Assembly (NCBI RefSeq): GCF_017254845.1
Contig: NZ_JAFKCU010000007.1
Span: 62,001-126,000, forward strand
Reading direction: 5' to 3'
Length of the DNA stretch: 64,000 bases
Origin: Algoriphagus pacificus
GTDB taxonomy: Bacteria; Bacteroidota; Bacteroidia; Cytophagales; Cyclobacteriaceae
Below the pieces are notes generated by a model, which was not told the origin of the DNA, did no database searches, and saw only the letters and a program-made list of their open reading frames with translations. Numbering within the stretch: position 1 is the stretch's first letter; each line of letters starts with the position of its first letter. The translations under genes and the position numbers were made by a program. Shown here in pieces: positions 1 to 64,000 of the stretch.

Positions 1-1809
1 TTTGAATTGAAAGAATCTCCTTCTGCTACTACTCAGATTTTAGCACAACCTAGTGATTGCTCAGCATCAAATGGAAGCTTTCAACTGACTTTAGACACAG
101 ATGTAGACGCACTTTATATCCCTGAATTAAACATTGTAGAAGGCCCTTCAGCTTCAGGAACTTTAAAGACCTTTTCCAATCTTTTACCTCAGGTATATTC
201 CATTGTATTGGAGAAAGATGGTTGCCAAACAACAAGCTTACTAAGTATAGATGCGGCCCAGTCTCCTACGCAACTTTCACCTGTTTACACCATAATTTCT
301 GAAAAATGTAATGATAATGGAGTGGATCCAGGATCGATTACCCTTGATTTTGGGACTGCAATCACAAATGGCAAATACAGAATATTGACAGAAGGAAGAG
401 GAGAAATTCAATCTGGCGCCATTCCCGATTCAGGCTCAGTAACAGTTAATCTTTCGAATGGAAACTACCTTTTTGAAGCTATTGTAGGCGATTGTACCTA
501 TCCTATAGAGGCGTTTGAAATAATAGACGCACCGCAGGTTAGTTTTACCATTCCGACGGAGTTGAATATCTGCGAGACTTTTGAACTGATTCCAGATACA
601 GGTCAAGATTTGATATTTACATTGACTTTCCCTGATGGCTCCACCCAAGTGATTGAGTCCGGAGATTCTTATACTTTAGTAGATGCTGGATCCTATTCCA
701 TTTTAGGAGAAACCAAAGACCCTAGTTCTCCGCTTTGCGCCAGAACTATTGCCTTTACAGCTACCTATTCAACAAACATCACTTTTGCTCCGGTTTTGGC
801 AGTAGAAAAGTGCTTTGATCCCATCAAATACGAAATTGAGCTCACAGGAATCCCATTAGAAGAGGCAAGTATTCGTTGGTATAATGACCAAGGTAAAATT
901 GTAGGAAGAGGAGCTGAATTTTACCCTACCAACTTAGGATTCTATTCCCTTCAAGTTCAGCCTTTAAAAAGTGGTTATTGCCCAGTGGAACCAGTTTCGT
1001 TTGAAGTAGTTCCTCAGATCGTAGCCGTACCGATGGAATTAGAAGCAACCAAACTTTGTCCAAGTCCAAGTATAGGATTAGTGACGCTGGCTACTGATGA
1101 AGAAGAAGTCTTCAATACAGAATGGATTTATTACGATTCATTAAATAATCGAACTGAACTGGCCCAGTTTAATGGGCAATTTGAAATTGAAGTAGATTTA
1201 GCTGGAACCTATGAGGCCATCGCTTACAACGAATTGGGCTGTGAAATCGGTAGAGGATTGGTAGAAGTTGAAGCAAGTGAATTTACTACTCCTCCTGCTG
1301 TTGAAGATTCATATGCATATTGTACGGTAGAAAACAATAGGATTCCAGCAATCGATCCAGGAGAATATGCTACTTATGAATGGTATTTTGAGGACCAGCT
1401 TGTCTCTACTGCTTCAACTTATAAACCTGAACAAGTCGGAAATTATCTTCTGGTAGTAACTACCGAAGATGGTTGTGAATTCACCAAGGAGTTTACCACT
1501 TATGATGCTTGTAAATTTAATGTTGTCTATCCCAATGCTATGATTCTTGGGAATCCAGATAAAGACTTCAGAGTCATCTTGAGCGAAGGCGTGAATGAAG
1601 CGGAATTATTTGTCTTGAATAGGCAAGGAGCATTGATATATCATGACCTTACTTCTGAAATACCAGTTGAGTCACCTGTATTGCAGTGGGATGGAAAAGT
1701 AGGAGATCGGTTCATACCTGAAGGCACCTACGTCTTGATTTTACTTTTAAGAAATGAAGAATTTGGTTTTGAGGACAAGCTAACCAGCTCACTTTTAGTG
1801 TTACAGTAA
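1..1809 (+). CDS. Large secreted surface protein with T9SS-type C-terminal sorting domain (5' truncated)
   Basis: The frame is open to the left edge, so only the last ~602 residues are present. The visible part is a run of beta-rich, Ig/PKD-like segments with paired Cys residues. The final ~95 residues (from NVVYPNAMI) resemble the gliding-motility-associated CHU_C (type B) sorting domain, with the typical sequence 'ELFVLNRQGALIY', then 'W-D-G' and 'PEGTYV'. Family knowledge: such domains send proteins through the type IX secretion system to the cell surface. The function of this particular protein (adhesin or matrix protein) cannot be told. No terminator is obvious before the next gene. Confidence 0.75.
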   Translation, partial: FELKESPSATTQILAQPSDCSASNGSFQLTLDTDVDALYIPELNIVEGPSASGTLKTFSNLLPQVYSIVLEKDGCQTTSLLSIDAAQSPTQLSPVYTIISEKCNDNGVDPGSITLDFGTAITNGKYRILTEGRGEIQSGAIPDSGSVTVNLSNGNYLFEAIVGDCTYPIEAFEIIDAPQVSFTIPTELNICETFELIPDTGQDLIFTLTFPDGSTQVIESGDSYTLVDAGSYSILGETKDPSSPLCARTIAFTATYSTNITFAPVLAVEKCFDPIKYEIELTGIPLEEASIRWYNDQGKIVGRGAEFYPTNLGFYSLQVQPLKSGYCPVEPVSFEVVPQIVAVPMELEATKLCPSPSIGLVTLATDEEEVFNTEWIYYDSLNNRTELAQFNGQFEIEVDLAGTYEAIAYNELGCEIGRGLVEVEASEFTTPPAVEDSYAYCTVENNRIPAIDPGEYATYEWYFEDQLVSTASTYKPEQVGNYLLVVTTEDGCEFTKEFTTYDACKFNVVYPNAMILGNPDKDFRVILSEGVNEAELFVLNRQGALIYHDLTSEIPVESPVLQWDGKVGDRFIPEGTYVLILLLRNEEFGFEDKLTSSLLVLQ

Positions 1810-1930
1810 TTTTTATATTAGGATAGCTGAAAATATTATATAATTGGAAAAGCCCGAATCCAATATTTTTCCTATTTTCAAAGCCATATCTTTAACTTAA
1901 ATCTGACCCTGTAACCAAAATACCTAGCTT

Positions 1931-3160
1931 ATGACTCAAACCATCAACAAAAGTGCGCTCTTCAACGCAAGCTGTTTCGCACTTATCACCACTGCATTTA
2001 CCTTCGCAATCCGTGCGGGAATCTTACCTCAACTTGGAGAACAATTTGGATTAACCGGAGAGCAACTAGGCTTCATTAACTCTATGTGGTTTCTTGGATT
2101 CCCAATTTCCATGATTCTTGGAGGCCTGTTTTACCATGTAGTTGGTCCTGCTAATATTATGCGGATCGCATTTGTGATGCACACTTTAGGGATTGTCCTG
2201 ACCATTTATGCTGGGGGCTACACCACTCTTTTATTGTCCACATTATTTATTGGATTTGGAAATGGTTGTACTGAAGCGGCGTGTAATCCAATGATTGCCG
2301 ATATGTACACCGGTGTCAAAATGAATAAAATGCTTAATAGATTTCACATGTGGTTCCCTGGAGGTATCGTAGTCGGAAGTTTAATTTCTAAATTCATGAC
2401 TGACTTCGGTGCTAGCTGGCAAATGCAGATGTGGGTATTGATGATTCCTACAATCATTTATGCAGTTTTATTCTTTGGAAAAACTTTCCCAAAACCGCAT
2501 GCAGACGAGGCGATGTCTATCTCTCAAAACTTAAAGGCAATGATTTCTCCGGTTTTCATATTCCTTTTTGTAGCGATGTCGATTACAGCAATCACCGAAT
2601 TTGGAACCACTCAGTGGGCTGAAGTAATTTTGAATAATTCAGGAGCAAGCGGAATGTTGATTCTAGCTCTGACCACAGGCGTAATGGCAGTTGGAAGATT
2701 CTTCGCAGGCCCTATAGTAGCTAAACTTGGTCAGACAGGAGTTCTATTAGGTGGAGCAATTTTAGCAACCATCGGTATCTACATGTTTAGCATCGTTACT
2801 GGCCCAATGGCTTATATTGCAGCTGTGATTTTTGCTGTAGGAGTTTGTTATTTCTGGCCGGTAATGGTTGGAGCAACTGCACAGAGAGTACCTCTTAGTG
2901 GAGCGCTAGGAATGTCAATTATAGGTGGAGTTGGTATGTTCTCTACTGCAATTTGGCAACCTGTTATTGGAAGCTGGATCGATGATTCCAGAGCAGCAAA
3001 AGCTGCTGAAGGTCTTTCAGGAGATGCACTAGAGCTTGCAGCAGGTCAAGCAACTCTTCAAAATCTGATGTTGTTCCCAGCTGTATTAATTGCACTGTTT
3101 ACAATTTTCTTTTTCTGGCAAAAAGGTTCAAAACCAGCGGCGACAGCAGCAGCACATTAA
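1931..3160 (+). CDS. MFS transporter, probably sugar:H+ symporter (FHS-like)
   Basis: A 409-residue protein with about 12 hydrophobic helices. A conserved stretch near residues 105-150 (GFGNGCTEAACNP, then FHMWFPGG) resembles the middle of the fucose/galactose/hexose symporter branch of the major facilitator superfamily. The C-terminus is short and charged with an Ala-rich tail. The next gene, downstream of a terminator, is a GH140-like glycosidase, which fits a carbohydrate-use context, but the substrate is unknown. The ATG start follows a ~120-bp intergenic region. Membership in the MFS is secure; the sugar specificity is inference. Confidence 0.8.
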   Translation: MTQTINKSALFNASCFALITTAFTFAIRAGILPQLGEQFGLTGEQLGFINSMWFLGFPISMILGGLFYHVVGPANIMRIAFVMHTLGIVLTIYAGGYTTLLLSTLFIGFGNGCTEAACNPMIADMYTGVKMNKMLNRFHMWFPGGIVVGSLISKFMTDFGASWQMQMWVLMIPTIIYAVLFFGKTFPKPHADEAMSISQNLKAMISPVFIFLFVAMSITAITEFGTTQWAEVILNNSGASGMLILALTTGVMAVGRFFAGPIVAKLGQTGVLLGGAILATIGIYMFSIVTGPMAYIAAVIFAVGVCYFWPVMVGATAQRVPLSGALGMSIIGGVGMFSTAIWQPVIGSWIDDSRAAKAAEGLSGDALELAAGQATLQNLMLFPAVLIALFTIFFFWQKGSKPAATAAAH

Positions 3161-3167
3161 TTTAAAC

Positions 3168-3191
3168 AGCAGCCTTCGGGCTGCTTTTTTT
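3168..3191 (+). terminator. Intrinsic terminator with UUCG loop
   Basis: A GC-rich stem GCAGCC/GGCTGC closes a TTCG loop and is followed by seven T residues, right after the MFS stop. The T-run abuts the start codon of the next gene at 3192, so the glycosidase mRNA must arise by read-through or from a promoter inside the MFS gene. Confidence 0.9.
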
Positions 3192-4547
3192 ATGTCTAAA
3201 TCCTTATCTACATTCTTTCTTGTCTTACTTCTCTTCCAAGCAAATGCTCAGGAGAACCTACCCAAAGTACTGGTTCATCCAGATCAAAAATACTTGATGA
3301 CAGCCGATGGAAAACCGTTCTTTTGGCTGGCAGATACAGCTTGGGAATTATTACATAGGCTTGATCTTGAAGAGACAGAATTCTATTTAGAAACTAGAAA
3401 AAAACAAGGCTTTAATGTCATTCAAGCTGTAGCGCTGGCTGAGTTGGACGGAATCAATGACCCTAATGCCTATGGAGAAAAGCCATTTAAAAGCCTTCAA
3501 ACTTGGGAATACAATGAAGCTTATTTTCAGCATATAGATCAAGTTTTTAAGCTTGCTGCAGAAAAAGGCTTTTACATAGCTTTTCTTCCGACTTGGGGAG
3601 ATAAACTTTTCAAAAACTCATGGGGAACCGGGCCTGAAATTTTCACTCCTGAATCGGCCTATAATTATGGCAAATGGATTGGAAAGCGATATAAAGATCA
3701 AACCAATCTTATCTGGGTTATTGGAGGGGATAGAAACCCAAGAGAAAATTCCGAAGATATATATGTCTGGAATGAAATGGCAAGAGGAATAAAAGACTCA
3801 GGAGCAAGCCAATTAATGACATTTCATCCGCAGCCATCCTCTCCAGGAGGAAGCTCCAATTGGTTTCATCAAGAATCTTGGTTGGATTTCAATATGCACC
3901 AGACAGGACACTGTCCTAATCAGCCTACTTATCAAAAAATATTGCATGATCTTTCTCTTTCACCTACTAAACCAAGTATTGATGGAGAACCCATGTATGA
4001 GGAGCATCCAAAATGTTTTAATGCTAAGGAACTAGGCTATAGTGAAGCTGCTGATATCAGAAGAATCATGTATTGGAATGTATTTGCAGGGGCGGCAGGT
4101 CAGAGTTATGGATGCCATGCAGTCTGGCAAATGTATGATTTGGATAAAACTCCGGTCAATGCACCTTTGAAGCCTTGGAATCTATCGTTGGATCTTGAAA
4201 TGGCCAATCAGGTGAAGCATCTTAAAGAAGTGATTTTAAGTAGAAATTACTTCGACAGAATCAATGACCAATCTTTAATCGCGAATTCTCAGGAAGATAA
4301 TGATGAGTTTGTTGTTGCCTCTCGAGGCAATCAAGGAGAATATGCCATGTTTTACTTTCCAACAGGTAAAGAAACAGCTCTCGATCTCAGCAATTTACAA
4401 GGCGAAAAATTTGAAGGAAATTGGTTTGATCCTAGAACAGGCGTGAGTTTTGGTTCGGTGATATTAGAGGGTAAAAAAAATATAGTAACTCCTCCAAGTC
4501 AAGGAAGAGGAAATGACTGGGTATTAATCCTGGACTCGATAAATTAA
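3192..4547 (+). CDS. Secreted glycoside hydrolase, DUF4038/GH140-like with C-terminal collagen-binding-like domain
   Basis: A 451-residue protein. The chosen ATG gives a clean signal peptide (MSKSLSTFFLVLLLFQANAQ). The mature protein starts with 'HPDQKYLMTADGKPFFWLADTAW', characteristic of DUF4038, followed by a TIM-barrel-like region with 'WVIGGDRNP' and later 'GEPMYEEHP' and 'YWNVFAGAAGQSYG'. The last ~90 residues resemble the 'putative collagen-binding domain of a collagenase' that accompanies DUF4038. Known GH140 members act on apiose-containing pectin; specificity here is unproven. The stop overlaps by 4 nt the stop of the convergent small lipoprotein gene. Confidence 0.8.
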   Translation: MSKSLSTFFLVLLLFQANAQENLPKVLVHPDQKYLMTADGKPFFWLADTAWELLHRLDLEETEFYLETRKKQGFNVIQAVALAELDGINDPNAYGEKPFKSLQTWEYNEAYFQHIDQVFKLAAEKGFYIAFLPTWGDKLFKNSWGTGPEIFTPESAYNYGKWIGKRYKDQTNLIWVIGGDRNPRENSEDIYVWNEMARGIKDSGASQLMTFHPQPSSPGGSSNWFHQESWLDFNMHQTGHCPNQPTYQKILHDLSLSPTKPSIDGEPMYEEHPKCFNAKELGYSEAADIRRIMYWNVFAGAAGQSYGCHAVWQMYDLDKTPVNAPLKPWNLSLDLEMANQVKHLKEVILSRNYFDRINDQSLIANSQEDNDEFVVASRGNQGEYAMFYFPTGKETALDLSNLQGEKFEGNWFDPRTGVSFGSVILEGKKNIVTPPSQGRGNDWVLILDSIN

Positions 4548-4792
4548 TTTCCACAGGTATAGGAATCATATTCTTCCTTAAAAAGGGACCAGATCTTTCC
4601 ATCCTCATCCCGGTAAGTGATCCCGCCGTACCGCTTTGAAACTTCAATGCCTCCGTTCGTTTCGATGATTGACCCATCCTTTAGCGTTATTTGGCAAGGA
4701 CCATCAAACTTTTGAACATCCACCAATTTGGTGTCTTCAAAAAGACTACAGCTCACAAATGCCAGAAATAGTAAAGGGAATATCTTTTTCAT
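4544..4792 (-). CDS. Small lipoprotein of unknown function
   Basis: An 82-residue product if started at MKKIFPLLFLAFVSCS, which places the lipobox (AFVSC) correctly behind a hydrophobic core; a start five residues upstream (at 4807) is possible but gives a poorer signal. The mature part contains 'CQITLKDGSIIETNGG' and ends in a Cys-containing 'SYTCGN', so two Cys could form a disulfide. I do not recognise the family. The gene is convergent with the GH140-like gene and overlaps its last bases. Confidence 0.6.
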   Translation of the reverse strand: MKKIFPLLFLAFVSCSLFEDTKLVDVQKFDGPCQITLKDGSIIETNGGIEVSKRYGGITYRDEDGKIWSLFKEEYDSYTCGN

Positions 4793-4870
4793 GAATAAAT
4801 CAATCATTCTAAAGAATGAACTCTAAAAATGCTTAAAAAATTGTTCTAATAAAACTGAAGGTCCCTTTAG

Positions 4871-4925
4871 AAAATAAAAAAAGCTCAACCGGTGGGGCTG
4901 AGCTTTGTGACCTCGTCAGGATTCA
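4871..4925 (-). repeat. Partial duplicate of tRNA-Arg 3' end plus its terminator
   Basis: About 50 bp here repeat 4970-5023 almost exactly: the terminator hairpin, the acceptor 3' strand and the start of the T-arm. The match stops after 'ggattca' and is followed by an unrelated CCCGATA...ATCG motif, so this is not a functional tRNA. A relic of integration or of unequal duplication are both possible. Confidence 0.75.
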
Positions 4926-4978
4926 TCCCGATAGCCATCGTGGACTGAAACCTCTTTAACGTCTCTATGGAAATAAAA

Positions 4979-5003
4979 AAGCTCAACCGATGGGGCTGAG
5001 CTT
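4979..5003 (-). terminator. Terminator of tRNA-Arg
   Basis: On the minus strand a stem AAGCTCA/TGAGCTT is followed by a T-run, directly behind the tRNA-Arg 3' end. Confidence 0.8.
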
Positions 5004-5005
5004 TG

Positions 5006-5079
5006 TGACCTCGTCAGGATTCAAACCTGAAACCTCCTGAGCCGTAATCAGGTGCTCTATTCAGTTGAGCTACGAAGCC
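5006..5079 (-). tRNA. tRNA-Arg (anticodon ACG)
   Basis: The minus strand folds as a 74-nt cloverleaf. The acceptor GGCTTCG pairs with CGAGGTC (one G-T pair), the D-stem is GCTC/GAGC, the anticodon stem CCTGA/TCAGG encloses loop TTACGGC with anticodon ACG, and the T-stem is TCAGG/CCTGA with the TTTGAAT loop. The discriminator is A and no CCA is encoded. Confidence 0.95.
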
Positions 5080-5258
5080 GAAATGGAATGCAAAGGTATC
5101 TAAAATTAGATTTTTTCCAAACACTTCGATTTCAGAAAAGTAATTTTTCTTTTAAAATCCTTTCTATTCCTTAAGAATAATTAAGAGTAAAAACAGGGTA
5201 AATCCTTGGGGATTTCCTATTTTTGCCCGCGATGAATGATAAATTCTATCCCGAATTA

Positions 5259-5996
5259 ATGAAAAAAATATACACTTTGTTGGTCGCTTTGGTAGTATTC
5301 CAAACGGCTTTTGCTCAAGAAACACCAAAAACTCCAATTGGTGGCAGACCAAATATCCCAAGCGATCTGGTTTTTGAATTTGGCTTCAATCAGCTTAACA
5401 ACAGACCATCTACTATGGGACTGGACTTTTTTAGTTCAAGAACATTCAATGTTTATTACCAGCATCCTATCAATATTTTTGGAGAGAATTCTGGTTTTAC
5501 TATGAATCCAGGAATTGGTGTGGGAACAGACAAGTACGCATTCAAGGACAATCAGAATTTGGTAAATAATCCTGAATTGGGAACTGAATCGAGCCAACTT
5601 GTAGACCTGACTGAAATTTATGGGGATAACATTCGAATCAAAACAAACTCCCTTGCAGCCAATTACTTTGACATTCCAGTTGACTTTGTTTACCATATCA
5701 ACAAAACAAATTACACCAAGGGTTTCAGAGTTAGTTTGGGAGCCAAATTCGGTGTTCTTTATGAAGCTCATACGAAAAACAAATTTCAAGATGCGGATGG
5801 TCTAAAAAGAAAAGTTAAAGACACGCAGAACTATGGACTTGAGAAATTTAGATATGGGTTGACTCTAAAAGCAGGATCTCCTGGCTTTTACACCTGGATT
5901 TATTATGGTTTAAACAAAACCTTTCAAGCTGGACAAGGTCCATTTGCTACTGAAGCTACCCAAGTGAATTTTGGAATTGCAGTTAATGTATTCTAA
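5259..5996 (+). CDS. Outer-membrane beta-barrel protein
   Basis: A 245-residue protein. The start at MKKIYTLLVALVVFQTAFAQ gives a signal peptide ending in AFAQ; longer in-frame starts upstream would bury it. The mature chain alternates hydrophobic and polar residues with many aromatic girdle positions and ends in 'QVNFGIAVNVF', whose terminal Phe is typical of BAM-inserted barrels. There is no further recognisable domain. It could belong to the PorT-like/outer-membrane protein beta-barrel group common in Bacteroidota. It is transcribed alone and closed by a strong terminator. Confidence 0.7.
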   Translation: MKKIYTLLVALVVFQTAFAQETPKTPIGGRPNIPSDLVFEFGFNQLNNRPSTMGLDFFSSRTFNVYYQHPINIFGENSGFTMNPGIGVGTDKYAFKDNQNLVNNPELGTESSQLVDLTEIYGDNIRIKTNSLAANYFDIPVDFVYHINKTNYTKGFRVSLGAKFGVLYEAHTKNKFQDADGLKRKVKDTQNYGLEKFRYGLTLKAGSPGFYTWIYYGLNKTFQAGQGPFATEATQVNFGIAVNVF

Positions 5997-6012
5997 GAAT
6001 TCAAAAACACAT

Positions 6013-6047
6013 AAAAAAAGCCGAGTTAAAACTCGGCTTTTTTTATG
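6013..6047. terminator. Bidirectional terminator
   Basis: A perfect inverted repeat with A-run, stem AAGCCGAGT, loop TAAA, stem ACTCGGCTT and T-run can terminate both the barrel-protein gene and the convergent membrane-protein gene. Confidence 0.9.
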
Positions 6048-6066
6048 TCCTTTACCGACAGTTTTT

Positions 6067-6690
6067 TTACCAAGAATAGATGTATAGAAATCCCACAAAG
6101 CAGCACACGAATCCATAAAAAAAGCCGATGTACGTTTCTAATGGCTTATGTGCATTAAGATATAGTCTTGAAGTACCAACGATTCCAGAAAGAACCAAAG
6201 CCCCTAATAGCGGATACAAAGGCATAAAAGTAGCGAATTTGATTCCTAACACGATTACAATCGCGACTAAGCCACCCATTCCTGTCATATGAGCAGACAT
6301 TTTCCAAAAGAAAGTAACTACTGTCAACCCAACGATAGTTAATGAAATCAAGGCTAATACCTGCCAAAGAACTGGATCGATTTCTACCTTTTCATGCAAA
6401 AAATAAGTGGTCATGAGGAAATAGATACAGGTTATCACAAAAGGAATGACCCTGTCTTTTATTTCAACCATATGGATACTTTTAATCGTACCACTGAGTC
6501 GCAATCCGAAGATGGTAATCATCGGAATTGCCAAGGTAGAAAGCACCACTAATAATAGAATGGTGCTTTTTATTTCTAATGGAATGCTACTGGCTTCAGG
6601 TACCAAGTAAAGAATTAACCCAAAAACAAGTGTTGGAATCAATAAGGGCTGAAAAACTACAGAAATGAAAAGGGCAATGTATCTGAGCAC
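6067..6690 (-). CDS. Integral membrane protein, PAP2-phosphatase-like
   Basis: A 207-residue protein with about six hydrophobic helices. The segments 'KMSAHMTGMGG' and 'SRLYLNAHKPLETYIGFFYG' resemble the second and third motifs of PAP2/lipid phosphatases (SxxHxxG, and SR-x5-H-x7-G). The first PAP2 motif (K-x6-RP) is not clear, so catalysis is uncertain. The start is GTG, sharing one nucleotide with the rpoN stop (TAGTG), so the two are probably translationally coupled. Confidence 0.6.
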   Translation of the reverse strand: MLRYIALFISVVFQPLLIPTLVFGLILYLVPEASSIPLEIKSTILLLVVLSTLAIPMITIFGLRLSGTIKSIHMVEIKDRVIPFVITCIYFLMTTYFLHEKVEIDPVLWQVLALISLTIVGLTVVTFFWKMSAHMTGMGGLVAIVIVLGIKFATFMPLYPLLGALVLSGIVGTSRLYLNAHKPLETYIGFFYGFVCCFVGFLYIYSW

Positions 6691-8144
6691 TATAATTCTT
6701 TCCTTAATCTGGCTACTGGAATCTGCAATTGTTCTCTATACTTCGCCACGGTTCTTCTGGCGATATTATAGCCCTTTTTATTCAGCATCTTCACCAATTT
6801 ATCATCAGAAAGCGGTCGCTTTTTATCCTCTTCATCAACCATTCCTTGCAACACTGACTTAACTTCCCTATTACTCACATCTTCTCCACTGTCTGTTGCA
6901 ATTCCTTCAGAGAAGAAATATTTCAAAGGATAAACACCAAACTCAGTTTGAATTGCTTTGCTGTTAGCGACTCTGGAAACAGTTGAAATATCCATGTCGA
7001 TTCTCTCAGCAATATCCTTCAAGATCATAGGTCGCAAATTCGTTTCATCACCATCAATAAAGAACTCTTTCTGATAGTTCAATATTGCTTCCATGGTTCT
7101 CAATAGGGTATTTTGACGCTGCTTTATGGCATCAATAAACCATTTGGCCGCATCTAATTTTTGTTTAACAAAAGTGACAGTCTCCTTCAGCTTCTTGTCT
7201 TTCTTATCACTTTTATCATATGCATCAAACATTTCAGAATAGGATCTTGAAATCCTAAGTTCTGGAGCATTTTTGGAGTTCAGACTAATTTCCATTTTTC
7301 CACCAGTATTGGTCAGAATAAAATCAGGTATGATGTATTGAGTCCTTACCAATCCATCCGCAACTCCTCCTGGTTTTGGATTTAGCCTCGTGATCAAGTT
7401 GACCGCATCTTTGGTCTCCTCATCTGTCAGATCACATTTCTTCTGGATTTTAGAATAATGCTTTTTCGTAAACTCATCAAAGCAATCATGGATGATCATC
7501 AGGGCATGAACTACTGTTGGATCATCCGGATGTTCTTTCCTTTCAAGCTGTAGGGTCAGGCATTCCTGTAAATTTCTGGAAGCAATACCTGCTGGATCAA
7601 AAGTCTGGATCTTTCTAAGGATCTCTTCTAACTCGTCAATATCTGTTTCTATATTCTGGCTAAAAGCCAAGTCATTGATAATAGCTTCAAGATCCCTTCG
7701 GATATAGCCATCATTTTCTATACTTCCGATTAGCTGTTGTCCGATGATACGCTGGCGATCATCTAGTTTTAGAAAATTGAGTTGTGATACCAATTGCTCA
7801 TGCAAGGATGACTGGCTGGAAATCGGCATCTCTCGATCTTCCTCATCAGGATTATAATTTCCATCTCCTTGCATTTTATATCCCCCATATTCATCATCCA
7901 GGTAATCGTCGATATTTACATCCCTGTCATCAGATATGGATTCTTCCTCATAGTTATCTTCAAACTCATCTTGAGTACTCTCAGAATCTTCTTCTTTTCC
8001 CTCCTCCAAAGCGGGATTAATCTCCAATTCCTCTTCAATTCGAGTGTCTAATTCAGCAGTTGGCACCTGCAGCAATTTGATAAATTGTATCTGCTGAGGA
8101 GATAGTTTTTGAGAAAGTGACTGGCTAAGATTTAGCTTTTGCAT
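6690..8144 (-). CDS. rpoN: RNA polymerase sigma-54 factor
   Basis: A 484-residue protein with the full sigma-54 layout: a Gln-rich activator-interacting region at the N-terminus (LSQKLSPQQIQFIKLLQVPT), a long acidic linker (~residues 50-110), the core-binding domain, a helix-turn-helix near 'DISTVSRVANSKAIQT', and the diagnostic RpoN box ARRTVAKYRE at residues 462-471. It binds core polymerase and recognises -24/-12 promoters with AAA+ activators. It is transcribed divergently from asnS and leads a two-gene unit with the PAP2-like protein. Confidence 0.97.
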   Translation of the reverse strand: MQKLNLSQSLSQKLSPQQIQFIKLLQVPTAELDTRIEEELEINPALEEGKEEDSESTQDEFEDNYEEESISDDRDVNIDDYLDDEYGGYKMQGDGNYNPDEEDREMPISSQSSLHEQLVSQLNFLKLDDRQRIIGQQLIGSIENDGYIRRDLEAIINDLAFSQNIETDIDELEEILRKIQTFDPAGIASRNLQECLTLQLERKEHPDDPTVVHALMIIHDCFDEFTKKHYSKIQKKCDLTDEETKDAVNLITRLNPKPGGVADGLVRTQYIIPDFILTNTGGKMEISLNSKNAPELRISRSYSEMFDAYDKSDKKDKKLKETVTFVKQKLDAAKWFIDAIKQRQNTLLRTMEAILNYQKEFFIDGDETNLRPMILKDIAERIDMDISTVSRVANSKAIQTEFGVYPLKYFFSEGIATDSGEDVSNREVKSVLQGMVDEEDKKRPLSDDKLVKMLNKKGYNIARRTVAKYREQLQIPVARLRKEL

Positions 8145-8320
8145 TTGTAATCAGATAAAACCTGCATTTGGGTTCAAAAAAGGACTTTTCTTTTGAAAAA
8201 GCCCCTATGCCAAAGTTAGGAAAAACGAGCAAATTTTTGATAAAAAGCTTATTTAATCGTTTTTTTGCATTCCACTTAAAATTACTCGGAAAATAGGTTT
8301 TCCTTAAATAAAATCTCCTA

Positions 8321-9772
8321 ATGGCATTTAACAAACGGGTCAAAATCAAGACCATCCTGGATGAAAGTCCGATAGGAACAGAATTGACACTCATGGGCTG
8401 GGTACGCACCAAGAGAAGTAATAAAAATGTATCTTTTATTGCTTTGAATGACGGATCTACGATTACCAATTACCAAATCGTGGCTGATCCCAATGTGATC
8501 TCAGAAGATGTTTTAAAAAAATGTGCTACAGGAGCCTGTCTGAAAATAACCGGAACAGTAGTAGAATCCCAAGGCGCAGGTCAATCTTCTGAATTGAATG
8601 CTGCCACAATCGAAATATTGGGAGAAGCTGATCCAGAAAAATACCCTTTGCAGCCTAAAAAACACTCTTTGGAGTTCTTGAGAGAGATTGCTCATTTGAG
8701 AATGAGAACCAACACGTTTGGAGCTGTTTTCAGAGTCAGACATGCATTGGCTTATGCTGTTCATAAATATTTCAATGACAAGGGCTTTTTCTATATCCAC
8801 ACACCGATCATTACTGCATCGGATGCTGAAGGTGCTGGAGAAACTTTCAAAGTCACAACTTTGGACTTGAAAAATCCTCCTTTAACTGAAGAAGGATCAA
8901 TTGATTTTAAGCAGGATTTCTTTGAAAGAGAAACCAATTTGACTGTTTCCGGTCAATTAGAAGGTGAGTTAGCAGCTATGGCTTTGTCTGAGATCTATAC
9001 TTTCGGACCAACTTTCAGAGCAGAAAATTCCAATACAGCAAGACACCTGGCGGAGTTCTGGATGATTGAACCGGAAATGGCATTTTATGATGCAGAAGAC
9101 AATCAAAACCTTGCGGAAGATTTCTTAAAATATGTCATTCAATACGCATTAGACAATTGCGCCGAAGATTTGAAATTCTTAGATCAGCGATTAGCTGACG
9201 AAGAAAAATCTAAGCCACAAGATCAAAGAAGTGAATTGGGATTGTTGGACAAATTGAAATTCGTGGTAGAAAACGAATTTGTCAGACTAACCTATACTGA
9301 GGCTATTGACATTCTTCGTAACTCCAATCCAAATAAAAAGAAGAAGTTCAATTACATCATCGACCAATGGGGAGCAGATTTGCAATCTGAGCATGAGCGC
9401 TATTTGGTAGAAAAGCATTTCAAAAAGCCAGTGATCCTAACAGATTATCCAAAAGAGATCAAGTCTTTCTATATGCGCCAAAATGAGGATGGAAAGACGG
9501 TTGCTGCAATGGACATTCTTTTCCCAGGTATAGGTGAGATTGTTGGAGGTTCTCAGCGAGAAGAAAGGCTGGATGTACTTACCAAAAAAATGGAAGAGAT
9601 GAATATTCCACAAGAAGAAATGTGGTGGTACCTTGACACCAGAAGATTTGGGTCCACTCCGCACGCAGGTTTTGGACTTGGCTTCGAACGAATGGTGCTC
9701 TTTGTGACAGGAATGGGGAATATCCGAGATGTGATAGCTTTCCCTCGGACACCAGGAAATGCAGAATTTTAA
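8321..9772 (+). CDS. asnS: Asparaginyl-tRNA synthetase
   Basis: A 483-residue class IIb aminoacyl-tRNA synthetase. The N-terminal OB-fold (residues ~15-110) begins '[21 protein letters not shown]'. The class II motifs follow: motif 2 around '[22 protein letters not shown]', and motif 3 '[30 protein letters not shown]'. The C-terminal '[17 protein letters not shown]' is typical of AsnS rather than AspS. It charges tRNA-Asn in the cytoplasm. It is transcribed singly and closed by a terminator. Confidence 0.97.
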
Positions 9773-9775
9773 AAA

Positions 9776-9809
9776 AATCCCCGATAGAAATGTCGGGATT
9801 TTTTTTTTG
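9776..9809 (+). terminator. Terminator of asnS
   Basis: A stem AATCCC(C)GA / TCGGGATT with a bulged C is followed by nine T residues. Confidence 0.85.
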
Positions 9810-9816
9810 ACTTTGA

Positions 9817-10683
9817 TCAAGTTACCATCAGGAAAGTCACCCAAAACAGGATATATCTGTAAATGATAAAGCTCGGGATGATAAACATTCCCAATAATAA
9901 ACTTCTCCATAGTGCGCCGACATTACCTATATCAAATGCTCGTCGGATAAGAAAAAACATATAACCAATAATTACGACCAGAAACAAAATGCTCATAGTC
10001 AGTTCAGAGAAAAAAGCATCCATAGAAAAATTAAATAAACTAGTTAAAAGAAACACTGTAGCTGGGAATAGGACTAAAATAAAAAGTATATAAAAGCCAT
10101 AGAAATACGCTGAAGCAGCAAAGAAATCTACAAGGAAGAATTTTTTATTTTTCCAGAATAAAGCTTTTAGAAAAAAGCCCTGAAGGACTACCAAGACAAT
10201 TAATAATAGTTTACCGTTCGAAGAGGATGCTGCTTCAAATTCTGCCGTGAATTTTTCCAACCCCAACTCACTTTCCTCAATATATGATTCCACCAATGGC
10301 CGGATCGAACTACTATAAGGCAATTGATACATCTGAACCTCCAGTGAGGTATTGAATGTAGAAATCAAGGGAAAGATAAAATAGACAAGGTTGGCGAAGA
10401 AGAATAGCTGGAGTGGAGTAAGGTATTTTTTTCGAATTCCTTTAATAAAACTATTCGTCAATTCTCCTGGATTAGTGACCAGTTCCTTGATTGTTTTGAA
10501 AAACTTTCCATCTGCCACAAAAACAGATGAAATAGCTTCTTCTAAAAAGTGACCGATTCTCTTGTCTTTAGGTTCTATCCGCTTTTCTCCACAGCTATAA
10601 CAAAAAGCACCTTTCAATTCTGTACCGCATCTTACACATCGTAAAGAGCTGTTTTCCATATTTTTCGGAGATTCCTTTTCCAA
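9817..10683 (-). CDS. DUF3667 membrane protein with N-terminal zinc ribbon
   Basis: A 288-residue protein. Residues ~15-35 form a rubredoxin-like knuckle pair (CVRCGTELKGAFCYSCGEKR). This is followed by the DUF3667 signature 'GHFLEEAISSVFVADGKFFKTIKELVTNPGEL' and 'YLTPLQLFFFANLVYFIF', then about four to five transmembrane helices. DUF3667 is widespread in Bacteroidota and its function is unknown. The gene faces asnS and is followed downstream only by the asnS terminator. Confidence 0.8.
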   Translation of the reverse strand: MEKESPKNMENSSLRCVRCGTELKGAFCYSCGEKRIEPKDKRIGHFLEEAISSVFVADGKFFKTIKELVTNPGELTNSFIKGIRKKYLTPLQLFFFANLVYFIFPLISTFNTSLEVQMYQLPYSSSIRPLVESYIEESELGLEKFTAEFEAASSSNGKLLLIVLVVLQGFFLKALFWKNKKFFLVDFFAASAYFYGFYILFILVLFPATVFLLTSLFNFSMDAFFSELTMSILFLVVIIGYMFFLIRRAFDIGNVGALWRSLLLGMFIIPSFIIYRYILFWVTFLMVT

Positions 10684-10731
10684 GTAATTTCCTGAAATAT
10701 TCTATTAATTCAAACTTCCATCGATCATAGA

Positions 10732-11919
10732 TCAACTCACGACTTTGATCCTCCTAGCCAGAGGAATACAAAGTAGACTAAAGAAAATTGCCAAATAACC
10801 CACCATGTTAAAATTCGTCAGCTGACCAGTGGCGCTTTCACCAATCATCACACCTGCCAGCAAGGACGCTGAACCGGCTGCTAATTGCTGTATTGCCGAA
10901 TTGAAGCTCAGAAAACTACCACGGTTTTCAGGCCTGGCAGTTCCAGTGATAATTGCAGCTGCAGGCACATATCTTCCATTTGAAGTGACAAAAAACATGG
11001 TGGTAACCATTAAAACCAATGGTACCGGAGTAACTCCCAAATGAGTAATAATGGCAATAGGAATCACATTGAGTGTCATAAAAACTGTGAAAACTTTCAG
11101 CTTTCCATACTTATCAGAAAGCCTACCAACCCAGGGAGAAGTAAAAATGGTAAATGCACCTCCAGCGATATAAATATAGGTCAGCTGAATCTCAGTAAAA
11201 CCAACATTGGCCACATTGTAGGGACTCAAAAATGGAATTATCATAAACTGTCCAAACATCATCATGACTGATAATGAGATGGCTCTCATCTGGTTGGAAT
11301 CTCCAGTAACTCGGGAAATAACAAGTAAAGGATTAGGTCTGGAATAGCCTTGTTCCAAATGTTCTGTGATAGATGGAATATACTTGAAAATCATCCCTAA
11401 ACTTAAAAAGGAAGTTGCTGTCAAAATAAAAAACGGCGTGTGCCAATTGGATAAGCTAGCCAAAAACAAACCTAAAGGAACTCCCAAAACAGAGGCAACT
11501 GAAAATGCAGCCATTACTAAACCCATGGCTCTACCTCTTCTTTCATCAGGAATAACATCCCCGATAATTGCCAAAATTAAGGCGGAAGTCAAGCCACCAA
11601 ATAACCCAGAAAGCACCCTGGCAAGTAATAAAACAGAATATCCAGGAGAAAGAGCACAGGCCAATGTTGCCACTGTAAAACCTGAAAAAACCCACATTAA
11701 AATTCTTTTCCTATCAAAGCGGTCCAAAAAGAACGCGCCAAAAAAGCTTGAAATCCCAGCGCTAAAAGTGTACGAAGACACCAATAGTCCAAACTCTCTA
11801 GGACTGATATCGAAAATTCTCATGAGCTGAGGCCCAAGAGGCATTAATATCATGAAGTCAACTATATGGATAAAATTGATGGCCGCTAAAGTCCACAATA
11901 AAAATTTCTCGTTCTTCAT
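10732..11919 (-). CDS. MFS efflux transporter (AraJ/drug:H+ antiporter type)
   Basis: About 395 residues from the internal start MKNEKFLLWTLAAINF; an upstream start at 11955 would add a 12-residue non-hydrophobic tail. Twelve transmembrane helices are visible. The loop 2-3 motif 'GAFFLDRFDRKRILMW' and motif C-like 'AAFSVASVLGVPLG' place it in the 12-helix drug-efflux branch of the MFS. The substrate is unknown. It lies 60 nt downstream of the NAD(P)HX repair gene on the same strand, so cotranscription is possible. Confidence 0.8.
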   Translation of the reverse strand: MKNEKFLLWTLAAINFIHIVDFMILMPLGPQLMRIFDISPREFGLLVSSYTFSAGISSFFGAFFLDRFDRKRILMWVFSGFTVATLACALSPGYSVLLLARVLSGLFGGLTSALILAIIGDVIPDERRGRAMGLVMAAFSVASVLGVPLGLFLASLSNWHTPFFILTATSFLSLGMIFKYIPSITEHLEQGYSRPNPLLVISRVTGDSNQMRAISLSVMMMFGQFMIIPFLSPYNVANVGFTEIQLTYIYIAGGAFTIFTSPWVGRLSDKYGKLKVFTVFMTLNVIPIAIITHLGVTPVPLVLMVTTMFFVTSNGRYVPAAAIITGTARPENRGSFLSFNSAIQQLAAGSASLLAGVMIGESATGQLTNFNMVGYLAIFFSLLCIPLARRIKVVS

Positions 11920-11979
11920 TCTAGTTTTGACAAGAAAAATGGGACGCCTCAGCAATCCTGATTTTCGTAATTGGATTTA

Positions 11980-13449
11980 TTAAGAAATATCTAACTGAAT
12001 ATAGGTTTCAGGAATTGCTTCGATCAAATCGGAGGCTATCAGGCCTTTTCTTTTCATTTTCCCCGCAATTTCTCCAGCCAATCCATGATGATACACACCA
12101 CAAATTGCAGCGTTTATTGGAGTATAACCTTGTCCCAAGAAAGATGTTATCATTCCGGTAAGCACATCTCCCGAACCTCCAGTTGCCATATACTTAGTCC
12201 CGGTGGAATTAAACAATTGCCTGCCATCCGGTAAAGAAATCACAGTATTTGCTCCTTTTAAGATTAAAATCAAACCATGCTCTATAGCAAAGCTCTTGGC
12301 TGACTTTAGTCGGTCCAAATGATTTTCAGAACTTCCTACCAGTCGATTGAATTCACCGATATGCGGAGTTAAAATCGAATTCTTCGGCACCAATTCTAGA
12401 AGATCTGGATTCTTAGCCAAAATATTCAGTCCATCTGCGTCTATAACCACCGGTTTTGTAAACTCTTCCAAGATCTGTTTTAAAAGATGCTTCCTTCCAT
12501 CTTGACCCCAACCCGGACCAATTCCCAATGCATCATAAAAATCGAGATTAGCAATCAATCCCCAGGTTGCCATCGCCTCTGGTACGGCGGTTTGAATAAT
12601 ATACCGCTCAGTATCTTCCAAATGACAAGTCACAAGCCCAGAGCCAGTCCTTAAAGCACTTTTGGCGGATAAAATGAGAGCCCCCATCTTTCCAGGACTA
12701 CCTCCAGCAATTAATACTTTCCCGTAACTTCCTTTGTATGCAAACCTGTTGAAATGCCTATGTAAAGGTGGAATGGACTTTCTGTTGACATAAAAGAAAT
12801 CAGTTTCAAACTTAGAATAGGTTGGATCCTGAATACCGATATCAACAACTTCAATTTCCCCAACGAAATCTGCATGTTCCGGCAGTAGCAATGCCAATTT
12901 TGGAAATGCGAAAGTAATTGTGAAAGCAGCTTTGACACAGGCTCCTGTCAAAATCTCGTCCGAGAGCATCCCGCTCGGAAGGTCTACTGACACAATTGGA
13001 CCGGAAAAAGAATTGATTTTATCAATCACTTGTAAAGCACCTTCCCTAAGAGTTCCTTTGAGACCAACTCCTAAAAAAGCATCAATTAAAACTCCTTCTG
13101 AAGGCAAAATAAAGTCTTCAATGGGAATCTTATTAACAGAAGCAGGGAGTAAATCCCAATTTATCCGAGCATCATGAGACAACTTTTCTATGCTTTCAAA
13201 GCAGGAAACAACATGAATGTTATATCCATGATTTGTCAAAATGCGAGCTATTGCCAATCCATCCCCACCGTTGTTTCCAGCCCCACAAAAGATATAAATG
13301 AATTCCTTTTCAAACTGCTTCTGATGTAAATACCAACCCACAAAGCCTAAAGCCGCAGTTTCCATCAACTCATGACTGGAATGACCGACCAATTGAAGGT
13401 GGCTAGCATCCAGTTCTTTTACTTTATTACCATTAAGAATTTTCAACAT
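11980..13449 (-). CDS. nnr: Bifunctional NAD(P)HX epimerase / ADP-dependent dehydratase
   Basis: A 489-residue protein that repairs hydrated NADH/NADPH. The N-terminal epimerase (YjeF_N, residues ~1-215) has 'IFCGAGNNGGDGLAIARIL'. The C-terminal ribokinase-like dehydratase (residues ~225-485) has 'YKGSYGKVLIAGGSPGKMGALILSAKSALRTGSGLVT' and the ATP/ADP-binding 'GGSGDVLTGMI'. Both halves look intact and the length is normal for the fused enzyme. Cytoplasmic. Confidence 0.95.
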   Translation of the reverse strand: MLKILNGNKVKELDASHLQLVGHSSHELMETAALGFVGWYLHQKQFEKEFIYIFCGAGNNGGDGLAIARILTNHGYNIHVVSCFESIEKLSHDARINWDLLPASVNKIPIEDFILPSEGVLIDAFLGVGLKGTLREGALQVIDKINSFSGPIVSVDLPSGMLSDEILTGACVKAAFTITFAFPKLALLLPEHADFVGEIEVVDIGIQDPTYSKFETDFFYVNRKSIPPLHRHFNRFAYKGSYGKVLIAGGSPGKMGALILSAKSALRTGSGLVTCHLEDTERYIIQTAVPEAMATWGLIANLDFYDALGIGPGWGQDGRKHLLKQILEEFTKPVVIDADGLNILAKNPDLLELVPKNSILTPHIGEFNRLVGSSENHLDRLKSAKSFAIEHGLILILKGANTVISLPDGRQLFNSTGTKYMATGGSGDVLTGMITSFLGQGYTPINAAICGVYHHGLAGEIAGKMKRKGLIASDLIEAIPETYIQLDIS

Positions 13450-13555
13450 GTTAAATAAAAGGAATTATGTGCTTAAAGGCGATAAAAGAAACAGGTTTTC
13501 TTTATGAAACCACAAAGAACCAGATAGGATTCCAAGGTTACAAGCTTTTAATTGT

Positions 13556-13594
13556 TCAAAAATAAACCCAAACAGGAGTTCTGTTTAGGTTTAT
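13556..13594 (-). terminator. Terminator of the phage-like cassette
   Basis: On the minus strand, ATAAACC-x-AAACAG / CTGTTT-x-GGTTTAT with loop AACTC is followed by TTTTTG, just behind the 83-residue membrane protein gene. Confidence 0.75.
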
Positions 13595-13618
13595 ATCTAG
13601 TTTAATTTAAAAATAATC

Positions 13619-13870
13619 CTACTTCTCTGATTGAAGTAATTGTTCCTCCAGCCTTTCCTCATCTACTGTGAGTTGGGCGATGCTGACCAGCACAGTTCCT
13701 GCTGTGATTGCATAGCCTGCATAGGTCAGCAGGACTGCCGGGATACTGCCCGGTGCAGTGATCACAGCGGTTCCTACTGCTGCGATGATCAATCCGATTT
13801 TCTTTACTTTTTGGAAAAACGGAGGTGTTGGGGCTGTTGCCCTTTGTTTTATTTCTGTTAGTATGTTCAT
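13619..13870 (-). CDS. Small two-helix membrane protein, phage-cassette type
   Basis: An 83-residue protein with a short basic N-terminus, two Gly/Ala-rich hydrophobic helices (residues ~25-45 and ~48-68) and an acidic, charged tail (VDEERLEEQLLQ). I do not recognise a named family. The size and topology resemble holin-like or accessory membrane proteins that accompany DUF5675 genes; that role is inference from context. It is the last gene of the minus-strand cassette and is separated from the next gene upstream by ~480 bp of hairpin-containing non-coding DNA. Confidence 0.55.
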   Translation of the reverse strand: MNILTEIKQRATAPTPPFFQKVKKIGLIIAAVGTAVITAPGSIPAVLLTYAGYAITAGTVLVSIAQLTVDEERLEEQLLQSEK

Positions 13871-14352
13871 TTTTGTTTGAGTTTTAAATGGAGATTTTCC
13901 TGATACTTTTGAAGGCCAAAAGTATCCATCCCGATAATTATCGTGGAGCCTCTACCAGAGTCTATGCTTCAAATCGGACTTCGTTTTAGGTAAAGGAAAA
14001 TTCCTTTCACCGATTTGATTTTTGAAGTTTGTCCTCACCTAAAAATTGGCGGATCTCTTCTTGCCCTTCAACCAGTCTCATGCCTAAAATCTTCCACTGG
14101 AAGATTTATTAACGGCATGTCCCTCGCGAGCTAGCCAATTTTCTTAACGGCTCAGACTTCACTCCAAAAACTGCATATCCTCAATGGCAAATGGTCCAAT
14201 TAAAGTTTTTAGGAGCTAAACCATAGCGACTGCTCTCTGCCTACTGTGACTGAAACCTACCTACGGCAGGCAAGCTGCTCACTCTAATCAAGCTCCAGAA
14301 GAACGAGATTGCTTCTCTCGATTCTCGGGATCGCAACGACGTTGGCTGATTA
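13871..14352. other. Gene-free stretch with short hairpins
   Basis: I see no credible gene in these ~480 bp. Two perfect hairpins stand out: GATACTTTTG/CAAAAGTATC (13903-13927) and AAATCTTCC/GGAAGATTT (14087-14107). A CCCGATAATTATCG motif of the kind also present near 4930 is nearby. If the cassette is one transcript these lie in its interior. Confidence 0.5.
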
Positions 14353-14556
14353 CTAACTTGGCGGACTGCGGGTGTGTTGAACCATGCTCTTGAGCAGAAT
14401 TTGCTCGGCTTCCAACCTGATAAAGAGTTCCTTCAGTTTTGAAAGTTCTTTATTCAGCTGTCTGAAATCCTGAATAAGGAGATTCAGGAAGTAGGCAATG
14501 ACAGTGAGGAGGAGTGCGATGACCCCTCCTACTGCCTGAAACATCAATCCATCCAT
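14353..14556 (-). CDS. Short membrane-anchored coiled-coil protein (holin/XhlA-like topology)
   Basis: A 67-residue protein with one N-terminal transmembrane helix (residues ~8-28), then a heptad-patterned charged helix (DFRQLNKELSKLKELFIRLEAEQILL). Its start overlaps the end of the DUF5675 gene by 13 nt, implying translational coupling. Such anchor-plus-coiled-coil proteins are common next to phage lysis or tail genes; no family name can be given with certainty. Confidence 0.55.
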   Translation of the reverse strand: MDGLMFQAVGGVIALLLTVIAYFLNLLIQDFRQLNKELSKLKELFIRLEAEQILLKSMVQHTRSPPS

Positions 14557-14990
14557 TCTATTTGATGGCAGGTCAGGTTCAAGGCATTATCTGGACAGCT
14601 CCTTATCTCCAGTGTGGCCTTTTCACCTTTCATTAGTGCCTGCTCTATCAAGTGAAGGAAGTTGGATTCCGCCTTTTTACTGGGCCTACCCCTTCCCTCT
14701 CCTGTAATTTCAGACACCAGGATGATGTTTTGATCCAGGTTTCTGGTGCTTATTGCTACCTCAGAGCTTTCTTGGGATCTGATCCCATTAGGACAATTGA
14801 AGAGTCTGATTTCCTTTGATGTTTTAATTGAAATCAAATCCAGTTCATAAAGCCCTTCAGGTATGCAGGATATTCCCTGTCTGAAGAAGTCAGATGGGGC
14901 TTCGATGCAATAGCAAAGAATTTTCCCATCAAGCAAAAAGACACCGTTCGTTCCTCCGGGATAATATTCCCGGTCCAATACCAAGTCCAT
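14544..14990 (-). CDS. DUF5675 family protein
   Basis: A 148-residue protein with the DUF5675 opening 'DREYYPGGTNGVFLLDGKILCYCIEAP' and 'SCIPEGLYELDLI'. The usual pattern of this family is conserved at the N-terminus, while the C-terminal half departs from the common 'HPAN' region. DUF5675 proteins are frequent in Bacteroidota prophages and phage-derived clusters; their biochemical role is not established. It sits 3 nt downstream of the 248-residue gene and overlaps the following coiled-coil gene. Confidence 0.7.
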   Translation of the reverse strand: MDLVLDREYYPGGTNGVFLLDGKILCYCIEAPSDFFRQGISCIPEGLYELDLISIKTSKEIRLFNCPNGIRSQESSEVAISTRNLDQNIILVSEITGEGRGRPSKKAESNFLHLIEQALMKGEKATLEIRSCPDNALNLTCHQIEWMD

Positions 14991-14993
14991 GGT

Positions 14994-15740
14994 TTAGCTG
15001 ACAGCTAGGATTGCTGCCGGATTTTGGGAGATGTCGTTCATGTCGTACTGATCTCCATTAACATCGAGGAAGAATTCTATTGCAAGAGCGAAGAAATACT
15101 TCTTGCCTGCGACACCTGGTTTGGGCAAAGTCAAGCTTACCTCAGGAACAGAAACATTGACTATTTCCATTGCAGGAGTGGAAGCCGTTTCTGTATCGTA
15201 AGATTGAAGAGTAAAGTCAACTCCTGCCCTGATCAATGAAATCCGGTAATAGGTAGACCCCTGTGCATAGACCAGGTATTTTGACGGGACCAATTCTTCA
15301 ATGGTCACTGTTACTGAAGCAGCATCCTCGATCACGTCCAAATTGACTTTAAGCACGTTTCTCAAAACGGACTTTTCAGAGAACTCAAATCCCTTCAAGA
15401 GATCCATATTTCCCAATTCAAATTTTCTTTCTCCTCTTGGTGAAACAGGATCTGATTTGACGACTTTCATCGCATTTGAGTAAAGTCTGTTATGAAGTTT
15501 GCCTCCATTGGACTTTAATTCAATTTCCCTGAAAGCATTTTTGAGGAATTTGGCTGATGAGGCAGCGACCGCAAATTCCTTCAGGTTTTCCCGAGTCCTT
15601 TGAAAGCGAGGATCATTTTGGATCCTTTTTTTAGAGACTCCACCTTTACGCCTTGCGATGAATTTTCCATCACGGTTTTTATAAAATGTCAGGTCACCCA
15701 TGGTGCCTTCCAGTTTGATATATCCAGCTTGTTTTGCCAT
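14994..15740 (-). CDS. Conserved Bacteroidota protein of unknown function, phage-structural-like
   Basis: A 248-residue protein opening 'MAKQAGYIKLEGTMGDLTFYKNRDGKFIARRKGG', with a basic, helical N-terminal third and a beta-rich C-terminal two thirds containing FN3/Ig-like strands. No signal peptide is visible. From memory, proteins with this N-terminus recur in Bacteroidota beside DUF5675 genes; a name such as DUF6266 is possible but I cannot confirm it. It leads the compact minus-strand cassette. A role as a virion- or tailocin-like structural protein is speculation. Confidence 0.6.
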   Translation of the reverse strand: MAKQAGYIKLEGTMGDLTFYKNRDGKFIARRKGGVSKKRIQNDPRFQRTRENLKEFAVAASSAKFLKNAFREIELKSNGGKLHNRLYSNAMKVVKSDPVSPRGERKFELGNMDLLKGFEFSEKSVLRNVLKVNLDVIEDAASVTVTIEELVPSKYLVYAQGSTYYRISLIRAGVDFTLQSYDTETASTPAMEIVNVSVPEVSLTLPKPGVAGKKYFFALAIEFFLDVNGDQYDMNDISQNPAAILAVS

Positions 15741-16082
15741 ATCATTCTATGATTTAATTGTGAAACATGGCAGAAATCTGGAGCTATCTATCTGTAAATC
15801 AAAATGAAAGTGGAATCTATGGAAACAAAGAAAAACTTGAGCATTGTGTAGAAAATATAGACTAAATCCAGCTTAGCTATAGCGTATATGTAAAGGAGCT
15901 ATTAGGATGCATCCCCTTTACTATAGCTTTTCAATCCTTAGGATCTTGTCATGATCTGCAAAATCTGTAAAGCATGCAGTTCTTTTATCCTTTGAGATTT
16001 CGGATTTGTCCTTTGATTTCAATGATAAATCCAATGAACTGGAAAATCGAATCCAAAACTTTTAGGATTGGGAGAAAAAAGC

Positions 16083-18614
16083 ATGTCTCTCTTATTTAGA
16101 TCCCCTCTTATAAATTTTGACATTCATAATTCTGAAGTCATTCAAAAACATTGGCCTGAAATCCTTGAAAGAATTAAGATATCCAGTCAAGATCTTTTTA
16201 AAAGCATTCACAAAAAACTACCGGATCAGCTTTCTGATAAGGAACAAAAGTCAGTTTATAAGTATCTTATAAGAGGGAGATATAGACCCACTCCGTTTGG
16301 AAAATGGGCCGGGGTAGGAATTGCAAATTGGGAAAATGAATTGAGTGAGAGCTCTGAAACTCCATCTGAAAGTTCAGTTGAAGAAATACAAATCAAAGAG
16401 TATAAAGATAATTCGGGGATTTACTGGCTCAACCCTAGTATACAGCCATGGTCGGATGGATGGAGATTTTGGAACTTCGATAGAGAAAAGGAAGTATGGA
16501 GGTACTCAAAAGTCCAAGATGGACCCTTGATTCAAAAACTTAAGGAATTGGCCTTTCATGATCCTGCATTGGACAAAGAACGGGTGCATAAAGCCTTCTC
16601 TGATGTAACGTCCCATGACAAAGAAATCATTTGGGACTACTTGCTTGAAAGTCAGTTACTGGTAAATTATCACAGTGATTCATGGAGCAATCATTCATCG
16701 GAAATATCCATTTTCATTAAATACCAAGCTGCAGTTTCCTTGGGAATAAAAGAAAAAATGGACAAGTTTCTTGATGAAATAGGTCGAATAGCGGTTCATA
16801 ATAATAATGGTTATTTAGACAATCTCACCAAGCGATTTAGGGAAGAATTTGACGACCGATTCGTTCCTCTGAGTTTTCTATGGAAACTGGTTCCATTTCT
16901 TAATAGCCTTGCTGATTATAATCGAGTTAAAACTGGTTCAGACAAGGCTCCAATCATTGTTAAAAACTTAAATGAACGCTCCATTAATTTAAGAGAAATT
17001 GATTCTGGAAATACTCATTTATCTTCAGTCAAGCATAGCCAGGCCCTATTCCGGGTTCTTCAAGATGGAAGAATTTTGATCGACAATCTGGTTTTCAACC
17101 GCCCATTTGTTTACAGTGGAAGGTTTACAAATCATCCGAAAATCCACTCTTATTTTAAAGGCCAAATCCCTGATTTATCTGAGGGTATATTTGCAGATGT
17201 TTTAATTAAGGAAAGTGGAAGGAGCCAATATATATCAAGCCATAAAAGTGTTGTCCAGCACAAGATCATCTGTTTTCAGGGAAGTGTCAACCCATTTGAA
17301 ATAGATAGCCAAGAACTCTTTGTTGGCTTAGGTTCCAAGGGCTTTAAACTGTATAGTCCTAGGCTTGGGAAAGAAATTTTCCCAATTTTTCAACACCCTT
17401 TAAATCCCCAATATATTACTCATCCACTTTGCAGGATGCTGTGGGAAATAGCCCATCAGAATCTTGTCAAACCTATCATTTATGTAAATCCTACTTTCAG
17501 CCTTGCTGATTCCTTGCCGCAATTAAACTGGGATGATATTATTTTACAGCCACGGATGTGGAGAACATCTAAATCATGGGGATTATTAAATGATGGAGAT
17601 ATTTTAAAAAGGATTGAAAAAAGTGAATTGCCAAGAAATGTCTTAATTGGAATCCGTGATCAGGAGTTGGCTTTGGATTTGACTAGCCCAGCTGATAGAA
17701 AACTTTTTTTGGATGAAATTAAATCTAAGGAATCAGTCAGCATCAGTGAATGGCTTTGGTACCCAGATCATGCTGATTCAAAAGTTTCGGAACAATTTCT
17801 ATGGGGGAAAAACACAGCAGCATGGAACAGTCAGCCATTAATTGAATCAGGAATCAACCTATGTCGTCAAATTGATAGCAATTGGATTTGTTTCAAGATA
17901 ATACTAAGTCCGGATTTCCGTAGAGACACTATTTTAGAGCTATTGAAAGGATTTACAATGGACCTTGAATTGGAGGAAATAAGACCCTATTATTTTCTTT
18001 ATTACAGTCTTGAATTGCCAGAAATAAGAGTGAGGATTAAAGCCAGGTCTCCACAACAAAAAGAAATTATATGGTCTAAGCTGTTTTTTTTCTTCTATCC
18101 TGGTTTGGACGTGGACCTTATTAAGCTCCATACCTATTATCCAGAAAATGAAAAGTATGGATTTGAAGATATTGAGATATCAGAAAGACTTTTTTATATG
18201 GAAAGCAAGCTTATTCTTGAACTTAGCCCCAAGGATAATTATCAAAAGCTTTCCATTGCGGTACAGATAGGTGAAATTATCATCAATGGGGATGAACATA
18301 TAGAAAAGTGGATTTCAGTATTAGACCATCGATCAAAAGAAGATTCTTTGGAGTATTTGAATATGGAAGGGTCTATTCTAGAAGCTTTTCTTATTGACAA
18401 AGATTGGCTTTCTAAGTACAGCGCTATTTTAGAAAGGCATTCTTGGGAGAGGAATCCAGAAAAAAGATGGCATTTGTTGGGAAACCATCTCCATATGCTT
18501 GTCAACCGGCTATTTTGGGAAGAGGCTGGAGCAATGGAAGTGGTCGTACACAAGCATTTGACAAGGATACTCAAACGAAGAAAATTTGAAATCAAAAAAT
18601 CCAAAAATCAATGA
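16083..18614 (+). CDS. Lantibiotic dehydratase (LanB-like), orphan
   Basis: An 843-residue protein. The ATG behind GGGAGA is preferred over the TTG at 16068. The N-terminal LanB region carries 'RGRYRPTPFGKWAGVGIANW', the family's TPFG(L/K)xAGV hallmark, and further on 'LQPRMWRTSKSW' and 'LPRNVLIGIRDQELALDL'. The last ~260 residues match the SpaB C-terminal/thiopeptide-type domain (WICFKIIL, YYFLYYSLELPEIRVRIKA). Full LanB enzymes dehydrate Ser/Thr in peptide substrates using glutamyl-tRNA, in the cytoplasm. It is shorter than the ~1000 residues of NisB. No LanC or obvious LanA lies beside it. The stop overlaps the convergent LytTR gene by 7 nt. Confidence 0.85.
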   Translation: MSLLFRSPLINFDIHNSEVIQKHWPEILERIKISSQDLFKSIHKKLPDQLSDKEQKSVYKYLIRGRYRPTPFGKWAGVGIANWENELSESSETPSESSVEEIQIKEYKDNSGIYWLNPSIQPWSDGWRFWNFDREKEVWRYSKVQDGPLIQKLKELAFHDPALDKERVHKAFSDVTSHDKEIIWDYLLESQLLVNYHSDSWSNHSSEISIFIKYQAAVSLGIKEKMDKFLDEIGRIAVHNNNGYLDNLTKRFREEFDDRFVPLSFLWKLVPFLNSLADYNRVKTGSDKAPIIVKNLNERSINLREIDSGNTHLSSVKHSQALFRVLQDGRILIDNLVFNRPFVYSGRFTNHPKIHSYFKGQIPDLSEGIFADVLIKESGRSQYISSHKSVVQHKIICFQGSVNPFEIDSQELFVGLGSKGFKLYSPRLGKEIFPIFQHPLNPQYITHPLCRMLWEIAHQNLVKPIIYVNPTFSLADSLPQLNWDDIILQPRMWRTSKSWGLLNDGDILKRIEKSELPRNVLIGIRDQELALDLTSPADRKLFLDEIKSKESVSISEWLWYPDHADSKVSEQFLWGKNTAAWNSQPLIESGINLCRQIDSNWICFKIILSPDFRRDTILELLKGFTMDLELEEIRPYYFLYYSLELPEIRVRIKARSPQQKEIIWSKLFFFFYPGLDVDLIKLHTYYPENEKYGFEDIEISERLFYMESKLILELSPKDNYQKLSIAVQIGEIIINGDEHIEKWISVLDHRSKEDSLEYLNMEGSILEAFLIDKDWLSKYSAILERHSWERNPEKRWHLLGNHLHMLVNRLFWEEAGAMEVVVHKHLTRILKRRKFEIKKSKNQ

Positions 18615-19348
18615 TCTGAAGAGCTTCCGTTTAGTGAGGCATTTTTTAAGGTTTGAATGAGATCAGCACTGTAGTTTTTTGAAATTGGAATCGAGATATC
18701 AGGATTGATAATCATGCTGTCATATTTTACGGATTGGATCAAACTTGTATTTACAACATAAGATCTGTGAACCCTGCAAAATGTATCCATTGGAAGTTTT
18801 TCCACCAAGGCTGTCAAAGAAGATAGAACCAGGTATTTGCGCTTTGTGGTAAAAATCTCCGCGTAATTTTTATCCTGCTGGATATATTTAATGTCATCGA
18901 TTTTAATAATTGTCAATGTAGCTGATCCATTTTCATTGATTGTCAGATAATCAGGCCTTTTCGTTTCAGTAGATATTACTTGGGGTGATTCCAAAGGCAT
19001 TATTTTTTTAATAGCTTTTAAAAACTCTGAATAGTTTGCCGGCTTCTTAATGAAATCAACTGCGTTTACTTTAAACCCGTCATAGCAAAACTCTTGATAA
19101 CCAGAGCATAGAATCACTGGAATTTTGTGCTTTTCAATAACTTCTGCCAAGTGGATTCCATTCATTTTATCCATCACTATATCCGTAATCAATACATCAG
19201 GAATTTTTGATTCCAATTTTTCCAGAAATTCCAGTGGATCAGTGGTCATGGAGTACAATTCCAAATCCGGTGATATTTCGATAAATCTCTTTAGAACTTG
19301 CAGTGCATCTGATTCATCATCAATCAGTGCTATCTTCATCTTTTTCAT
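18608..19348 (-). CDS. LytTR-family response regulator
   Basis: A 246-residue protein. The receiver domain (residues ~1-120) has the acidic pair IDDES, the phosphoacceptor Asp in 'PDVLITDIVMDKMNG', the switch Ser in 'VILCSG' and Lys in 'VDFIKKP'. The C-terminal LytTR DNA-binding domain (residues ~145-240) contains 'IKYIQQDKNYAEIFT' and 'FCRVHRSYVVN'. It overlaps the histidine kinase gene by 29 nt, so the two form one operon with the kinase first. Position next to the LanB gene suggests control of peptide biosynthesis, which is inference. Confidence 0.92.
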   Translation of the reverse strand: MKKMKIALIDDESDALQVLKRFIEISPDLELYSMTTDPLEFLEKLESKIPDVLITDIVMDKMNGIHLAEVIEKHKIPVILCSGYQEFCYDGFKVNAVDFIKKPANYSEFLKAIKKIMPLESPQVISTETKRPDYLTINENGSATLTIIKIDDIKYIQQDKNYAEIFTTKRKYLVLSSLTALVEKLPMDTFCRVHRSYVVNTSLIQSVKYDSMIINPDISIPISKNYSADLIQTLKNASLNGSSSDH

Positions 19349-20414
19349 AGGGAACTATTAATAAGGTTGAAAATTCATCTTCAGTTTTACTCCATTGAAA
19401 AAAGCCATGGTGTTTATAAAAATGGTTAATGATCCTGGTTAAAGTCTGCAATCCATGACCTGAATGGACTTTGGAAACATTTGGTTTGATCAGATTGAAA
19501 GAGGTGCAAACCAAGTATTTATAGCCATTCTTGGTTTGACATAATTTGATGGTAAGGACTGCAGGATTATTACGATCTGAATATTCCCCGTATTTCAGAA
19601 TATTTTCAATCAAGGTGGCCAAAAGCAGCCTAGGAATTTTAAAATATTCCAATGGAAAATCAGGCTCGATTTGGATTTGGAGATATACTTTTTTTGACTG
19701 CCTTTTAACAAAGAACAGGAGCGTATCAATTATCACTAATTCTTCATCCAAAAAGTGAGGTGCATGGGGATTTTTATATGCCTCCTTCATAAGCGTTGAG
19801 AAAGCAGAAACATGTTGGAACAACTCATCAGAATATATCAGTGATTTACCTGCAATATTATTGAGTGCATTGAACATGAAATGTGGACTCAAACTGAGAT
19901 GGTCATGGGAAATCTGAACTTCGGAAAGCATCAGACGGATTTCGAAGTTCTTTTTGACACCAAGTATAAATTCCCGGAAGCTCCAACAAACCAAAGTGAA
20001 GAAAGCGAAATGCATCAATCTGTAGGTTTCCAAGAGAAAGGCCTCAGATCTGTCCAATATTGAAATCAATTGATTTTGATATAGAATGAGGTATTTCAAT
20101 AAAGACAGAAGCAGTATGATGTCGATCAATTGAATAGAAATGACAGCAAGGTTTTTCTTTCCCTTACAGGAGGGATAGAATTCTAAAAAAAGAAACAGAA
20201 TCAGGGGTATTCCAAAGAAAAAATGCATCAAGGGTATGATGATTTTTAAATCATAGGGAAGGAATAGAGAGGTAATAAAGTCATAAAGAAAATATGCCAG
20301 CCACATTACCAAAACAAAGTGTTTGGGTTTATTAATGATCCAAGAGAAAAGGGCATTAGTCCATTCAAAATGGCTGAATATCAATTTTTTTTGAAAGGCA
20401 TAAGATCGGCTCAT
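19320..20414 (-). CDS. Membrane sensor histidine kinase (LytS/His_kinase type)
   Basis: A 364-residue protein. The N-terminal half has about four transmembrane helices (residues ~30-150) with no separate sensor domain. The His-kinase motif 'SHDHLSLSPHFMFNALNNIAG' contains the phosphorylated His, and the ATP-binding part shows an N-box 'LIENILKYG' and a G-box 'SGHGLQTL'. It is the cognate partner of the LytTR regulator by overlap. A signal sensed at the membrane, perhaps a peptide, is likely but not shown by sequence. Confidence 0.9.
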   Translation of the reverse strand: MSRSYAFQKKLIFSHFEWTNALFSWIINKPKHFVLVMWLAYFLYDFITSLFLPYDLKIIIPLMHFFFGIPLILFLFLEFYPSCKGKKNLAVISIQLIDIILLLSLLKYLILYQNQLISILDRSEAFLLETYRLMHFAFFTLVCWSFREFILGVKKNFEIRLMLSEVQISHDHLSLSPHFMFNALNNIAGKSLIYSDELFQHVSAFSTLMKEAYKNPHAPHFLDEELVIIDTLLFFVKRQSKKVYLQIQIEPDFPLEYFKIPRLLLATLIENILKYGEYSDRNNPAVLTIKLCQTKNGYKYLVCTSFNLIKPNVSKVHSGHGLQTLTRIINHFYKHHGFFQWSKTEDEFSTLLIVPYEKDEDSTD

Positions 20415-20437
20415 AGCTTTAAGAAAAATTCAATTCT

Positions 20438-20575
20438 ATGAAAAAAGCACAGGACTTATTACCGGAGATTGAGCATTTTGAATTAAAAAAAGCCAATACT
20501 CCAGACCGGAACAAGGAAAGAACTACGACAAGTTTTTTCCGGGAATGCTTACCTCCATTCACAAGGGCTAGGTAA
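20438..20575 (+). CDS. Possible 45-residue peptide, candidate LanB substrate
   Basis: A short ATG reading frame starts 23 bp from the divergent kinase start. It opens MKKAQDLLPEIEHFELKKAN and ends with a Thr/Ser/Cys-containing tail (TTTSFFRECLPPFTRAR). The charged leader-like half and Ser/Thr/Cys-rich end are what a lanthipeptide precursor would show, and a strong plus-strand terminator follows at 20694-20726. There is no clear ribosome-binding site and the region is unremarkable otherwise, so it may equally be a chance frame in an untranslated RNA. Confidence 0.25.
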   Translation: MKKAQDLLPEIEHFELKKANTPDRNKERTTTSFFRECLPPFTRAR

Positions 20576-20693
20576 GTCATTATTTTGTTGAAGTAGGAAA
20601 ACCTACCAGGTGCAGGATATTTTTTCCTGTTTTAGAAAGTGTTTAAAAAAGACTAATACCGGATCGAAATTCCGGTGGGCAAGGCCCGATCTC

Positions 20694-20726
20694 AAACGGA
20701 TTCAAAAATTGAATCCGTTTTTTATT
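20694..20726 (+). terminator. Strong plus-strand terminator with no annotated gene upstream
   Basis: A 10-bp perfect stem (AAACGGATTC/GAATCCGTTT) is followed by a T-run on the plus strand. It implies a plus-strand transcript between ~20430 and 20700; two further hairpins (GTAGG/CCTAC near 20597, ACCGG/CCGGT near 20660) precede it. Confidence 0.75.
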
Positions 20727-20928
20727 GTGAACCCAAAGCAGATGTGTAGACATCTGATACCTGGATACCATGAAAATGGGCGTATTCATCGAATGTCACC
20801 AAATGGTGTTTTGACTTACCAAGCCATTCTCTAACGATTTTAAGGCTTTTGTAAGCATACGATTTACTTCTCCCGGTCAATACCATGATATCTTTGGCAT
20901 AGATAATCCTTCTTTCAAGAACAATCAT
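20722..20928 (-). CDS. Small DNA-binding-like protein (HTH, excisionase-like)
   Basis: A 68-residue protein with the pattern 'IIYAKDIMVLTGRSKSYAYKSLKIVREWLGK', a helix-turn-helix-like arrangement (AKDI-x3-TG-x-S-x-SYA). It then has 'HLVTFDEYAHFHGI', which recurs in short Bacteroidota proteins that I know only as hypothetical. It may be a regulator or a relic of a mobile-element control gene. Its end overlaps the plus-strand terminator arm. Confidence 0.5.
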   Translation of the reverse strand: MIVLERRIIYAKDIMVLTGRSKSYAYKSLKIVREWLGKSKHHLVTFDEYAHFHGIQVSDVYTSALGSQ

Positions 20929-21318
20929 ACCCTATACAGCAATTACTAGTTATGCTTAGGCCTAAACATTAACTAAAGATATCAAAGCTATTAAAGCTAC
21001 TAAAAATTCAACTACATCCTACTTAAATAAGTTATTTTTTAGTTCCAAGTAGGATTTAATGATGACTTATTTTAAATGGATGGACACTTTTATTGATTAA
21101 TTCGCAATACTTCTATCCCTTTTTAATCAATTTTAATCACCAGGAATCTTGCATGGCTTGTTATTTCAGTCCTTGCCAATCTTCTATTCGTCCTGGTTTT
21201 TTGGCTTTTCGTCCAGAAACATTTGAAAAAGCATTTATCTAGATGACTTTAAATACAGGTTTCAGAAAGGAATTTTCTGGTCTAGCGGTTTAGTCAAGTA
21301 ATTTTTCATCAATGTGAT
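20929..21318. other. Intergenic stretch without a clear gene
   Basis: About 390 bp, AT-rich. A frame near 21140-21240 could encode one hydrophobic helix (LVISVLANLLFVLVFWLF) but has no usable start codon. It is therefore either a gene remnant or chance. The promoter of the MauE-like gene should lie here; none could be assigned. Confidence 0.4.
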
Positions 21319-21753
21319 ATGTCCAGTTCTAATAATATTTCGCTAAGGGATAGAATAGATCAAATGATAAGCTTTGGGCTCATTCTATTATGGACTTATA
21401 CTGGTCTGGATAAACTGATTCGGTTTGAGGGAAGTAAGAAAGCTTTTTTAAATCAGCCTATGCCAAATGAACTTGAAGAAATCTTAGCATTTGCAGTTCC
21501 GGGAATTGAGTTGCTTCTCGCCTTGCTCCTACTCTTTTCTGTAACCCGATGGTGGGGGTATCTCGGGAGTATTTTACTCCTTACGGTCTTTGCCACCTAC
21601 GTGGGATTGATTTGGGTGGGAGCTTTTCCAAGGGTACCGTGCAATTGTGCGGGGATCTTGGAAAGTCTGGGTTGGGGGGAACATTTTGTTTTGAACCTGG
21701 GATTTATTGGAGTGGGGGTTTGGGGACTTTATAATTTAAAATGTAAGAATTAG
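21319..21753 (+). CDS. MauE/DoxX-type redox-associated membrane protein
   Basis: A 144-residue protein with four transmembrane helices in the MauE/DoxX arrangement. The first helix ends 'LLWTYTGLDKLIRF' and the helix 3-4 loop carries the redox-type motif 'PCNCAG'. Family members accompany periplasmic disulfide or thiol chemistry, for instance maturation of methylamine dehydrogenase. Here the relevant partners are probably the TlpA-like thioredoxin and the two-Cys DUF6520 peptide encoded further on. That link is contextual, since ~1.8 kb of repeat DNA lies between. Confidence 0.75.
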   Translation: MSSSNNISLRDRIDQMISFGLILLWTYTGLDKLIRFEGSKKAFLNQPMPNELEEILAFAVPGIELLLALLLLFSVTRWWGYLGSILLLTVFATYVGLIWVGAFPRVPCNCAGILESLGWGEHFVLNLGFIGVGVWGLYNLKCKN

Positions 21754-22214
21754 AAATTTAAAATGAATTGGAGGTTTGGGGAATGATAATGAGAAATGAA
21801 GAATGAGGAGTGAAAGTCAGAAGGATAAAGTGAGAAAGCTAAAATTCAGTGGGCAGTCGCAGGAGACAGTGGGCAGTCGCAGTGGGTAGTGTATTCAGAA
21901 GTCTGAAGCCTGAATTAAGAATGTAGAATGGAGAATTAAAAATGATGAATCCCGAAAGTCACCGAGAGAAAGGAAGAAGTATAAAGTGAAAAAGCTGAAA
22001 AAGGATGGTTCAAATAACACTTGGTAGTCTGACCCTGAAGGGGTCAAATGTAGTAGCCCCGGGTAAGGAGGTACGACGTAACCCGGGGATTGAAAGATTA
22101 TCATTTATTCTAGCGCTGGCTCGGAATTTTTAATAAGAGAAGGATCTATTTGCCAGCAAGATGAATACCAGATGATTTAAGATTTGAATTCTGGACAAAA
22201 TGAATCCTCTAAGA

Positions 22215-22336
22215 TACGCGAGTGAGGACACTCGCTAGGGCAACCATTTAGAAATCAAATGATCCAAGGCTCGCTTGAGGGACTGACCCCAAAGGGGTCA
22301 AATATCAATAGCCCAGGGTTTCAACCCTGGGTTAAA
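22215..22336 (+). repeat. 120-bp direct repeat, copy A
   Basis: It begins ACGCGAGTGAGGACACTCGC, contains the palindromes TGACCCC...GGGGTCA and CCCAGGGTT..AACCCTGGG, and recurs nearly identically at 22618-22738. Shorter, diverged versions of the first 30 bp occur near 22895 and 22985. Confidence 0.8.
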
Positions 22337-22617
22337 GGTTGTGTTGATTTTCCAGCGCTGGCCCGCGATCGTCATTCGGAGAGGAAGGCGTGGCGCCAGC
22401 AAGATGGACTACAAATTGGATTGGAAATCCAATAGTAAAGGTTCGGGATTACATCCTCGGTAATTACCGGGACCCGAACAGCAAGAAATTGGGTCGTACC
22501 TACGGCTCTTTGATTTAAGGATTGGCTTTGGGGATACCTAGCTATCGTGCCTCTGGCACTCAAAGAGATATTAGACATGAGAAATAATATTTATGATTTG
22601 GGAGGATTTTAATCATG

Positions 22618-22738
22618 TACGCGAGTGAGGACACTCGCTAGGGCAACCATTTAGAAATCAAATGATCCAAGGCTCGCTTGGGGGACTGACCCCAACGGGG
22701 TCAAATATTAATAGCCCAGGGTTTTAACCCTGGGTATG
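22618..22738 (+). repeat. 120-bp direct repeat, copy B
   Basis: Almost identical to copy A, about 403 bp away, with only scattered single-base differences. Both are followed by an AGCGCTGGC motif and a 'GCCAGCAAG' motif, suggesting that the full element is longer than 120 bp. Confidence 0.8.
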
Positions 22739-23210
22739 AAGGAATATTATTTCAAAAGCGCTGGCTCGAGAACAGCAATTGGAAACGAAAAGGTTTTGCC
22801 AGCAAGGTGAAAACGAATCGCATTGTGAGAATAGTCTGTGAAGACCCGCCTGCGGACGGGCAGGCACAGACCATGGTTAGGATTTTAATCATTTACGCGA
22901 GTGGAGACACTCGCTATGGCTAAATAGTCTAAAAAGATCCACCTGCGACGGATAGGCACAAACCATGATTGGGAAGACTTGACTGGTGACACTCGCTTGG
23001 GCTAAATGTGTGGTTATTGAATCAAAAACCTTCGGGGTTTGGAAACCCCAAAGGTTCAGGTACTCGGCGTTAAGTCAATCGGTATTAAGCAACTTTAAAC
23101 ATAATTTAACTAATTTTTTCAAATACTTAATCTTTGGAAAAAAAAATATAAAGGGGTGGCTGCTGTAATACCACCCCTAGCCCGATTATTAGAAAAAGGG
23201 CTGAAAAAAT

Positions 23211-23287
23211 GTCAAGGCAGCCAATGGCTGCGAGATATGCCAGCTCTTTGCTGCCGAAATATAGCCTCCTGCGGAGGCTGAAATATT
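23211..23287 (+). repeat. Hairpin-GAAATA array, left copy
   Basis: Three short hairpins each end in GAAATA or a near match: GCAGCC-AAT-GGCTGC then GAGATA; CAGC-TCTTT-GCTG then CCGAAATA; AGCCTCC-TGC-GGAGGCT then GAAATA. The same architecture recurs inside the TlpA gene's 5' end and beyond it. Confidence 0.65.
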
Positions 23288-23552
23288 AATCTTTTAAATG
23301 GTCGGTGGGGCCCGCCTGCGGACGGGCAGGCACAGACCACGGTTGGAGAACAAATGAACGAGATCGCCACACTTTGCTAAAGCACACGATGACTGTAAAA
23401 AGAGGCTCATTTCTCTTAATGGTTTGGGCTAAGAGACAAGCCAATGCCGATGAGCCTCCGAAAGGGAGATGCCGAAAACCCTTTTTTTAGAGTAGGCAAA
23501 CAACCTGAAACGGTTTCCCTGTTTTTGATCTGTTAAAAAACGGGACATAACA

Positions 23553-23840
23553 ATGAATAAATTATCAAAATTACTTCCGGCACTTGCATTGGTTCTGGGA
23601 GCTTTTGCAGCAGTGGCGTTCACTTCGCCTCAACCTGCAACAGGAGAATATGGACTTTCAGGAAGTGTCTGGTACGATGTGACAGGCATTAATCCCGATG
23701 AAGACACCTATGTCTGCAATGAAGATGAAACAAGAGACTGTCTTTTTGATCAGCCTTTTGGAATGGGAACTCCCATTTCTTCTGAGCAGGACAAGGTTTT
23801 TGTAGTCCAAAATGCCAGCAATCTTCCGATTGCACATTAA
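23553..23840 (+). CDS. DUF6520-type small secreted peptide
   Basis: A 95-residue protein with a signal peptide (LSKLLPALALVLGAFAAVAF) of the form I associate with DUF6520 proteins. This is followed by ~70 residues with two Cys (TYVCNEDETRDC), a pattern giving a small disulfide loop. DUF6520 members are commonly found beside SusC/SusD, TlpA and MauE genes in Bacteroidota; their function is unknown. It is transcribed convergently to the SusD gene and closed by a shared terminator, so it is probably expressed on its own. Confidence 0.7.
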   Translation: MNKLSKLLPALALVLGAFAAVAFTSPQPATGEYGLSGSVWYDVTGINPDEDTYVCNEDETRDCLFDQPFGMGTPISSEQDKVFVVQNASNLPIAH

Positions 23841-23849
23841 GTGAAGTTA

Positions 23850-23873
23850 GGGGCCGGATTAAAACCCGGCCCC
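23850..23873. terminator. Terminator shared by DUF6520 gene and SusD operon
   Basis: A GC-rich stem GGGGCCGG/CCGGCCCC with loop ATTAAAAC lies between the two convergent stops. The T-rich tail TTCTTATT favours plus-strand termination. Confidence 0.75.
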
Positions 23874-23876
23874 TTC

Positions 23877-25193
23877 TTATTGCAAATCGTACTGTCTCTG
23901 AGGTACTTTTACAATGAAGTTTTCCGGTTGTGTCTCAAATGAAATCATCTCTCCATTGACCTCTCTTTTTAAAGTTGTAAAGAAAGAGTCATGCACTGAA
24001 AGTCTTTTTAAATCCATCCAACGCTGTCCTCTGAAAAGCAGGGATTTTCTTCTTTCCTCTAAAATGAATTCCAGATCAATTGACAATTCACTTGGGTCAG
24101 CTAAATCTTGATACCTTTTAATCATCAACTTCAAGAGGTTTTCAGTAGCTGATTCGTTATTTCCCATTCTAAAATTTGCTTCAGCTAAGATCAAGAAAAT
24201 CTCATCTAAGGCAATTCCAGTGAAAATATCTTGCCTACCAGTATAATTCCCTTTAAAGGATGAAGCCCCTCTGTTATTTTCAAAAATCAAAGCTGCTCTC
24301 AGATCATTCTCTTTAAAACTCTTGACTAAAGTAGAGTCTATGAAAGCAACTGTATTTCTGGATACAGAACTTTGGGAGATCATATTTGTAAATAAGATCG
24401 TTTCAGAATTGAAAAGAGGGATTGGAAAAGCATTACCAAAGTTCAAATCATTGTAATCCAATAATTCGAAATTGCCTTCCAATATCTTATTTGCGTGAAA
24501 AATCGCTTGTTCTTCATTTCCCAGATAAAGGTAGATTCTTGCCAGCAATGCATGTGCAGCATAAGAGCTAGGCTGGGTGGGATAATTTGTAGCTTTTGGA
24601 AGGTTAGGCAATGCTTCATTCAAATCAGCCAAAATCAGATCAAATATCTTACTTGATTCTTCCATTTCTTTTTGGACACCAAATTCTGCTGTGGTACGGA
24701 ATGGAATACGTATCTCCTGTGAGTCCCCTGCTTGCTCAGGGATCGGAAGGAACAAGACCGCCAATTCAAAATAACCATGTGCCCGCCAAAATAGAGCCCT
24801 GGACTTCAGGTGTGCCATCCTGTTTTGATCCCAATCAGGCTTCTGATTTATCTTATCCAAGATTACATTGGCAGAAAATATCTTTCTATACATTACAGAA
24901 AAGTCCAAGGTAGATTCATTGGGCAGGTAAGGATCATCCGACCATTTATAGGCATTTTGTTGCCAAGGGGAGAAATTGGCCCAGGTGGAATTATCCACCC
25001 AATAATCATCAGCAAACATAAAACTCAAAACCGGGCTTGTATTCAATCGGTCGTAATTGTCTATGATAGCCTCGAATTCTTCTATTGTCTCAGGGACCAA
25101 AATCGACTTATTAGGTTTTTCATCCAGAAACCCCTCACAGCCTACAGCAGTAATAATCAATGTAAGCAAAACTAGTTTGATAAGATTTTTCAT
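23877..25193 (-). CDS. RagB/SusD-family outer-membrane lipoprotein
   Basis: A 438-residue lipoprotein (lipobox AVGCEG) with the SusD opening 'FLDEKPNKSILVPETIEEFEAIIDNYD'. TPR-like helices follow ('YAAHALLARIYLYLGNEEQAIFHANKIL') and a C-terminal 'EERRKSLLFRGQRWMDLKRL', all hallmarks of the family. It would act as the surface lid that captures substrate for the SusC channel encoded just upstream (101 nt gap). Together with TlpA it forms a three-gene minus-strand operon. The substrate is not predictable, but the TlpA link suggests peptides rather than glycans. Confidence 0.92.
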   Translation of the reverse strand: MKNLIKLVLLTLIITAVGCEGFLDEKPNKSILVPETIEEFEAIIDNYDRLNTSPVLSFMFADDYWVDNSTWANFSPWQQNAYKWSDDPYLPNESTLDFSVMYRKIFSANVILDKINQKPDWDQNRMAHLKSRALFWRAHGYFELAVLFLPIPEQAGDSQEIRIPFRTTAEFGVQKEMEESSKIFDLILADLNEALPNLPKATNYPTQPSSYAAHALLARIYLYLGNEEQAIFHANKILEGNFELLDYNDLNFGNAFPIPLFNSETILFTNMISQSSVSRNTVAFIDSTLVKSFKENDLRAALIFENNRGASSFKGNYTGRQDIFTGIALDEIFLILAEANFRMGNNESATENLLKLMIKRYQDLADPSELSIDLEFILEERRKSLLFRGQRWMDLKRLSVHDSFFTTLKREVNGEMISFETQPENFIVKVPQRQYDLQ

Positions 25194-25294
25194 GAGTATA
25201 TAATTTGATTTGTAAGGGTGGGAGAAAATCTACCGGAGAGTCCCAAGTCTAAATGAAAAGGCTCATTGGATTTTCTTCCACCCTATAGATTGAT

Positions 25295-28200
25295 TTAGAA
25301 GTTGATCCGTAGTCCAAAGGCCATGCTTCTGAGAGGCGAGGAATATTGAAAATCGGGATCAAGGTCATCTTTGGATGCTTTCCAGATTATTCCCAGGTTA
25401 TTGGCATAGCCATACAGTTCGGCACTTTCAAAGGGAAGCCAAGGGTTGGCTAATTTGTCAAAACTGTATCCCAATCGGATATCCTGTAAGCGAATATGAT
25501 CCCCCCGCTCCACCAGAATAGAAGAGTTGGAATAATAGAGGTTGCGCAGCACATTTGCATTTGCCGGAAGGGATGGAATCTGAGTAGTTAGTTCGTCTCC
25601 TGGTTCCAGCCATCTTTTGCCATAATCTCCATGTCCGATTTGCCCTCTGAGTAAACTGAAGTAATCAATGGAGGTACGTCTGTAGTAGTATCCAAAGCGG
25701 TAGGAAATATTCAATGAAAGACTAAAGCCTTTCCAGGTAAATGTGTTTCTAAGTGCACCAAAATCAGTTGGTCTGGCAGATCCGTGGAATTTCAGATTTT
25801 CCGGAGTGGCGGAATTGATGATAGCCAAGTAATCTTCGGAAGGTTCACCATCCAAAATTCCAACTGGGTCACCTGTATCCGGATTAAGGCCAGACCAGTC
25901 ATAGGAATAGACCCCAAAAAGCGGGTTGTCCACCACCGGTATAGGAGTAGCTTGGTAAAAAGAATTCAATAATCCTCCTGCAGTCTGGGTGACATCCACC
26001 TTCACTACCTGATCTTTTACTTTGGAATAAAATAAGTCAGTTCTCCATCCTACTGATCCTTTTAGCCAGTTTGCACCTAAGATCAAGTCAATTCCATTGG
26101 TTTGCGTTTCGGCATTGTTACCTGTGATTGTAAAAAAGCCACTGGCTGGGTCAACTCCATATTCACCGATTAAATCCATCCCTCTCTTTTTGTAGAATTC
26201 CAGATTGGCAGTGTACTTGCCGTTACCGGATTCAAAATCAAAGCCTGTATTCCAAATCCCTACCTTTTCCCAACTCAGATTTGGATTGGGAGGATTGACG
26301 ATCTGGGCTCCGGGAATGTTCGGTACAAATCTGCTGGAGGGTTGATTGAAATAAGAGGCGGTCATCAGTCCTGATAAGCTCTTGTCCAAGTTTCCACTGT
26401 AGCCGTAGCTGGTTTTCCATTTCAGGTAGGCATTGCCTAAAAAGGACATGAATTTTTCCTGGCTTAAGGTCCATCCCAGGCCTGCTGACCAAAGGGGGAC
26501 TCCTCTTTTATTTGAATTGACACCAAAGAAATTGGATTGATCCTTTCGGATACTGAGTGTCAAGTCCCATTTATCCCTATAAGTATAGCCTAGATTTGAA
26601 TAGAAGGATATAAAACGATCCGTCAATCCAGAATGGGAAGTTCCTGCATCAATGGTTTGCATGGATGAAGGATTGTAAAAAGAGGGGTAGCGGTTGAGGT
26701 AATCCAAAATTGCGGAGGTAGCCAAAGCATCATTATATCCATAATAGAGGATGGAATTGGACTCTGATTTCAGGTCCCTGACTTCGGTTCCGGCAAGTAA
26801 ATTTAAACTATGCTGACCCTTCCAGTTTTTCTGGTATTTCAGCAAGCCACGAAGGGTATGGGAAAAGGAATAAGACTCTGCAAAATCCAAGATATCTCCT
26901 GAAGGAATCACCTGTCGAATAAGTCCATTTTCATCCAGTTGAGAATATCGATTGACCAAGTCCCTGACAAAGTAGGACTGGGAAGGATTCCGCTCCCTGT
27001 TCCTCGTTCTACCTGTCCAATATTGGTAAGATATATCCGCGGAAAGACCTTCGATGATTTTTAGGTTTAATGCAGTCTGGAACCTGCCGTCAAGCCGTTC
27101 ATTCTTATAGTCTAGTTGGCCGATCTCATTTACCGGTACATTGTACCAATCGAGTAATCCCTGTCCTTGTACAGACTCGATAAAACGCTGCGACAGGTTA
27201 GTGAATATGGGAAGGGGAATTCCAGATGGATCTATTAAGCTTGAATAAGGGCTGTTTTGTGGCAGTTGGGTTCGGGTGTTTGTCTGGGCCTTGGAAATAT
27301 AGGCTCCAACAGACCAGGTAAGCTTGCTGTCAATTAAATCCCAGGAGTTTTTTGCCTGAATGGTCCAACGGTCGTCATCATTGCCATTAATCGAATGAAG
27401 GTTTTTGTCAAAGCCCAGTCCAAATTGGTAGGTGGAAGCGGGACCTCCACCTGCGACTGAAATAGAATGCTGTTGATTGACTTGGGGACGGTAGTATAAT
27501 TGTGTCAGGTCGGTTCTTAGATCTGCATTTTTATAGTTTTGGATTCGACTGGAAGCTTCCTCCTCTGTTATTTTCCCATCGCGAAGGGAGATCAGGGTTT
27601 CTACCACTGGAGGTAGAGCCTGACGGTTTGGGTTTGATTCTGTACTCCTATAGAAATTGTTTTCAAACAAACTTTTTTCAATGTCGACAAAATCCCCCAT
27701 GTTCATCTGGGGTACATAAAAGAGGTCTGGAGCCTGGATTATATTTACATTCGAATTCAATGATACTTTAGGGGCAGAGGATTTTAATCCTGATTTGGTA
27801 CTGATGACGATCACACCATTTCCGGCCCGGGCACCCCATATGGAAGCCGCGGCGGCATCTTTCAATATAGAAATATGCTCCACATCATTTGGGTTGATGC
27901 TTTCCAATGGGCCATCGTAAGGGAAATTATCCACGATAATCAAAGGGGCGGTATTGGCAAATAAGGTAGATCTTCCTCTAATGGAAATCTGATTATTCCC
28001 TACACTGGGGCCTCGGTTGAAGATCAGACCCGGTGTAATATCCTCCAACCTATCGATAAGATTGGTGCTGACCTTTCTGTTTATAAGCTTTCGATCTAGG
28101 GAGACAAATGACCCGGTCACCCGCTCTGCCGGAAGCTCCTGATATCCGGTGGACATGACGGTGACTTCCTCCAGGTTTCTTTGATCGGATTCCATTTGAA

Positions 28201-28486
28201 TCAACAGTTCCTCCGAGTATGGAAGAGTAATGCTTATTTCATAAGGTTTCATCCCTAAGTAGGATACTCTTAAGGAATAGCCTCCTGGTGCGGCATCTAT
28301 CCTGAAGCCTCCATCTTCATCTGTCAAAACCATGTGCTGATCTGTATTTAAGGTGATCAGCGCTCCAGGTAAGGGAACCCCGTCTTCCTGAGAAATTACT
28401 TTCCCTATCAGGGAAGTGCTGTTCTGTGCCTGGAGCATCCCGCTCCAGATTCCGAACCATAGTAGGATTAGTATTTTTTTTGTCAT
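25295..28486 (-). CDS. SusC/RagA-family TonB-dependent outer-membrane transporter
   Basis: A 1063-residue protein. A signal peptide is followed by a carboxypeptidase-regulatory-like domain (residues ~22-95, 'GKVISQEDGVPLPGALITL'). The plug follows (residues ~100-235) with 'ISIRGRSTLFANTAPLIIVDNFPYDG' and 'DVEHISILKDAAAASIWGARAGNGVIVI', then a large 22-strand barrel ending 'SMAFGLRINF'. It imports a substrate across the outer membrane using TonB/ExbBD energy; an ExbB/ExbD set is encoded at 58-60.6 kb. Its start lies 1 nt after the TlpA stop. Confidence 0.95.
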   Translation of the reverse strand: MTKKILILLWFGIWSGMLQAQNSTSLIGKVISQEDGVPLPGALITLNTDQHMVLTDEDGGFRIDAAPGGYSLRVSYLGMKPYEISITLPYSEELLIQMESDQRNLEEVTVMSTGYQELPAERVTGSFVSLDRKLINRKVSTNLIDRLEDITPGLIFNRGPSVGNNQISIRGRSTLFANTAPLIIVDNFPYDGPLESINPNDVEHISILKDAAAASIWGARAGNGVIVISTKSGLKSSAPKVSLNSNVNIIQAPDLFYVPQMNMGDFVDIEKSLFENNFYRSTESNPNRQALPPVVETLISLRDGKITEEEASSRIQNYKNADLRTDLTQLYYRPQVNQQHSISVAGGGPASTYQFGLGFDKNLHSINGNDDDRWTIQAKNSWDLIDSKLTWSVGAYISKAQTNTRTQLPQNSPYSSLIDPSGIPLPIFTNLSQRFIESVQGQGLLDWYNVPVNEIGQLDYKNERLDGRFQTALNLKIIEGLSADISYQYWTGRTRNRERNPSQSYFVRDLVNRYSQLDENGLIRQVIPSGDILDFAESYSFSHTLRGLLKYQKNWKGQHSLNLLAGTEVRDLKSESNSILYYGYNDALATSAILDYLNRYPSFYNPSSMQTIDAGTSHSGLTDRFISFYSNLGYTYRDKWDLTLSIRKDQSNFFGVNSNKRGVPLWSAGLGWTLSQEKFMSFLGNAYLKWKTSYGYSGNLDKSLSGLMTASYFNQPSSRFVPNIPGAQIVNPPNPNLSWEKVGIWNTGFDFESGNGKYTANLEFYKKRGMDLIGEYGVDPASGFFTITGNNAETQTNGIDLILGANWLKGSVGWRTDLFYSKVKDQVVKVDVTQTAGGLLNSFYQATPIPVVDNPLFGVYSYDWSGLNPDTGDPVGILDGEPSEDYLAIINSATPENLKFHGSARPTDFGALRNTFTWKGFSLSLNISYRFGYYYRRTSIDYFSLLRGQIGHGDYGKRWLEPGDELTTQIPSLPANANVLRNLYYSNSSILVERGDHIRLQDIRLGYSFDKLANPWLPFESAELYGYANNLGIIWKASKDDLDPDFQYSSPLRSMAFGLRINF

Positions 28487-28487
28487 G

Positions 28488-30149
28488 TTATTTGGTGTTT
28501 AATTCTGAGTGGGTAGTATGGTCTGCTGCCAGTTGTTCGATTTTATGGATCAATTCCTCCGGGCTGTATTGGGTCAGCGTAGTCTGAGCGACTTTGAAGT
28601 CTGAGTCCACCAGTATTTTTTGTGGGAATGCGCTTATCTTATAGAAGGCTAGGATACCCTCGCCAGAATCTTCGTGTAACTGGAGCATATCCGGATGGGA
28701 ATAAAGTCCTGAGAGCGCATTTTCTTTCCAGGTACTCATGTCCTTATCGGCATTTACCGCAATAAACCGGATGTCATCCCGTGTTTTGAAATGCTCAAAA
28801 ACAGGCCTGAGCGTGGATTGATAGTACTTCATACAGAACTTGCAACCCGAGATCCAAAAGCTGAGGATAAGGGTTTTGCCTTGGTATTGGTCCAAAGAAA
28901 TGGGCTGTGCATTTAAGCCTTGGAGCTGGCCTGAATAGAAAGGGCTTCCTTCTGAGTTTTTGGAATCCAGGTCATGGATCAGATTGGCTATCCAAGGGCT
29001 TTGGATCTTGTTCATTGCCATGGAGATCATCTCCTTCCTCCCATTCTCTTTTTTCTTGAAGTTTGAAAGCACATAAAGTCCCAGTATGCGATCCTGTAAA
29101 GCCGGACTGAGATCGGCAATACCTTCCAATAAGCTTTCTCCACGGACAGAGGACCTTAACAGAATCAGGTCATTGATCCCTGACAAGTAAAGCGGGTCAA
29201 GCCAATTTGATTCTGATAATGGGATTTCTGATAGCCATGATTCAAACTTTTGGTAGAATTTAGGCTGAGACAATAAGCCTCTACCTAGGTTTAGCTTTTG
29301 AAGGATCTGAACCAGGTACTCTCCCCATGCTCTTTGCCTAAGTTGCTCAAGGCGGTCAGAAGGAAAGTTTATGGTTATCCTTTCCAAATACTGGATCATA
29401 GGTAGCTGTAAAGGATCCTGAGTCAATAGAGAATCGAGCAGTTTTTCGTCTGGCTCAGTAGGTATCCAAAACTGCATGGATGGGAACAGATTCTTTGGCA
29501 AGTCAAGTGAGCGCTTATAAAGGGCTGATGTCAATGAATCAGAGAGAATTCTGCCGGGATCAGCAGTAAACATCAGGGGATTGGCTTGGAACTGTAGCTC
29601 TTCCGCCAGACGGGAAATCTCATACTGGGCACTGTAATAATCCGCAGCTGCTCCCATAAAAAGCATTTTACCATTTTCCAGATCAGCTCTAATTCTTATT
29701 TGATCCCCTGGAAAGAAAGTCCAATAATGGATCAAGTAGTTTTTTTTGTCCCTGAGACTGAAAGTGAAAGGTGCTGATTGCTCAGGGAATTCGATGCGGT
29801 AAAGTTTGAACCCAGCGTTTCCTTCGAAGAAATTGCCCAGACTTGGTAAAAAGGGTTTTTGAATTCCCGGGGTCATGGTTCTGTCCTGCTTTAAGAAATC
29901 TGTCCAATAGCGAAGCCAAAGCGTATCCGGAGCCTGGGAAGCGGGAATCTCGATATATAAAAAGGAGTTTTGCGATTGTGGAAGATCCACATGGGAGGCA
30001 GAAGGGATCGCTCCCTTCTGCCTTGGGGATAAAGAGGTATCAACTAAACTAAATCCCATGGGTGAGTCAGCAACTTGACTACTAGCTTCTACTATGGTAC
30101 CAAAGAATAGAATGAGAGGAATAAAAATTATAGAGATAGGCAAGCCCAT
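28488..30149 (-). CDS. TlpA-like periplasmic thioredoxin-fold protein
   Basis: About 553 residues from the start MGLPISIIFIPLILFFGTIVEA, which gives a good signal peptide. The frame stays open to 30317 but the extra 56 codons run through hairpin-GAAATA repeats. The long N-terminal region (to ~residue 400) is of unknown fold. The C-terminal thioredoxin domain has 'LILSFWISGCKFCMKYYQ' with active-site CKFC, then 'FIAVNADKD' and the cis-Pro-like 'ISAFPQKILVD'. It likely reduces or exchanges disulfides on the SusCD substrate or on the DUF6520 peptide. It is the first gene of the TlpA-SusC-SusD operon. Confidence 0.8.
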   Translation of the reverse strand: MGLPISIIFIPLILFFGTIVEASSQVADSPMGFSLVDTSLSPRQKGAIPSASHVDLPQSQNSFLYIEIPASQAPDTLWLRYWTDFLKQDRTMTPGIQKPFLPSLGNFFEGNAGFKLYRIEFPEQSAPFTFSLRDKKNYLIHYWTFFPGDQIRIRADLENGKMLFMGAAADYYSAQYEISRLAEELQFQANPLMFTADPGRILSDSLTSALYKRSLDLPKNLFPSMQFWIPTEPDEKLLDSLLTQDPLQLPMIQYLERITINFPSDRLEQLRQRAWGEYLVQILQKLNLGRGLLSQPKFYQKFESWLSEIPLSESNWLDPLYLSGINDLILLRSSVRGESLLEGIADLSPALQDRILGLYVLSNFKKKENGRKEMISMAMNKIQSPWIANLIHDLDSKNSEGSPFYSGQLQGLNAQPISLDQYQGKTLILSFWISGCKFCMKYYQSTLRPVFEHFKTRDDIRFIAVNADKDMSTWKENALSGLYSHPDMLQLHEDSGEGILAFYKISAFPQKILVDSDFKVAQTTLTQYSPEELIHKIEQLAADHTTHSELNTK

Positions 30150-30240
30150 GGCTTGCGAAATAAAGTCGCTTCGTTCATGAAGTATGTCAGCCTGTGGCTG
30201 ACGAAATACAGCTCCTTTATTGCTGAAATAGGAAACAAAT
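30149..30240 (-). repeat. Hairpin-GAAATA array, within the TlpA 5' region
   Basis: On the plus strand: GCAAGCC-CAT-GGCTTGC then GAAATA, GTCAGCC-TGT-GGCTGAC then GAAATA, and CAGC-TCCTTTATT-GCTG then AAATA. Same design as the arrays near 23211 and 30386. Confidence 0.7.
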
Positions 30241-30317
30241 GATCGTGAGATAGATCTGCTTCTATTGGGATAAGGACATAGCTTTCCCAGGAAGCATGTG
30301 AATAGATTTTTTTTCAT

Positions 30318-31258
30318 GCTTTAAGTGATTAAAGGGCTACTTGAATTTGAAGGGGCTTGGGGAAGAAATACACTCCCTAGGGTCGTGAAATATGCTACCT
30401 ACCTTCGGTAGGCTGCGAAATAGGCTCTTCGTACCTCAGAGCGAAATATTTCGGACGCCACAGGCGGCCCTATTTCTATAGTATTTCAAAGTATTTTCTC
30501 AAAATTTTAAGTCAATACTTCCCCTAACCTTCAGAAGAATCATTCTTTCAATCAAGTATTCCATCATTAAGAAATAAGTAATGGGATAAGCGGAAATCCC
30601 TGCAGTGGATAGCTTATCGATCAGGCGGCGGACCATGGTCTACAGTCCACCGAAAAGTCAACCCTGATTCGTTGGATAGTCCCGAATCGGTAAAACCACT
30701 CGGGAGCAATCAGGGAGAAAAAGTGGGTTAAGCCTCAAACAGGCTTTTTAGGCTTCAGCGGATACAGGCGATCTACCGCGGCGATGCCGAGTTCCTCAGG
30801 TATTGTGTAATAGGCTCCGATAGGAATCGGAATAGGAAGAGAACAAGATGACCCGTTTACCGACAGAGCATACCCTCCCAGCCTGTGGATCCTACAGGCT
30901 ACTCTATGCAACAGAAAAGGAAGTAAATCAATCATGCTCGTTTTCATTAGGAATGAAAAATGGTAAAACGAGTCTCTATTGTAAAAATCGCCATAAAATA
31001 GGGCGAGCTTTACTGCTTTAGTACAGGAAACCGCCAGGTAACCCGCATCCTTTCGGAAAGTTGACCACTAAAGACTGATGCAAAGCCCGCCCAACTGTAC
31101 CCAAAGATATCGAAAGAATCTCTAAGTCCAGAACAGGGCGAGTCATCACATCCTCTCGTGGTCAATACTGGCGGTTTTTGTACGAGAGAATCGTAATACT
31201 CGGTGCGGCATAGATACCGCTGATATTTTAACTGCTTTAAATATAAGCATTTATTTTA
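30318..31258. other. Gene-poor stretch upstream of the TlpA-SusC-SusD operon
   Basis: About 0.95 kb. It starts with a third hairpin-GAAATA array (~30386-30460). A 70-codon minus-strand frame (30735-30947) and a shorter one ending at 31010, encoding 'WAGFASVFSGQLSERMRV', have protein-like composition. They are separated by stops and have no good starts, so they may be remnants of one broken gene. The operon promoter should lie in the first 200 bp, but I could not assign it. Confidence 0.4.
30386..30460 (+). repeat. Hairpin-GAAATA array, right copy
   Basis: CCTACC-TTC-GGTAGG followed by CTGCGAAATA, then GCTCT...AGAGC followed by GAAATA, then a GCC-ACA-GGC stem. This array and those at 23211 and 30149 bracket the TlpA-SusC-SusD locus. 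Confidence 0.65.
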
Positions 31259-31278
31259 CACTTCCATATATGGAGGTG
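31259..31278. promoter_or_regulatory. Candidate operator of the XRE regulator
   Basis: A 20-bp dyad CACTTCCATA/TATGGAGGTG with a single mismatch lies ~44 bp upstream of the HTH gene start, where an autorepressor would bind. Confidence 0.45.
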
Positions 31279-31321
31279 ATTTTATGTTGATTTTAATGTC
31301 CCTTGGTATAAAAAAACTTCC

Positions 31322-31708
31322 ATGCCAAGTAAAATAGTTGAACAAGAAATATCAGAGATGGATTTTCGGCTGATTCTTCACGTTAAAGAACTCAGAGAAG
31401 ATCAAGGATTGACACAAGTAGAGCTAAGTCAAAAAATGGGGTTAGCATCAGGATTTGTAGGGAAAGTTGAAATGTTTGGTAACAGTGCCAAATACAATAT
31501 TCGCCATTTACCTCTAATAGCCAAAGCCTTAGGATTTAAAAATGTAGGTGAAGTTCTCCCAAAAGGAATTGTAAAGAAGGATCTTGTTAAGATAATTCTC
31601 GAAAAACTTCCTCTGGCAAAAAAGAATGGTGAACTCTCACAAAATAAATTTGAATACAAAATACTTGAAGTGGTATCAGTAGAAACGAAAAATCAAAACC
31701 AAAAATAA
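31322..31708 (+). CDS. XRE-family helix-turn-helix regulator
   Basis: A 128-residue protein. The HTH_3 domain (residues ~14-75) reads 'LILHVKELREDQGLTQVELSQKMGLASGFVGKVE', with the canonical Q-x2-LS-x3-G pattern, followed by 'NIRHLPLIAKALGF'. The C-terminal ~45 residues are charged and lack a known domain. It stands alone on the plus strand at the left border of the accessory region, with a near-perfect palindrome upstream that may be its own operator. A role controlling the following island is possible but unproven. Confidence 0.85.
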   Translation: MPSKIVEQEISEMDFRLILHVKELREDQGLTQVELSQKMGLASGFVGKVEMFGNSAKYNIRHLPLIAKALGFKNVGEVLPKGIVKKDLVKIILEKLPLAKKNGELSQNKFEYKILEVVSVETKNQNQK

Positions 31709-31747
31709 CTTCGAAAATCTTTGAATATTATATGTTGCTTTATGCTA

Positions 31748-32485
31748 TCAATCCTTATTGAACATTTCTAAAAGTCTTGGCCCATACTCAATTCCCAACT
31801 CAATTAGTTTTTTTATTAAATATTTTCTCGCTTCTGCTACAATGTCTTTGGCAAGTGTTTTACTTGTCTTGTATAGTTTCCCAAAAACTTTCGTAATTCC
31901 TTTCATTACTTGGCCTTTGGTTGTTGTTGGTAATGCAGCTTGTATTATTTGAATGTCATAGATCAACTCATTTTTTACTGCGTCACTTAATTTGTCACTC
32001 GATTGTTCAATTGCAGATGAAAGTGAAAGAAGATAAACTTCAACCAAGTCTTGTTGATTGGGGTCAAATGGAGAGATGTCCGCATCTTCGTCTACTATTT
32101 TGAATTCATTGTAGTAAAACTCTGCATACTGTCTGACGAAATTGTCATCGTGAACGCTTGGGATTTCGTGAATGTCACGAATTAAGTTTATCCAATTTTG
32201 GAATTGCTCGCCAAGTTCATTTGAATTCGTTTGGGAAACACGGTGTTTTGCAATAGAAGCGCTAGCTGGCTTAAATTCAAAACCATATTTTGACTTGTCA
32301 TAATTACCAATTCGTTTAGACCCGTCAATAAATATTTTGAAAAAATTTTTCGAATTACTGTCATTTTCAACAAAACAGTAAAAAGTATTATCTTCCCTTT
32401 TAAACTGAATTAAGTCAAGGTTTGCTTGAGCAATTGGTTCAATTGTTTTAAGTAAGTCTAAAGGTATGTCTTTCTTTGTAATCAT
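31748..32485 (-). CDS. Uncharacterised protein, 245 residues
   Basis: No family recognised. The N-terminal half looks alpha/beta (FKREDNTFYCFVENDSNSKNFFKIFIDGSKRIGNY), then a mostly helical region ending with basic amphipathic helices (AKDIVAEARKYLIKKLIEL). There is no signal peptide or transmembrane helix, so it is probably cytoplasmic. Composition and setting match genes that travel in defence islands, and it lies between an XRE regulator and an AAA ATPase, but there is no operonic linkage to either. Confidence 0.5.
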   Translation of the reverse strand: MITKKDIPLDLLKTIEPIAQANLDLIQFKREDNTFYCFVENDSNSKNFFKIFIDGSKRIGNYDKSKYGFEFKPASASIAKHRVSQTNSNELGEQFQNWINLIRDIHEIPSVHDDNFVRQYAEFYYNEFKIVDEDADISPFDPNQQDLVEVYLLSLSSAIEQSSDKLSDAVKNELIYDIQIIQAALPTTTKGQVMKGITKVFGKLYKTSKTLAKDIVAEARKYLIKKLIELGIEYGPRLLEMFNKD

Positions 32486-32787
32486 ATCTGTTTAGTTGTT
32501 TGTCTGAAGTGATGAATAATTAGCTAAGACCAGAAATTTTCACCCTCACATAACTACACGATGTATGAAACTCTGCCCACCAAGGCCTGTCTAGCACCTG
32601 TGGGAGCTCTTCATGTTTTAAATCACTTCATATTAAAAGTACTTATGATTAACAAATTACAAATTCTTTAACAAGCCCAAGCTGGACTTGTACTAGAGTC
32701 TCAGCTATCTGACTGCTGTCATCTTATACAAATCTTTTTCATTTTACCGATTTGAGCAAATAGTGGATGGGTATAAAATAGACAAAA

Positions 32788-34890
32788 TCAATTGGGAAAT
32801 TTTTCATCAATGTATTTTTCACATTCTTCAATTATAAATTGTGGAACCACCTCATAGTCATTTGGATCAAGTTGACAAATAAGCTCATTTTCAATATGAT
32901 AAGACTCATTTATAAATTTCCTTAACACACTGGACAACTCATGAAGGTTATCATCATAAATTAATCGAAATACATTCAATTTACTATAGTAGTTAGGAGC
33001 ACTTTCGAACAAATCTTTTAAAAAACTCTCATCAAGTATTTTTGATAATGAATGATCATACAAAAAATCAGGTATATCTTTCTTTATTGACTCCACGCCA
33101 CTTTCAAAATCTTCAGCATTCATCATGTCATTTCCAATTTCTTTCCTAGTATCTCTTAAATCACTGAAACTTCTCTTATGAAATAGATTTGAAAGAACTT
33201 GGTATTCATTTCCGAGATCATCTATTACTTCATGATGCCTTCTAAGATAAATCAACTTAATTATTTCGTCAGCATCTGAGAAAATAACTTTCTTACAGAT
33301 TTGCGAAAAAGTTAGAAGGTCATTTTTAGTTATACTTTTCTCTAGCAATTTTCCATCCTTGCTATAAATAAATTTTGATTCGGAAATACCAGAGAATTCC
33401 TTTAAAATTTTAACAGTATCAATTACAGGGTCTAGATCATGAGTCAGCATCAAAACAGTTTTACATTTTAAGCATGCATTGCTGTCATTCCTGAACAGCA
33501 TGTGCATTATCGCATATTTTTTATTTTTGTCAAATGATGAGATTGGATCGTCCAATATTATTAAGTCAGGTTTCCTTGACAAAGCTTCATACATAAAAAG
33601 CACGAGGGCAAAAGCATTTTTTTCACCGAAACTTAAATGCTGTCTACCTCCTTTAAGCATTTTATTGGAGTCAACATGCTTCAACAATAACTTATAATCA
33701 TCAACTTGATTGATCAGCTCAACTTGATATTTATACCCTGCATTTTCTAAAAATGAGTTGATCCTCGTTTTATGACGCTCAATAAGTTTTTGAACTAGTA
33801 TTTTTTGTCTATTTATTCCTCCTTGTAAAAGCCCTACCTTCTCTAAAATGATGTTTAGGGAGGAATTCAATGAATCGACAATAAGAGTTGTCTTTGAAGA
33901 TTTTAGTCGATCAAAAAGAGCTATATTAATGACTAAACTCTTTAATTTATCTATGACATTTTCATCCTCTGCAAAACTTGAAGGAGAAATACTTTTTAAT
34001 GACTTTAATTTTGATAGTAAATTATCAATTTGTTTTTTGATTTCTACAATGAAGTCTTCTTCCCCCTTTTCTAATCCACTCTTTTTTTCGGTGATACTCT
34101 TGAGAGTTTCTTTAGCACTACTACTAAAATAATCCCCCAAATTTTCCAAAGCATGAATAATGATACCGAAATTCTTTATCACATTTTTATCGTACACTTT
34201 GGTTACAGCTTTTATCATTTCCTTCTTTTCAACTGTTGAGGATGTACAATATGGACAATCGTCTTCTGCTATCTCTAAAAATTGTTCTCCCTTAATCTGC
34301 CAATCCAACCATGATGTACAGCTTCTGTCTTTTATCAATTTCGAATACCCAATTAAATGCGCAGGGATGTGCTCTTGCTTATTTCCTTCCTTTAATCCTT
34401 TATATAAGGCTGAGGATTTGGAAAGGCCTGATTGAGTTGTAGAAAAACTTTTAGATAGGCTTTCAAAATCAATAATTATTTGTTCTAGGTCTTGATTCTC
34501 ATCAAAAACTTTCTTTACCTCAGATAACAACCTTTCAATCTCTTCCATTGAGGCTGTGAATTCTTGAGTCTTAATGAAAATCTCATAACTATTGGCTATA
34601 AGTTCATCTTCTTTGTAAAGGAATTTATTAAGATATTCTTCATTAAAAACAAGAACACTATTTATCGAATCAGGAATGGAAACTTGAGGCTCTAACTCAC
34701 TATTAGAATCAATGAGTTTGAAAGGTTTTAATTCAATTAATTTATGTGGATCATTTATCTTTAGCTCAATCGCTTTTGTAATTGTACTTTTTCCAGTTCC
34801 ATTAATCCCATATCTAATATTTAGTTTATTAGGAGTAATTATCATTGATCCTTCATCAATGTTATTACAATTCACAAGTGATATTTCCAT
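32788..34890 (-). CDS. AAA_13-type ATPase with zinc-hook motif (RloC-like), putative defence effector
   Basis: A 700-residue ABC/SMC-type ATPase. Walker A GINGTGKST lies at residues 28-36, a CPYC pair (C212/C215) sits amid coiled-coil stretches like a zinc hook, and the signature LSFGE (419-423), Walker B LIILDDP (443-449) and an H-loop 'LTHDLDP' follow. The ~190-residue C-terminal domain is helical and unrecognised. The layout resembles RloC/PrrC-type ATPases that sense phage DNA and cleave tRNA anticodons, but a canonical R-x3-E...H nuclease triad could not be located, so the effector activity is open. Confidence 0.75.
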   Translation of the reverse strand: MEISLVNCNNIDEGSMIITPNKLNIRYGINGTGKSTITKAIELKINDPHKLIELKPFKLIDSNSELEPQVSIPDSINSVLVFNEEYLNKFLYKEDELIANSYEIFIKTQEFTASMEEIERLLSEVKKVFDENQDLEQIIIDFESLSKSFSTTQSGLSKSSALYKGLKEGNKQEHIPAHLIGYSKLIKDRSCTSWLDWQIKGEQFLEIAEDDCPYCTSSTVEKKEMIKAVTKVYDKNVIKNFGIIIHALENLGDYFSSSAKETLKSITEKKSGLEKGEEDFIVEIKKQIDNLLSKLKSLKSISPSSFAEDENVIDKLKSLVINIALFDRLKSSKTTLIVDSLNSSLNIILEKVGLLQGGINRQKILVQKLIERHKTRINSFLENAGYKYQVELINQVDDYKLLLKHVDSNKMLKGGRQHLSFGEKNAFALVLFMYEALSRKPDLIILDDPISSFDKNKKYAIMHMLFRNDSNACLKCKTVLMLTHDLDPVIDTVKILKEFSGISESKFIYSKDGKLLEKSITKNDLLTFSQICKKVIFSDADEIIKLIYLRRHHEVIDDLGNEYQVLSNLFHKRSFSDLRDTRKEIGNDMMNAEDFESGVESIKKDIPDFLYDHSLSKILDESFLKDLFESAPNYYSKLNVFRLIYDDNLHELSSVLRKFINESYHIENELICQLDPNDYEVVPQFIIEECEKYIDEKFPN

Positions 34891-35032
34891 AATTTTTACT
34901 TAACCTTTTGTCAATTTATGACAAATTAGTACTGTTATACCGGCACAAAATGTAAGGGTACATTTTTGCTTAACTTTAATCATATGAATTTTTCACATAT
35001 GGATTTATGTAACTATTCAAACCGCTACCATT

Positions 35033-35239
35033 TCAGGCTAACCTTTTCATAGTCTCGACGTGGTGTTGACCTGCTTTTCGGTAGCTATATCGATATGTAC
35101 GAAAAGAACCTGCAAACTTCAGAACAATAAAATCAGTCCCTATTTCAAAGGACGAGACACCAGAATCACCTCCTGAATTTCCATATTTAGATTTCAGCAA
35201 AGATTTTTGCCATCCCTTTATCACCTCTCTTATAGCCAT
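35033..35239 (-). CDS. Small protein overlapping the WYL-like gene
   Basis: A 68-residue frame with 'SLLKSKYGNSGGDSGVSSFEIGTDFIVLKFAGSFRTYRYSY' followed by 'AGQHHVETMKRLA', a pattern seen in short KTSC-like proteins of unknown function. It overlaps the preceding WYL-like gene by 53 nt, so the true start may be further in. No frameshift is needed to explain it, since both frames end and begin independently. Low certainty on function. Confidence 0.5.
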   Translation of the reverse strand: MAIREVIKGWQKSLLKSKYGNSGGDSGVSSFEIGTDFIVLKFAGSFRTYRYSYRKAGQHHVETMKRLA

Positions 35240-35474
35240 CTCTTACTTCAAATGTATTTTCTGAAACTTCAATATCATCGGTTTTACCTAAATCATACAT
35301 TTTCCATCCCATTTTACCGGATGAAGAATATCCATCAATTTGATAAGCTCGAAGGCCTTCATTTCCAGCCGTAGTCTCACCATAACAATGTGGCTCTACA
35401 ATTCTCAGTTCGCCATCGTAATAAAATTCTATTACATTTTGATTTTTAATTGCTGTAATAATTTGTTGATTCAT
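35187..35474 (-). CDS. Small WYL-domain-like protein
   Basis: A 95-residue protein that looks complete: 'AIKNQNVIEFYYDGELRIVEPHCYGETTAGNEGLRAYQIDGYS' followed by 'WKMYDLGKTDDIEV'. This is the strand order and the R-x-VEP / LRAYQ signature of the WYL ligand-binding fold, but without a DNA-binding domain. Stand-alone WYL-like proteins of this size occur in accessory regions and may sense nucleotides or nucleic acid ends. Its 3' end overlaps the downstream small gene. Confidence 0.6.
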   Translation of the reverse strand: MNQQIITAIKNQNVIEFYYDGELRIVEPHCYGETTAGNEGLRAYQIDGYSSSGKMGWKMYDLGKTDDIEVSENTFEVRDGYKRGDKGMAKIFAEI

Positions 35475-35741
35475 TTCTTTAAAATTTATACAAGTTAAAA
35501 TTCAGGGTAAGACAATATCATTTCAGATACCTAAAATAGCTACTCAATCTCCCCTCAGCGTACTCACATAATGAGTCGGCACTTGGTGGGAATTGCAATT
35601 TCACCTCCTCCCATCCTCCTCCTGAAAGAGAATGCACTCGATCCTGATCCAGATGGAGGTAAAGGATAAGAAATGAGTTAATTAGTCATTTTCAGTTACT
35701 AATAGACTTTTGTAAGAAAGGGAAAAAAATAATATGAGAAC

Positions 35742-35759
35742 ATACCCAGTACTGGGTAT
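35742..35759. repeat. 18-bp palindrome ATACCCAGTACTGGGTAT, copy 1
   Basis: A perfect palindrome. It is preceded by 'ttgtaagaaagggaaaaaa', which also precedes copy 5. It lies in the otherwise empty 35475-35892 interval. Confidence 0.85.
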
Positions 35760-35892
35760 TTTACTATTTCACCCTCCACCTTCTAACAGATATCTCTAGG
35801 CTCACTGGAAGAGGTTCACTATCCACAGGAAAAATCATGCAGTTTAATGGCTTGAGATTTGCTCAATCAGTTTTGAAGACCTTTATTTGCCT

Positions 35893-36657
35893 ATGGAAAA
35901 TATGGATCACCTTAGGGAATTTTTTAATGCCAAATCCTTCAAAACTTACCACCCTCTTAAAAGTGAGAAAGAGCTTGTCAACTGGCTTGGGAGTTTTATT
36001 CCAAAACACAGTCTAATAAGTGGTTCAAAACTTGAATTGCTTCGCCAACTGAATTCACTGGCACTTACTTATTTCGAAGATGAGCTATTTTTCAAACAGC
36101 TGTTAACGCAGTCTATGTTTGAAGAGGAAATCGTTGGAGCCTACGAAGTCAGTGCGTTAGGATCACGGCTTGACCTGCTAAAAATCAATGGAGTAACTAC
36201 AGCTTATGAAATAAAATCTGAATTTGATTCCCTTGAAAAATTAGAAAAACAAAGTGAGGATTATTTAAAATTATTTGAATACAATTATTTGGTAGTAGCT
36301 AATAAGCATCTTGAAAAATCAAAAAGGATTATCCCTGGAATTTTTGGAATCTATACCCTTAAGGATAAATCCCTCAAAAGAGTAAGAGCTGCGAAGAAAA
36401 ACCAGAATATAGATCCCCAATCACAACTTGGTATTTTAACTACAAAAGAGCTAAAATCAACCTTTCAATCAAATAACTTTGAGGTGGTTTTGGAAAGGTA
36501 TTCCCCGCGACAAATTAACGAAGGGGTAAAAAAAGCTTTGAAAAAACGCTATTCAAAAAAATGGGGTTTTATAAAAGATAGGTCTTCGGAAATACTCCCA
36601 TTGGACTACCAATATTTCTTTAATCACCCTATCAGTCCGTCTTTGGTATACTCTTGA
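35893..36657 (+). CDS. sce7726-family protein (PD-(D/E)XK nuclease-like)
   Basis: A 254-residue protein; the ATG two codons into the open frame is preferred over TTG. A core 'ALGSRLDLLKINGVTTAYEIKSEFDSLEKLEKQSEDYLKLFEYNYLVV' has the D...E-x-K arrangement of restriction-endonuclease-like folds and matches my recollection of the sce7726 family. The C-terminal part is helical and basic. The last 34 nt overlap the convergent sce7725-like gene, so the pair is physically locked together. Likely cytoplasmic and defence-related; the biochemical activity is not known. Confidence 0.65.
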   Translation: MENMDHLREFFNAKSFKTYHPLKSEKELVNWLGSFIPKHSLISGSKLELLRQLNSLALTYFEDELFFKQLLTQSMFEEEIVGAYEVSALGSRLDLLKINGVTTAYEIKSEFDSLEKLEKQSEDYLKLFEYNYLVVANKHLEKSKRIIPGIFGIYTLKDKSLKRVRAAKKNQNIDPQSQLGILTTKELKSTFQSNNFEVVLERYSPRQINEGVKKALKKRYSKKWGFIKDRSSEILPLDYQYFFNHPISPSLVYS

Positions 36658-37730
36658 TAAAGTGGTATTGTTCGACCTTCATCTATCCAAACCTTCATAC
36701 AATAAAGATAGTGGAGCATGGCTATTTTTTTGAATTTAGCCTGATTTCTTCCATTCTCTGCCCCTGTCAAGATATCACGAAGCATCTGGACTCCTGGATT
36801 CCCTTCAACAAATGAATTATAATCTTTTTCAAGTCTTACAAATGGAATGCTTTGTAAAACTGCTGGTACAATAAAATCCTTAAACTGTTCAAGTTTCTTA
36901 ACTTCTGCCTTAAAACCATAATAAAGATTGTCATAGGGATCATAAAAAATAAATCCTGGACTAATTGTGCCTCCAGCAGTCATATCATCCTTTTTAATAC
37001 CTGCATAATCACCGAATGCATCAAAAGATTCTCTTTCAAAGGATTCAATCAGGCTATTATCGGCTTCAGAAATCACATCATTATGATCCAATTCTACATT
37101 CTTAATATCGGAGTTTAATGCGCTTCGGATAATGATTTTCGTCACGCTTTGGAAACATTTTCTTATAATGCGATTATGCTTTCTGAAGATTGGATTTGTT
37201 GGACTGACTGTACCCAAATCATAAATAAAGTAATCCGAATCACTTCTTATCCATTGTTCAATTTCAATTAGATCTTCCTCGAAAGAATCAGGATTTGTTA
37301 TGAAAGCAACTTTAGAAAACATCCCCACCAAGCTCTTACTTTGTCTGCTAATGGTATCTGCTTCTCCTAAAAGATTCAAAAGAGAAGAAACCACCGGAAT
37401 CACTTTTTGAATTGCTTTAAATTGCTCGAAAAATTCCACCCTGCCAGCCACAGACTCCAAGACCAATCGAGAAAAGGTAACTACATCTGATTGGGTACTA
37501 TTAGAAAGTTTAATATAATTGGGTAAACTCAAAAAAACATAATCAGAAGTAATTGAATTGAATAGCTCATTATAGATTTCGAATGAGCTTTGTTGGTTAT
37601 TTTTTCTATCCTTTTCCTTTATAACCTCCACCATAGGATAGATTCTATTCCCAAAATCAGATTCTTTTAAGACAAGAATTTCCTGCTGTCTTGCTCTAAA
37701 AACAGGCACATATTTTAATGTTGAACTCAT
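36624..37730 (-). CDS. sce7725-family protein
   Basis: A 368-residue protein beginning 'KYVPVFRARQQEILVLKESDFGNRIYPMVEVI', typical of the sce7725/'beta family' proteins that pair with sce7726. The middle part 'YFIYDLGTVSPTNPIFRKHNRIIRKC' suggests an alpha/beta barrel-like chain. No catalytic motif can be named. Its start overlaps the stop of the cyclase-like gene by 4 nt (ATGA), so the two are cotranscribed and coupled. Its end overlaps the convergent sce7726-like gene. Confidence 0.65.
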   Translation of the reverse strand: MSSTLKYVPVFRARQQEILVLKESDFGNRIYPMVEVIKEKDRKNNQQSSFEIYNELFNSITSDYVFLSLPNYIKLSNSTQSDVVTFSRLVLESVAGRVEFFEQFKAIQKVIPVVSSLLNLLGEADTISRQSKSLVGMFSKVAFITNPDSFEEDLIEIEQWIRSDSDYFIYDLGTVSPTNPIFRKHNRIIRKCFQSVTKIIIRSALNSDIKNVELDHNDVISEADNSLIESFERESFDAFGDYAGIKKDDMTAGGTISPGFIFYDPYDNLYYGFKAEVKKLEQFKDFIVPAVLQSIPFVRLEKDYNSFVEGNPGVQMLRDILTGAENGRNQAKFKKIAMLHYLYCMKVWIDEGRTIPLYQEYTKDGLIG

Positions 37731-38539
37731 GGCAATTCGATTAATAAGGTTTTCAATCTATCCAATTCTTCCTCTCCGACTTCTTCATCCTCAAGCAAGA
37801 TCCCATTATTTTCAATAAACTCTTCAAGAAAGCAATTATAGGTTTGGGCCAGCCATTTATACTTTAACCCAATTTTTGGCTCCTCATATTTAATTCCCAA
37901 TTTCTCCAGGATTTTTATACGGTAGGTTTCGAAAAACTCTACCCTATCGGCTGCTTTAACAGCGTTATAGAAGGGGTCAATAAAAGTCAGCTTGTCCTCT
38001 GTTTTTAGCTGAAAATCAAAATCCGCTTCAATGTCTTTTAACAAATCACAAAATGAATCTGAAATAACTACCCGTGGATACATAGCTACTCTAGACTCAA
38101 GATAATAGGCATTGGCCAATGGTTTCCCAACAGCTATATCCTCTTCATCTAGCATCCACCCATAATCTATACCCCCTCTTAGGAAATATCCCAAAGAAGC
38201 CATTCTTTGGAAGAGATTTGAAACTACAAACAATATTTCATTGGCAATATTTCTATCTTCCTCTATATCTGCAGAGATACAAATATTATCACTAAAGAGA
38301 TAATACCTACAATAGTTCTTGGGAATTAAATCTACTACGGATTTAAAAGCAACAATAAACTCATTTGCTTTTTCAGAGATTAAATTCTCAGGTGAGAGTG
38401 TCTCACTGTCCAGATCGGCATCTTCCTCAAATTCATTAAGGAGGGAGGCAAAACCAAGCACATCCAAAAAACAGACTATCCTTTTCTGATATTTTATAGC
38501 AGACACACTCATCTTTTCACAAAAAGGTTCAAAATACAA
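37727..38539 (-). CDS. Class III nucleotide-cyclase-like protein
   Basis: A 270-residue protein (262 if started at MSVSAIKYQ, 38512). The cyclase-homology pattern is visible: 'RIVCFLDVLGFASLL' with metal-binding-type Asp26, 'YYLFSDNICIS' with Asp84, 'GYFLRGGIDYGW' at ~118-128, and 'GKPLANAYYLESRVA'. Both metal Asp positions are present, so activity is plausible. Classical membrane or sensor domains are absent. It is translationally coupled to the sce7725-like gene, suggesting a signalling-plus-effector unit; whether it makes a cyclic nucleotide is unknown. Confidence 0.6.
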   Translation of the reverse strand: MYFEPFCEKMSVSAIKYQKRIVCFLDVLGFASLLNEFEEDADLDSETLSPENLISEKANEFIVAFKSVVDLIPKNYCRYYLFSDNICISADIEEDRNIANEILFVVSNLFQRMASLGYFLRGGIDYGWMLDEEDIAVGKPLANAYYLESRVAMYPRVVISDSFCDLLKDIEADFDFQLKTEDKLTFIDPFYNAVKAADRVEFFETYRIKILEKLGIKYEEPKIGLKYKWLAQTYNCFLEEFIENNGILLEDEEVGEEELDRLKTLLIELP

Positions 38540-38755
38540 TCAATTTGAATTTCAATACTGTATTTTTTCTCTTTATTCTCTTCTTGTTGGAGTAGTTAAA
38601 ATGTTTATTTCCTTAAAATCACATTCATTTTAGGAATTAGTCTATTTACCCTTATTTCTATTCCTTTTTTGACTGGTAAAATTGATAGAAAAGATGGTAA
38701 TCGATCCTGCTCAAATTTATAGATTGTAAGATCGGGAAAACTAAAAGTTAATAAA

Positions 38756-38773
38756 ATACCCAGTACTGGGTAT
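38756..38773. repeat. 18-bp palindrome, copy 2
   Basis: ATACCCAGTACTGGGTAT, identical to copy 1, in the 38540-39107 intergenic stretch. That stretch holds no other supportable gene. Confidence 0.85.
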
Positions 38774-38992
38774 TTATTAGAAAATGATGGGCGATAGGAA
38801 TGATTTACGGTGTGTTTTCCAAAGAAATAGAACGCAAACCAGATGATTAATTTCCGATTCTATGACTCGGCAATTGTATTAATTGCCCATCACTGGCCTA
38901 CTGAGTTTGATTATCTGTATTATTTGACTCATAGGATTAGGTTTTCAAGCCATTTTACTAGAGCTATCTTTTATCGAAAATGTCGGCCAAAA

Positions 38993-39020
38993 AAAACGAA
39001 CCCGTCAATAAGACGGGTCT
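38993..39020 (-). terminator. Terminator downstream of the STAS-GHKL gene
   Basis: On the minus strand ACCCGTC-TTATT-GACGGGT is followed by TCG and eight T residues. Confidence 0.8.
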
Positions 39021-39107
39021 ATATCTACTGGAATATCTTATAAGGATTTAGTATACTATTATCCCTTGATTTTTTTCTCTCCTACTTTAATTATATACAA
39101 CTTAAAA

Positions 39108-39959
39108 TTAAAATTGAATTTTTAAAAATATGCTTGTCCCTTTCAAACTATAATTCAAAACTTCAGATTGCTTAACTCTTCCTTCAAAAGTTTTAATTTG
39201 ACCTTTTCCAGAAGTAATCTGCACTTGATCTATGATTTCAACTATTTTTGCCAATCCCAATCCTCTACCAATTATCCCAGTCCCACTTACACCTGGCTTA
39301 ATAGCTTCTTGGATAAACATGTGATCGTCAATAGAATCATTAAAATCCAAAACCTCGGACATTGTATTTCGAATTCCCCTCCCTATATCAGCAATAGAAA
39401 GGGAAAGACTTTTTTGTCCATTTGTTTTGTAATGAAAAGAAAAACCTCCAATTGTTTCACCTGAATGATCAAAAATATTTCGAACAAGTTCGTAAAAACA
39501 AAAACAAAAAGTACTACTAATATTCGAAGAAGAAATTAGCCTTTCAACGTTCGCTAATTCGTTTGCTAAAAAAGATTGAAATGTATTTGGAGTAATAATT
39601 CCAATTTTAGCCTTTTGCCAACCACTCCGATTAAAAGTCTTTTTAAGAAACATTACATCTTCTACACAGTTATAATATTGAACTTCAAAATTCCTAAAAT
39701 AAGTATCTAGCAAACCAGTAAAATGTAAATAAGAGATACTTTCCTCAATTTCAGGAAGTCTAATTTTGATCTTCTTTAGTAAAATTTTTTGCAAATAAAA
39801 TGGCATCAAGGCTATATAATTCAACCCCTCTGGATCAACATAATTTAGCTTTGAAAGATCAAATACTATTTCATGATCAGTCAAGCTTTCAATATTAAAT
39901 ATAACCTTTTGAATATTAAAATAGGTTAATCTACTAGGCACACTAATTATTACACTCAT
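39108..39959 (-). CDS. STAS-like domain fused to GHKL ATPase
   Basis: A 283-residue protein. Residues ~1-110 resemble a STAS/anti-sigma-antagonist fold ('DHEIVFDLSKLNYVDPEGLNYIA'). Residues ~130-283 form a GHKL ATPase with N-box 'ELVRNIFDHSG' (157-167), G1 'ADIGRGI' (190-196) and G2 'GRGLGL' (231-236). No kinase His or receiver is present, so it is not a standard two-component sensor. It overlaps its upstream partner by 4 nt. The fusion suggests a conformational switch module; its target is unknown. Confidence 0.75.
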   Translation of the reverse strand: MSVIISVPSRLTYFNIQKVIFNIESLTDHEIVFDLSKLNYVDPEGLNYIALMPFYLQKILLKKIKIRLPEIEESISYLHFTGLLDTYFRNFEVQYYNCVEDVMFLKKTFNRSGWQKAKIGIITPNTFQSFLANELANVERLISSSNISSTFCFCFYELVRNIFDHSGETIGGFSFHYKTNGQKSLSLSIADIGRGIRNTMSEVLDFNDSIDDHMFIQEAIKPGVSGTGIIGRGLGLAKIVEIIDQVQITSGKGQIKTFEGRVKQSEVLNYSLKGTSIFLKIQF

Positions 39960-40585
39960 TTATAATTTTTTATTTGAGTCCCAAAAAGAATTGGGATAAT
40001 TGTTAATTTCATCCCTGTATGCTTTGAATAAAGCCCAAAACCTTCTATAAATATCTTTCCATTGGAAGATTCTAATGCTGGATGAATTGGGGTATTACTA
40101 ATCAATGAGTTTTTTCCAGTGTAAAGAAACAATTGTACATCGCCACATTTCCCCGACCAACTAATGTTCTTCATACCTTCATAATTTGCGAGTCTTTGAG
40201 AGTAGGTATCACCTTTAATATGAGGTCTGAACATTCCTGAAAATTTCACCAGTTTGTTTCGATCAAAAATTAATCTAGTTGTTTTATCATTTATCGTTTG
40301 ATAATTGTCATTGTTAGCAAGAAATTCTAAAGCGTTTTTAGTTTTTTGATCTAATTCTGAAAATTCATAAAACTGTTCCTTTTCAGTTTGATTACCAAAA
40401 TCTGATTCAACAGACACTTCAGCTTTAAATATTTTACTAATTAGTTTATTAAATCCAACTTTTCCTTTAGCCATTAATCCTAGTTGTTTTCTCTTAGATT
40501 TAATTTCCTTTTTCAAAATTGCAGATGTGACTTGATACGAAATTGTTTCAACCCTCTTTTCATTCAAATAATATAGGATCCACAT
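39956..40585 (-). CDS. Uncharacterised partner of the STAS-GHKL protein
   Basis: A 209-residue protein of no recognised family. The N-terminal third is basic and helical (LKKEIKSKRKQLGLMAKGKVGFNKLI). The rest is mixed, with 'LIFDRNKLVKFSGMFRPHIKGD', 'KCGDVQLFLYTGKNSLIS' and a beta-rich end. No membrane helix or signal is seen. The ATGA overlap with the STAS-GHKL gene indicates a two-gene unit, so the proteins probably act together. Confidence 0.55.
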   Translation of the reverse strand: MWILYYLNEKRVETISYQVTSAILKKEIKSKRKQLGLMAKGKVGFNKLISKIFKAEVSVESDFGNQTEKEQFYEFSELDQKTKNALEFLANNDNYQTINDKTTRLIFDRNKLVKFSGMFRPHIKGDTYSQRLANYEGMKNISWSGKCGDVQLFLYTGKNSLISNTPIHPALESSNGKIFIEGFGLYSKHTGMKLTIIPILFGTQIKNYK

Positions 40586-41063
40586 TTTTATTGTCTTTAG
40601 ATTTTAGATTCAATTTTAAAGCCACATACATCAAATCAATTTGCAGTTAAATTAGTCTATTTAGCTCCAAGGGTTGTAGTTATTTTGAGGTAGCATTGGG
40701 TGAAGTTTCCAACTTCACTCTAATATGCAATTTTCTTTTCCACCTCACTCCTCTCCAGGTATCGAGCTGTTAAATAGGAGCGAGCGATTCGTCACTAATT
40801 GGAAGATATGACTACGTAATGAGTTGGTTGTTTTTGAAAACTAAAAAAACATCGGCAAGAAAAGTATTTTTGGATATAAAAAAATACCCTGTACTGGGTA
40901 TATTTGGACCTCACCCCTCTCCCGATACGCTGCACTCCCGAATTGCAACCGCTCGGGATTAAAATATCGGGACAGGCTCTCTCCTCGAAGAGAGGGTGAC
41001 CGATTCTGCTGAAAGTGGAAATTATTGTTAAAAAAAGATCTTACCAGAAGGGAAAAGGTTTAT
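40586..41063. repeat. Non-coding stretch with a larger palindromic element, copy 3
   Basis: It contains the palindrome ATACCCTGTACTGGGTAT at 40885-40902. This is followed by TTTGGACCTCACCCCTCTCCC..., a CTCCTCGAAGAGAG hairpin and GTGACCGATTCTGCTGAAAGT. The same order recurs at 46199-46290, so this is a dispersed mobile-like element of at least ~150 bp. No gene is seen here. Confidence 0.75.
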
Positions 41064-41573
41064 TTATTTTCTCGGTTTAAAAGGAATATTCTCTAGTTCT
41101 GATGGGATTACCCAGATTCCTTTTGTTTCAGTTGCCATACCATTTTTTATAATAACACGATATTGGAGGTAAAGCTTTATTGTCATGATAGAAGGCTCAA
41201 GGTTCATTCGGTAGTACCGGAAAAGACTTTGTCCTTCTTTGATCTCTAGCTTGGTCGGAAATGCCTCCCGGATTTCATATAAGCTTCTTTTGATTTTACC
41301 CTGATCATTTTGAAGTAAAAATGTGAAGTATGGCCCTTTGATATTTCGTTGCTGAACTTCTGAAAGGTATACTGGCTTTCCTGATAGGTTTTTCATTTCC
41401 AGTTCCAAATAAAGAAATGTGCCTTGTCGTGAAATATCTTTCCGTACATAATTGATTCTCAGCGGAAAAATAGCATTGTGCCTTTTTGTTCTTAAGAAAA
41501 GAACAATCCAACGTAGTACAAAAAGTAGAAGGATGGCGGAAAATATACCTAGTATGAGAGTTAAGGTATTCAC
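41064..41573 (-). CDS. Single-pass membrane protein of unknown function
   Basis: A 169-residue protein. One N-terminal transmembrane helix (residues ~5-27) is followed by a short basic segment and a ~125-residue beta-rich soluble domain ('GTFLYLELEMKNLSGKPVYLSEVQQRNIKGPYF'), reminiscent of Ig-like folds. No family is recognised. It lies 45 nt downstream of the beta-helix membrane protein gene on the same strand, so the two could be cotranscribed. Confidence 0.55.
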   Translation of the reverse strand: MNTLTLILGIFSAILLLFVLRWIVLFLRTKRHNAIFPLRINYVRKDISRQGTFLYLELEMKNLSGKPVYLSEVQQRNIKGPYFTFLLQNDQGKIKRSLYEIREAFPTKLEIKEGQSLFRYYRMNLEPSIMTIKLYLQYRVIIKNGMATETKGIWVIPSELENIPFKPRK

Positions 41574-41617
41574 TTTATTTATTTATTGTTTATCTGCATA
41601 TTCACCATGACCCTAGA

Positions 41618-43216
41618 TTACTTATTGAATTTCCTAAAAGCCGCAATAAACTGATATAACAGGTAGGCAAATAAGATCTTATATAAAAAGTCAAATCCTT
41701 TAGTGACGGGATGAAAGGTAGCTTTCATATTCTCGCTGTGAAACGGCTTATAGTTTTCTTCTACTTCAGTTAAAAAAGTAAATGGCTTGATAAAGTATGA
41801 ATAGTTTTGTGACAAAAAGTCAAGACCGGCTTCAAAAGGAAGATTCGTTTGGAAAGAAAGGTCAAGATTGATAATTCCAAATTGTATAACCATCAGCAAT
41901 AAAATCCAAAACAATGCTTTTTGGGGCATTGTACCATGGAAATTAGACCAATAGTTTAGGTTCAATACTTGTTTATCAAACCAACTTAAGGAAGAGTCCT
42001 TGACTTTAGCTCTAAATTCCAATTCCAAAGCTCTATAGATTGTAGCATAATGCTTATTGTTTTGTTCGATCATCAATGCATTCATTTCCCTACAAAAATC
42101 AATTTTGCTCACATAATCTCCCCTCATCTCCCTTATAGTTTCTTGTTCAACCATTTTATAGGAATGAGCAACAAAGCCCACAATTGATGAGTCCTTGAGT
42201 ACTAGACTTTTAAAATTGTGCAAGAAACTAGGGTTTGCTTCTACCCCCTTCAAAATTGCGTTGTCTAAGATCAATTCTCCGTCACCATATTCACCAAGAT
42301 TAAAGACCACATTTTCCTTTATTTTGAAATAGAGAAATCTCAAATTTTTAATCATGCATGAAAAAATGAGAATATTGGAAAGGCCGGCCCCAATTAAGGT
42401 TAGGCTATCGATTTCCATTGAAGCCAAAGTAAAATTTGAAGTATCATTTATTTCAAGGCTTTTTAAAAGAATATCCTTATCAGTTCCGCTTAGGGACAGA
42501 TTAGTAAAATTACAACTCTGGATATTCAGTCTTCCATATTCAAAAATCTTCCTTTTACCAATCCTTGATTTGTGATCCGCAAACAGACTGATGTTTCCTC
42601 CTTGGACTCCACTTAATGTTAGAAATCCTACTTCTGAGTTCTCAAAAATTAGTTTTTGAATTTTAGAGTTATAGATGGAAAAATCTCTAAACCCACAATT
42701 TTCAACTTTGATTTTTGGATGGGTTACGTCTTCAGCATTGAAATTCATATTTGTCAAATTTCTAAGCTTCAATTCTCGAAATTCAACATCCTTAAATTGT
42801 AATTCAATTTCAGTACTCTCTTTAAATAAGATGACTCCAAAAGCAGTACGATTAGTAATTCGTATGCTTGAATTGGAACAATTCTCAAATGAGAAACTAC
42901 TTGTTAAAGTCTGGCAATTACTGAATTCAATTAAAAAATTATTGAAGGAGACAGGTTCCTGAATTCTAAATCTACAATCTTTAAAAATTATATAAGGCTT
43001 TTCAACAAGCTCGTTGTCCACTTTTCTTCTTAAGATCGACTCAAACTCATGTAAGTTAAATTCGCTGGAGGTAAAATATATCGGCTTACTTAAGTCCAGG
43101 TCTGCGTACTTATCCTCTATTAAGGTAAAAAATGTCCAATCGGCATTTTTATTGAACTCATACCCCCATATGCCACCTGTCTCATCTTCGATTCTATTAA
43201 AAAATACATTTGGCAT
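41618..43216 (-). CDS. Beta-helix (pentapeptide-like) protein with C-terminal membrane helices
   Basis: A 532-residue protein. Residues ~60-350 consist of irregular repeats of ~20 residues alternating short hydrophobic strands and Asn/Ser turns ('LKLRNLTNMNFNAEDVTHP', 'LSGVQGGNISLFAD'), as in right-handed or pentapeptide beta-helices. A helical 'CREMNALMIEQNNKHYATIYRALELEFRAK' segment follows, then two hydrophobic helices (~residues 430-450 and 505-525). The topology resembles membrane-anchored pentapeptide proteins from accessory islands; function is unknown. Confidence 0.6.
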   Translation of the reverse strand: MPNVFFNRIEDETGGIWGYEFNKNADWTFFTLIEDKYADLDLSKPIYFTSSEFNLHEFESILRRKVDNELVEKPYIIFKDCRFRIQEPVSFNNFLIEFSNCQTLTSSFSFENCSNSSIRITNRTAFGVILFKESTEIELQFKDVEFRELKLRNLTNMNFNAEDVTHPKIKVENCGFRDFSIYNSKIQKLIFENSEVGFLTLSGVQGGNISLFADHKSRIGKRKIFEYGRLNIQSCNFTNLSLSGTDKDILLKSLEINDTSNFTLASMEIDSLTLIGAGLSNILIFSCMIKNLRFLYFKIKENVVFNLGEYGDGELILDNAILKGVEANPSFLHNFKSLVLKDSSIVGFVAHSYKMVEQETIREMRGDYVSKIDFCREMNALMIEQNNKHYATIYRALELEFRAKVKDSSLSWFDKQVLNLNYWSNFHGTMPQKALFWILLLMVIQFGIINLDLSFQTNLPFEAGLDFLSQNYSYFIKPFTFLTEVEENYKPFHSENMKATFHPVTKGFDFLYKILFAYLLYQFIAAFRKFNK

Positions 43217-43390
43217 AATCTCTATTTTATTTGAATTTAATCTCCTTACTAAAAATACAAAACTTAGAGATAATCAATCCAAAGAAAGAATTGAGAAAAT
43301 GAAGATTTAGTCAAATGGCAATTAGCCTATCTTTCTCAAAATCTTCTTTTATAAGTAAATCAAGTGTATTTTTTCTGCTCTAATTACTAT

Positions 43391-43933
43391 TTATTTTCTA
43401 TTCAGAACAAATACCTGATATAGAGAATTTTTAGAAACGTTTACACCATTAGCTGGCTCATACGTTTCATAAATATACTTCTCTCCTAAATACTTTAGAG
43501 TCTTATCGCTAGTCTTATCGTCGAACTCTTGGCCCTTAGTGATATTATTGAGCTCCTTGTTTAAATCATCCCAATACTTTTTATCTGTAGTTGAGAATGA
43601 AACGCTAGATAACTCACCAAAATTATTAACATGAATCCAATGTTTCGGCTCATTATAGTTAATCATCTCCTCTGAAATGAACACGCCATTAAATTTTTTA
43701 TTAAAAAAATTCATTTTTAATAATCTCAGCAAAGAATCTTCTTTAGCCCTGTTTTCAAACAGCAGTTCTAGGTATTCTAAAGTAATAACTGCCTCATTAC
43801 TTGTTTCGACAATAATATCAGTATTTTTTGCTTCTTGTGGCTGAGATTGGCAAGAAATCAAGAAGGGACATAATATCCCTCCAATTAAAGCTAAGCAATA
43901 TCTAATCATCCTAGATTTCAAAATGTTACGCAT
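43391..43933 (-). CDS. Lipoprotein of unknown function
   Basis: A 180-residue protein with a signal peptide and lipobox (PFLISCQSQ). The mature part is mixed alpha/beta with 'ITLEYLELLFENRAKEDSLLRLLKM' and 'KHWIHVNNFGELSSVSFSTTDKKYW'. No family is recognised. It is flanked on both sides by non-coding DNA and is probably a single-gene unit. An anchor in the inner or outer membrane is expected from the lipobox. Confidence 0.55.
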   Translation of the reverse strand: MRNILKSRMIRYCLALIGGILCPFLISCQSQPQEAKNTDIIVETSNEAVITLEYLELLFENRAKEDSLLRLLKMNFFNKKFNGVFISEEMINYNEPKHWIHVNNFGELSSVSFSTTDKKYWDDLNKELNNITKGQEFDDKTSDKTLKYLGEKYIYETYEPANGVNVSKNSLYQVFVLNRK

Positions 43934-44040
43934 ATTTCTTTTTTAAAAACTGACTAGACTGGGGGGATTTAAAATTCCACCCTAATATCCTTACCAATTC
44001 AGTACAGTAATCGGGAAGCAACTGGTTAAATCGCTTTCTA

Positions 44041-44409
44041 TCAATCATGTTGCCAGCAATATTTACTTCCTGATGCAGCCTTTCTTGAGCATCTGGATCC
44101 GGCTTTAGTGGTTGCGATGCATTGAGAAGAAGTATTCTGAGTTGTTTTGGTTTCTAGGGTATTGGATTTGGCAGGAGTTGGTGTAGTTGATTTATTCTCT
44201 GTAGCACTTGGCTTGCAGACCAGGCAAGCAGTCAACCCTCTCTTTTTAGCTTCTGTAAGCGTTGCAGCCCAGCCTGTCTTAGCATAGCGACAGGTTTCCT
44301 TATGAAACTTTGCTCCTGTTTTGGTTATATAGACCGTCTGTGCCTGAAGCTGAAAAGCCAGAAAAAAAAGAGCTGTAAATAAGAGTAATTGAAGGGCTTT
44401 CTTTTGCAA
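44041..44409 (-). CDS. Secreted Cys-motif protein, duplicate copy A
   Basis: A 122-residue protein. A signal peptide ends in LQAQ. The mature part has two Cys modules: 'GAKFHKETCRYAKT...LTACLVCKPS' and a C-terminal 'SQCIATTKAGSRCSRKAASGSKYCWQHD' (C-x7-C-x10-C-x2-H), which resembles a small metal-binding finger. They are joined by a Thr/Ser/Pro/Lys-rich linker. It is ~85% identical by eye to the protein at 47168-47539, and the flanking DNA is duplicated as well. Its function is unknown. Confidence 0.7.
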   Translation of the reverse strand: MQKKALQLLLFTALFFLAFQLQAQTVYITKTGAKFHKETCRYAKTGWAATLTEAKKRGLTACLVCKPSATENKSTTPTPAKSNTLETKTTQNTSSQCIATTKAGSRCSRKAASGSKYCWQHD

Positions 44410-44476
44410 GGAATTGGATGTTGGTGGTTTTTGGATTTACTGTTTTGTAAGTTCAGGAAATCCGAAAAGAGAAAAA

Positions 44477-44494
44477 ATACCCTGTACTGGGTAT
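44477..44494. repeat. 18-bp palindrome, copy 4
   Basis: ATACCCTGTACTGGGTAT, followed by ATTTGGGCCTCATTCCCTGC, just upstream of the Cys-motif gene copy A. Confidence 0.85.
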
Positions 44495-44675
44495 ATTTGG
44501 GCCTCATTCCCTGCCTTCTTCCCGATATCGCGATGCTCATCGGGACAAGCTCTTAAGGAGAAGGAGATCGTTTTGTGCTATCCTCAAGTTATCAGTATCA
44601 ATTGTTGTTTGGTGGTTTCGCCCTTTCTGGGAGTAGGCAAATTGCTCCTAGTGACTTGGTGAAGTTTGTAACTTC

Positions 44676-45818
44676 CTAGCCTTCTATCCATAATCCTATT
44701 TTTGTAATAATTTCACTATTTAAATATGGCTGTGAATGCAACAATCCTTTAACTCTTTTAATATCTGAAGGGTATGATAACACATCATAGGTTATTTCAT
44801 CAGGAGGGTTCTGAGAAGGATAAATACTTAACGATAATCCTTTAAAAAAATTCTCCCACCCGAAAATCAATGGGTTTCCTCTAAAAAGATATAGAATGGG
44901 TAAGGATATGATGAATACTAAGGCTGGAAAAATTAATAGAATAAGAAATAATACAAATATTATTAGATACACTATTTGCATTTCCTCTAAATCCAAAAAT
45001 GATAAATTAATTTTATTGAAAGTTAATTCACCTAGTAAAATAACAATTATACTAATTGTAAAAAGTAAAGCGTATAGATATCCAAATGAAAGAAAAGATA
45101 GTTTGGTTGCTCTTTCTCCAAATTTTGATGTGACTTTTTGTAGAAACGATGATATTCTGAGCCAGAGCAAGGCCTCATCACCTTCAATTCTTACAACTAA
45201 CATTCTTTTTAACTCAGTTTTTCTATAATCTATTTTTTTATAAAATAGATTTACATATTCCTGAAATTCGGAAATTATAAAAGCTTTAATTTTAATTAAT
45301 CCTTTGGCAATTAAAAATGCTATTGCAAATTTTATGAAGCGAATCGGCCCATTTAAAAAGGAAAATGGTCCTTCTATTTCCAAACTTATTTGATTTGGTA
45401 AGTAGAACATGGCTGTAAAAAAGCTAATTATTCCTATAATCATTAGAATCCCTGAGATTCCACTGATTTCAAACTTTTCGCATCTAATAAAGGGAGTTGC
45501 TAAGGTTACTAGAGAAACGTTCGAAAATGAATTTTTCATTTTTGATAGTGCATACATAGCAACATTACCTCCATGACTATGTGCAATTAAAATGTGCTCA
45601 TCATTAGGGTTGTTTAATAGGGATTTTTCAAGAACAATTCTAAGTTTATCGCCATAATTTATCCTTGAACTATGGCAGTTTTTGCCATCCCAGTCGAATT
45701 TTGAAAAAATTACATCTGATTTCAGGCTTTTCATAAGAGCTAACTGAAATGAAGAATCCTTTTGAATCCACTCAGCATTTTTTGCAAAAGTTCCATGTAT
45801 TAAAATAACTCTTTTCAT
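44676..45818 (-). CDS. Alpha/beta-hydrolase with membrane helices
   Basis: A 380-residue protein. It opens 'KRVILIHGTFAKNAEWIQ' with the oxyanion HG motif, and the nucleophile elbow 'IAHSHGGN' places Ser81. Four hydrophobic segments follow (residues ~125-145, ~165-180, ~245-270, ~285-315), so the enzyme is membrane-associated. A catalytic His may be in 'VKGLLHSQPYLN' near the C-terminus. It resembles lipase/esterase-like proteins in accessory regions. It lies between the two copies of the duplicated Cys-motif gene. Confidence 0.65.
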   Translation of the reverse strand: MKRVILIHGTFAKNAEWIQKDSSFQLALMKSLKSDVIFSKFDWDGKNCHSSRINYGDKLRIVLEKSLLNNPNDEHILIAHSHGGNVAMYALSKMKNSFSNVSLVTLATPFIRCEKFEISGISGILMIIGIISFFTAMFYLPNQISLEIEGPFSFLNGPIRFIKFAIAFLIAKGLIKIKAFIISEFQEYVNLFYKKIDYRKTELKRMLVVRIEGDEALLWLRISSFLQKVTSKFGERATKLSFLSFGYLYALLFTISIIVILLGELTFNKINLSFLDLEEMQIVYLIIFVLFLILLIFPALVFIISLPILYLFRGNPLIFGWENFFKGLSLSIYPSQNPPDEITYDVLSYPSDIKRVKGLLHSQPYLNSEIITKIGLWIEG

Positions 45819-46198
45819 TGCGATTAAACTTATCTCATCTTCTGTATTGAATTCAGTTAAATTTTGCTGAATGAGTGAAATTTATCCCCTTAAATTTGTT
45901 CAGTTTCTTGTTAAAAAATAGAACTTATATTCAGATCTATGGAATGGTAATCTCCCTGCTGATAGTAGTTCGTAAAACTCTCTCACATCGCCCTTCTGGG
46001 TGTAGTCAAATCTATAGTTAAGGCTGGGTGGGATTTTTAATTCCACACAATTATCCTCACGAATATTCAATTGACCCTACTTCTACTTAACTCAAATACC
46101 CTGTCTGGAGAACAATTAAGACTCTTCCCATCCAAAAAAAACGAATTTTTCAGGTGAAAAAGAACTATTGTAAGGAAGGGAAAAAATGATAAAAAAAA

Positions 46199-46216
46199 AT
46201 ACCCAGTACTGGGTAT
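46199..46216. repeat. 18-bp palindrome, copy 5 (in the larger element)
   Basis: ATACCCAGTACTGGGTAT, preceded by 'ttgtaaggaagggaaaaaa' and followed by TTTGGGCCTCACCCCTCCCT, then CTCTCCTTTAGGAGAG and GCGACCGATTCTGCTAAAAGT. It shares its right flank with copy 3 and its left flank with copy 1. Confidence 0.85.
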
Positions 46217-46443
46217 TTTTGGGCCTCACCCCTCCCTCTCCTTTAGGAGAGGGCGACCGATTCTGCTAAAAGTTGGTAACTGCATGTTAAAAAAACGGAA
46301 CTCCCAATGACAAACAGTGTAATAGAAGCAATTTCATTTTTCTGAAACGAATCAAATGCCCTCTTTCCGAAAAATCGGGACTGGCTCTAAAGGAGAGAGC
46401 CTGTCCCGATAGCGAAGCGTATCGGGAGTTAGGGTGAGGTGAC

Positions 46444-46815
46444 TCAAACCAGAAATTCTTTAATCTTCCTAATCACCTCTCCTACATCCGCCATCACTTC
46501 CTCATTCCTGATTCTTAATATCCGCATACCAAATTCCTGAATCACTTGATCTCTGTTAAGATCATGTTCCTTTTGTTCCAGGCCATCATGCACTCCTCCA
46601 TCCAGTTCGATAACTAAGATTAATTCATGGCAATAGAAGTCAGCTATGTACTTGTATATGGGATGCTGGCGACGGAATTTGTACCCGTCTAGCTTCCTGT
46701 TTTGAAGGACTTCCCAAAGTCTTCGCTCGGCTGGTGTAAGAGTTTTTCTTAGCTCTTTGGCTTTTTGGAGTGTGGTAGATGGGGCTCCGTAGAAAAGATT
46801 GGATGAATAGGACAT
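46444..46815 (-). CDS. DUF559 endonuclease-domain protein
   Basis: A 123-residue protein matching the Vsr-like DUF559 pattern: 'ARELRKTLTPAERRLWEVLQ'-type N-terminus (here KAKELRKTLTPAERRLW), 'LDGYKFRRQHPI', 'YIADFYCHELILVIELDGGVH' and 'ILRIRNEEV'. The fold has restriction-endonuclease-like metal residues (D in ADFY, E-x-D in ELDG). These single-domain proteins are widespread and usually found in accessory DNA; the biological role is unknown. It is transcribed alone. Confidence 0.85.
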   Translation of the reverse strand: MSYSSNLFYGAPSTTLQKAKELRKTLTPAERRLWEVLQNRKLDGYKFRRQHPIYKYIADFYCHELILVIELDGGVHDGLEQKEHDLNRDQVIQEFGMRILRIRNEEVMADVGEVIRKIKEFLV

Positions 46816-47167
46816 AATTTAACTAATGACAAAAAAACCATTGTCAAGTATTTTGACAATAGATTTTTTGTCAAATTAATACTCAATAGAAGAAAAAAAA
46901 CAGGTACGTAGTTTAGTCAAATCGATTGGGAAAATGGATTTAATTGTAATTCAACTGCTCCCACTGCTCCCGAAATCGCTTTGCTTCAATCTATAAAAAT
47001 ATATAGTTGAATACTGTAATGGTCCACAGGAATAAGGTTTTTAATATGCTAGTTTTCCCCCATCTGGGTGTAGTCACAATATTCTCGGCACTGGATGGGA
47101 TTTGTAATTCCACCATAATATCAATACCAATCCCGAAGTAATAGGGAGCAATTGGTTATATCGCTTT

Positions 47168-47539
47168 CTATCCAACATGTTGCCAGCAATATTTACTACC
47201 TGATGCAGCTTTTCTGTAGCATCTGGATCCGGCTTTAGTTGTTGCGATGCATTGAGAAGAAGAATTCTGGGCTTTGTTGGTTTCTGAAGTCTTGGATTTT
47301 GCTGGGGTTGGTGTAGCTGATTTATTATCTGTAGCACTTGGATTGCAGACCAGGCAAGCTGTTAATCCTTTCTTTTTAGCTTCTGTAAGCGTTGCAGCCC
47401 TGCCTGTTTTCGCATAGCGGCAGGTTTCCTTATGATACTTTGCTCCTGTCTTGGTTATATAGACTGCCTGAGCCTGAAGCTGGGCAATCAGAATAAAAAG
47501 AGCTGTAAATAAGAGTAAATGAAGGGCTTTCTTTTGCAA
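47168..47539 (-). CDS. Secreted Cys-motif protein, duplicate copy B
   Basis: A 123-residue paralogue of the 44041-44409 protein with all Cys and the terminal His conserved (TCRYAKT...CLVCNPS; SQCIATTKAGSRCYRKA; YCWQHVG). Differences concentrate in the signal peptide and the linker. The non-coding DNA on both sides is also shared with copy A, so this arose by a segmental duplication of ~550 bp. Both copies have intact frames, arguing for retained function. Confidence 0.7.
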   Translation of the reverse strand: MQKKALHLLLFTALFILIAQLQAQAVYITKTGAKYHKETCRYAKTGRAATLTEAKKKGLTACLVCNPSATDNKSATPTPAKSKTSETNKAQNSSSQCIATTKAGSRCYRKAASGSKYCWQHVG

Positions 47540-47606
47540 GGAATTGGATGTTGGTGGTTTTTGGATTTACTGTTTTGTAAGTTCAGGAACTCCGAAAAGA
47601 GAAAAA

Positions 47607-47624
47607 ACACCTATTACTGGGTAT
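47607..47624. repeat. 18-bp palindrome, degenerate copy 6
   Basis: ACACCTATTACTGGGTAT in the same position relative to copy B of the Cys-motif gene as copy 4 is to copy A. The left arm has decayed by at least two bases. Confidence 0.75.
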
Positions 47625-47639
47625 ATTTGGACCTCATTC

Positions 47640-48407
47640 CCTGCTACTCATGGCAGGCTCTTTAGTACAGGGGATTGTCCCTGGCAACTGATGCTTTTAT
47701 TGATCAAAAGGTATATGTTGGGTTTCCAGATTCAAGCCCGGAAGGATTGCATAAAAGTTAGCTTTTACCTCCTCCCTCCCCCTCTGAAAGATGAGTCAAT
47801 TTTCTTTTTACTTAGTAAAACAAAGATAGAAAAGGAGATGGTGGGTGGTTCCGGAATCGCTGTGCTTCCTAATAAATACATCCTATAGATTAATCCATTA
47901 TAGCAAACTATCCATAAAGATAACGATCTATTCTCCAAGACAGTCTTTCTCCTCATATGAACAGAAGTTGAGAGAGGCTGATCAATTATTCTTTTTTATA
48001 AATTTTTAAGTCGGGAATTCAGAAATTAGAAAAATCAAAAAATGGAATATTTTTACCACTTAATCTCACAAACAAATTTTAGCCTATTTTAGAATATTGT
48101 CACAGACTGCCCTAGTAAAACCAATTAACAAAATTTGTCGATGATTCAACCAGCTGTTCCAAAAAGATAGCTTGCCTTACTAAGGTAAATAAATATGATT
48201 AAGTCGGAAAAATTTATTTCTATTTTTAGTTATTTCTATTATTTCAACTAAGCATTAATATTAAATGAAAATATTTTAATTAAAAACCTAATAAATACTT
48301 TTGAAGTAAAAATATTTTTACCTATAATCACTGAAAGAAAATATACCGGTTTTTTCTAAGGTTAAAGACTCAACCTGAAATGAGTTTATTCTTTAAATAA
48401 TTTTAAA
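47640..48407. other. Intergenic stretch at the border of the AT-rich island
   Basis: About 770 bp. I see no supportable gene; short frames on both strands lack protein-like composition. Base composition changes to strongly AT-rich from about 47.95 kb onward. Confidence 0.5.
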
Positions 48408-48641
48408 ATGAAAAAAATCCTAATTTCAGTTTTTTCATTTGCTCTTTTTTCTTTCTATTTTTCCCTTTCAGCAGACGCGGGAACTAAAAAAAGAGTAGAA
48501 TGTAGAACCCTTGATGTCAACGGTATGGTCTTGGCTAATGGAAATCGATGTGATTTCGGTTGGACAGATTGTATCAGCAATGAATGTCCACATCCAGATG
48601 GAACAAGAGTAGAATATGATGGACCTTCTATAGGAGATTAA
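48408..48641 (+). CDS. Small secreted four-Cys peptide
   Basis: A 77-residue peptide with a Sec signal (KKILISVFSFALFSFYFSLSADA) and a ~53-residue mature part with four Cys (VEC...NRC...TDC...NEC), enough for two disulfides. The arrangement of a short secreted peptide followed by a six-bladed beta-propeller lipoprotein resembles NVEALA-type peptide loci of Bacteroidales, though the NVEALA motif itself is absent. A hairpin terminator follows the gene. Its function is unknown. Confidence 0.65.
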   Translation: MKKILISVFSFALFSFYFSLSADAGTKKRVECRTLDVNGMVLANGNRCDFGWTDCISNECPHPDGTRVEYDGPSIGD

Positions 48642-48650
48642 ATAAATAAG

Positions 48651-48685
48651 TTAGGGTGGATCTTTTGATTCACCCTAAAATTTTT
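48651..48685 (+). terminator. Hairpin attenuator between peptide and propeller genes
   Basis: TTAGGGTGGATC/GATTCACCCTAA (one G-T pair) with loop TTTT, followed by AATTTTT. It sits 10 bp after the peptide stop and 11 bp before the propeller start codon. Confidence 0.75.
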
Positions 48686-48695
48686 AACAAGAGAA

Positions 48696-49832
48696 ATGAA
48701 AAAAATATTTAATGTAATTATCATTATTCTGGTTTTTCAAAATTGCTCAATTAAATCCAAAGAGGAAATTGATAATCAGCCAATTGAGTTATTAAAAAAC
48801 ATCCCAAGACCCACTGAGGAAATTGATGAATTATTTAAAATAAACTCAGTAATTTCTCTTAAAAATCCGAACAGCCCTTTATTAGGGGTGACAAGAATAA
48901 TAGAAAACGAATTAGGCTATTTTGTACTTGATAAAACTTCAACTAAAGTTGAAAGGTACGATTTGGATGGAAATTACATACAAAGTTATGGGAATTTTGG
49001 TTCAGGTCCGGGCGAATTTGGATCGGTTTATGATATTTTCATAATCAAAGACAATATTTTTCTTTTTTCACCAGCTGATTTAGCATTATTTTCTTATGAA
49101 ATAGAAACTGGAAATTTTATTAACAAAACAAAATTGGTTGCCTTTCCCCAAAAAATTGAAATAATAAATGATTCGGAATTTTTGATTTATGTTTCAAATA
49201 ATCCTACAGATACTAATTTCAATGTTTATCGATGTGATTTAAATGGCAACTTCCTTCAGGAATATTTCCCATTTGACCCAAATAGATCTTCTTCAATTAT
49301 TATGTACACCGGGTTTTTATCTAAGACCAATGATGGCATCTATTATTGTGATCCTTTTGGGTATAAAATCTACAAATTCAATGCTAAAACCAATGATTTT
49401 GACCTAACATATACACTTGAATTCGTATCAGATATTATAAAGGAAGATCGGGAAAACTTCGATTATTTTACCAGCATGATGCCTATAGCTGAAAATAGAA
49501 TTCGGTTTGGAGGAAGTCAATTCCTTAAAAATGATGAATATATTTTTATGGATTTTACATATGATGCCTACATAAGGTCTGTTTTAATAAACATAAAAGA
49601 TAATTATTCACCGATAGTCCTCGGCAAAAGTGTAAACAATGAATTTCTTAAATTCATAGAAGAACCATTTTCATTATCAAATGAAAATGAACTATTATTT
49701 CCTATTGGACCTGAAAAATTTCAATCATATGCAGACACAGAAAAAACTGGATTAATGAAAGACATCTTCAATATGATCAACATTGATGAAAACAAAGATG
49801 TCCTTTATTTAGTCAAAGCAGAAATCAGATAA
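48696..49832 (+). CDS. Six-bladed beta-propeller lipoprotein
   Basis: A 378-residue protein with lipobox (LVFQNCS). NHL-like blades are visible: 'VERYDLDGNYIQSYGNFGSGPGEFG' is the signature blade of the 6-bladed propeller family of Bacteroidota, followed by 'FNVYRCDLNGNFLQEYFPF' and 'YYCDPFGYKIYKFNAKTNDF'. The lipobox predicts membrane anchoring with the propeller as a binding platform. Transcription is probably shared with the small four-Cys peptide 54 bp upstream, making the peptide a candidate ligand. Confidence 0.75.
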   Translation: MKKIFNVIIIILVFQNCSIKSKEEIDNQPIELLKNIPRPTEEIDELFKINSVISLKNPNSPLLGVTRIIENELGYFVLDKTSTKVERYDLDGNYIQSYGNFGSGPGEFGSVYDIFIIKDNIFLFSPADLALFSYEIETGNFINKTKLVAFPQKIEIINDSEFLIYVSNNPTDTNFNVYRCDLNGNFLQEYFPFDPNRSSSIIMYTGFLSKTNDGIYYCDPFGYKIYKFNAKTNDFDLTYTLEFVSDIIKEDRENFDYFTSMMPIAENRIRFGGSQFLKNDEYIFMDFTYDAYIRSVLINIKDNYSPIVLGKSVNNEFLKFIEEPFSLSNENELLFPIGPEKFQSYADTEKTGLMKDIFNMINIDENKDVLYLVKAEIR

Positions 49833-50273
49833 TGTTACAAATTATAGTTAAGATTAAACTTACATTTTAAAAAGTTTAAAAATGCTAGATATTTTTTATA
49901 AAAAAAAGTAACTCCAATTTCACTTAAAATTTATTCAACTACAGATATATTTTTAAAATCACCTAAGATTGAAATTTACATCCAATTTAAAATAGTCCTA
50001 GACAATTTAAAAGTTGACCAAATAAAACTTTTTGATTAAGATAATACTATATATTTCTAGCTATTCTCCCATCATGTACCGAAAGCTGAAAAAAAGAGGA
50101 TTGATTTACATGAAAAATAAATAGGAAATACAATTAAATTAATAATAAATATTAAATAAAAAGAAGAAAAGACCAATTATCTATTAATATAAATATTAGT
50201 ATAAAATTAATAAAATAAAAATACTTATTAATGAATGATATTAAAGGAAAAAATATGAAATAAAAGAAAATGG
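49833..50273. other. AT-rich spacer between convergent units
   Basis: About 440 bp, extremely AT-rich, between the propeller gene and the end of the peptide-biosynthesis operon. No gene, hairpin terminator or repeat could be supported. Confidence 0.5.
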
Positions 50274-50966
50274 TTAGATACCAGAATTTAATTTGGAAAT
50301 AAAAGATTCAATAGAAATATTTTCTTTGCTCCAAACTTCATTCCATAAGTGAATGCCATATGATTTAGACCAATTTAAATTTTTAATCTTATTATTAAAA
50401 TCATATAAATCAAACCAATTTAAAGGAGCAAAATTTAATGGATTAAAAACATGACAATCCAAATTATAATTATCCAAAACTTTATAAATCAAATTTGAAC
50501 CGAAATCACCCCAAGGTATAACTTCCAACTCATTTAACATTCTCAAGCAATTTTGGACCAAATGTAACATGATTGGATGATCAGCAGAAAAATAAATAAT
50601 AAAATTAGATATTATAAAATCTCCAGAAAGAGTTTTTTCACTTGCAAAAAAAGGAAAATCTAAGGATAAAGTTTTAAATTTTGGAAGACAATAAAAATCA
50701 ATGTCAACCCAGACCCCACCTTTTAAAAATAAAAGTGAATATCTAAAAAGATCAGAAAAAGAAGCTAAAGAATTTTTACTATCATAAAACAAAAAGGATT
50801 CCTTAAGAATTTCATTAGCATCACTTACAATAACTCCATCAGGAATATTGGATATATCACTGTATGTATAAATTTCATATTGAATATCAAGATTTAAAAA
50901 AGAGTTAATGCAGGCCAAATGCATAGAAGACAATTGTTTACCATGCCAAAAGGATTTCACAATCAC
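50274..50966 (-). CDS. DXD glycosyltransferase (Gly_transf_sug type)
   Basis: A 230-residue protein with a GTG start overlapping the preceding stop by 4 nt. The fingerprint of capsule/Gb3-synthase-like transferases is present: 'SFSDLFRYSLLFLKGGVWVDIDFYC', with D72/R75 and the DXD at D88-D90, then 'FPFFASEK' and a C-terminal 'YGIHLWNEVW' (G-x-H-x-W). It probably uses a nucleotide-sugar and Mn2+. It lacks a membrane helix and is cytosolic. It is the last gene of the peptide operon, suggesting the precursor, or a sugar already on it, as acceptor. Confidence 0.8.
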   Translation of the reverse strand: MIVKSFWHGKQLSSMHLACINSFLNLDIQYEIYTYSDISNIPDGVIVSDANEILKESFLFYDSKNSLASFSDLFRYSLLFLKGGVWVDIDFYCLPKFKTLSLDFPFFASEKTLSGDFIISNFIIYFSADHPIMLHLVQNCLRMLNELEVIPWGDFGSNLIYKVLDNYNLDCHVFNPLNFAPLNWFDLYDFNNKIKNLNWSKSYGIHLWNEVWSKENISIESFISKLNSGI

Positions 50967-51679
50967 GATTCTAGAATGAGATTTTTATAGAACAAAGAAA
51001 ACTCCGAATGGGATCTACTTGAAATAGAGGTAGGATGAGTTAAATGATACAGAGGACCAAACTCTCTATAAAGCTTTAAACAAAATTCTTTAATCTTATT
51101 AAATCGATAACCATCTTCAACACCCCATCCATAAAAATCTAAATTTTCCATTCCAATTTTTATATAAGACTCTCTTTTGGCAAAAAACACACCTCCAACT
51201 GGATTTGGCTCAAAGAGCATTTGATATGTACTTTCATATTTCTTTAAAACTAAAAAATCGGAATTAGAAAGAAATAAATCTCGAACTATAAATGATATAT
51301 CATAAAAAGGTCCGGTATAAGGATATACAAAATCTAAATCAAACTTAAACAATCTTTCAAGGGAAAAATTAACTTGACTTGGATCTATTAGGACATCTAC
51401 ATCCCAAATTGCAAGATGAGATGTTGTACAATTTTCTATAAAATGATTAATATAAAAAGTCCTATGTAATACATCATCAAATTCCTGGAAAATAACAACG
51501 TTACAAGAATCTGATATAAAATCTTTAAAAAAACAGGTACCACTAGAACTAATATAGTATAAATAAATCTTAAAAGAAAAATACTTTTTAAGATATTTTA
51601 AAACACAAATAAAATTCTCTACCCGAATAAAAGAATCAGGCTTCAAAATCAAAAGAACAGAAACCATATCATATTTCAT
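50963..51679 (-). CDS. GT-A glycosyltransferase with galactosyltransferase-like C-terminus
   Basis: A 238-residue protein. The start MKYDMVSVLL overlaps the LanC-like stop by 4 nt (ATGA), preferred over the longer frame to 51709. Features: 'IWDVDVLIDP' (DXD at D93-D95), 'VGGVFFAKRESYIKIG' and 'YGWGVEDGYRFNKI' (184-195), the Glyco_transf_7C acceptor-binding pattern. No transmembrane helix is present. It is different in type from the next transferase, so a two-step sugar addition, or addition at two residues, is conceivable. Confidence 0.8.
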   Translation of the reverse strand: MKYDMVSVLLILKPDSFIRVENFICVLKYLKKYFSFKIYLYYISSSGTCFFKDFISDSCNVVIFQEFDDVLHRTFYINHFIENCTTSHLAIWDVDVLIDPSQVNFSLERLFKFDLDFVYPYTGPFYDISFIVRDLFLSNSDFLVLKKYESTYQMLFEPNPVGGVFFAKRESYIKIGMENLDFYGWGVEDGYRFNKIKEFCLKLYREFGPLYHLTHPTSISSRSHSEFSLFYKNLILES

Positions 51680-52659
51680 AAACCAATATTTGAATAAACA
51701 TAAAACCAACCACTTAAACCAAAATAAAAACTAAAATCATTAAAATCCTTACTTAATGAAAAATCCTTTTCTTTAAACACATTCAATTCTGAATTAAAAA
51801 AATTATTATTGGAAAAATACTCATTATTATATAACTGGAAAAGCAAATCTAAATCACAAGCCACTCCGTTATTAAAAGTCAAATTATCAGAACTAACGTT
51901 AATAATGTTTAAAAAATCAAAATCTTTTAATTTATTATAATATAATAAAAATATGTCATCATTAAATAAACTTGAAAAGTTAAAAAAAACATTTCTTAAA
52001 AACAAAACACTTTTATAATTGAAAGGAACAAAAAAACTATTATTATAAATCCAATATTTAAGAATAATTTTAATTTTATTGTGAAACTCGGAAAATGAAC
52101 TAATTTTCAATAACAATTGGAAAAATCTTACTACAACAATAGAATTATTAAATGCCATAAACTCGTATTCTTTCAATTTATTATTTTCAACATAATGGAA
52201 TAAATGATTAAGAAATAAATGAACCAATGCTTTAAATGAAAAATTTAAATATTCAACACATTTTTCAATGCGATGAACAGAATAAGATAAAACAAAAATT
52301 AACTCTTCTAAATTTATAAAGTCTGAATTGAAATGAAGATATTTTTTCAGAAAAAAAAGATCTAATTCTTCTAGTACATTAGCTACATCAAACAAATTAT
52401 TTAATTTATTATAATATCTAGAAAATAAGATAGAAACATTCAAACTAGAATTATAAATATCATAGGAAAAACTTGATTGCTTAATTTTATCTTCTAAAAC
52501 AGTTAAAAATTCTAGCCCTAAAACATCATATTTCTTTTCTGATAAACAATATAAACCTACACCAACAATCCCAGTGTAAAAGTTAAAGCTATCAAAGTCC
52601 ATTAATTTATTAGACAATAAAGTATCAAAAGAGGAACTAGATTTTAAATCAATTATCAT
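51676..52659 (-). CDS. Degenerate LanC-like protein of the peptide operon
   Basis: A 327-residue, all-helical, very AT-rich gene product. The chosen ATG overlaps the transporter stop by 11 nt. Gly-rich helix starts recall the LanC toroid repeats: 'FYTGIVGVGLYCL' near the N-terminus, 'TFNNGVACDLDLLFQL' and 'FYFGLSGWFYVYSNIGL' at the C-terminus. The zinc ligands of true LanC cyclases (W-C-x-G and C-H-G) are missing, so cyclase activity is unlikely. It may be a scaffold or may bind the leader peptide. Assignment is tentative. Confidence 0.5.
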   Translation of the reverse strand: MIIDLKSSSSFDTLLSNKLMDFDSFNFYTGIVGVGLYCLSEKKYDVLGLEFLTVLEDKIKQSSFSYDIYNSSLNVSILFSRYYNKLNNLFDVANVLEELDLFFLKKYLHFNSDFINLEELIFVLSYSVHRIEKCVEYLNFSFKALVHLFLNHLFHYVENNKLKEYEFMAFNNSIVVVRFFQLLLKISSFSEFHNKIKIILKYWIYNNSFFVPFNYKSVLFLRNVFFNFSSLFNDDIFLLYYNKLKDFDFLNIINVSSDNLTFNNGVACDLDLLFQLYNNEYFSNNNFFNSELNVFKEKDFSLSKDFNDFSFYFGLSGWFYVYSNIGL

Positions 52660-54835
52660 TATTGGAGAAATACAATTTATTATAATAAGAACAAGTATCA
52701 ATTAAAATGCTATGAGTACCAAAAGAGATTAATTCAGAATTTTTAAATACCAAAATCATATCAAAGTCCTTAATTAAATTAACTTTATGAGTTATAAAAA
52801 TAAAAGAGATATTTGGGAAATTAGAATAAATATTAGAAAGAATATTCACTTCACTTAAAGAATCAAGTGAAGAAGTTGCTTCATCAAATATTATAATATT
52901 AGGATTATTATATAAAGATCTAGCAATTAGAATCCTTTGTTTTTGTCCCCCGCTCAATTTATAACCAGAATTACCCAACATAGTATTTTCCTTTTCGTTT
53001 AAACTATAAACAAATTCAAAAAAACCAATAATTCTTAATATCTTATCAAATTTCTCCTTTATAAAAGATTCTCCTCTTTTTAAAACAATATTATCTTTCA
53101 AAGAAGCTTCGAAAATATGACCATCTTGATTAACTACACCAATATATTGGTAAATGGATGACAATTTTAAAGATTTAATATTATTACCAAGTAAATTAAT
53201 TTCTCCCTCATAATTTTGAAAGAAACCAAGCATCAGTTTAACAAATGTAGATTTTCCAGAACCACTTTCACCAACTATAGCAATTTTTTTGTTTGAAGGA
53301 ATATTAACACTAACATTTGAAAGGGCATATTCATTATCGATTGAATATTTGAAAGACAAATTAGATATTGTAGCTAAATACTTAGTATTGTCATTTTTAA
53401 TAAGCTCTAAACCGCCTTTTTCCTCAAAATCATTTATATATTTAACTCTATCATAAGAAATTTTAGAATCTTGAAAAGAAGTGGTTAGATTTAAAATTTG
53501 AAAAATAGGTGCACTTAGATTACCAAGAACATACTGGACAGAAAAGTAAACACCAATTGAAAATTTTCCATCAATAACAAAAAAAGCAGCAACAATAGTA
53601 ATAATACTAAAAAAAAACTCCTTAATTACTGATGATCCAAAATCTTGACTCTCCTCAATTTTAAATTTGGCCATACCATTTTTAACAACATTAAATTGAA
53701 TCCTATTCCAATTAGATTCAAAAAAATCAGTTGCATTCGTAATTTTGATATCCTTAATACCTAACAATATATCATTTATAACTTTTTGTTCATTGGAAGA
53801 ATCAGAAAAATTCAAATAATCATTCAGCTTTCTCTTTTTAAAATATCTAAAAATCCATAAAAAATAAAGAATATAAAAAATACATATCAATATAAAAATT
53901 TCTAAACTGTAATAAAGGGCGTATAAACTAAAAACAGTAATGGTAATAAAAGAAAAAAAAGAATCTATTGAAGATTGTGTAGCTAATTTTTGAATTCTAT
54001 TAATATCACGTAGTTTAATAATTAAACTAGAATATTCATTGTTTTGAAAAAAAGAAAATGGCATGCTAATTAGTTTACTCATAAATTTACTAACAAGAGA
54101 AAAATTAAATTTCAACATTAACCTATTAAGATAAAAAGATCTTAAAAATTCAAAGATTCTTCTTCCTAGAAAAATAAAAAAATATCCTGAAGCAAAAAGT
54201 AGTACAATATTATAATTTTTATTTTGAATTCCACTATCAACTATTTTCTGTGAAAAAATCGGAAAAACAAATTGCAATAAAGATGTGATTAAAATAAATA
54301 TAAATAATAATAAAAAATCTTTTTTAAAAGCTTTTATTTCACTATATAGATAAGTGAAAATTGAAAAATGAGAAAAATCAAATTTAAATCTAGAATAAGA
54401 TTTTTTAATTGAGAGGACATTTTCATCTGGTATACATTCTAAACAAAAACCAAAAGAAGAATGGTCCCAAAGCCAAAGATCCGAAAATTCATTCAAATCA
54501 TAATCAATCAATCCAAAAGCAGGATCACAAACAAAGACTTTATTTGAGTTAACTTTATAAACTATAACATAATGATTACCCTTTAAATTAACAATTACAG
54601 GGATTGAAAAATTTTGTATAAAAGAAGAAAGGTCTAATTTATACCAATTACATTTGAAACCTATCTGTTCTCCAATCTTTTTTAGAGAATTCAAATTCAA
54701 ACCATTATAACTTGAAGAGAATTCTATTCTTAAAATATCAAAATCTATTGAAATGGAATAATAATCTGAAATACTTTGAAAACAAGTAACACCACAATCA
54801 TTATTGTCAATTTGCTTATAAAATGGAAATCTCAT
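52649..54835 (-). CDS. Peptidase-containing ABC transporter (C39/PCAT) exporting the peptide
   Basis: A 728-residue protein. The N-terminal C39 peptidase (residues ~1-145) has the catalytic Cys in 'DNNDCGVTCFQSISDYY' (C14), His in 'GNHYVIVYKV' and Asp in 'VFVCDPAFG'. Six transmembrane helices follow (residues ~165-430). The ATPase has 'GESGSGKST', 'LSGGQKQRI' and 'IIIFDEATSSLD'. Family knowledge: PCATs cut leaders after a Gly-Gly and export the core. The gene lies directly behind the precursor gene, separated by a hairpin attenuator. Confidence 0.95.
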   Translation of the reverse strand: MRFPFYKQIDNNDCGVTCFQSISDYYSISIDFDILRIEFSSSYNGLNLNSLKKIGEQIGFKCNWYKLDLSSFIQNFSIPVIVNLKGNHYVIVYKVNSNKVFVCDPAFGLIDYDLNEFSDLWLWDHSSFGFCLECIPDENVLSIKKSYSRFKFDFSHFSIFTYLYSEIKAFKKDFLLLFIFILITSLLQFVFPIFSQKIVDSGIQNKNYNIVLLFASGYFFIFLGRRIFEFLRSFYLNRLMLKFNFSLVSKFMSKLISMPFSFFQNNEYSSLIIKLRDINRIQKLATQSSIDSFFSFITITVFSLYALYYSLEIFILICIFYILYFLWIFRYFKKRKLNDYLNFSDSSNEQKVINDILLGIKDIKITNATDFFESNWNRIQFNVVKNGMAKFKIEESQDFGSSVIKEFFFSIITIVAAFFVIDGKFSIGVYFSVQYVLGNLSAPIFQILNLTTSFQDSKISYDRVKYINDFEEKGGLELIKNDNTKYLATISNLSFKYSIDNEYALSNVSVNIPSNKKIAIVGESGSGKSTFVKLMLGFFQNYEGEINLLGNNIKSLKLSSIYQYIGVVNQDGHIFEASLKDNIVLKRGESFIKEKFDKILRIIGFFEFVYSLNEKENTMLGNSGYKLSGGQKQRILIARSLYNNPNIIIFDEATSSLDSLSEVNILSNIYSNFPNISFIFITHKVNLIKDFDMILVFKNSELISFGTHSILIDTCSYYNKLYFSNNDN

Positions 54836-54854
54836 TAAATTAAAATAAAATAAA

Positions 54855-54879
54855 TTAGGTTGCTATAATAGCAACCTAA
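54855..54879 (-). terminator. Attenuator between precursor and transporter genes
   Basis: A perfect 11-bp stem (TTAGGTTGCTA/TAGCAACCTAA), on the minus strand followed by TTTATTTTATTTT. It is placed 8 bp after the precursor stop and 20 bp before the transporter start. Confidence 0.8.
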
Positions 54880-54886
54880 TACCTTT

Positions 54887-55078
54887 CTAACAATCTAATC
54901 TAGAAGAATTATTCACACAAAAACAATTAAAATTGTTTCGAGGATCAACATTGCAATTTTTACCTAGGCAATAGCCACAGTAGTCGAAAGCACTTAAATT
55001 ACTTCCTCCAGATACAGATTTCAAATCAGATTCAGACAATAACTGAACATTCGGATTGTTTTTAATCTTACTAAACAT
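54887..55078 (-). CDS. Double-glycine precursor peptide with six-Cys core
   Basis: A 63-residue peptide. The leader (residues 1-25) carries 'QLLSESDLKSVSGG', the classical double-glycine signature of C39-processed bacteriocins. The predicted core (residues 26-63, 38 aa) has six Cys in the spacing C-x2-C-x4-C-x9-C-x1-C-x8-C and four Ser but no Thr. Six Cys allow three disulfides, or two plus an S-glycosylated Cys as in sublancin. The setting next to PCAT, a VKOR-thioredoxin and two glycosyltransferases makes it the substrate of the operon. Confidence 0.85.
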   Translation of the reverse strand: MFSKIKNNPNVQLLSESDLKSVSGGSNLSAFDYCGYCLGKNCNVDPRNNFNCFCVNNSSRLDC

Positions 55079-55107
55079 GGTTTTTAAATTAAATAATTAA
55101 ACATATA

Positions 55108-56712
55108 TTAATAGTTGCCGGTCAACTCAACAGAAAATTCCTCCTTTATTCTATTTTCAAAATCGTCTATAAAATATAATATATCATCATATTTGTAATA
55201 AGAGGGAATAGCTTTATTATTAATAATCAATGAAGGGGTTAAATAAATATTATTTTCAAGAAACCAATCAAAGTTATCATTAAAAATAAAATCATTAATT
55301 TGACCATCAGAAGACCATATTTTAATCCATGCATCTACATCTTTTAATTTAACCCAACTTCTGTAAGCAGAAATAAACTTTTCCAAACCATATTTTGAAT
55401 AAATATAATTCAACAACTTAATAACTAATCCCTTAGCATCATTATTCTTATTGCCACTAAAAAATCGAATCTCTAAATTAACCTGTTCTAAAAATGGCTC
55501 AATTTTAAAAAGTAAATTTTCAAACGCCTCCGAACAAGCTTTGCAAGTGGGATTACTTACAAGTACAATATTGATAAGTTTATCTTCTTCTTTACCTGAA
55601 AGAAAAATTCTATTCTCAGAGATAAAGGGGGAAAGCCTTAAAGTAGATTTTATTTTAGAATAAAATATATCAAAATTTCTTCTAATTCCTAAATATTCAA
55701 ATTTATGTTTTATTAATTCCAAATAAGATTTATATACTCTAGAAGAAAAAGTAACCAAAGTAAGTAAAACTAAAAAAACTAAAAGATATAAAAAGGATTC
55801 TTGAATAAAATTAATTTTCAAAAAGGAAAAATCATTCAAAATTAGAAATATTGAAAAATTGATTAAAATCACAAGTGAAATCCATAAACAAAATTTACAA
55901 AAAATATTTAATATGAATTTTTGAACTATAACAGAATAAATAACAACTGGAATAGCAAGAGATAAGAGATACAAAATAATATTATAATTAAAATGAATAA
56001 GAAAAGAAAAAATTAACGTTAAAAAATAACTAACAGCCAAATGAGTAAGTTTAAAATTTAATATTTTTGAATAATCAGAAGATATGACTGCAGCACAATC
56101 AAATTCTTCACTTGTTTTACAGTGATCAAGTTTATTCGTAACCTCTGCCTTTTCAGAATCAAAAAATAAAATAGCAGAAATCAAAAAACCCGATAATAGA
56201 GGAACAAATAATATAAAGCTTTGCCAGGTATTTAAAAATAAATTAAATGCACAAAAAACACTTCCTAAAATAAAAGGTACTATTATCGCAATTTTATTTA
56301 AAGAATAAATTCTTGCTAAACTTTTTTCAGAAAAAGATAAATTTTCCTCGTTTAAAAAAACAAAAACAAAAGAGATTTCTTTATTTAATTGATCAAATTC
56401 ATTCACAGAAATTCTTGAAAAATTCCCAGACTCTTCATAAATGAAAAAATACCCATTTTTTACAGAAACTTTACAAATCTTTTCAAAATCATTATTGAAA
56501 CCAAACATGAAAAATTGCCCCTCTAGCTCCAAAGCATTATCAACTTTGCAAAAAACAGTTTCAATTCCTAATATTTTAAAAAGTTTAAAATAGCGATTAA
56601 TTCCATATACACTTTGAGTTGAATAATAAACATCAAAAAATGTATTTTGTGATATTCTCATTCCAAAATCATTTATAATTTTTGAATGAATAAAAGTACT
56701 TCTAGCATCCAT
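55108..56712 (-). CDS. Membrane VKOR-thioredoxin fusion, disulfide-forming, with C39-like N-terminus
   Basis: A 534-residue protein. Residues ~1-120 resemble a degenerate C39 peptidase domain ('YGINRYFKLFKILGIETVFCKV') lacking a catalytic Cys-His pair. Five or so transmembrane helices form a VKOR module with loop Cys198/Cys206 and CxxC Cys272/Cys275 (FCKFC). Residues ~375-534 are a thioredoxin-like domain with CKAC (390-393) and cis-Pro 'YLTPSLIIN'. It likely oxidises cysteines of the exported peptide at the outer face of the membrane. It is the first gene of the operon. Confidence 0.85.
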   Translation of the reverse strand: MDARSTFIHSKIINDFGMRISQNTFFDVYYSTQSVYGINRYFKLFKILGIETVFCKVDNALELEGQFFMFGFNNDFEKICKVSVKNGYFFIYEESGNFSRISVNEFDQLNKEISFVFVFLNEENLSFSEKSLARIYSLNKIAIIVPFILGSVFCAFNLFLNTWQSFILFVPLLSGFLISAILFFDSEKAEVTNKLDHCKTSEEFDCAAVISSDYSKILNFKLTHLAVSYFLTLIFSFLIHFNYNIILYLLSLAIPVVIYSVIVQKFILNIFCKFCLWISLVILINFSIFLILNDFSFLKINFIQESFLYLLVFLVLLTLVTFSSRVYKSYLELIKHKFEYLGIRRNFDIFYSKIKSTLRLSPFISENRIFLSGKEEDKLINIVLVSNPTCKACSEAFENLLFKIEPFLEQVNLEIRFFSGNKNNDAKGLVIKLLNYIYSKYGLEKFISAYRSWVKLKDVDAWIKIWSSDGQINDFIFNDNFDWFLENNIYLTPSLIINNKAIPSYYKYDDILYFIDDFENRIKEEFSVELTGNY

Positions 56713-56921
56713 AAGAAATAATCTAAAACTTAGATCTTAATGTAAAAACTATTTTTCAAATTAAAAAAATTTAAATGTAAATTATTCTGATAAAAATTAG
56801 AATAATTTTAAGAGGGTAATATTCATTTATAATAATTACTCATTTTTTCATAACAATTATTGTCTTTTTATTAAATATTAAGTTAATACTTTAAGATTTT
56901 TACAACTAAATATGTGTTTAT

Positions 56922-58229
56922 TTATTTTTTTAATAATTGATTTTTATCAATCGAAACAAGTAGTAAAAATCCGAGTCCAACCAAAAAGAAGATCCCTAAT
57001 GATAAAGAGCTATTTCTCATGCTGCCAGTCAATTGCTCGATAATTCCATAAGAAAAAGTCCCTAAAACGATCGCTAACTTTTCGGTGACATCATAAAAAC
57101 TAAAATAAGAAGCATGATCTGTCGTATTCCGAGGGATAAGTTTGGAATATGTGGATCTAGAAAGCGATTGGATTCCTCCCATAACCAAACCCACAACAAA
57201 AGCCAAAGCGAAGAATTCGTATACATCGTATACATAATAAGCTGCCCCGCAGATAAAAACCCAGATAATAACCATGATTACCAAACTCAGCTTATTCCCG
57301 AATTTCTTGGATATAAAAGCAAATAAATAACTTCCGCCAATCGCTACGAATTGGATGATCAGAATCGTTAAGATCAATTGATCTCCTGGGAGGCCCAGTT
57401 CCTTATCTCCAAAACTTGCAGCTAAATACATGACAGTTTGGACTCCCATAGAATAGAAAAAGAAGGAAGCAAGAAACTTATTCATCACATCTATCTTTCT
57501 CACTTCCAAAAAGACCTTTCTGATTTCCATATAGCCCTTTGCCAAAATCTCTTTTGTCACATTTTTACCAAAAGGGTTTTTTGGTAGAACACGGAATGTC
57601 AATTGCGCAAACCCAGCCCACCAAACACCAGTAATCAAGAAAGATAATCTTGCAGCTACACCATCATCTGGAAGCATGAAAACAGAGGGGAATTGAATCA
57701 TTAATAGATTAAGCACCAATAATATTACTGAACCAATGTACCCTAAAGCAAAGCCTTTGGCACTTAAAAAGTCGTATTCACTTTCTTCAGAAATTTCAGG
57801 TAGGTAGGCATTATAAAATACTATACTTCCCGCATAACCTATACTGGCCAAGACACTGGCTATGATTCCGAACTCAAGATTACCACCGTCAAAAAAATAC
57901 AAACCGATACATGAAATCGAACCTAAATAGGCAAAGAACTTCATAAACGAGAGTTTCTTCCCGGTTGAATCTGCAATCCCTGAGAGCAAAGGGGAAATCA
58001 AGGCAATAATCAAAAAGGAAAATGAAATGGAATAGGAATAAAGCACCGTATTGATCATCTCAAACCCAAAAAAGTTAACCAGATCTCCTCCATCAGCTGC
58101 TTTGGTTACGCTGTTGTAGTAAACAGGAAAAATTGTGGATGTAATAACAAGACTATAGACTGAATTGGCCCAATCATACATTGCCCATCCATTTTGGACT
58201 TTCTTTTTATTCTTTAGGGTTACTTGCAT
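56922..58229 (-). CDS. UMF1-family (Atg22-like) MFS transporter
   Basis: About 435 residues from MQVTLKNKKK (a further ATG at 58241 overlaps the terminator arm). The UMF1/Atg22 opening 'GWAMYDWANSVYSLVITSTIFPVYY' is diagnostic, with 12 helices, 'PLLSGIADSTGKKL', and the conserved 'GLVMGGIQSLSRSTYSKLIP' in the second half. Substrates in bacteria are unknown; the fungal homologue exports vacuolar amino acids. Base composition is normal, so the AT-rich island ends before this gene. Confidence 0.85.
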   Translation of the reverse strand: MQVTLKNKKKVQNGWAMYDWANSVYSLVITSTIFPVYYNSVTKAADGGDLVNFFGFEMINTVLYSYSISFSFLIIALISPLLSGIADSTGKKLSFMKFFAYLGSISCIGLYFFDGGNLEFGIIASVLASIGYAGSIVFYNAYLPEISEESEYDFLSAKGFALGYIGSVILLVLNLLMIQFPSVFMLPDDGVAARLSFLITGVWWAGFAQLTFRVLPKNPFGKNVTKEILAKGYMEIRKVFLEVRKIDVMNKFLASFFFYSMGVQTVMYLAASFGDKELGLPGDQLILTILIIQFVAIGGSYLFAFISKKFGNKLSLVIMVIIWVFICGAAYYVYDVYEFFALAFVVGLVMGGIQSLSRSTYSKLIPRNTTDHASYFSFYDVTEKLAIVLGTFSYGIIEQLTGSMRNSSLSLGIFFLVGLGFLLLVSIDKNQLLKK

Positions 58230-58238
58230 GGTAATAAA

Positions 58239-58270
58239 CAAAAAAAGCTATCCCTGACTTGGGATAGCTT
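58239..58270 (-). terminator. Terminator of the ExbB/ExbD operon
   Basis: On the minus strand AAGCTATCCC/GGGATAGCTT with loop AAGTCA is followed by TTTTTTT. The UMF1 start codon follows within ~10 bp. Confidence 0.85.
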
Positions 58271-58293
58271 TAAATATACTGAAATGTTTCTAT

Positions 58294-58758
58294 TTAGTCT
58301 TTTACAACTTTACCAACAGAAGCATAAAGAACTCTTCTGGCATCTGCTTCTCTGAGCTCAGTCTGAACATCAGAGATTGGACCCATTTTAACGTCTTTAT
58401 CTACTTTCATTGAAATTGTAATTCCTCCACGATCTGCTTCAGGCAAAGCATCTCTTTCCTGATTTACCCACTGGACAATCTCATTTGTAGTGACCAAGAC
58501 ATCATTAGCTTGAATTCGAGGTTCAGTCCCATACAATGATGTGTTTTTTGGTTTTCCAATAAATAAATAGGATATCAATGTTTTCTTCTGAAGCTTCTGA
58601 AGCTGAGTAGCTTGAGGAATTTTTTGCTCAACCAATAACTCCTGCTCTCTCAACACGGTAGTTACCATGAAGAAGAAAAGAAGCATGAAGATAATATCAG
58701 GTAGCGCAGATGTAGGAATACTTACTTCTGCCTTTTGTTTATTTCCAAACTTTCCCAT
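58294..58758 (-). CDS. exbD: ExbD/TolR-family biopolymer transport protein
   Basis: A 154-residue protein. It has a short N-terminal cytoplasmic tail, a single transmembrane helix ('ALPDIIFMLLFFFMVTTVL') with the proton-path Asp at its start, and a periplasmic domain with 'GGITISMKVDKDVKMGPISDVQTELREADARRVLYAS'. It forms, with ExbB, the proton-driven motor that energises TonB-dependent transport. It is the second ExbD copy of the operon, 1 nt after the first. Confidence 0.85.
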   Translation of the reverse strand: MGKFGNKQKAEVSIPTSALPDIIFMLLFFFMVTTVLREQELLVEQKIPQATQLQKLQKKTLISYLFIGKPKNTSLYGTEPRIQANDVLVTTNEIVQWVNQERDALPEADRGGITISMKVDKDVKMGPISDVQTELREADARRVLYASVGKVVKD

Positions 58759-58759
58759 A

Positions 58760-59395
58760 TCAATTACCTCCTATTTTATCTGGTTCTGCGATGGAAATCT
58801 GCATTGCAATGCCTTCTTTCCCTTTGTCTATTAGCGCTTGTTCCGCGTCATCTTTACCAGCAAGAGCTCTGTACTCATCAGTAGTCAAGTTTGCTCTTGT
58901 CGCATAGATATCAAAGTATGCTTTTTTCACCAAATCAAGAACTTCAAGGTACTTTTCATAGCTGGTACCTCTGTTTGTTTTGATGGAAACAACTGCTTCA
59001 GCAGGATGGTCAGAAGATGCTGGATCTCTTTTCGCTTCAGCTTGAAGAGAAGCAGGAAGAGAATTGTAAAGAGCTGCAGCTTCTTCATCCGGAGCACCGA
59101 AATTCAAAACGAAAGCTTTTACATCCTTATCTAGACCATCGGCATTATCTCTATACTCACCTTCTACTAGAAGATCATCGTTCGCATTGACAAGAATGGT
59201 GTAAATATTACGCTCATTCTTTTTAATGTCTGGAGGCGGAACGTTTGGATCTTGCTTAGGAGGGAGTACGTTCAAAATACCCTTATCCGATGCAATGGTA
59301 GTAGTGACGAGAAAGAAGATCAGGAGCAAGAAAGCTATGTCAGCCATAGAACCTGCATTGACCTCCGTACTCATTCTATTTTTCTTTCTAGCCAT
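58760..59395 (-). CDS. exbD: ExbD/TolR-family protein, longer paralogue
   Basis: A 211-residue protein. The transmembrane helix 'SMADIAFLLLIFFLVTTTI' contains the conserved Asp. The periplasmic domain is longer than in usual ExbD (~140) because of an insertion with 'FVLNFGAPDEEAAALYNSLPASLQAEAKRDP'. 'AVVSIKTNRGTSYEKYLEVLDLVKKAY' is the core TolR-like pattern. It lies directly downstream of the 109-residue membrane protein gene and upstream of the second ExbD. Confidence 0.85.
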   Translation of the reverse strand: MARKKNRMSTEVNAGSMADIAFLLLIFFLVTTTIASDKGILNVLPPKQDPNVPPPDIKKNERNIYTILVNANDDLLVEGEYRDNADGLDKDVKAFVLNFGAPDEEAAALYNSLPASLQAEAKRDPASSDHPAEAVVSIKTNRGTSYEKYLEVLDLVKKAYFDIYATRANLTTDEYRALAGKDDAEQALIDKGKEGIAMQISIAEPDKIGGN

Positions 59396-59396
59396 A

Positions 59397-59726
59397 TTAC
59401 TTTATCGCTTTATTAAATTCAGTGAAAACAATTCCTCCAATAGCTAAAATTGAAAGAATATAAGTCATGATTAACATGCCTCCAATAGATTTGGATTTTT
59501 CTGCGGTCATATTAATCTGTTCTGTTGTAAATTTAGGAAGTACTTCATCACTAGAAATTGAATAAGCAATAAAGAACAACACCGCAATACCTACGATACC
59601 TACTACTGTCTTAAGCAAGCTTTTTGGATTATCCAAAGACTTGATCAAAGGCATTACAATAGAGACGAAAGCTCCAAGTGCAATTAGTAAGTAACTACCG
59701 TATAATAAAATGTCATAAGTATCCAT
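59397..59726 (-). CDS. Small membrane protein of the ExbBD operon
   Basis: A 109-residue protein with three transmembrane helices (residues ~7-27, ~38-58, ~85-105) and no recognised family. It lies between exbB and exbD in a tight same-strand run (53 nt and 1 nt spacings), a position conserved in my recollection of Cytophagales operons. It is probably an accessory subunit of the energiser complex, but this is inference from context. Confidence 0.6.
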   Translation of the reverse strand: MDTYDILLYGSYLLIALGAFVSIVMPLIKSLDNPKSLLKTVVGIVGIAVLFFIAYSISSDEVLPKFTTEQINMTAEKSKSIGGMLIMTYILSILAIGGIVFTEFNKAIK

Positions 59727-59779
59727 AATGTAGCTTTCTTTGGGGTTAACTTAAATAATTGAAACGCAGCTTTGACGGA

Positions 59780-60589
59780 TTACTTACCAGTCAATTTGTG
59801 CTTCACCAAGATGTCTACCAAAGTGATAGAAGCATCTTCCATGTCGTTAACCAAAGAGTCAATTTTAGCAACACAATAGTTGTAGAACAACTGAAGGATG
59901 ATCGCAACGATCAAACCAGCAACTGTAGTCAAAAGGGCGATTTTGATACCATTCGCCACAAGAGATGGAGAGATATCACCAGCAGCCTCAATAGAGTCAA
60001 ATGCACCGATCATACCGATTACAGTACCCATGAAACCCAACATTGGAGCTAGAGAGATAAACAAAGAGATCCAAACAAGACCTTTTTCCAATCTACCCAT
60101 TTCTACAGAACCATACGCAACAATAGACTTCTCTACCATTTCGATACCTTCTGAATATCTCATTAAACCTTGAGTAAAGATAGAAGCTACAGGGCCTTTG
60201 GTGTTTTTAGTAACATCCTTAGCTGCTTCTACTCCACCTGAAGAAAGAGCGTCTTCTACTTTAGCCAACAATTTCTTAGTGTTGGTAGTAGAAAGGTTCA
60301 AAGTGATGATTCTTTCAAGAGCTACAGCAAGACCTAAAATCAAACAGATCAATACTGGAGTCATAAACAAAGGATCACCTTCGATAAACTTCTCCTTTAC
60401 TACTTGGTGGAAGCTTTGCTCCTCCTCGATGATCTCGTCATCGATGATTGTTGGTGATGCGGCAGGTTCTTCTACCACAGGAGCCATTTCTTCTTGAGCT
60501 GCAGTATCAGCTGCTGCTTCTTGTGCGTTTGCGAAAACAGGAACAAACATGATACCTGCAAGCATGAACAAAGCGATTAACTTTCTCAT
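59780..60589 (-). CDS. exbB: ExbB/TolQ/MotA proton-channel protein
   Basis: A 269-residue protein. A signal-like N-terminus (FMLAGIMFVPVFANAQE) and an acidic Ala-rich linker precede the ExbB core, a feature of Bacteroidota homologues. The core has three membrane segments. The conserved parts are 'VYSEGIEMVEKSIVAYG'-like helix (here RYSEGIEMVEKSIVAYGSVEMGRLEKGLVWIS), 'APMLGFMGTVIGMIGAFDSI' and 'GIKIALLTTVAGLIVAI'. It leads the operon exbB, small membrane protein, exbD, exbD, supplying proton-motive energy to TonB systems such as the SusC transporter here. Confidence 0.92.
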   Translation of the reverse strand: MRKLIALFMLAGIMFVPVFANAQEAAADTAAQEEMAPVVEEPAASPTIIDDEIIEEEQSFHQVVKEKFIEGDPLFMTPVLICLILGLAVALERIITLNLSTTNTKKLLAKVEDALSSGGVEAAKDVTKNTKGPVASIFTQGLMRYSEGIEMVEKSIVAYGSVEMGRLEKGLVWISLFISLAPMLGFMGTVIGMIGAFDSIEAAGDISPSLVANGIKIALLTTVAGLIVAIILQLFYNYCVAKIDSLVNDMEDASITLVDILVKHKLTGK

Positions 60590-61132
60590 AATTTGATTTT
60601 TAAATAGACTTTTGATAAAGGTTAAATGGTTTCTACACTAAAATCGAGTTTTAAAGTTATCATTTTTTAAATTCAAAAAACAATGAACTCTTTTAGATTT
60701 TTTGGAAAAATCCTGCTTTTAGAGCGGAATTAGGGCAATTATTACACGAGCGGAAAATATTCCTTTGTACTGTAAAAGGCTTTTAAATCAGCCTACAAAG
60801 GTCAATTAACTCCTCACACAATTTATATTTTATCCCAAAAAACCTCATTAAGCCCTTTGTTTCAAGTAGATAAAGAAAGAACAATAAACTCTTTAAATAT
60901 TTTTTGAATAATCAAACTTAACCCGATTTCGCAACTAAGTTACAAAAAATGATTTTCTATCCTCTCTTCTACCCTACTTTCCTAAAATCTTTTAACATTA
61001 ATTATTTTTAAAAAATCTTAAGAGTTAGCTGAAAATTTAATAAGGATTACTGAAAATCCGTTATAAAGCCGAAACTACAACAATTTAATTCTTAGATCCT
61101 AACCATTATAACTAGTCAAAGGGATTGCTCAT
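60590..61132. other. Gene-free stretch upstream of exbB
   Basis: About 540 bp without a supportable gene. An 8-bp inverted repeat CCTTTGTA/TACAAAGG (60762-60801) brackets an inner AGGC/GCCT and may form a structured leader. The exbB promoter should be within the first 150 bp. Confidence 0.4.
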
Positions 61133-61447
61133 AGCCGCAATTATTCTGCACTTCCCCCTCGCGAATCTTCCTTCGGTCGATTTCGAACCCATTACTATAT
61201 ATCGAGGGTTCTCATCCCTTTTGGAATTCTTCTAAAAACAAAAAACCAGCTTCATTGCTAAAGCTGGTTTCTAATTATGCAGAGAGGAAGGGGTTGATCG
61301 TACCCGCAGCCACACTGCACTGCCCCTCGCGAATCTCCCTTCGGTCGATTTCGAACCCATTATAATTGATCGAGGGTTCTCATCCCTTTTGAAGTTCATC
61401 TAAAAACAAAAAACCAGCTTCATTGCTAAAGCTGGTTTCTAATTATG
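61133..61447 (-). repeat. Two tandem relic units of the tRNA-Ser 3' region and terminator
   Basis: Two ~170-bp units share 'ctcgcgaatct', 'ccttcggtcgatttcgaaccca' and 'atcgagggttctcatccc'. The second includes an exact copy of the terminator hairpin and the first ~20 bp of the tRNA 3' end (GCAGAGAGGAAGGG). Each unit also has a plus-oriented T-arm relic TCGAGGGTTC-TC-ATCCC. None folds into a tRNA. Confidence 0.7.
61411..61438 (-). terminator. Terminator of tRNA-Ser (a second copy lies at 61243-61270)
   Basis: On the minus strand AACCAGCTT/AAGCTGGTT with loop TAGCAATG is followed by TTTG, just behind the tRNA 3' end. The duplicate copy 168 bp further is identical. Confidence 0.8.
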
Positions 61448-61535
61448 CAGAGAGGAAGGGATTCGAACCCTCGATACCCTTTAGGGGTATACACGCTTTC
61501 CAGGCGTGCTCCTTCAACCACTCGGACACCTCTCT
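61448..61535 (-). tRNA. tRNA-Ser (anticodon GGA)
   Basis: The minus strand folds with acceptor AGAGAGG/CCTCTCT, the D-arm TCCGAGTGGTTGAAGGA, the anticodon stem CACGC/GCGTG with loop CTGGAAA (anticodon GGA), a long class II variable arm (TATACCCCTAAAGGGTATC) and the T-arm GAGGGTTCGAATCCCTT. The discriminator is G and no CCA is encoded. Confidence 0.95.
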
Positions 61536-61630
61536 GTATGTATTTTGGACTTGCCTTTGCAAATCGGAGTGCAAAGAAAAATATTATTCAAGCCGTTTCC
61601 AAATCAATATCTAAAATATCCTGATTTTCC

Positions 61631-62698
61631 TTAGGTGGTCATTTCTCCTGCAAGTGGAATGGTCAGGTATTTCTTTACTTCTTCCGCCGAAGTATACTGA
61701 CCGAGCAAGAACATCAATTTGGTCACAGCAGCCTCTGTAGTAATGTCTGCACCACTTACCACTCCCACGTTCAAGAGCTCTTTGCTGGTTTCATACCTGC
61801 CTTGAATTACTCTACCTCCATTACATTGGGAAACGTTTAAAATAATCAGACCTTTTTTAACAGCACGTTCCAAAGATTTCATAAACCACTCCTCACTTGG
61901 CGAATTACCCGATCCATAGGTTTCAAGCACAACTCCTCGTAAGCCTTCAATATCAAAGCAGGCATCCATGATTTTGGATGTAATTCCTGGAAAAAGCTTC
62001 AATACCATCACTCGATTATCTAGTCTATTTTTATAAACTAGTTTTTTGCTTGGTTCATATGGTCTAATTGCCGCAGTATTATAATCTATAACGATGCCCG
62101 CTTCAGCCAATGAAGGGAAGTTTTCAGATTCAAATGCATCAAAATGTACAGACTGGACTTTCTTTGAGCGGTTACCTCTTAAAAGCATGTGATTAAAAAA
62201 CACGCAAACCTCTGGGACTATAGGATTACCATTGATTTTTGCAGTTGCAATCTCCAATGAAGTCATTAGGTTTTCCCTTGCATCCGACCGCATAGCCGAA
62301 ATAGGCAACTGAGCCCCAGTGAAAATAACCGGTTTATTCAACCCCTGAAGCATGTAGCTCATCATAGATGCTGAATATGCCATGGTATCGGTACCATGCA
62401 ACACGACAAAACCATCATAGCTATCGTAATTTTCATATACGATATAGGCCATGTCTGTCCAATGCTTCATGGAAACGTTGGATGAATCTATCGGTTCAGG
62501 AAATGAAATAACCGTAATGGCTATGTTCATATTCGACAAAATCGGAATCTTCTCAAGAATCTGCCCAAAATTGAAAGGCACCAAAGATCCTGACTCATCA
62601 TAGGCCATACCCAGCGTACCTCCTGTATAAATGATCAATACAGAAGATGTCTTGCTCGTTCTTAACCCCGTATTTAACCTTACTATCTTATAATTCAT
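61631..62698 (-). CDS. ansA: Type I L-asparaginase
   Basis: A 355-residue protein with both asparaginase motifs: 'VLIIYTGGTLGM' (nucleophile Thr in TGGT) and 'GFVVLHGTDTMAYSASMMSY' (HGTDT with the second Thr and Asp). The length and cytoplasmic character (no signal peptide) match type I enzymes, which hydrolyse L-Asn to Asp and ammonia at low affinity. The start overlaps the stop of the tatD gene by 4 nt (ATGA), so it is translated in coupling with it. Confidence 0.93.
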   Translation of the reverse strand: MNYKIVRLNTGLRTSKTSSVLIIYTGGTLGMAYDESGSLVPFNFGQILEKIPILSNMNIAITVISFPEPIDSSNVSMKHWTDMAYIVYENYDSYDGFVVLHGTDTMAYSASMMSYMLQGLNKPVIFTGAQLPISAMRSDARENLMTSLEIATAKINGNPIVPEVCVFFNHMLLRGNRSKKVQSVHFDAFESENFPSLAEAGIVIDYNTAAIRPYEPSKKLVYKNRLDNRVMVLKLFPGITSKIMDACFDIEGLRGVVLETYGSGNSPSEEWFMKSLERAVKKGLIILNVSQCNGGRVIQGRYETSKELLNVGVVSGADITTEAAVTKLMFLLGQYTSAEEVKKYLTIPLAGEMTT

Positions 62699-63471
62699 GG
62701 TTGAAACTCCCTGAACAAATCCAATGCATTCATTTTAGTTTTATTTGCCACTTCTTCTTTTGAAACAGCCAAATAGTCTCCAATTTTCTCTGCTATTATA
62801 GGCAAATAGGCTGGAGAATTTCTTTTCCCTCTAAAAGGTACTGGTGCCAGATATGGTGCATCTGTCTCTAAAACTAAACTATCTAACCCAATTTCGGGAA
62901 TAACCTGATCCAATCCCCCATTTTTAAAAGTGGAAACTCCTCCAATACCAAGCAAGAAACCAAGTTCTATAATTTGTCTAGCCTGATCTATAGTTCCGGT
63001 GAAACAATGGAAGATCCCTTTCAGACTTCCATCTTGTGCATCTTTGATAATCTCAATTGTTTCATCCATGGATTCTCTGCAATGCAGCACAATTGGCAAA
63101 TCCTTATCCTTCGCCCAATTAATCTGGATACCCAAAGCCTCCTTTTGCTGTTCAAAAAAAGATTTATCCCAATAAAGATCCAGTCCAATTTCTCCTACCG
63201 CGGCAAATGGTCTTTTATTCAACCATTCTTCCATGATATATAGCTGACTTTGGAAATCTTCCTTTACATCACAAGGATGTAATCCCATCATCGGTATACA
63301 GAGCCCAGGATATTTCTGCTCACAGGCCAACATGGCATCAATGGTCTCAACATCCACATTTGGCATATATACCCGCTCAATACCTGCATTCCGGATATCA
63401 TCCATAACCTGATCCCTGTCAGAATCAAACTTAGAAGAATAAATATGTGCGTGGGTTTCTATCAGGTTCAT
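62695..63471 (-). CDS. tatD: TatD-family metal-dependent deoxyribonuclease
   Basis: A 258-residue protein from MNLIETHAHIYSS. The frame extends to 63579, but the extra residues lie over the end of the upstream gene. Metal ligands are visible in order: 'ETHAHIYSS' (HxH), 'AVGEIGLDLYW' (Glu), 'LPIVLHCRES' (His), 'IFHCFTG' (His) and 'VLETDAPYL' (Asp). TatD proteins act as Mg-dependent 3'-5' DNases in DNA repair. It overlaps its upstream glycosyltransferase by 4 nt and ansA downstream by 4 nt. Confidence 0.93.
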   Translation of the reverse strand: MNLIETHAHIYSSKFDSDRDQVMDDIRNAGIERVYMPNVDVETIDAMLACEQKYPGLCIPMMGLHPCDVKEDFQSQLYIMEEWLNKRPFAAVGEIGLDLYWDKSFFEQQKEALGIQINWAKDKDLPIVLHCRESMDETIEIIKDAQDGSLKGIFHCFTGTIDQARQIIELGFLLGIGGVSTFKNGGLDQVIPEIGLDSLVLETDAPYLAPVPFRGKRNSPAYLPIIAEKIGDYLAVSKEEVANKTKMNALDLFREFQP

Positions 63472-64000
63472 GGGTATTGTCTGGACTTCCAGGTGATTTT
63501 GGAAGGCCAAAAATAATAAAGAATCGTCAGCGACGAGGAAAGCAGGTAATAAAAATCGTATAAACTCAACCAAATCCAAGAAAGCCTCCGCTCAGCTTTG
63601 GAAGAAATGAACCTCAGAAACAAAGCTTGAAGCAATATTTTTAAAAGCCAAATCCCTAATCCTATTGCTAAGTTTTGACTAATCAGATAAAAAATAGCCG
63701 GAAAAAACAATACTTGAAAGCTCAGGCAAATGATCCAAATCCAAGGCAAAGTTACTGCTCCTTTCACCCATCTTTTTCGCTGTTTCAATAAGGCTTCCCA
63801 ATTTTTTTCTGCTTTTGTAAATAGTAGCATTGCAGAACTTACCTGCTGCTGGGTTTTGAAACCTGCATTTTTTATGAGTCTGGATATTTCAAGATCCTCG
63901 GTCAAAGAAAATGGGATTTTTTCAAATCCCCCTGATTTCTCATAAGCCTCTCTACTAATGACCATGTTATTTCCCAAGCCAGTGGTATGTGCTCCCCAAT
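63468..64000 (-). CDS. GT2-family glycosyltransferase, membrane-bound (5' end outside window)
   Basis: About 177 C-terminal residues are present; the frame is open to the right edge, and the first ATG inside the window is not the true start. 'TTGLGNNMVISREAYEKSGGF' and 'SLTEDLEISRLIKNAGF' (the ED motif) and 'LLKQRKRWVKGAVTLPW' (QxxRW) are typical of processive or membrane GT2 enzymes. Three to four C-terminal transmembrane helices follow. It is the first visible gene of the unit with tatD and ansA, all linked by ATGA overlaps. Confidence 0.8.
   Translation of the reverse strand, partial: WGAHTTGLGNNMVISREAYEKSGGFEKIPFSLTEDLEISRLIKNAGFKTQQQVSSAMLLFTKAEKNWEALLKQRKRWVKGAVTLPWIWIICLSFQVLFFPAIFYLISQNLAIGLGIWLLKILLQALFLRFISSKAERRLSWIWLSLYDFYYLLSSSLTILYYFWPSKITWKSRQYP

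What the first reader, a model, noticed from the sequence alone, without database searches (positions are those of the whole stretch)
50274..56712. Complete glycocin-like RiPP pathway with two glycosyltransferases and a VKOR-type oxidant
Seen: one strand, tight or overlapping genes in the order VKOR-thioredoxin, double-glycine six-Cys peptide, C39 ABC exporter, LanC-like protein, DXD glycosyltransferase, second DXD glycosyltransferase. Known: sublancin-type glycocin loci combine a precursor, a PCAT, thiol oxidoreductases and an S- or O-glycosyltransferase. Inference: this is a Bacteroidota counterpart making an exported, disulfide-bonded, glycosylated peptide. The two unlike transferases, the single fused oxidase and the LanC-like protein distinguish it from the described loci.
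Basis: partly seen in the sequence, partly recalled or inferred. Interest (0 to 1): 0.92.

Follow-up and report, generated by a model that had tools for sequence, protein, structure and literature searches.

The report
Predicted sugar-decorated disulfide peptide pathway
A compact gene set that probably makes, disulfide-bonds, sugar-coats and exports a small cysteine-rich peptide; it belongs to a widespread but unstudied Bacteroidota family rather than to the known glycocins, and comparison with relatives points to the peptide's first serine as the likely sugar site.

Summary
The six genes exist as described, in a 6.4-kb block of 24% G+C (rest of window 37.5%). Not a glycocin by the tests run: no SunS-family match, and six Cys spaced 2,4,9,1,8. 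It is a diverged member of a Bacteroidota cassette found twice more in this genome: VKOR-thioredoxin fusion, Cys-rich GG-leader precursor, C39 exporter, and a LanC-fold protein without zinc ligands paired with a GT7C-like glycosyltransferase (68 of 81 loci). The second transferase's two strong relatives found independently sit beside peptide exporters; three of eight weak ones inspected look polysaccharide-related. New: cores from loci with the pair begin with Ser/Thr in 22 of 30 cases, against 1 of 25 from loci without it; homologous cores differ there (Ser versus Tyr). Best reading: an exported, disulfide-bonded peptide O-glycosylated near its N-terminus, with the LanC-like protein as substrate-binding partner and the second transferase adding another sugar. 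Sugar, site and activity are untested, and few independent evolutionary switches underlie the Ser signal. A Bacteroidales radical-SAM version is in print, so this is a new variant of a known, uncharacterised kind.

The parts
55108..56712 (-). Membrane disulfide oxidase: degenerate C39-like N-terminal region, VKOR domain, C-terminal thioredoxin-like domain (534 aa)
   Evidence: Pfam VKOR 42.8 bits, Thioredoxin_4 weak and below its cut-off; redox cysteines aligned with two paralogues; the two paralogues' N-termini hit Peptidase_C39 over cut-off (43.4 and 45.6 bits), the window copy does not
54887..55078 (-). Precursor peptide, 63 aa: 25-aa leader ending in GG, 38-aa core SNLSAFDYCGYCLGKNCNVDPRNNFNCFCVNNSSRLDC
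   Evidence: ORF; GG-leader, Cys-rich precursors lie in the same kind of locus in relatives
54854..54880 (.). Perfect 13-nt inverted repeat with 1-nt loop between precursor and exporter; possible attenuator or mRNA-stabilising hairpin
52649..54835 (-). Peptidase-containing ABC exporter (PCAT) that should cut after GG and export
   Evidence: Pfam Peptidase_C39, ABC_membrane, ABC_tran; DCG Cys, HYV His, Walker A and LSGGQ present (motif names recalled)
51676..52659 (-). LanC-fold protein without the zinc ligands (327 aa), proposed substrate-binding partner of the transferase
50963..51679 (-). GT7C-like GT-A glycosyltransferase (238 aa), WDVD and GWGVED motifs, proposed first peptide O-glycosyltransferase
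   Evidence: Pfam Glyco_transf_7C in 32 of 32 family members; model pLDDT 92.2, matches chondroitin synthase, GalNAc-T2, beta4GalT7
50274..50966 (-). Second, unrelated DXD glycosyltransferase (Gly_transf_sug/Caps_synth type, 230 aa), proposed to extend the sugar or act at a second site
   Evidence: Pfam; DXD and HxWN conserved in 7 aligned members; strong relatives seen only in peptide-export loci among those inspected

Best explanation
The operon makes a glycosylated, disulfide-bonded secreted peptide of a Bacteroidota family distinct from glycocins. Proposed order: (1) the 63-aa precursor is made; (2) in the cytoplasm the LanC-fold protein, no longer a cyclase, holds the precursor or its core and the GT7C-like enzyme puts a sugar on a hydroxyl near the core N-terminus, most likely Ser1; (3) the Gly_transf_sug enzyme adds a second sugar, on the first or elsewhere; (4) the PCAT cuts after GG and exports; (5) the VKOR-thioredoxin protein makes up to three disulfides at the membrane. 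Shown: genes, folds, motifs, conserved neighbourhoods, the Ser1 correlation. Inferred: glycosylation, site, order, role of the LanC-like protein, and a competitive (bacteriocin-like) function.
For: Same module at two further sites in this genome. With the three own loci, 68 of 81 have the LanC-like gene within 1.5 kb, 45 a PCAT, 27 a VKOR fusion, 42 a Cys-rich GG precursor; in the 41 with at least 8 kb on both sides: 37, 27, 18, 28. A LanC-profile search of 395 genomes gave two strong non-own loci (G345, G369), both with the GT7C gene beside it; three weak ones (29-51 bits) have none. GT folds and motifs intact. Second GT: 2 of 2 strong non-own hits in 148 family genomes are beside PCAT and HlyD genes, in genomes without the GT7C gene. 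Ser/Thr at core +1: 22 of 30 with the pair versus 1 of 25 without; in 22 homologous core pairs 13 have Ser/Thr only with the pair, 0 only without, 9 do not differ. Of the 16 genomes with pair-less loci, 15 were searched for the transferase: 14 lack it; the exception, G090, has it at another locus, which, fetched afterwards, has a Ser+1 precursor.
Against: No biochemical evidence. 13 of 81 GT7C loci lack a LanC-like gene within 1.5 kb, though in some (L052, L195) it lies elsewhere in the locus. 8 of the 30 pair-associated cores lack Ser/Thr at +1; in the radical-SAM loci Ser/Thr at +1 is only 5 of 20. Ser1 may reflect descent: PCATs of the Cyclobacterium/Pleomorphovibrio loci with the pair are sister to pair-less ones (support 84/85), so only one or two independent switches are seen, and cores and pairs are not independent. 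The window's proteins are far diverged (exporter at most 35% identical to those in the tree; LanC-like 13-20%), so rules from relatives may not carry over. No HlyD in the operon. Foldseek's best LanC hit is only E 0.022, and the weakest LanC rows tie with sugar epimerases. Paralogues' precursors resemble, below cut-off, a family NCBI names radical-SAM-modified (TIGR04149).
Confidence: 0.55

Rival explanations
1. True glycocin: SunS-like S- or O-glycosylation of a helical-hairpin peptide with two nested disulfides.
For: Same general parts list: GG precursor, PCAT, thiol oxidase, glycosyltransferase.
Against: No NCBIfam hit for either transferase at E up to 1; no SunS match over cut-off in the genome, while one of 14 control genomes is over it. 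Six Cys spaced 2,4,9,1,8, whereas glycocins characterised before thermoglycocin have five (PMC12457901, passages seen).
Confidence: 0.05
2. Unmodified or only disulfide-bonded class II-like bacteriocin (bacteroidetocin-like); the LanC-like and GT genes serve another pathway.
For: Thiol oxidoreductase, GG peptide and peptidase exporter are part of the bacteroidetocin set (PMC6671954, passages seen); 16 of 19 VKOR loci examined in the same family lack the LanC-like/GT pair.
Against: Overlapping start/stop junctions couple PCAT, LanC-like and both GTs; the LanC-like/GT pair recurs with such precursors across Bacteroidota and their first core residue changes with it.
Confidence: 0.2
3. Lanthipeptide: Ser/Thr dehydrated by a LanB acting in trans and cyclised by the LanC-like protein, then glycosylated.
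For: LanC fold; the genome holds four full-length LanB-family genes, one in this window at 16068-18614.
Against: Zinc ligands not conserved in the family; in the stretches read (window; L138-L140) the LanB genes sit by two-component genes with no LanC-like hit or GG precursor recognised; the core has only four Ser and no Thr, and an oxidase is encoded.
Confidence: 0.03
4. The two transferases glycosylate a cell-surface acceptor or a carrier lipid, giving self-immunity or a receptor, not the peptide.
For: Both families also occur in polysaccharide synthesis (Pfam names); no immunity gene was recognised.
Against: No lipid-carrier or flippase gene among the six; GT7C pairs with a LanC fold; Ser1 shift in the precursors.
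Confidence: 0.12

Closest known systems
Bacteroidales RiPP BGC3-type clusters (radical SAM + pseudo-rSAM + LanC-like + glycosyltransferase), PMC10352776
   Same: LanC-like protein lacking the zinc motif, glycosyltransferase, GG-type precursor; in silico only (passages seen)
   Different: That cluster has radical SAM enzymes and no PCAT; here no radical SAM, but PCAT, fused VKOR-thioredoxin and a second unrelated transferase. 22 of the 81 loci have the radical SAM within the stretch searched
Bacteroidetocins (class IIf), PMC6671954
   Same: GG peptide, thiol oxidoreductase, peptidase-ABC exporter, Bacteroidota
   Different: Leader 15-16 aa, four Cys in bacteroidetocins A and B; 25-aa leader and six Cys here; their core regions are described with a TM protein, and the passages seen name no glycosyltransferase or LanC-like protein
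Glycocins (sublancin, glycocin F, thermoglycocin; PMC12457901, passages seen)
   Same: Works like: PCAT plus thiol oxidoreductase plus glycosyltransferase
   Different: SunS-family match and the glycocin cysteine count not found here; other GT families, LanC-like partner
Class I lanthipeptides of Bacteroidetes with LxLxKx5L-GG leaders (PMC7268733, passages seen)
   Same: Relatives' leaders (e.g. MKKLSLGKLKLASEEVLQRSQLASIYGG) resemble that motif; LanC fold
   Different: No LanB in the locus, no zinc site; the window's own leader does not show the motif clearly

Membership tests
Glycocin | SunS-type peptide glycosyltransferase (TIGR04195) | tested here: not met
   No NCBIfam match at E<=1 for either transferase; best in genome 24.7 bits, cut-off 350 (over cut-off in 1 of 14 control genomes)
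Glycocin | Nested disulfides on a helical hairpin, five Cys (two disulfides + one further Cys) | tested here: not met
   Six Cys, spacing 2,4,9,1,8; definition from PMC12457901 passages and recall; the disulfide map itself was not testable
Glycocin | GG leader with PCAT and dedicated thiol oxidoreductase | tested here: met
   (VKOR fusion instead of thioredoxin pair)
Glycocin | Sugar on Ser or Cys of the core | not testable with these tools
   needs mass spectrometry
Bacteroidetocin (class IIf) | GG peptide with thiol oxidoreductase and peptidase-ABC exporter | tested here: met
   set as described in PMC6671954
Bacteroidetocin (class IIf) | 15-16 aa leader | tested here: not met
   25-aa leader
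Bacteroidetocin (class IIf) | sequence similarity of the mature peptide | not tested
   bacteroidetocin sequences were not fetched
Lanthipeptide | Dehydratase (LanB/LanM/kinase-lyase) in the locus | tested here: not met
   none among the locus proteins; LanB-family genes only at four other sites plus one truncated
Lanthipeptide | LanC with Cys/Cys-His zinc ligands | tested here: not met
   no Cys column above 32%; 0 of 44 members have C[HY]G, 6 of 44 have any CH dipeptide
LanC-like fold | alpha/alpha toroid of LanC | tested here: met
LanC-like/GT7C cassette of Bacteroidota (this work) | LanC-like gene beside GT7C-like gene with GG Cys-rich precursor | tested here: met

The most novel reading that the evidence does not exclude
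A distinct, widespread class of Bacteroidota secreted glycopeptides: disulfide-rich miniproteins whose first residue carries an O-linked sugar or short glycan, installed by a GT7C-like transferase working with a LanC pseudo-cyclase, and elaborated by a variable second transferase (Gly_transf_sug here; GT2 or GT4 types elsewhere; about 20 of 81 loci, 29 if a DUF3405/DUF707 cluster is counted). The N-terminal sugar would shield or target the peptide.
Probability: 0.4. Interest if true: 0.82.

Novelty: new variant of a known kind. Interest (0 to 1): 0.62.

Why it matters
Experimentally known bacterial glycopeptide bacteriocins are few and, as far as recalled, from Gram-positives. A Bacteroidota family with a different transferase type, a repurposed LanC scaffold and a sequence-predicted acceptor residue would give a new enzymatic route to O-glycosylated disulfide peptides, help explain why Bacteroidota have LanC-like genes with neither dehydratase nor zinc site, and supply a directly testable site (Ser1).

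Tried and rejected
Single-protein searches for the window LanC-like protein gave nothing beyond itself in 148 family genomes and nothing in viral contigs; the precursor alone gave one weak hit in G046 (E 0.0086, an internal stop, no exporter recognised by eye among the ORFs of that stretch), rejected as chance. PADLOC gave no match for the five proteins given; PHROGs gave two families of unknown function, one for each transferase. The LanM search was uninformative because the control set was silent. NCBIfam matches of the paralogues' LanC-like proteins (LanKC, LanM), GT (TIGR04440) and precursors (TIGR04149, 16-22 bits, cut-off 25) all stayed below cut-off. The PCAT tree could not place the window exporter (end branch 10, odd composition). 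Foldseek alone did not rank LanC proteins significantly (best E 0.022); the LanC assignment rests on VIA-align and the family Pfam hits. An S-glycosylation idea from odd Cys counts was dropped: 50 of 70 cores have an even number. The 48408-49832 genes (small secreted protein, beta-propeller) were considered and left out of the system: opposite strand, and 27-28% G+C rather than 22-25%.

Rows dropped and limits: 15 of the 16 pair-less VKOR loci were used (L185, without a precursor, left out); itself covered 19 of the 40 matches listed, chosen mostly by score. The 25 control cores include one doubtful ORF (L182, core starting YPRLP); searches used slightly different precursor filters (30 and 25 cores; 31 and 27). 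G048 was not among the genomes searched. Radical SAM and accessory-transferase clusters are BLAST-linked groups of which one or a few members were scanned with Pfam, so their counts are approximate; the 20 of 81 is my own subtraction from the sets. In some loci of the 81 the contig ends near the transferase, so absences there mean little; some loci come from one genome. The polysaccharide label of L129-L131 is my reading of ORF starts, not a Pfam result, and covers 3 of 8 weak hits. Statements of absence in print rest on searches of a partial open-access library; papers were seen as passages (PMC10352776, PMC6671954, PMC7268733, PMC12457901) or as listings only.
Full report
1. What is there. 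The window lies in a 5.28-Mb assembly; the named relatives with the closest GT7C genes are Algoriphagus (no tool names the organism itself). Six genes run on the minus strand from 56712 to 50274: a VKOR-thioredoxin fusion, a 63-aa GG-leader precursor with a 38-aa six-Cys core, a C39-peptidase ABC exporter (PCAT), a LanC-like protein, a GT7C-like transferase and a Gly_transf_sug/Caps_synth transferase. The last four overlap at their start/stop codons (ATGATAATTGA, ATGA and GTGA). A perfect 13-nt hairpin lies between precursor and exporter. The block is 24.0% G+C against 37.5% for the rest of the window; none of 440 other 6.4-kb windows is below 32.4%, and the two paralogous loci are about 32% (profile). 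This suggests horizontal origin (inference).

2. The same module twice more. A C39 search of the own genome gave five places. Two fetched regions each hold: C39-like/VKOR/thioredoxin fusion, GG Cys-rich precursor(s), beta-propeller lipoprotein, PCAT, HlyD, LanC-like and GT7C-like genes. The window's LanC-like protein is 17-20% identical to these two (20-23% in the three-row alignment), its GT7C 34-35%, its VKOR 26-27% with the redox cysteines aligned. The window operon lacks HlyD; those of the other two loci could serve in trans (inference).

3. How general. In a sample of 395 genomes of the phylum the LanC profile matched 6 genomes and the GT7C profile 5. Besides the own loci, the two strong LanC hits (G345, G369) have the GT7C gene beside them; the three weak LanC hits (29-51 bits) do not. 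A scan of GTDB contigs with a seven-row GT7C alignment kept the best 80 of 85 matches, 78 distinct loci. Over these 78 plus the three own loci, 68 of 81 have the LanC-like gene within 1.5 kb, 45 a PCAT, 34 an HlyD, 27 a VKOR fusion, 42 a GG precursor with at least three Cys, 22 a radical SAM, 6 the second transferase; in the 41 with 8 kb on both sides: 37, 27, 23, 18, 28, 15, 3. So the two-transferase set of the window is one version of a recurrent pattern: about 20 of 81 loci carry a further transferase (the Gly_transf_sug type, GT2 or GT4), 29 with a DUF3405/DUF707 cluster.

4. The second transferase. Relatives sit near the pair in A. alkaliphilus (two copies), A. aestuarii, A. ratkowskyi, an Algoriphagus MAG and a Bacteroidales MAG. 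As a test not conditioned on the pair, 148 family genomes were searched: 11 match; besides the own copy, two are strong (309 and 266 bits) and eight weak (30-47 bits). Both strong ones lie beside PCAT and HlyD genes (L127, also near a GG precursor, an ATP-grasp protein and a SPASM-domain protein; L128), in genomes with no GT7C match. Three of the eight weak ones were inspected and lie in what read as polysaccharide loci. DXD and HxWN residues are conserved; the remote solved relatives are SetA and Och1.

6. The GT7C-like enzyme. High-confidence GT-A model (pLDDT 92.2). The best structural neighbours are a Leptospira glycosyltransferase, chondroitin polymerase/synthase, polypeptide GalNAc-transferases, WrtF and, lower, beta4GalT7, all within a narrow range of Z (18.0-15.6), so donor and stereochemistry cannot be read off. 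Sequence profile: beta4GalT7 8.7e-7. Invariant W92, D95, GWG and D189 argue for activity. One relative locus (L195) has a UDP-galactopyranose mutase gene next to the transferase, a hint that galactofuranose is used there.

7. A clue to the acceptor. Within the family, 19 VKOR loci of the 40 matches were fetched; 3 have the LanC-like/GT7C pair, 16 do not. Cores from pair-less loci (15 used) begin with Tyr in 18 of 25 and with Ser/Thr in 1; cores from 16 Cyclobacteriaceae-type loci with the pair (15 of which gave a core) begin with Ser/Thr in 22 of 30 (Fisher p 8e-8 per core; per locus 14 of 15 against 1 of 13, p 8e-6). Aligning cores without their first four residues gives 22 homologous pairs across the divide: 13 have Ser/Thr only in the pair-bearing locus, 2 in both, 7 in neither, 0 only in the pair-less one. 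Of the 16 genomes with pair-less loci, 15 were searched for the transferase and 14 lack it; the exception, G090, has it at another locus, and that locus, fetched afterwards, has a precursor with Ser at +1. The single control core with Ser+1 comes from G045, which has the second transferase on another contig. Limits: few independent switches (the Cyclobacterium/Pleomorphovibrio exporters with the pair are sister to pair-less ones at support 84/85), so the p values overstate the case; 8 of 30 do not fit; in the radical-SAM loci only 5 of 20 fit. The window core begins S-N-L-S, so Ser1 (or Ser4) is the predicted site; with six Cys, three disulfides would leave no free Cys.

8. Proposed working. 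Precursor is bound by the LanC-fold protein, glycosylated at the core N-terminus by the GT7C-like enzyme, elaborated by the second transferase, cut after GG and exported by the PCAT, and oxidised by the VKOR-thioredoxin protein. The VKOR paralogues' N-termini match Peptidase_C39 without the DCG arrangement seen in the PCATs (sequence), so this region may be a leader-binding domain that brings the oxidase to the precursor (inference; the window copy is too diverged to match).

9. Compared with the known. It works like a glycocin pathway but fails two defining tests (SunS model, cysteine layout). It shares bacteroidetocin parts (PMC6671954) but not the leader length. It is nearest to the LanC-like plus glycosyltransferase clusters of Bacteroidales (PMC10352776), in a radical-SAM-free form with disulfide oxidase and exporter. 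I found no paper on the form seen here in eight searches of the library; the library is partial and the hits were seen as listings or passages.

10. Verdict. A real, coherent pathway; glycosylation probable, not shown. New variant of a known but experimentally blank kind; interest 0.62, chiefly for the LanC pseudo-cyclase/transferase pair and the Ser1 prediction.

Noticed in passing
window 16068-18614 (+), with 18608-20414 (-): LanB-type dehydratase homologue (848 aa; Lant_dehydr_N) beside a response regulator and a histidine kinase (named by eye, LytTR-like), without LanC or precursor recognised; three more full-length copies in the genome with the same kind of neighbours (L138, L139, L140) and one truncated copy close to IS21-like genes (by eye) in L141.
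   Followed up: partly
window 48408-49832 (+): Small Cys-containing secreted protein followed by a 6-bladed beta-propeller protein (DUF5128), next to the low-GC block; propeller genes also lie inside the two paralogous peptide loci.
   Followed up: no
window 44041-44409 and 47168-47539 (-): Two very similar small secreted proteins (122 and 123 aa, both starting MQKKAL), 3 kb apart; probably a duplication.
   Followed up: no
window 54890-55003, core of the precursor; L091:14311-14544; L060:12513-12704: Cys spacings recall eukaryotic miniprotein scaffolds: window 2-4-9-1-8 (EGF-like), L091 8-3-11-15-1 (CS-alpha-beta defensin-like), L060 4-5-0-6-4 (knottin-like). Patterns recalled, not tested.
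   Followed up: no
L195:5335-6453 (-): UDP-galactopyranose mutase gene next to a GT7C/PCAT peptide locus, suggesting galactofuranose as donor there.
   Followed up: partly
L106, L108, L110 (Bacteroides fragilis and relative), about 6.9-10.7 kb: GT7C gene with a short LanC-like gene beside a nucleotidyltransferase-like and a LicD-like gene (named by eye), hinting at phosphocholine-type decoration.
   Followed up: no
L127 (G015): The Gly_transf_sug transferase also occurs in a locus with an ATP-grasp protein, a SPASM-domain protein, a GG precursor and a PCAT, i.e. in a grasp-with-SPASM-like setting.
   Followed up: partly
L196:14219-15607 (-), G045: VKOR-fusion gene in three pieces, on the same contig as, and over 20 kb from, a PCAT/HlyD/Gly_transf_sug locus (L128): possibly a decaying peptide locus.
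   Followed up: no
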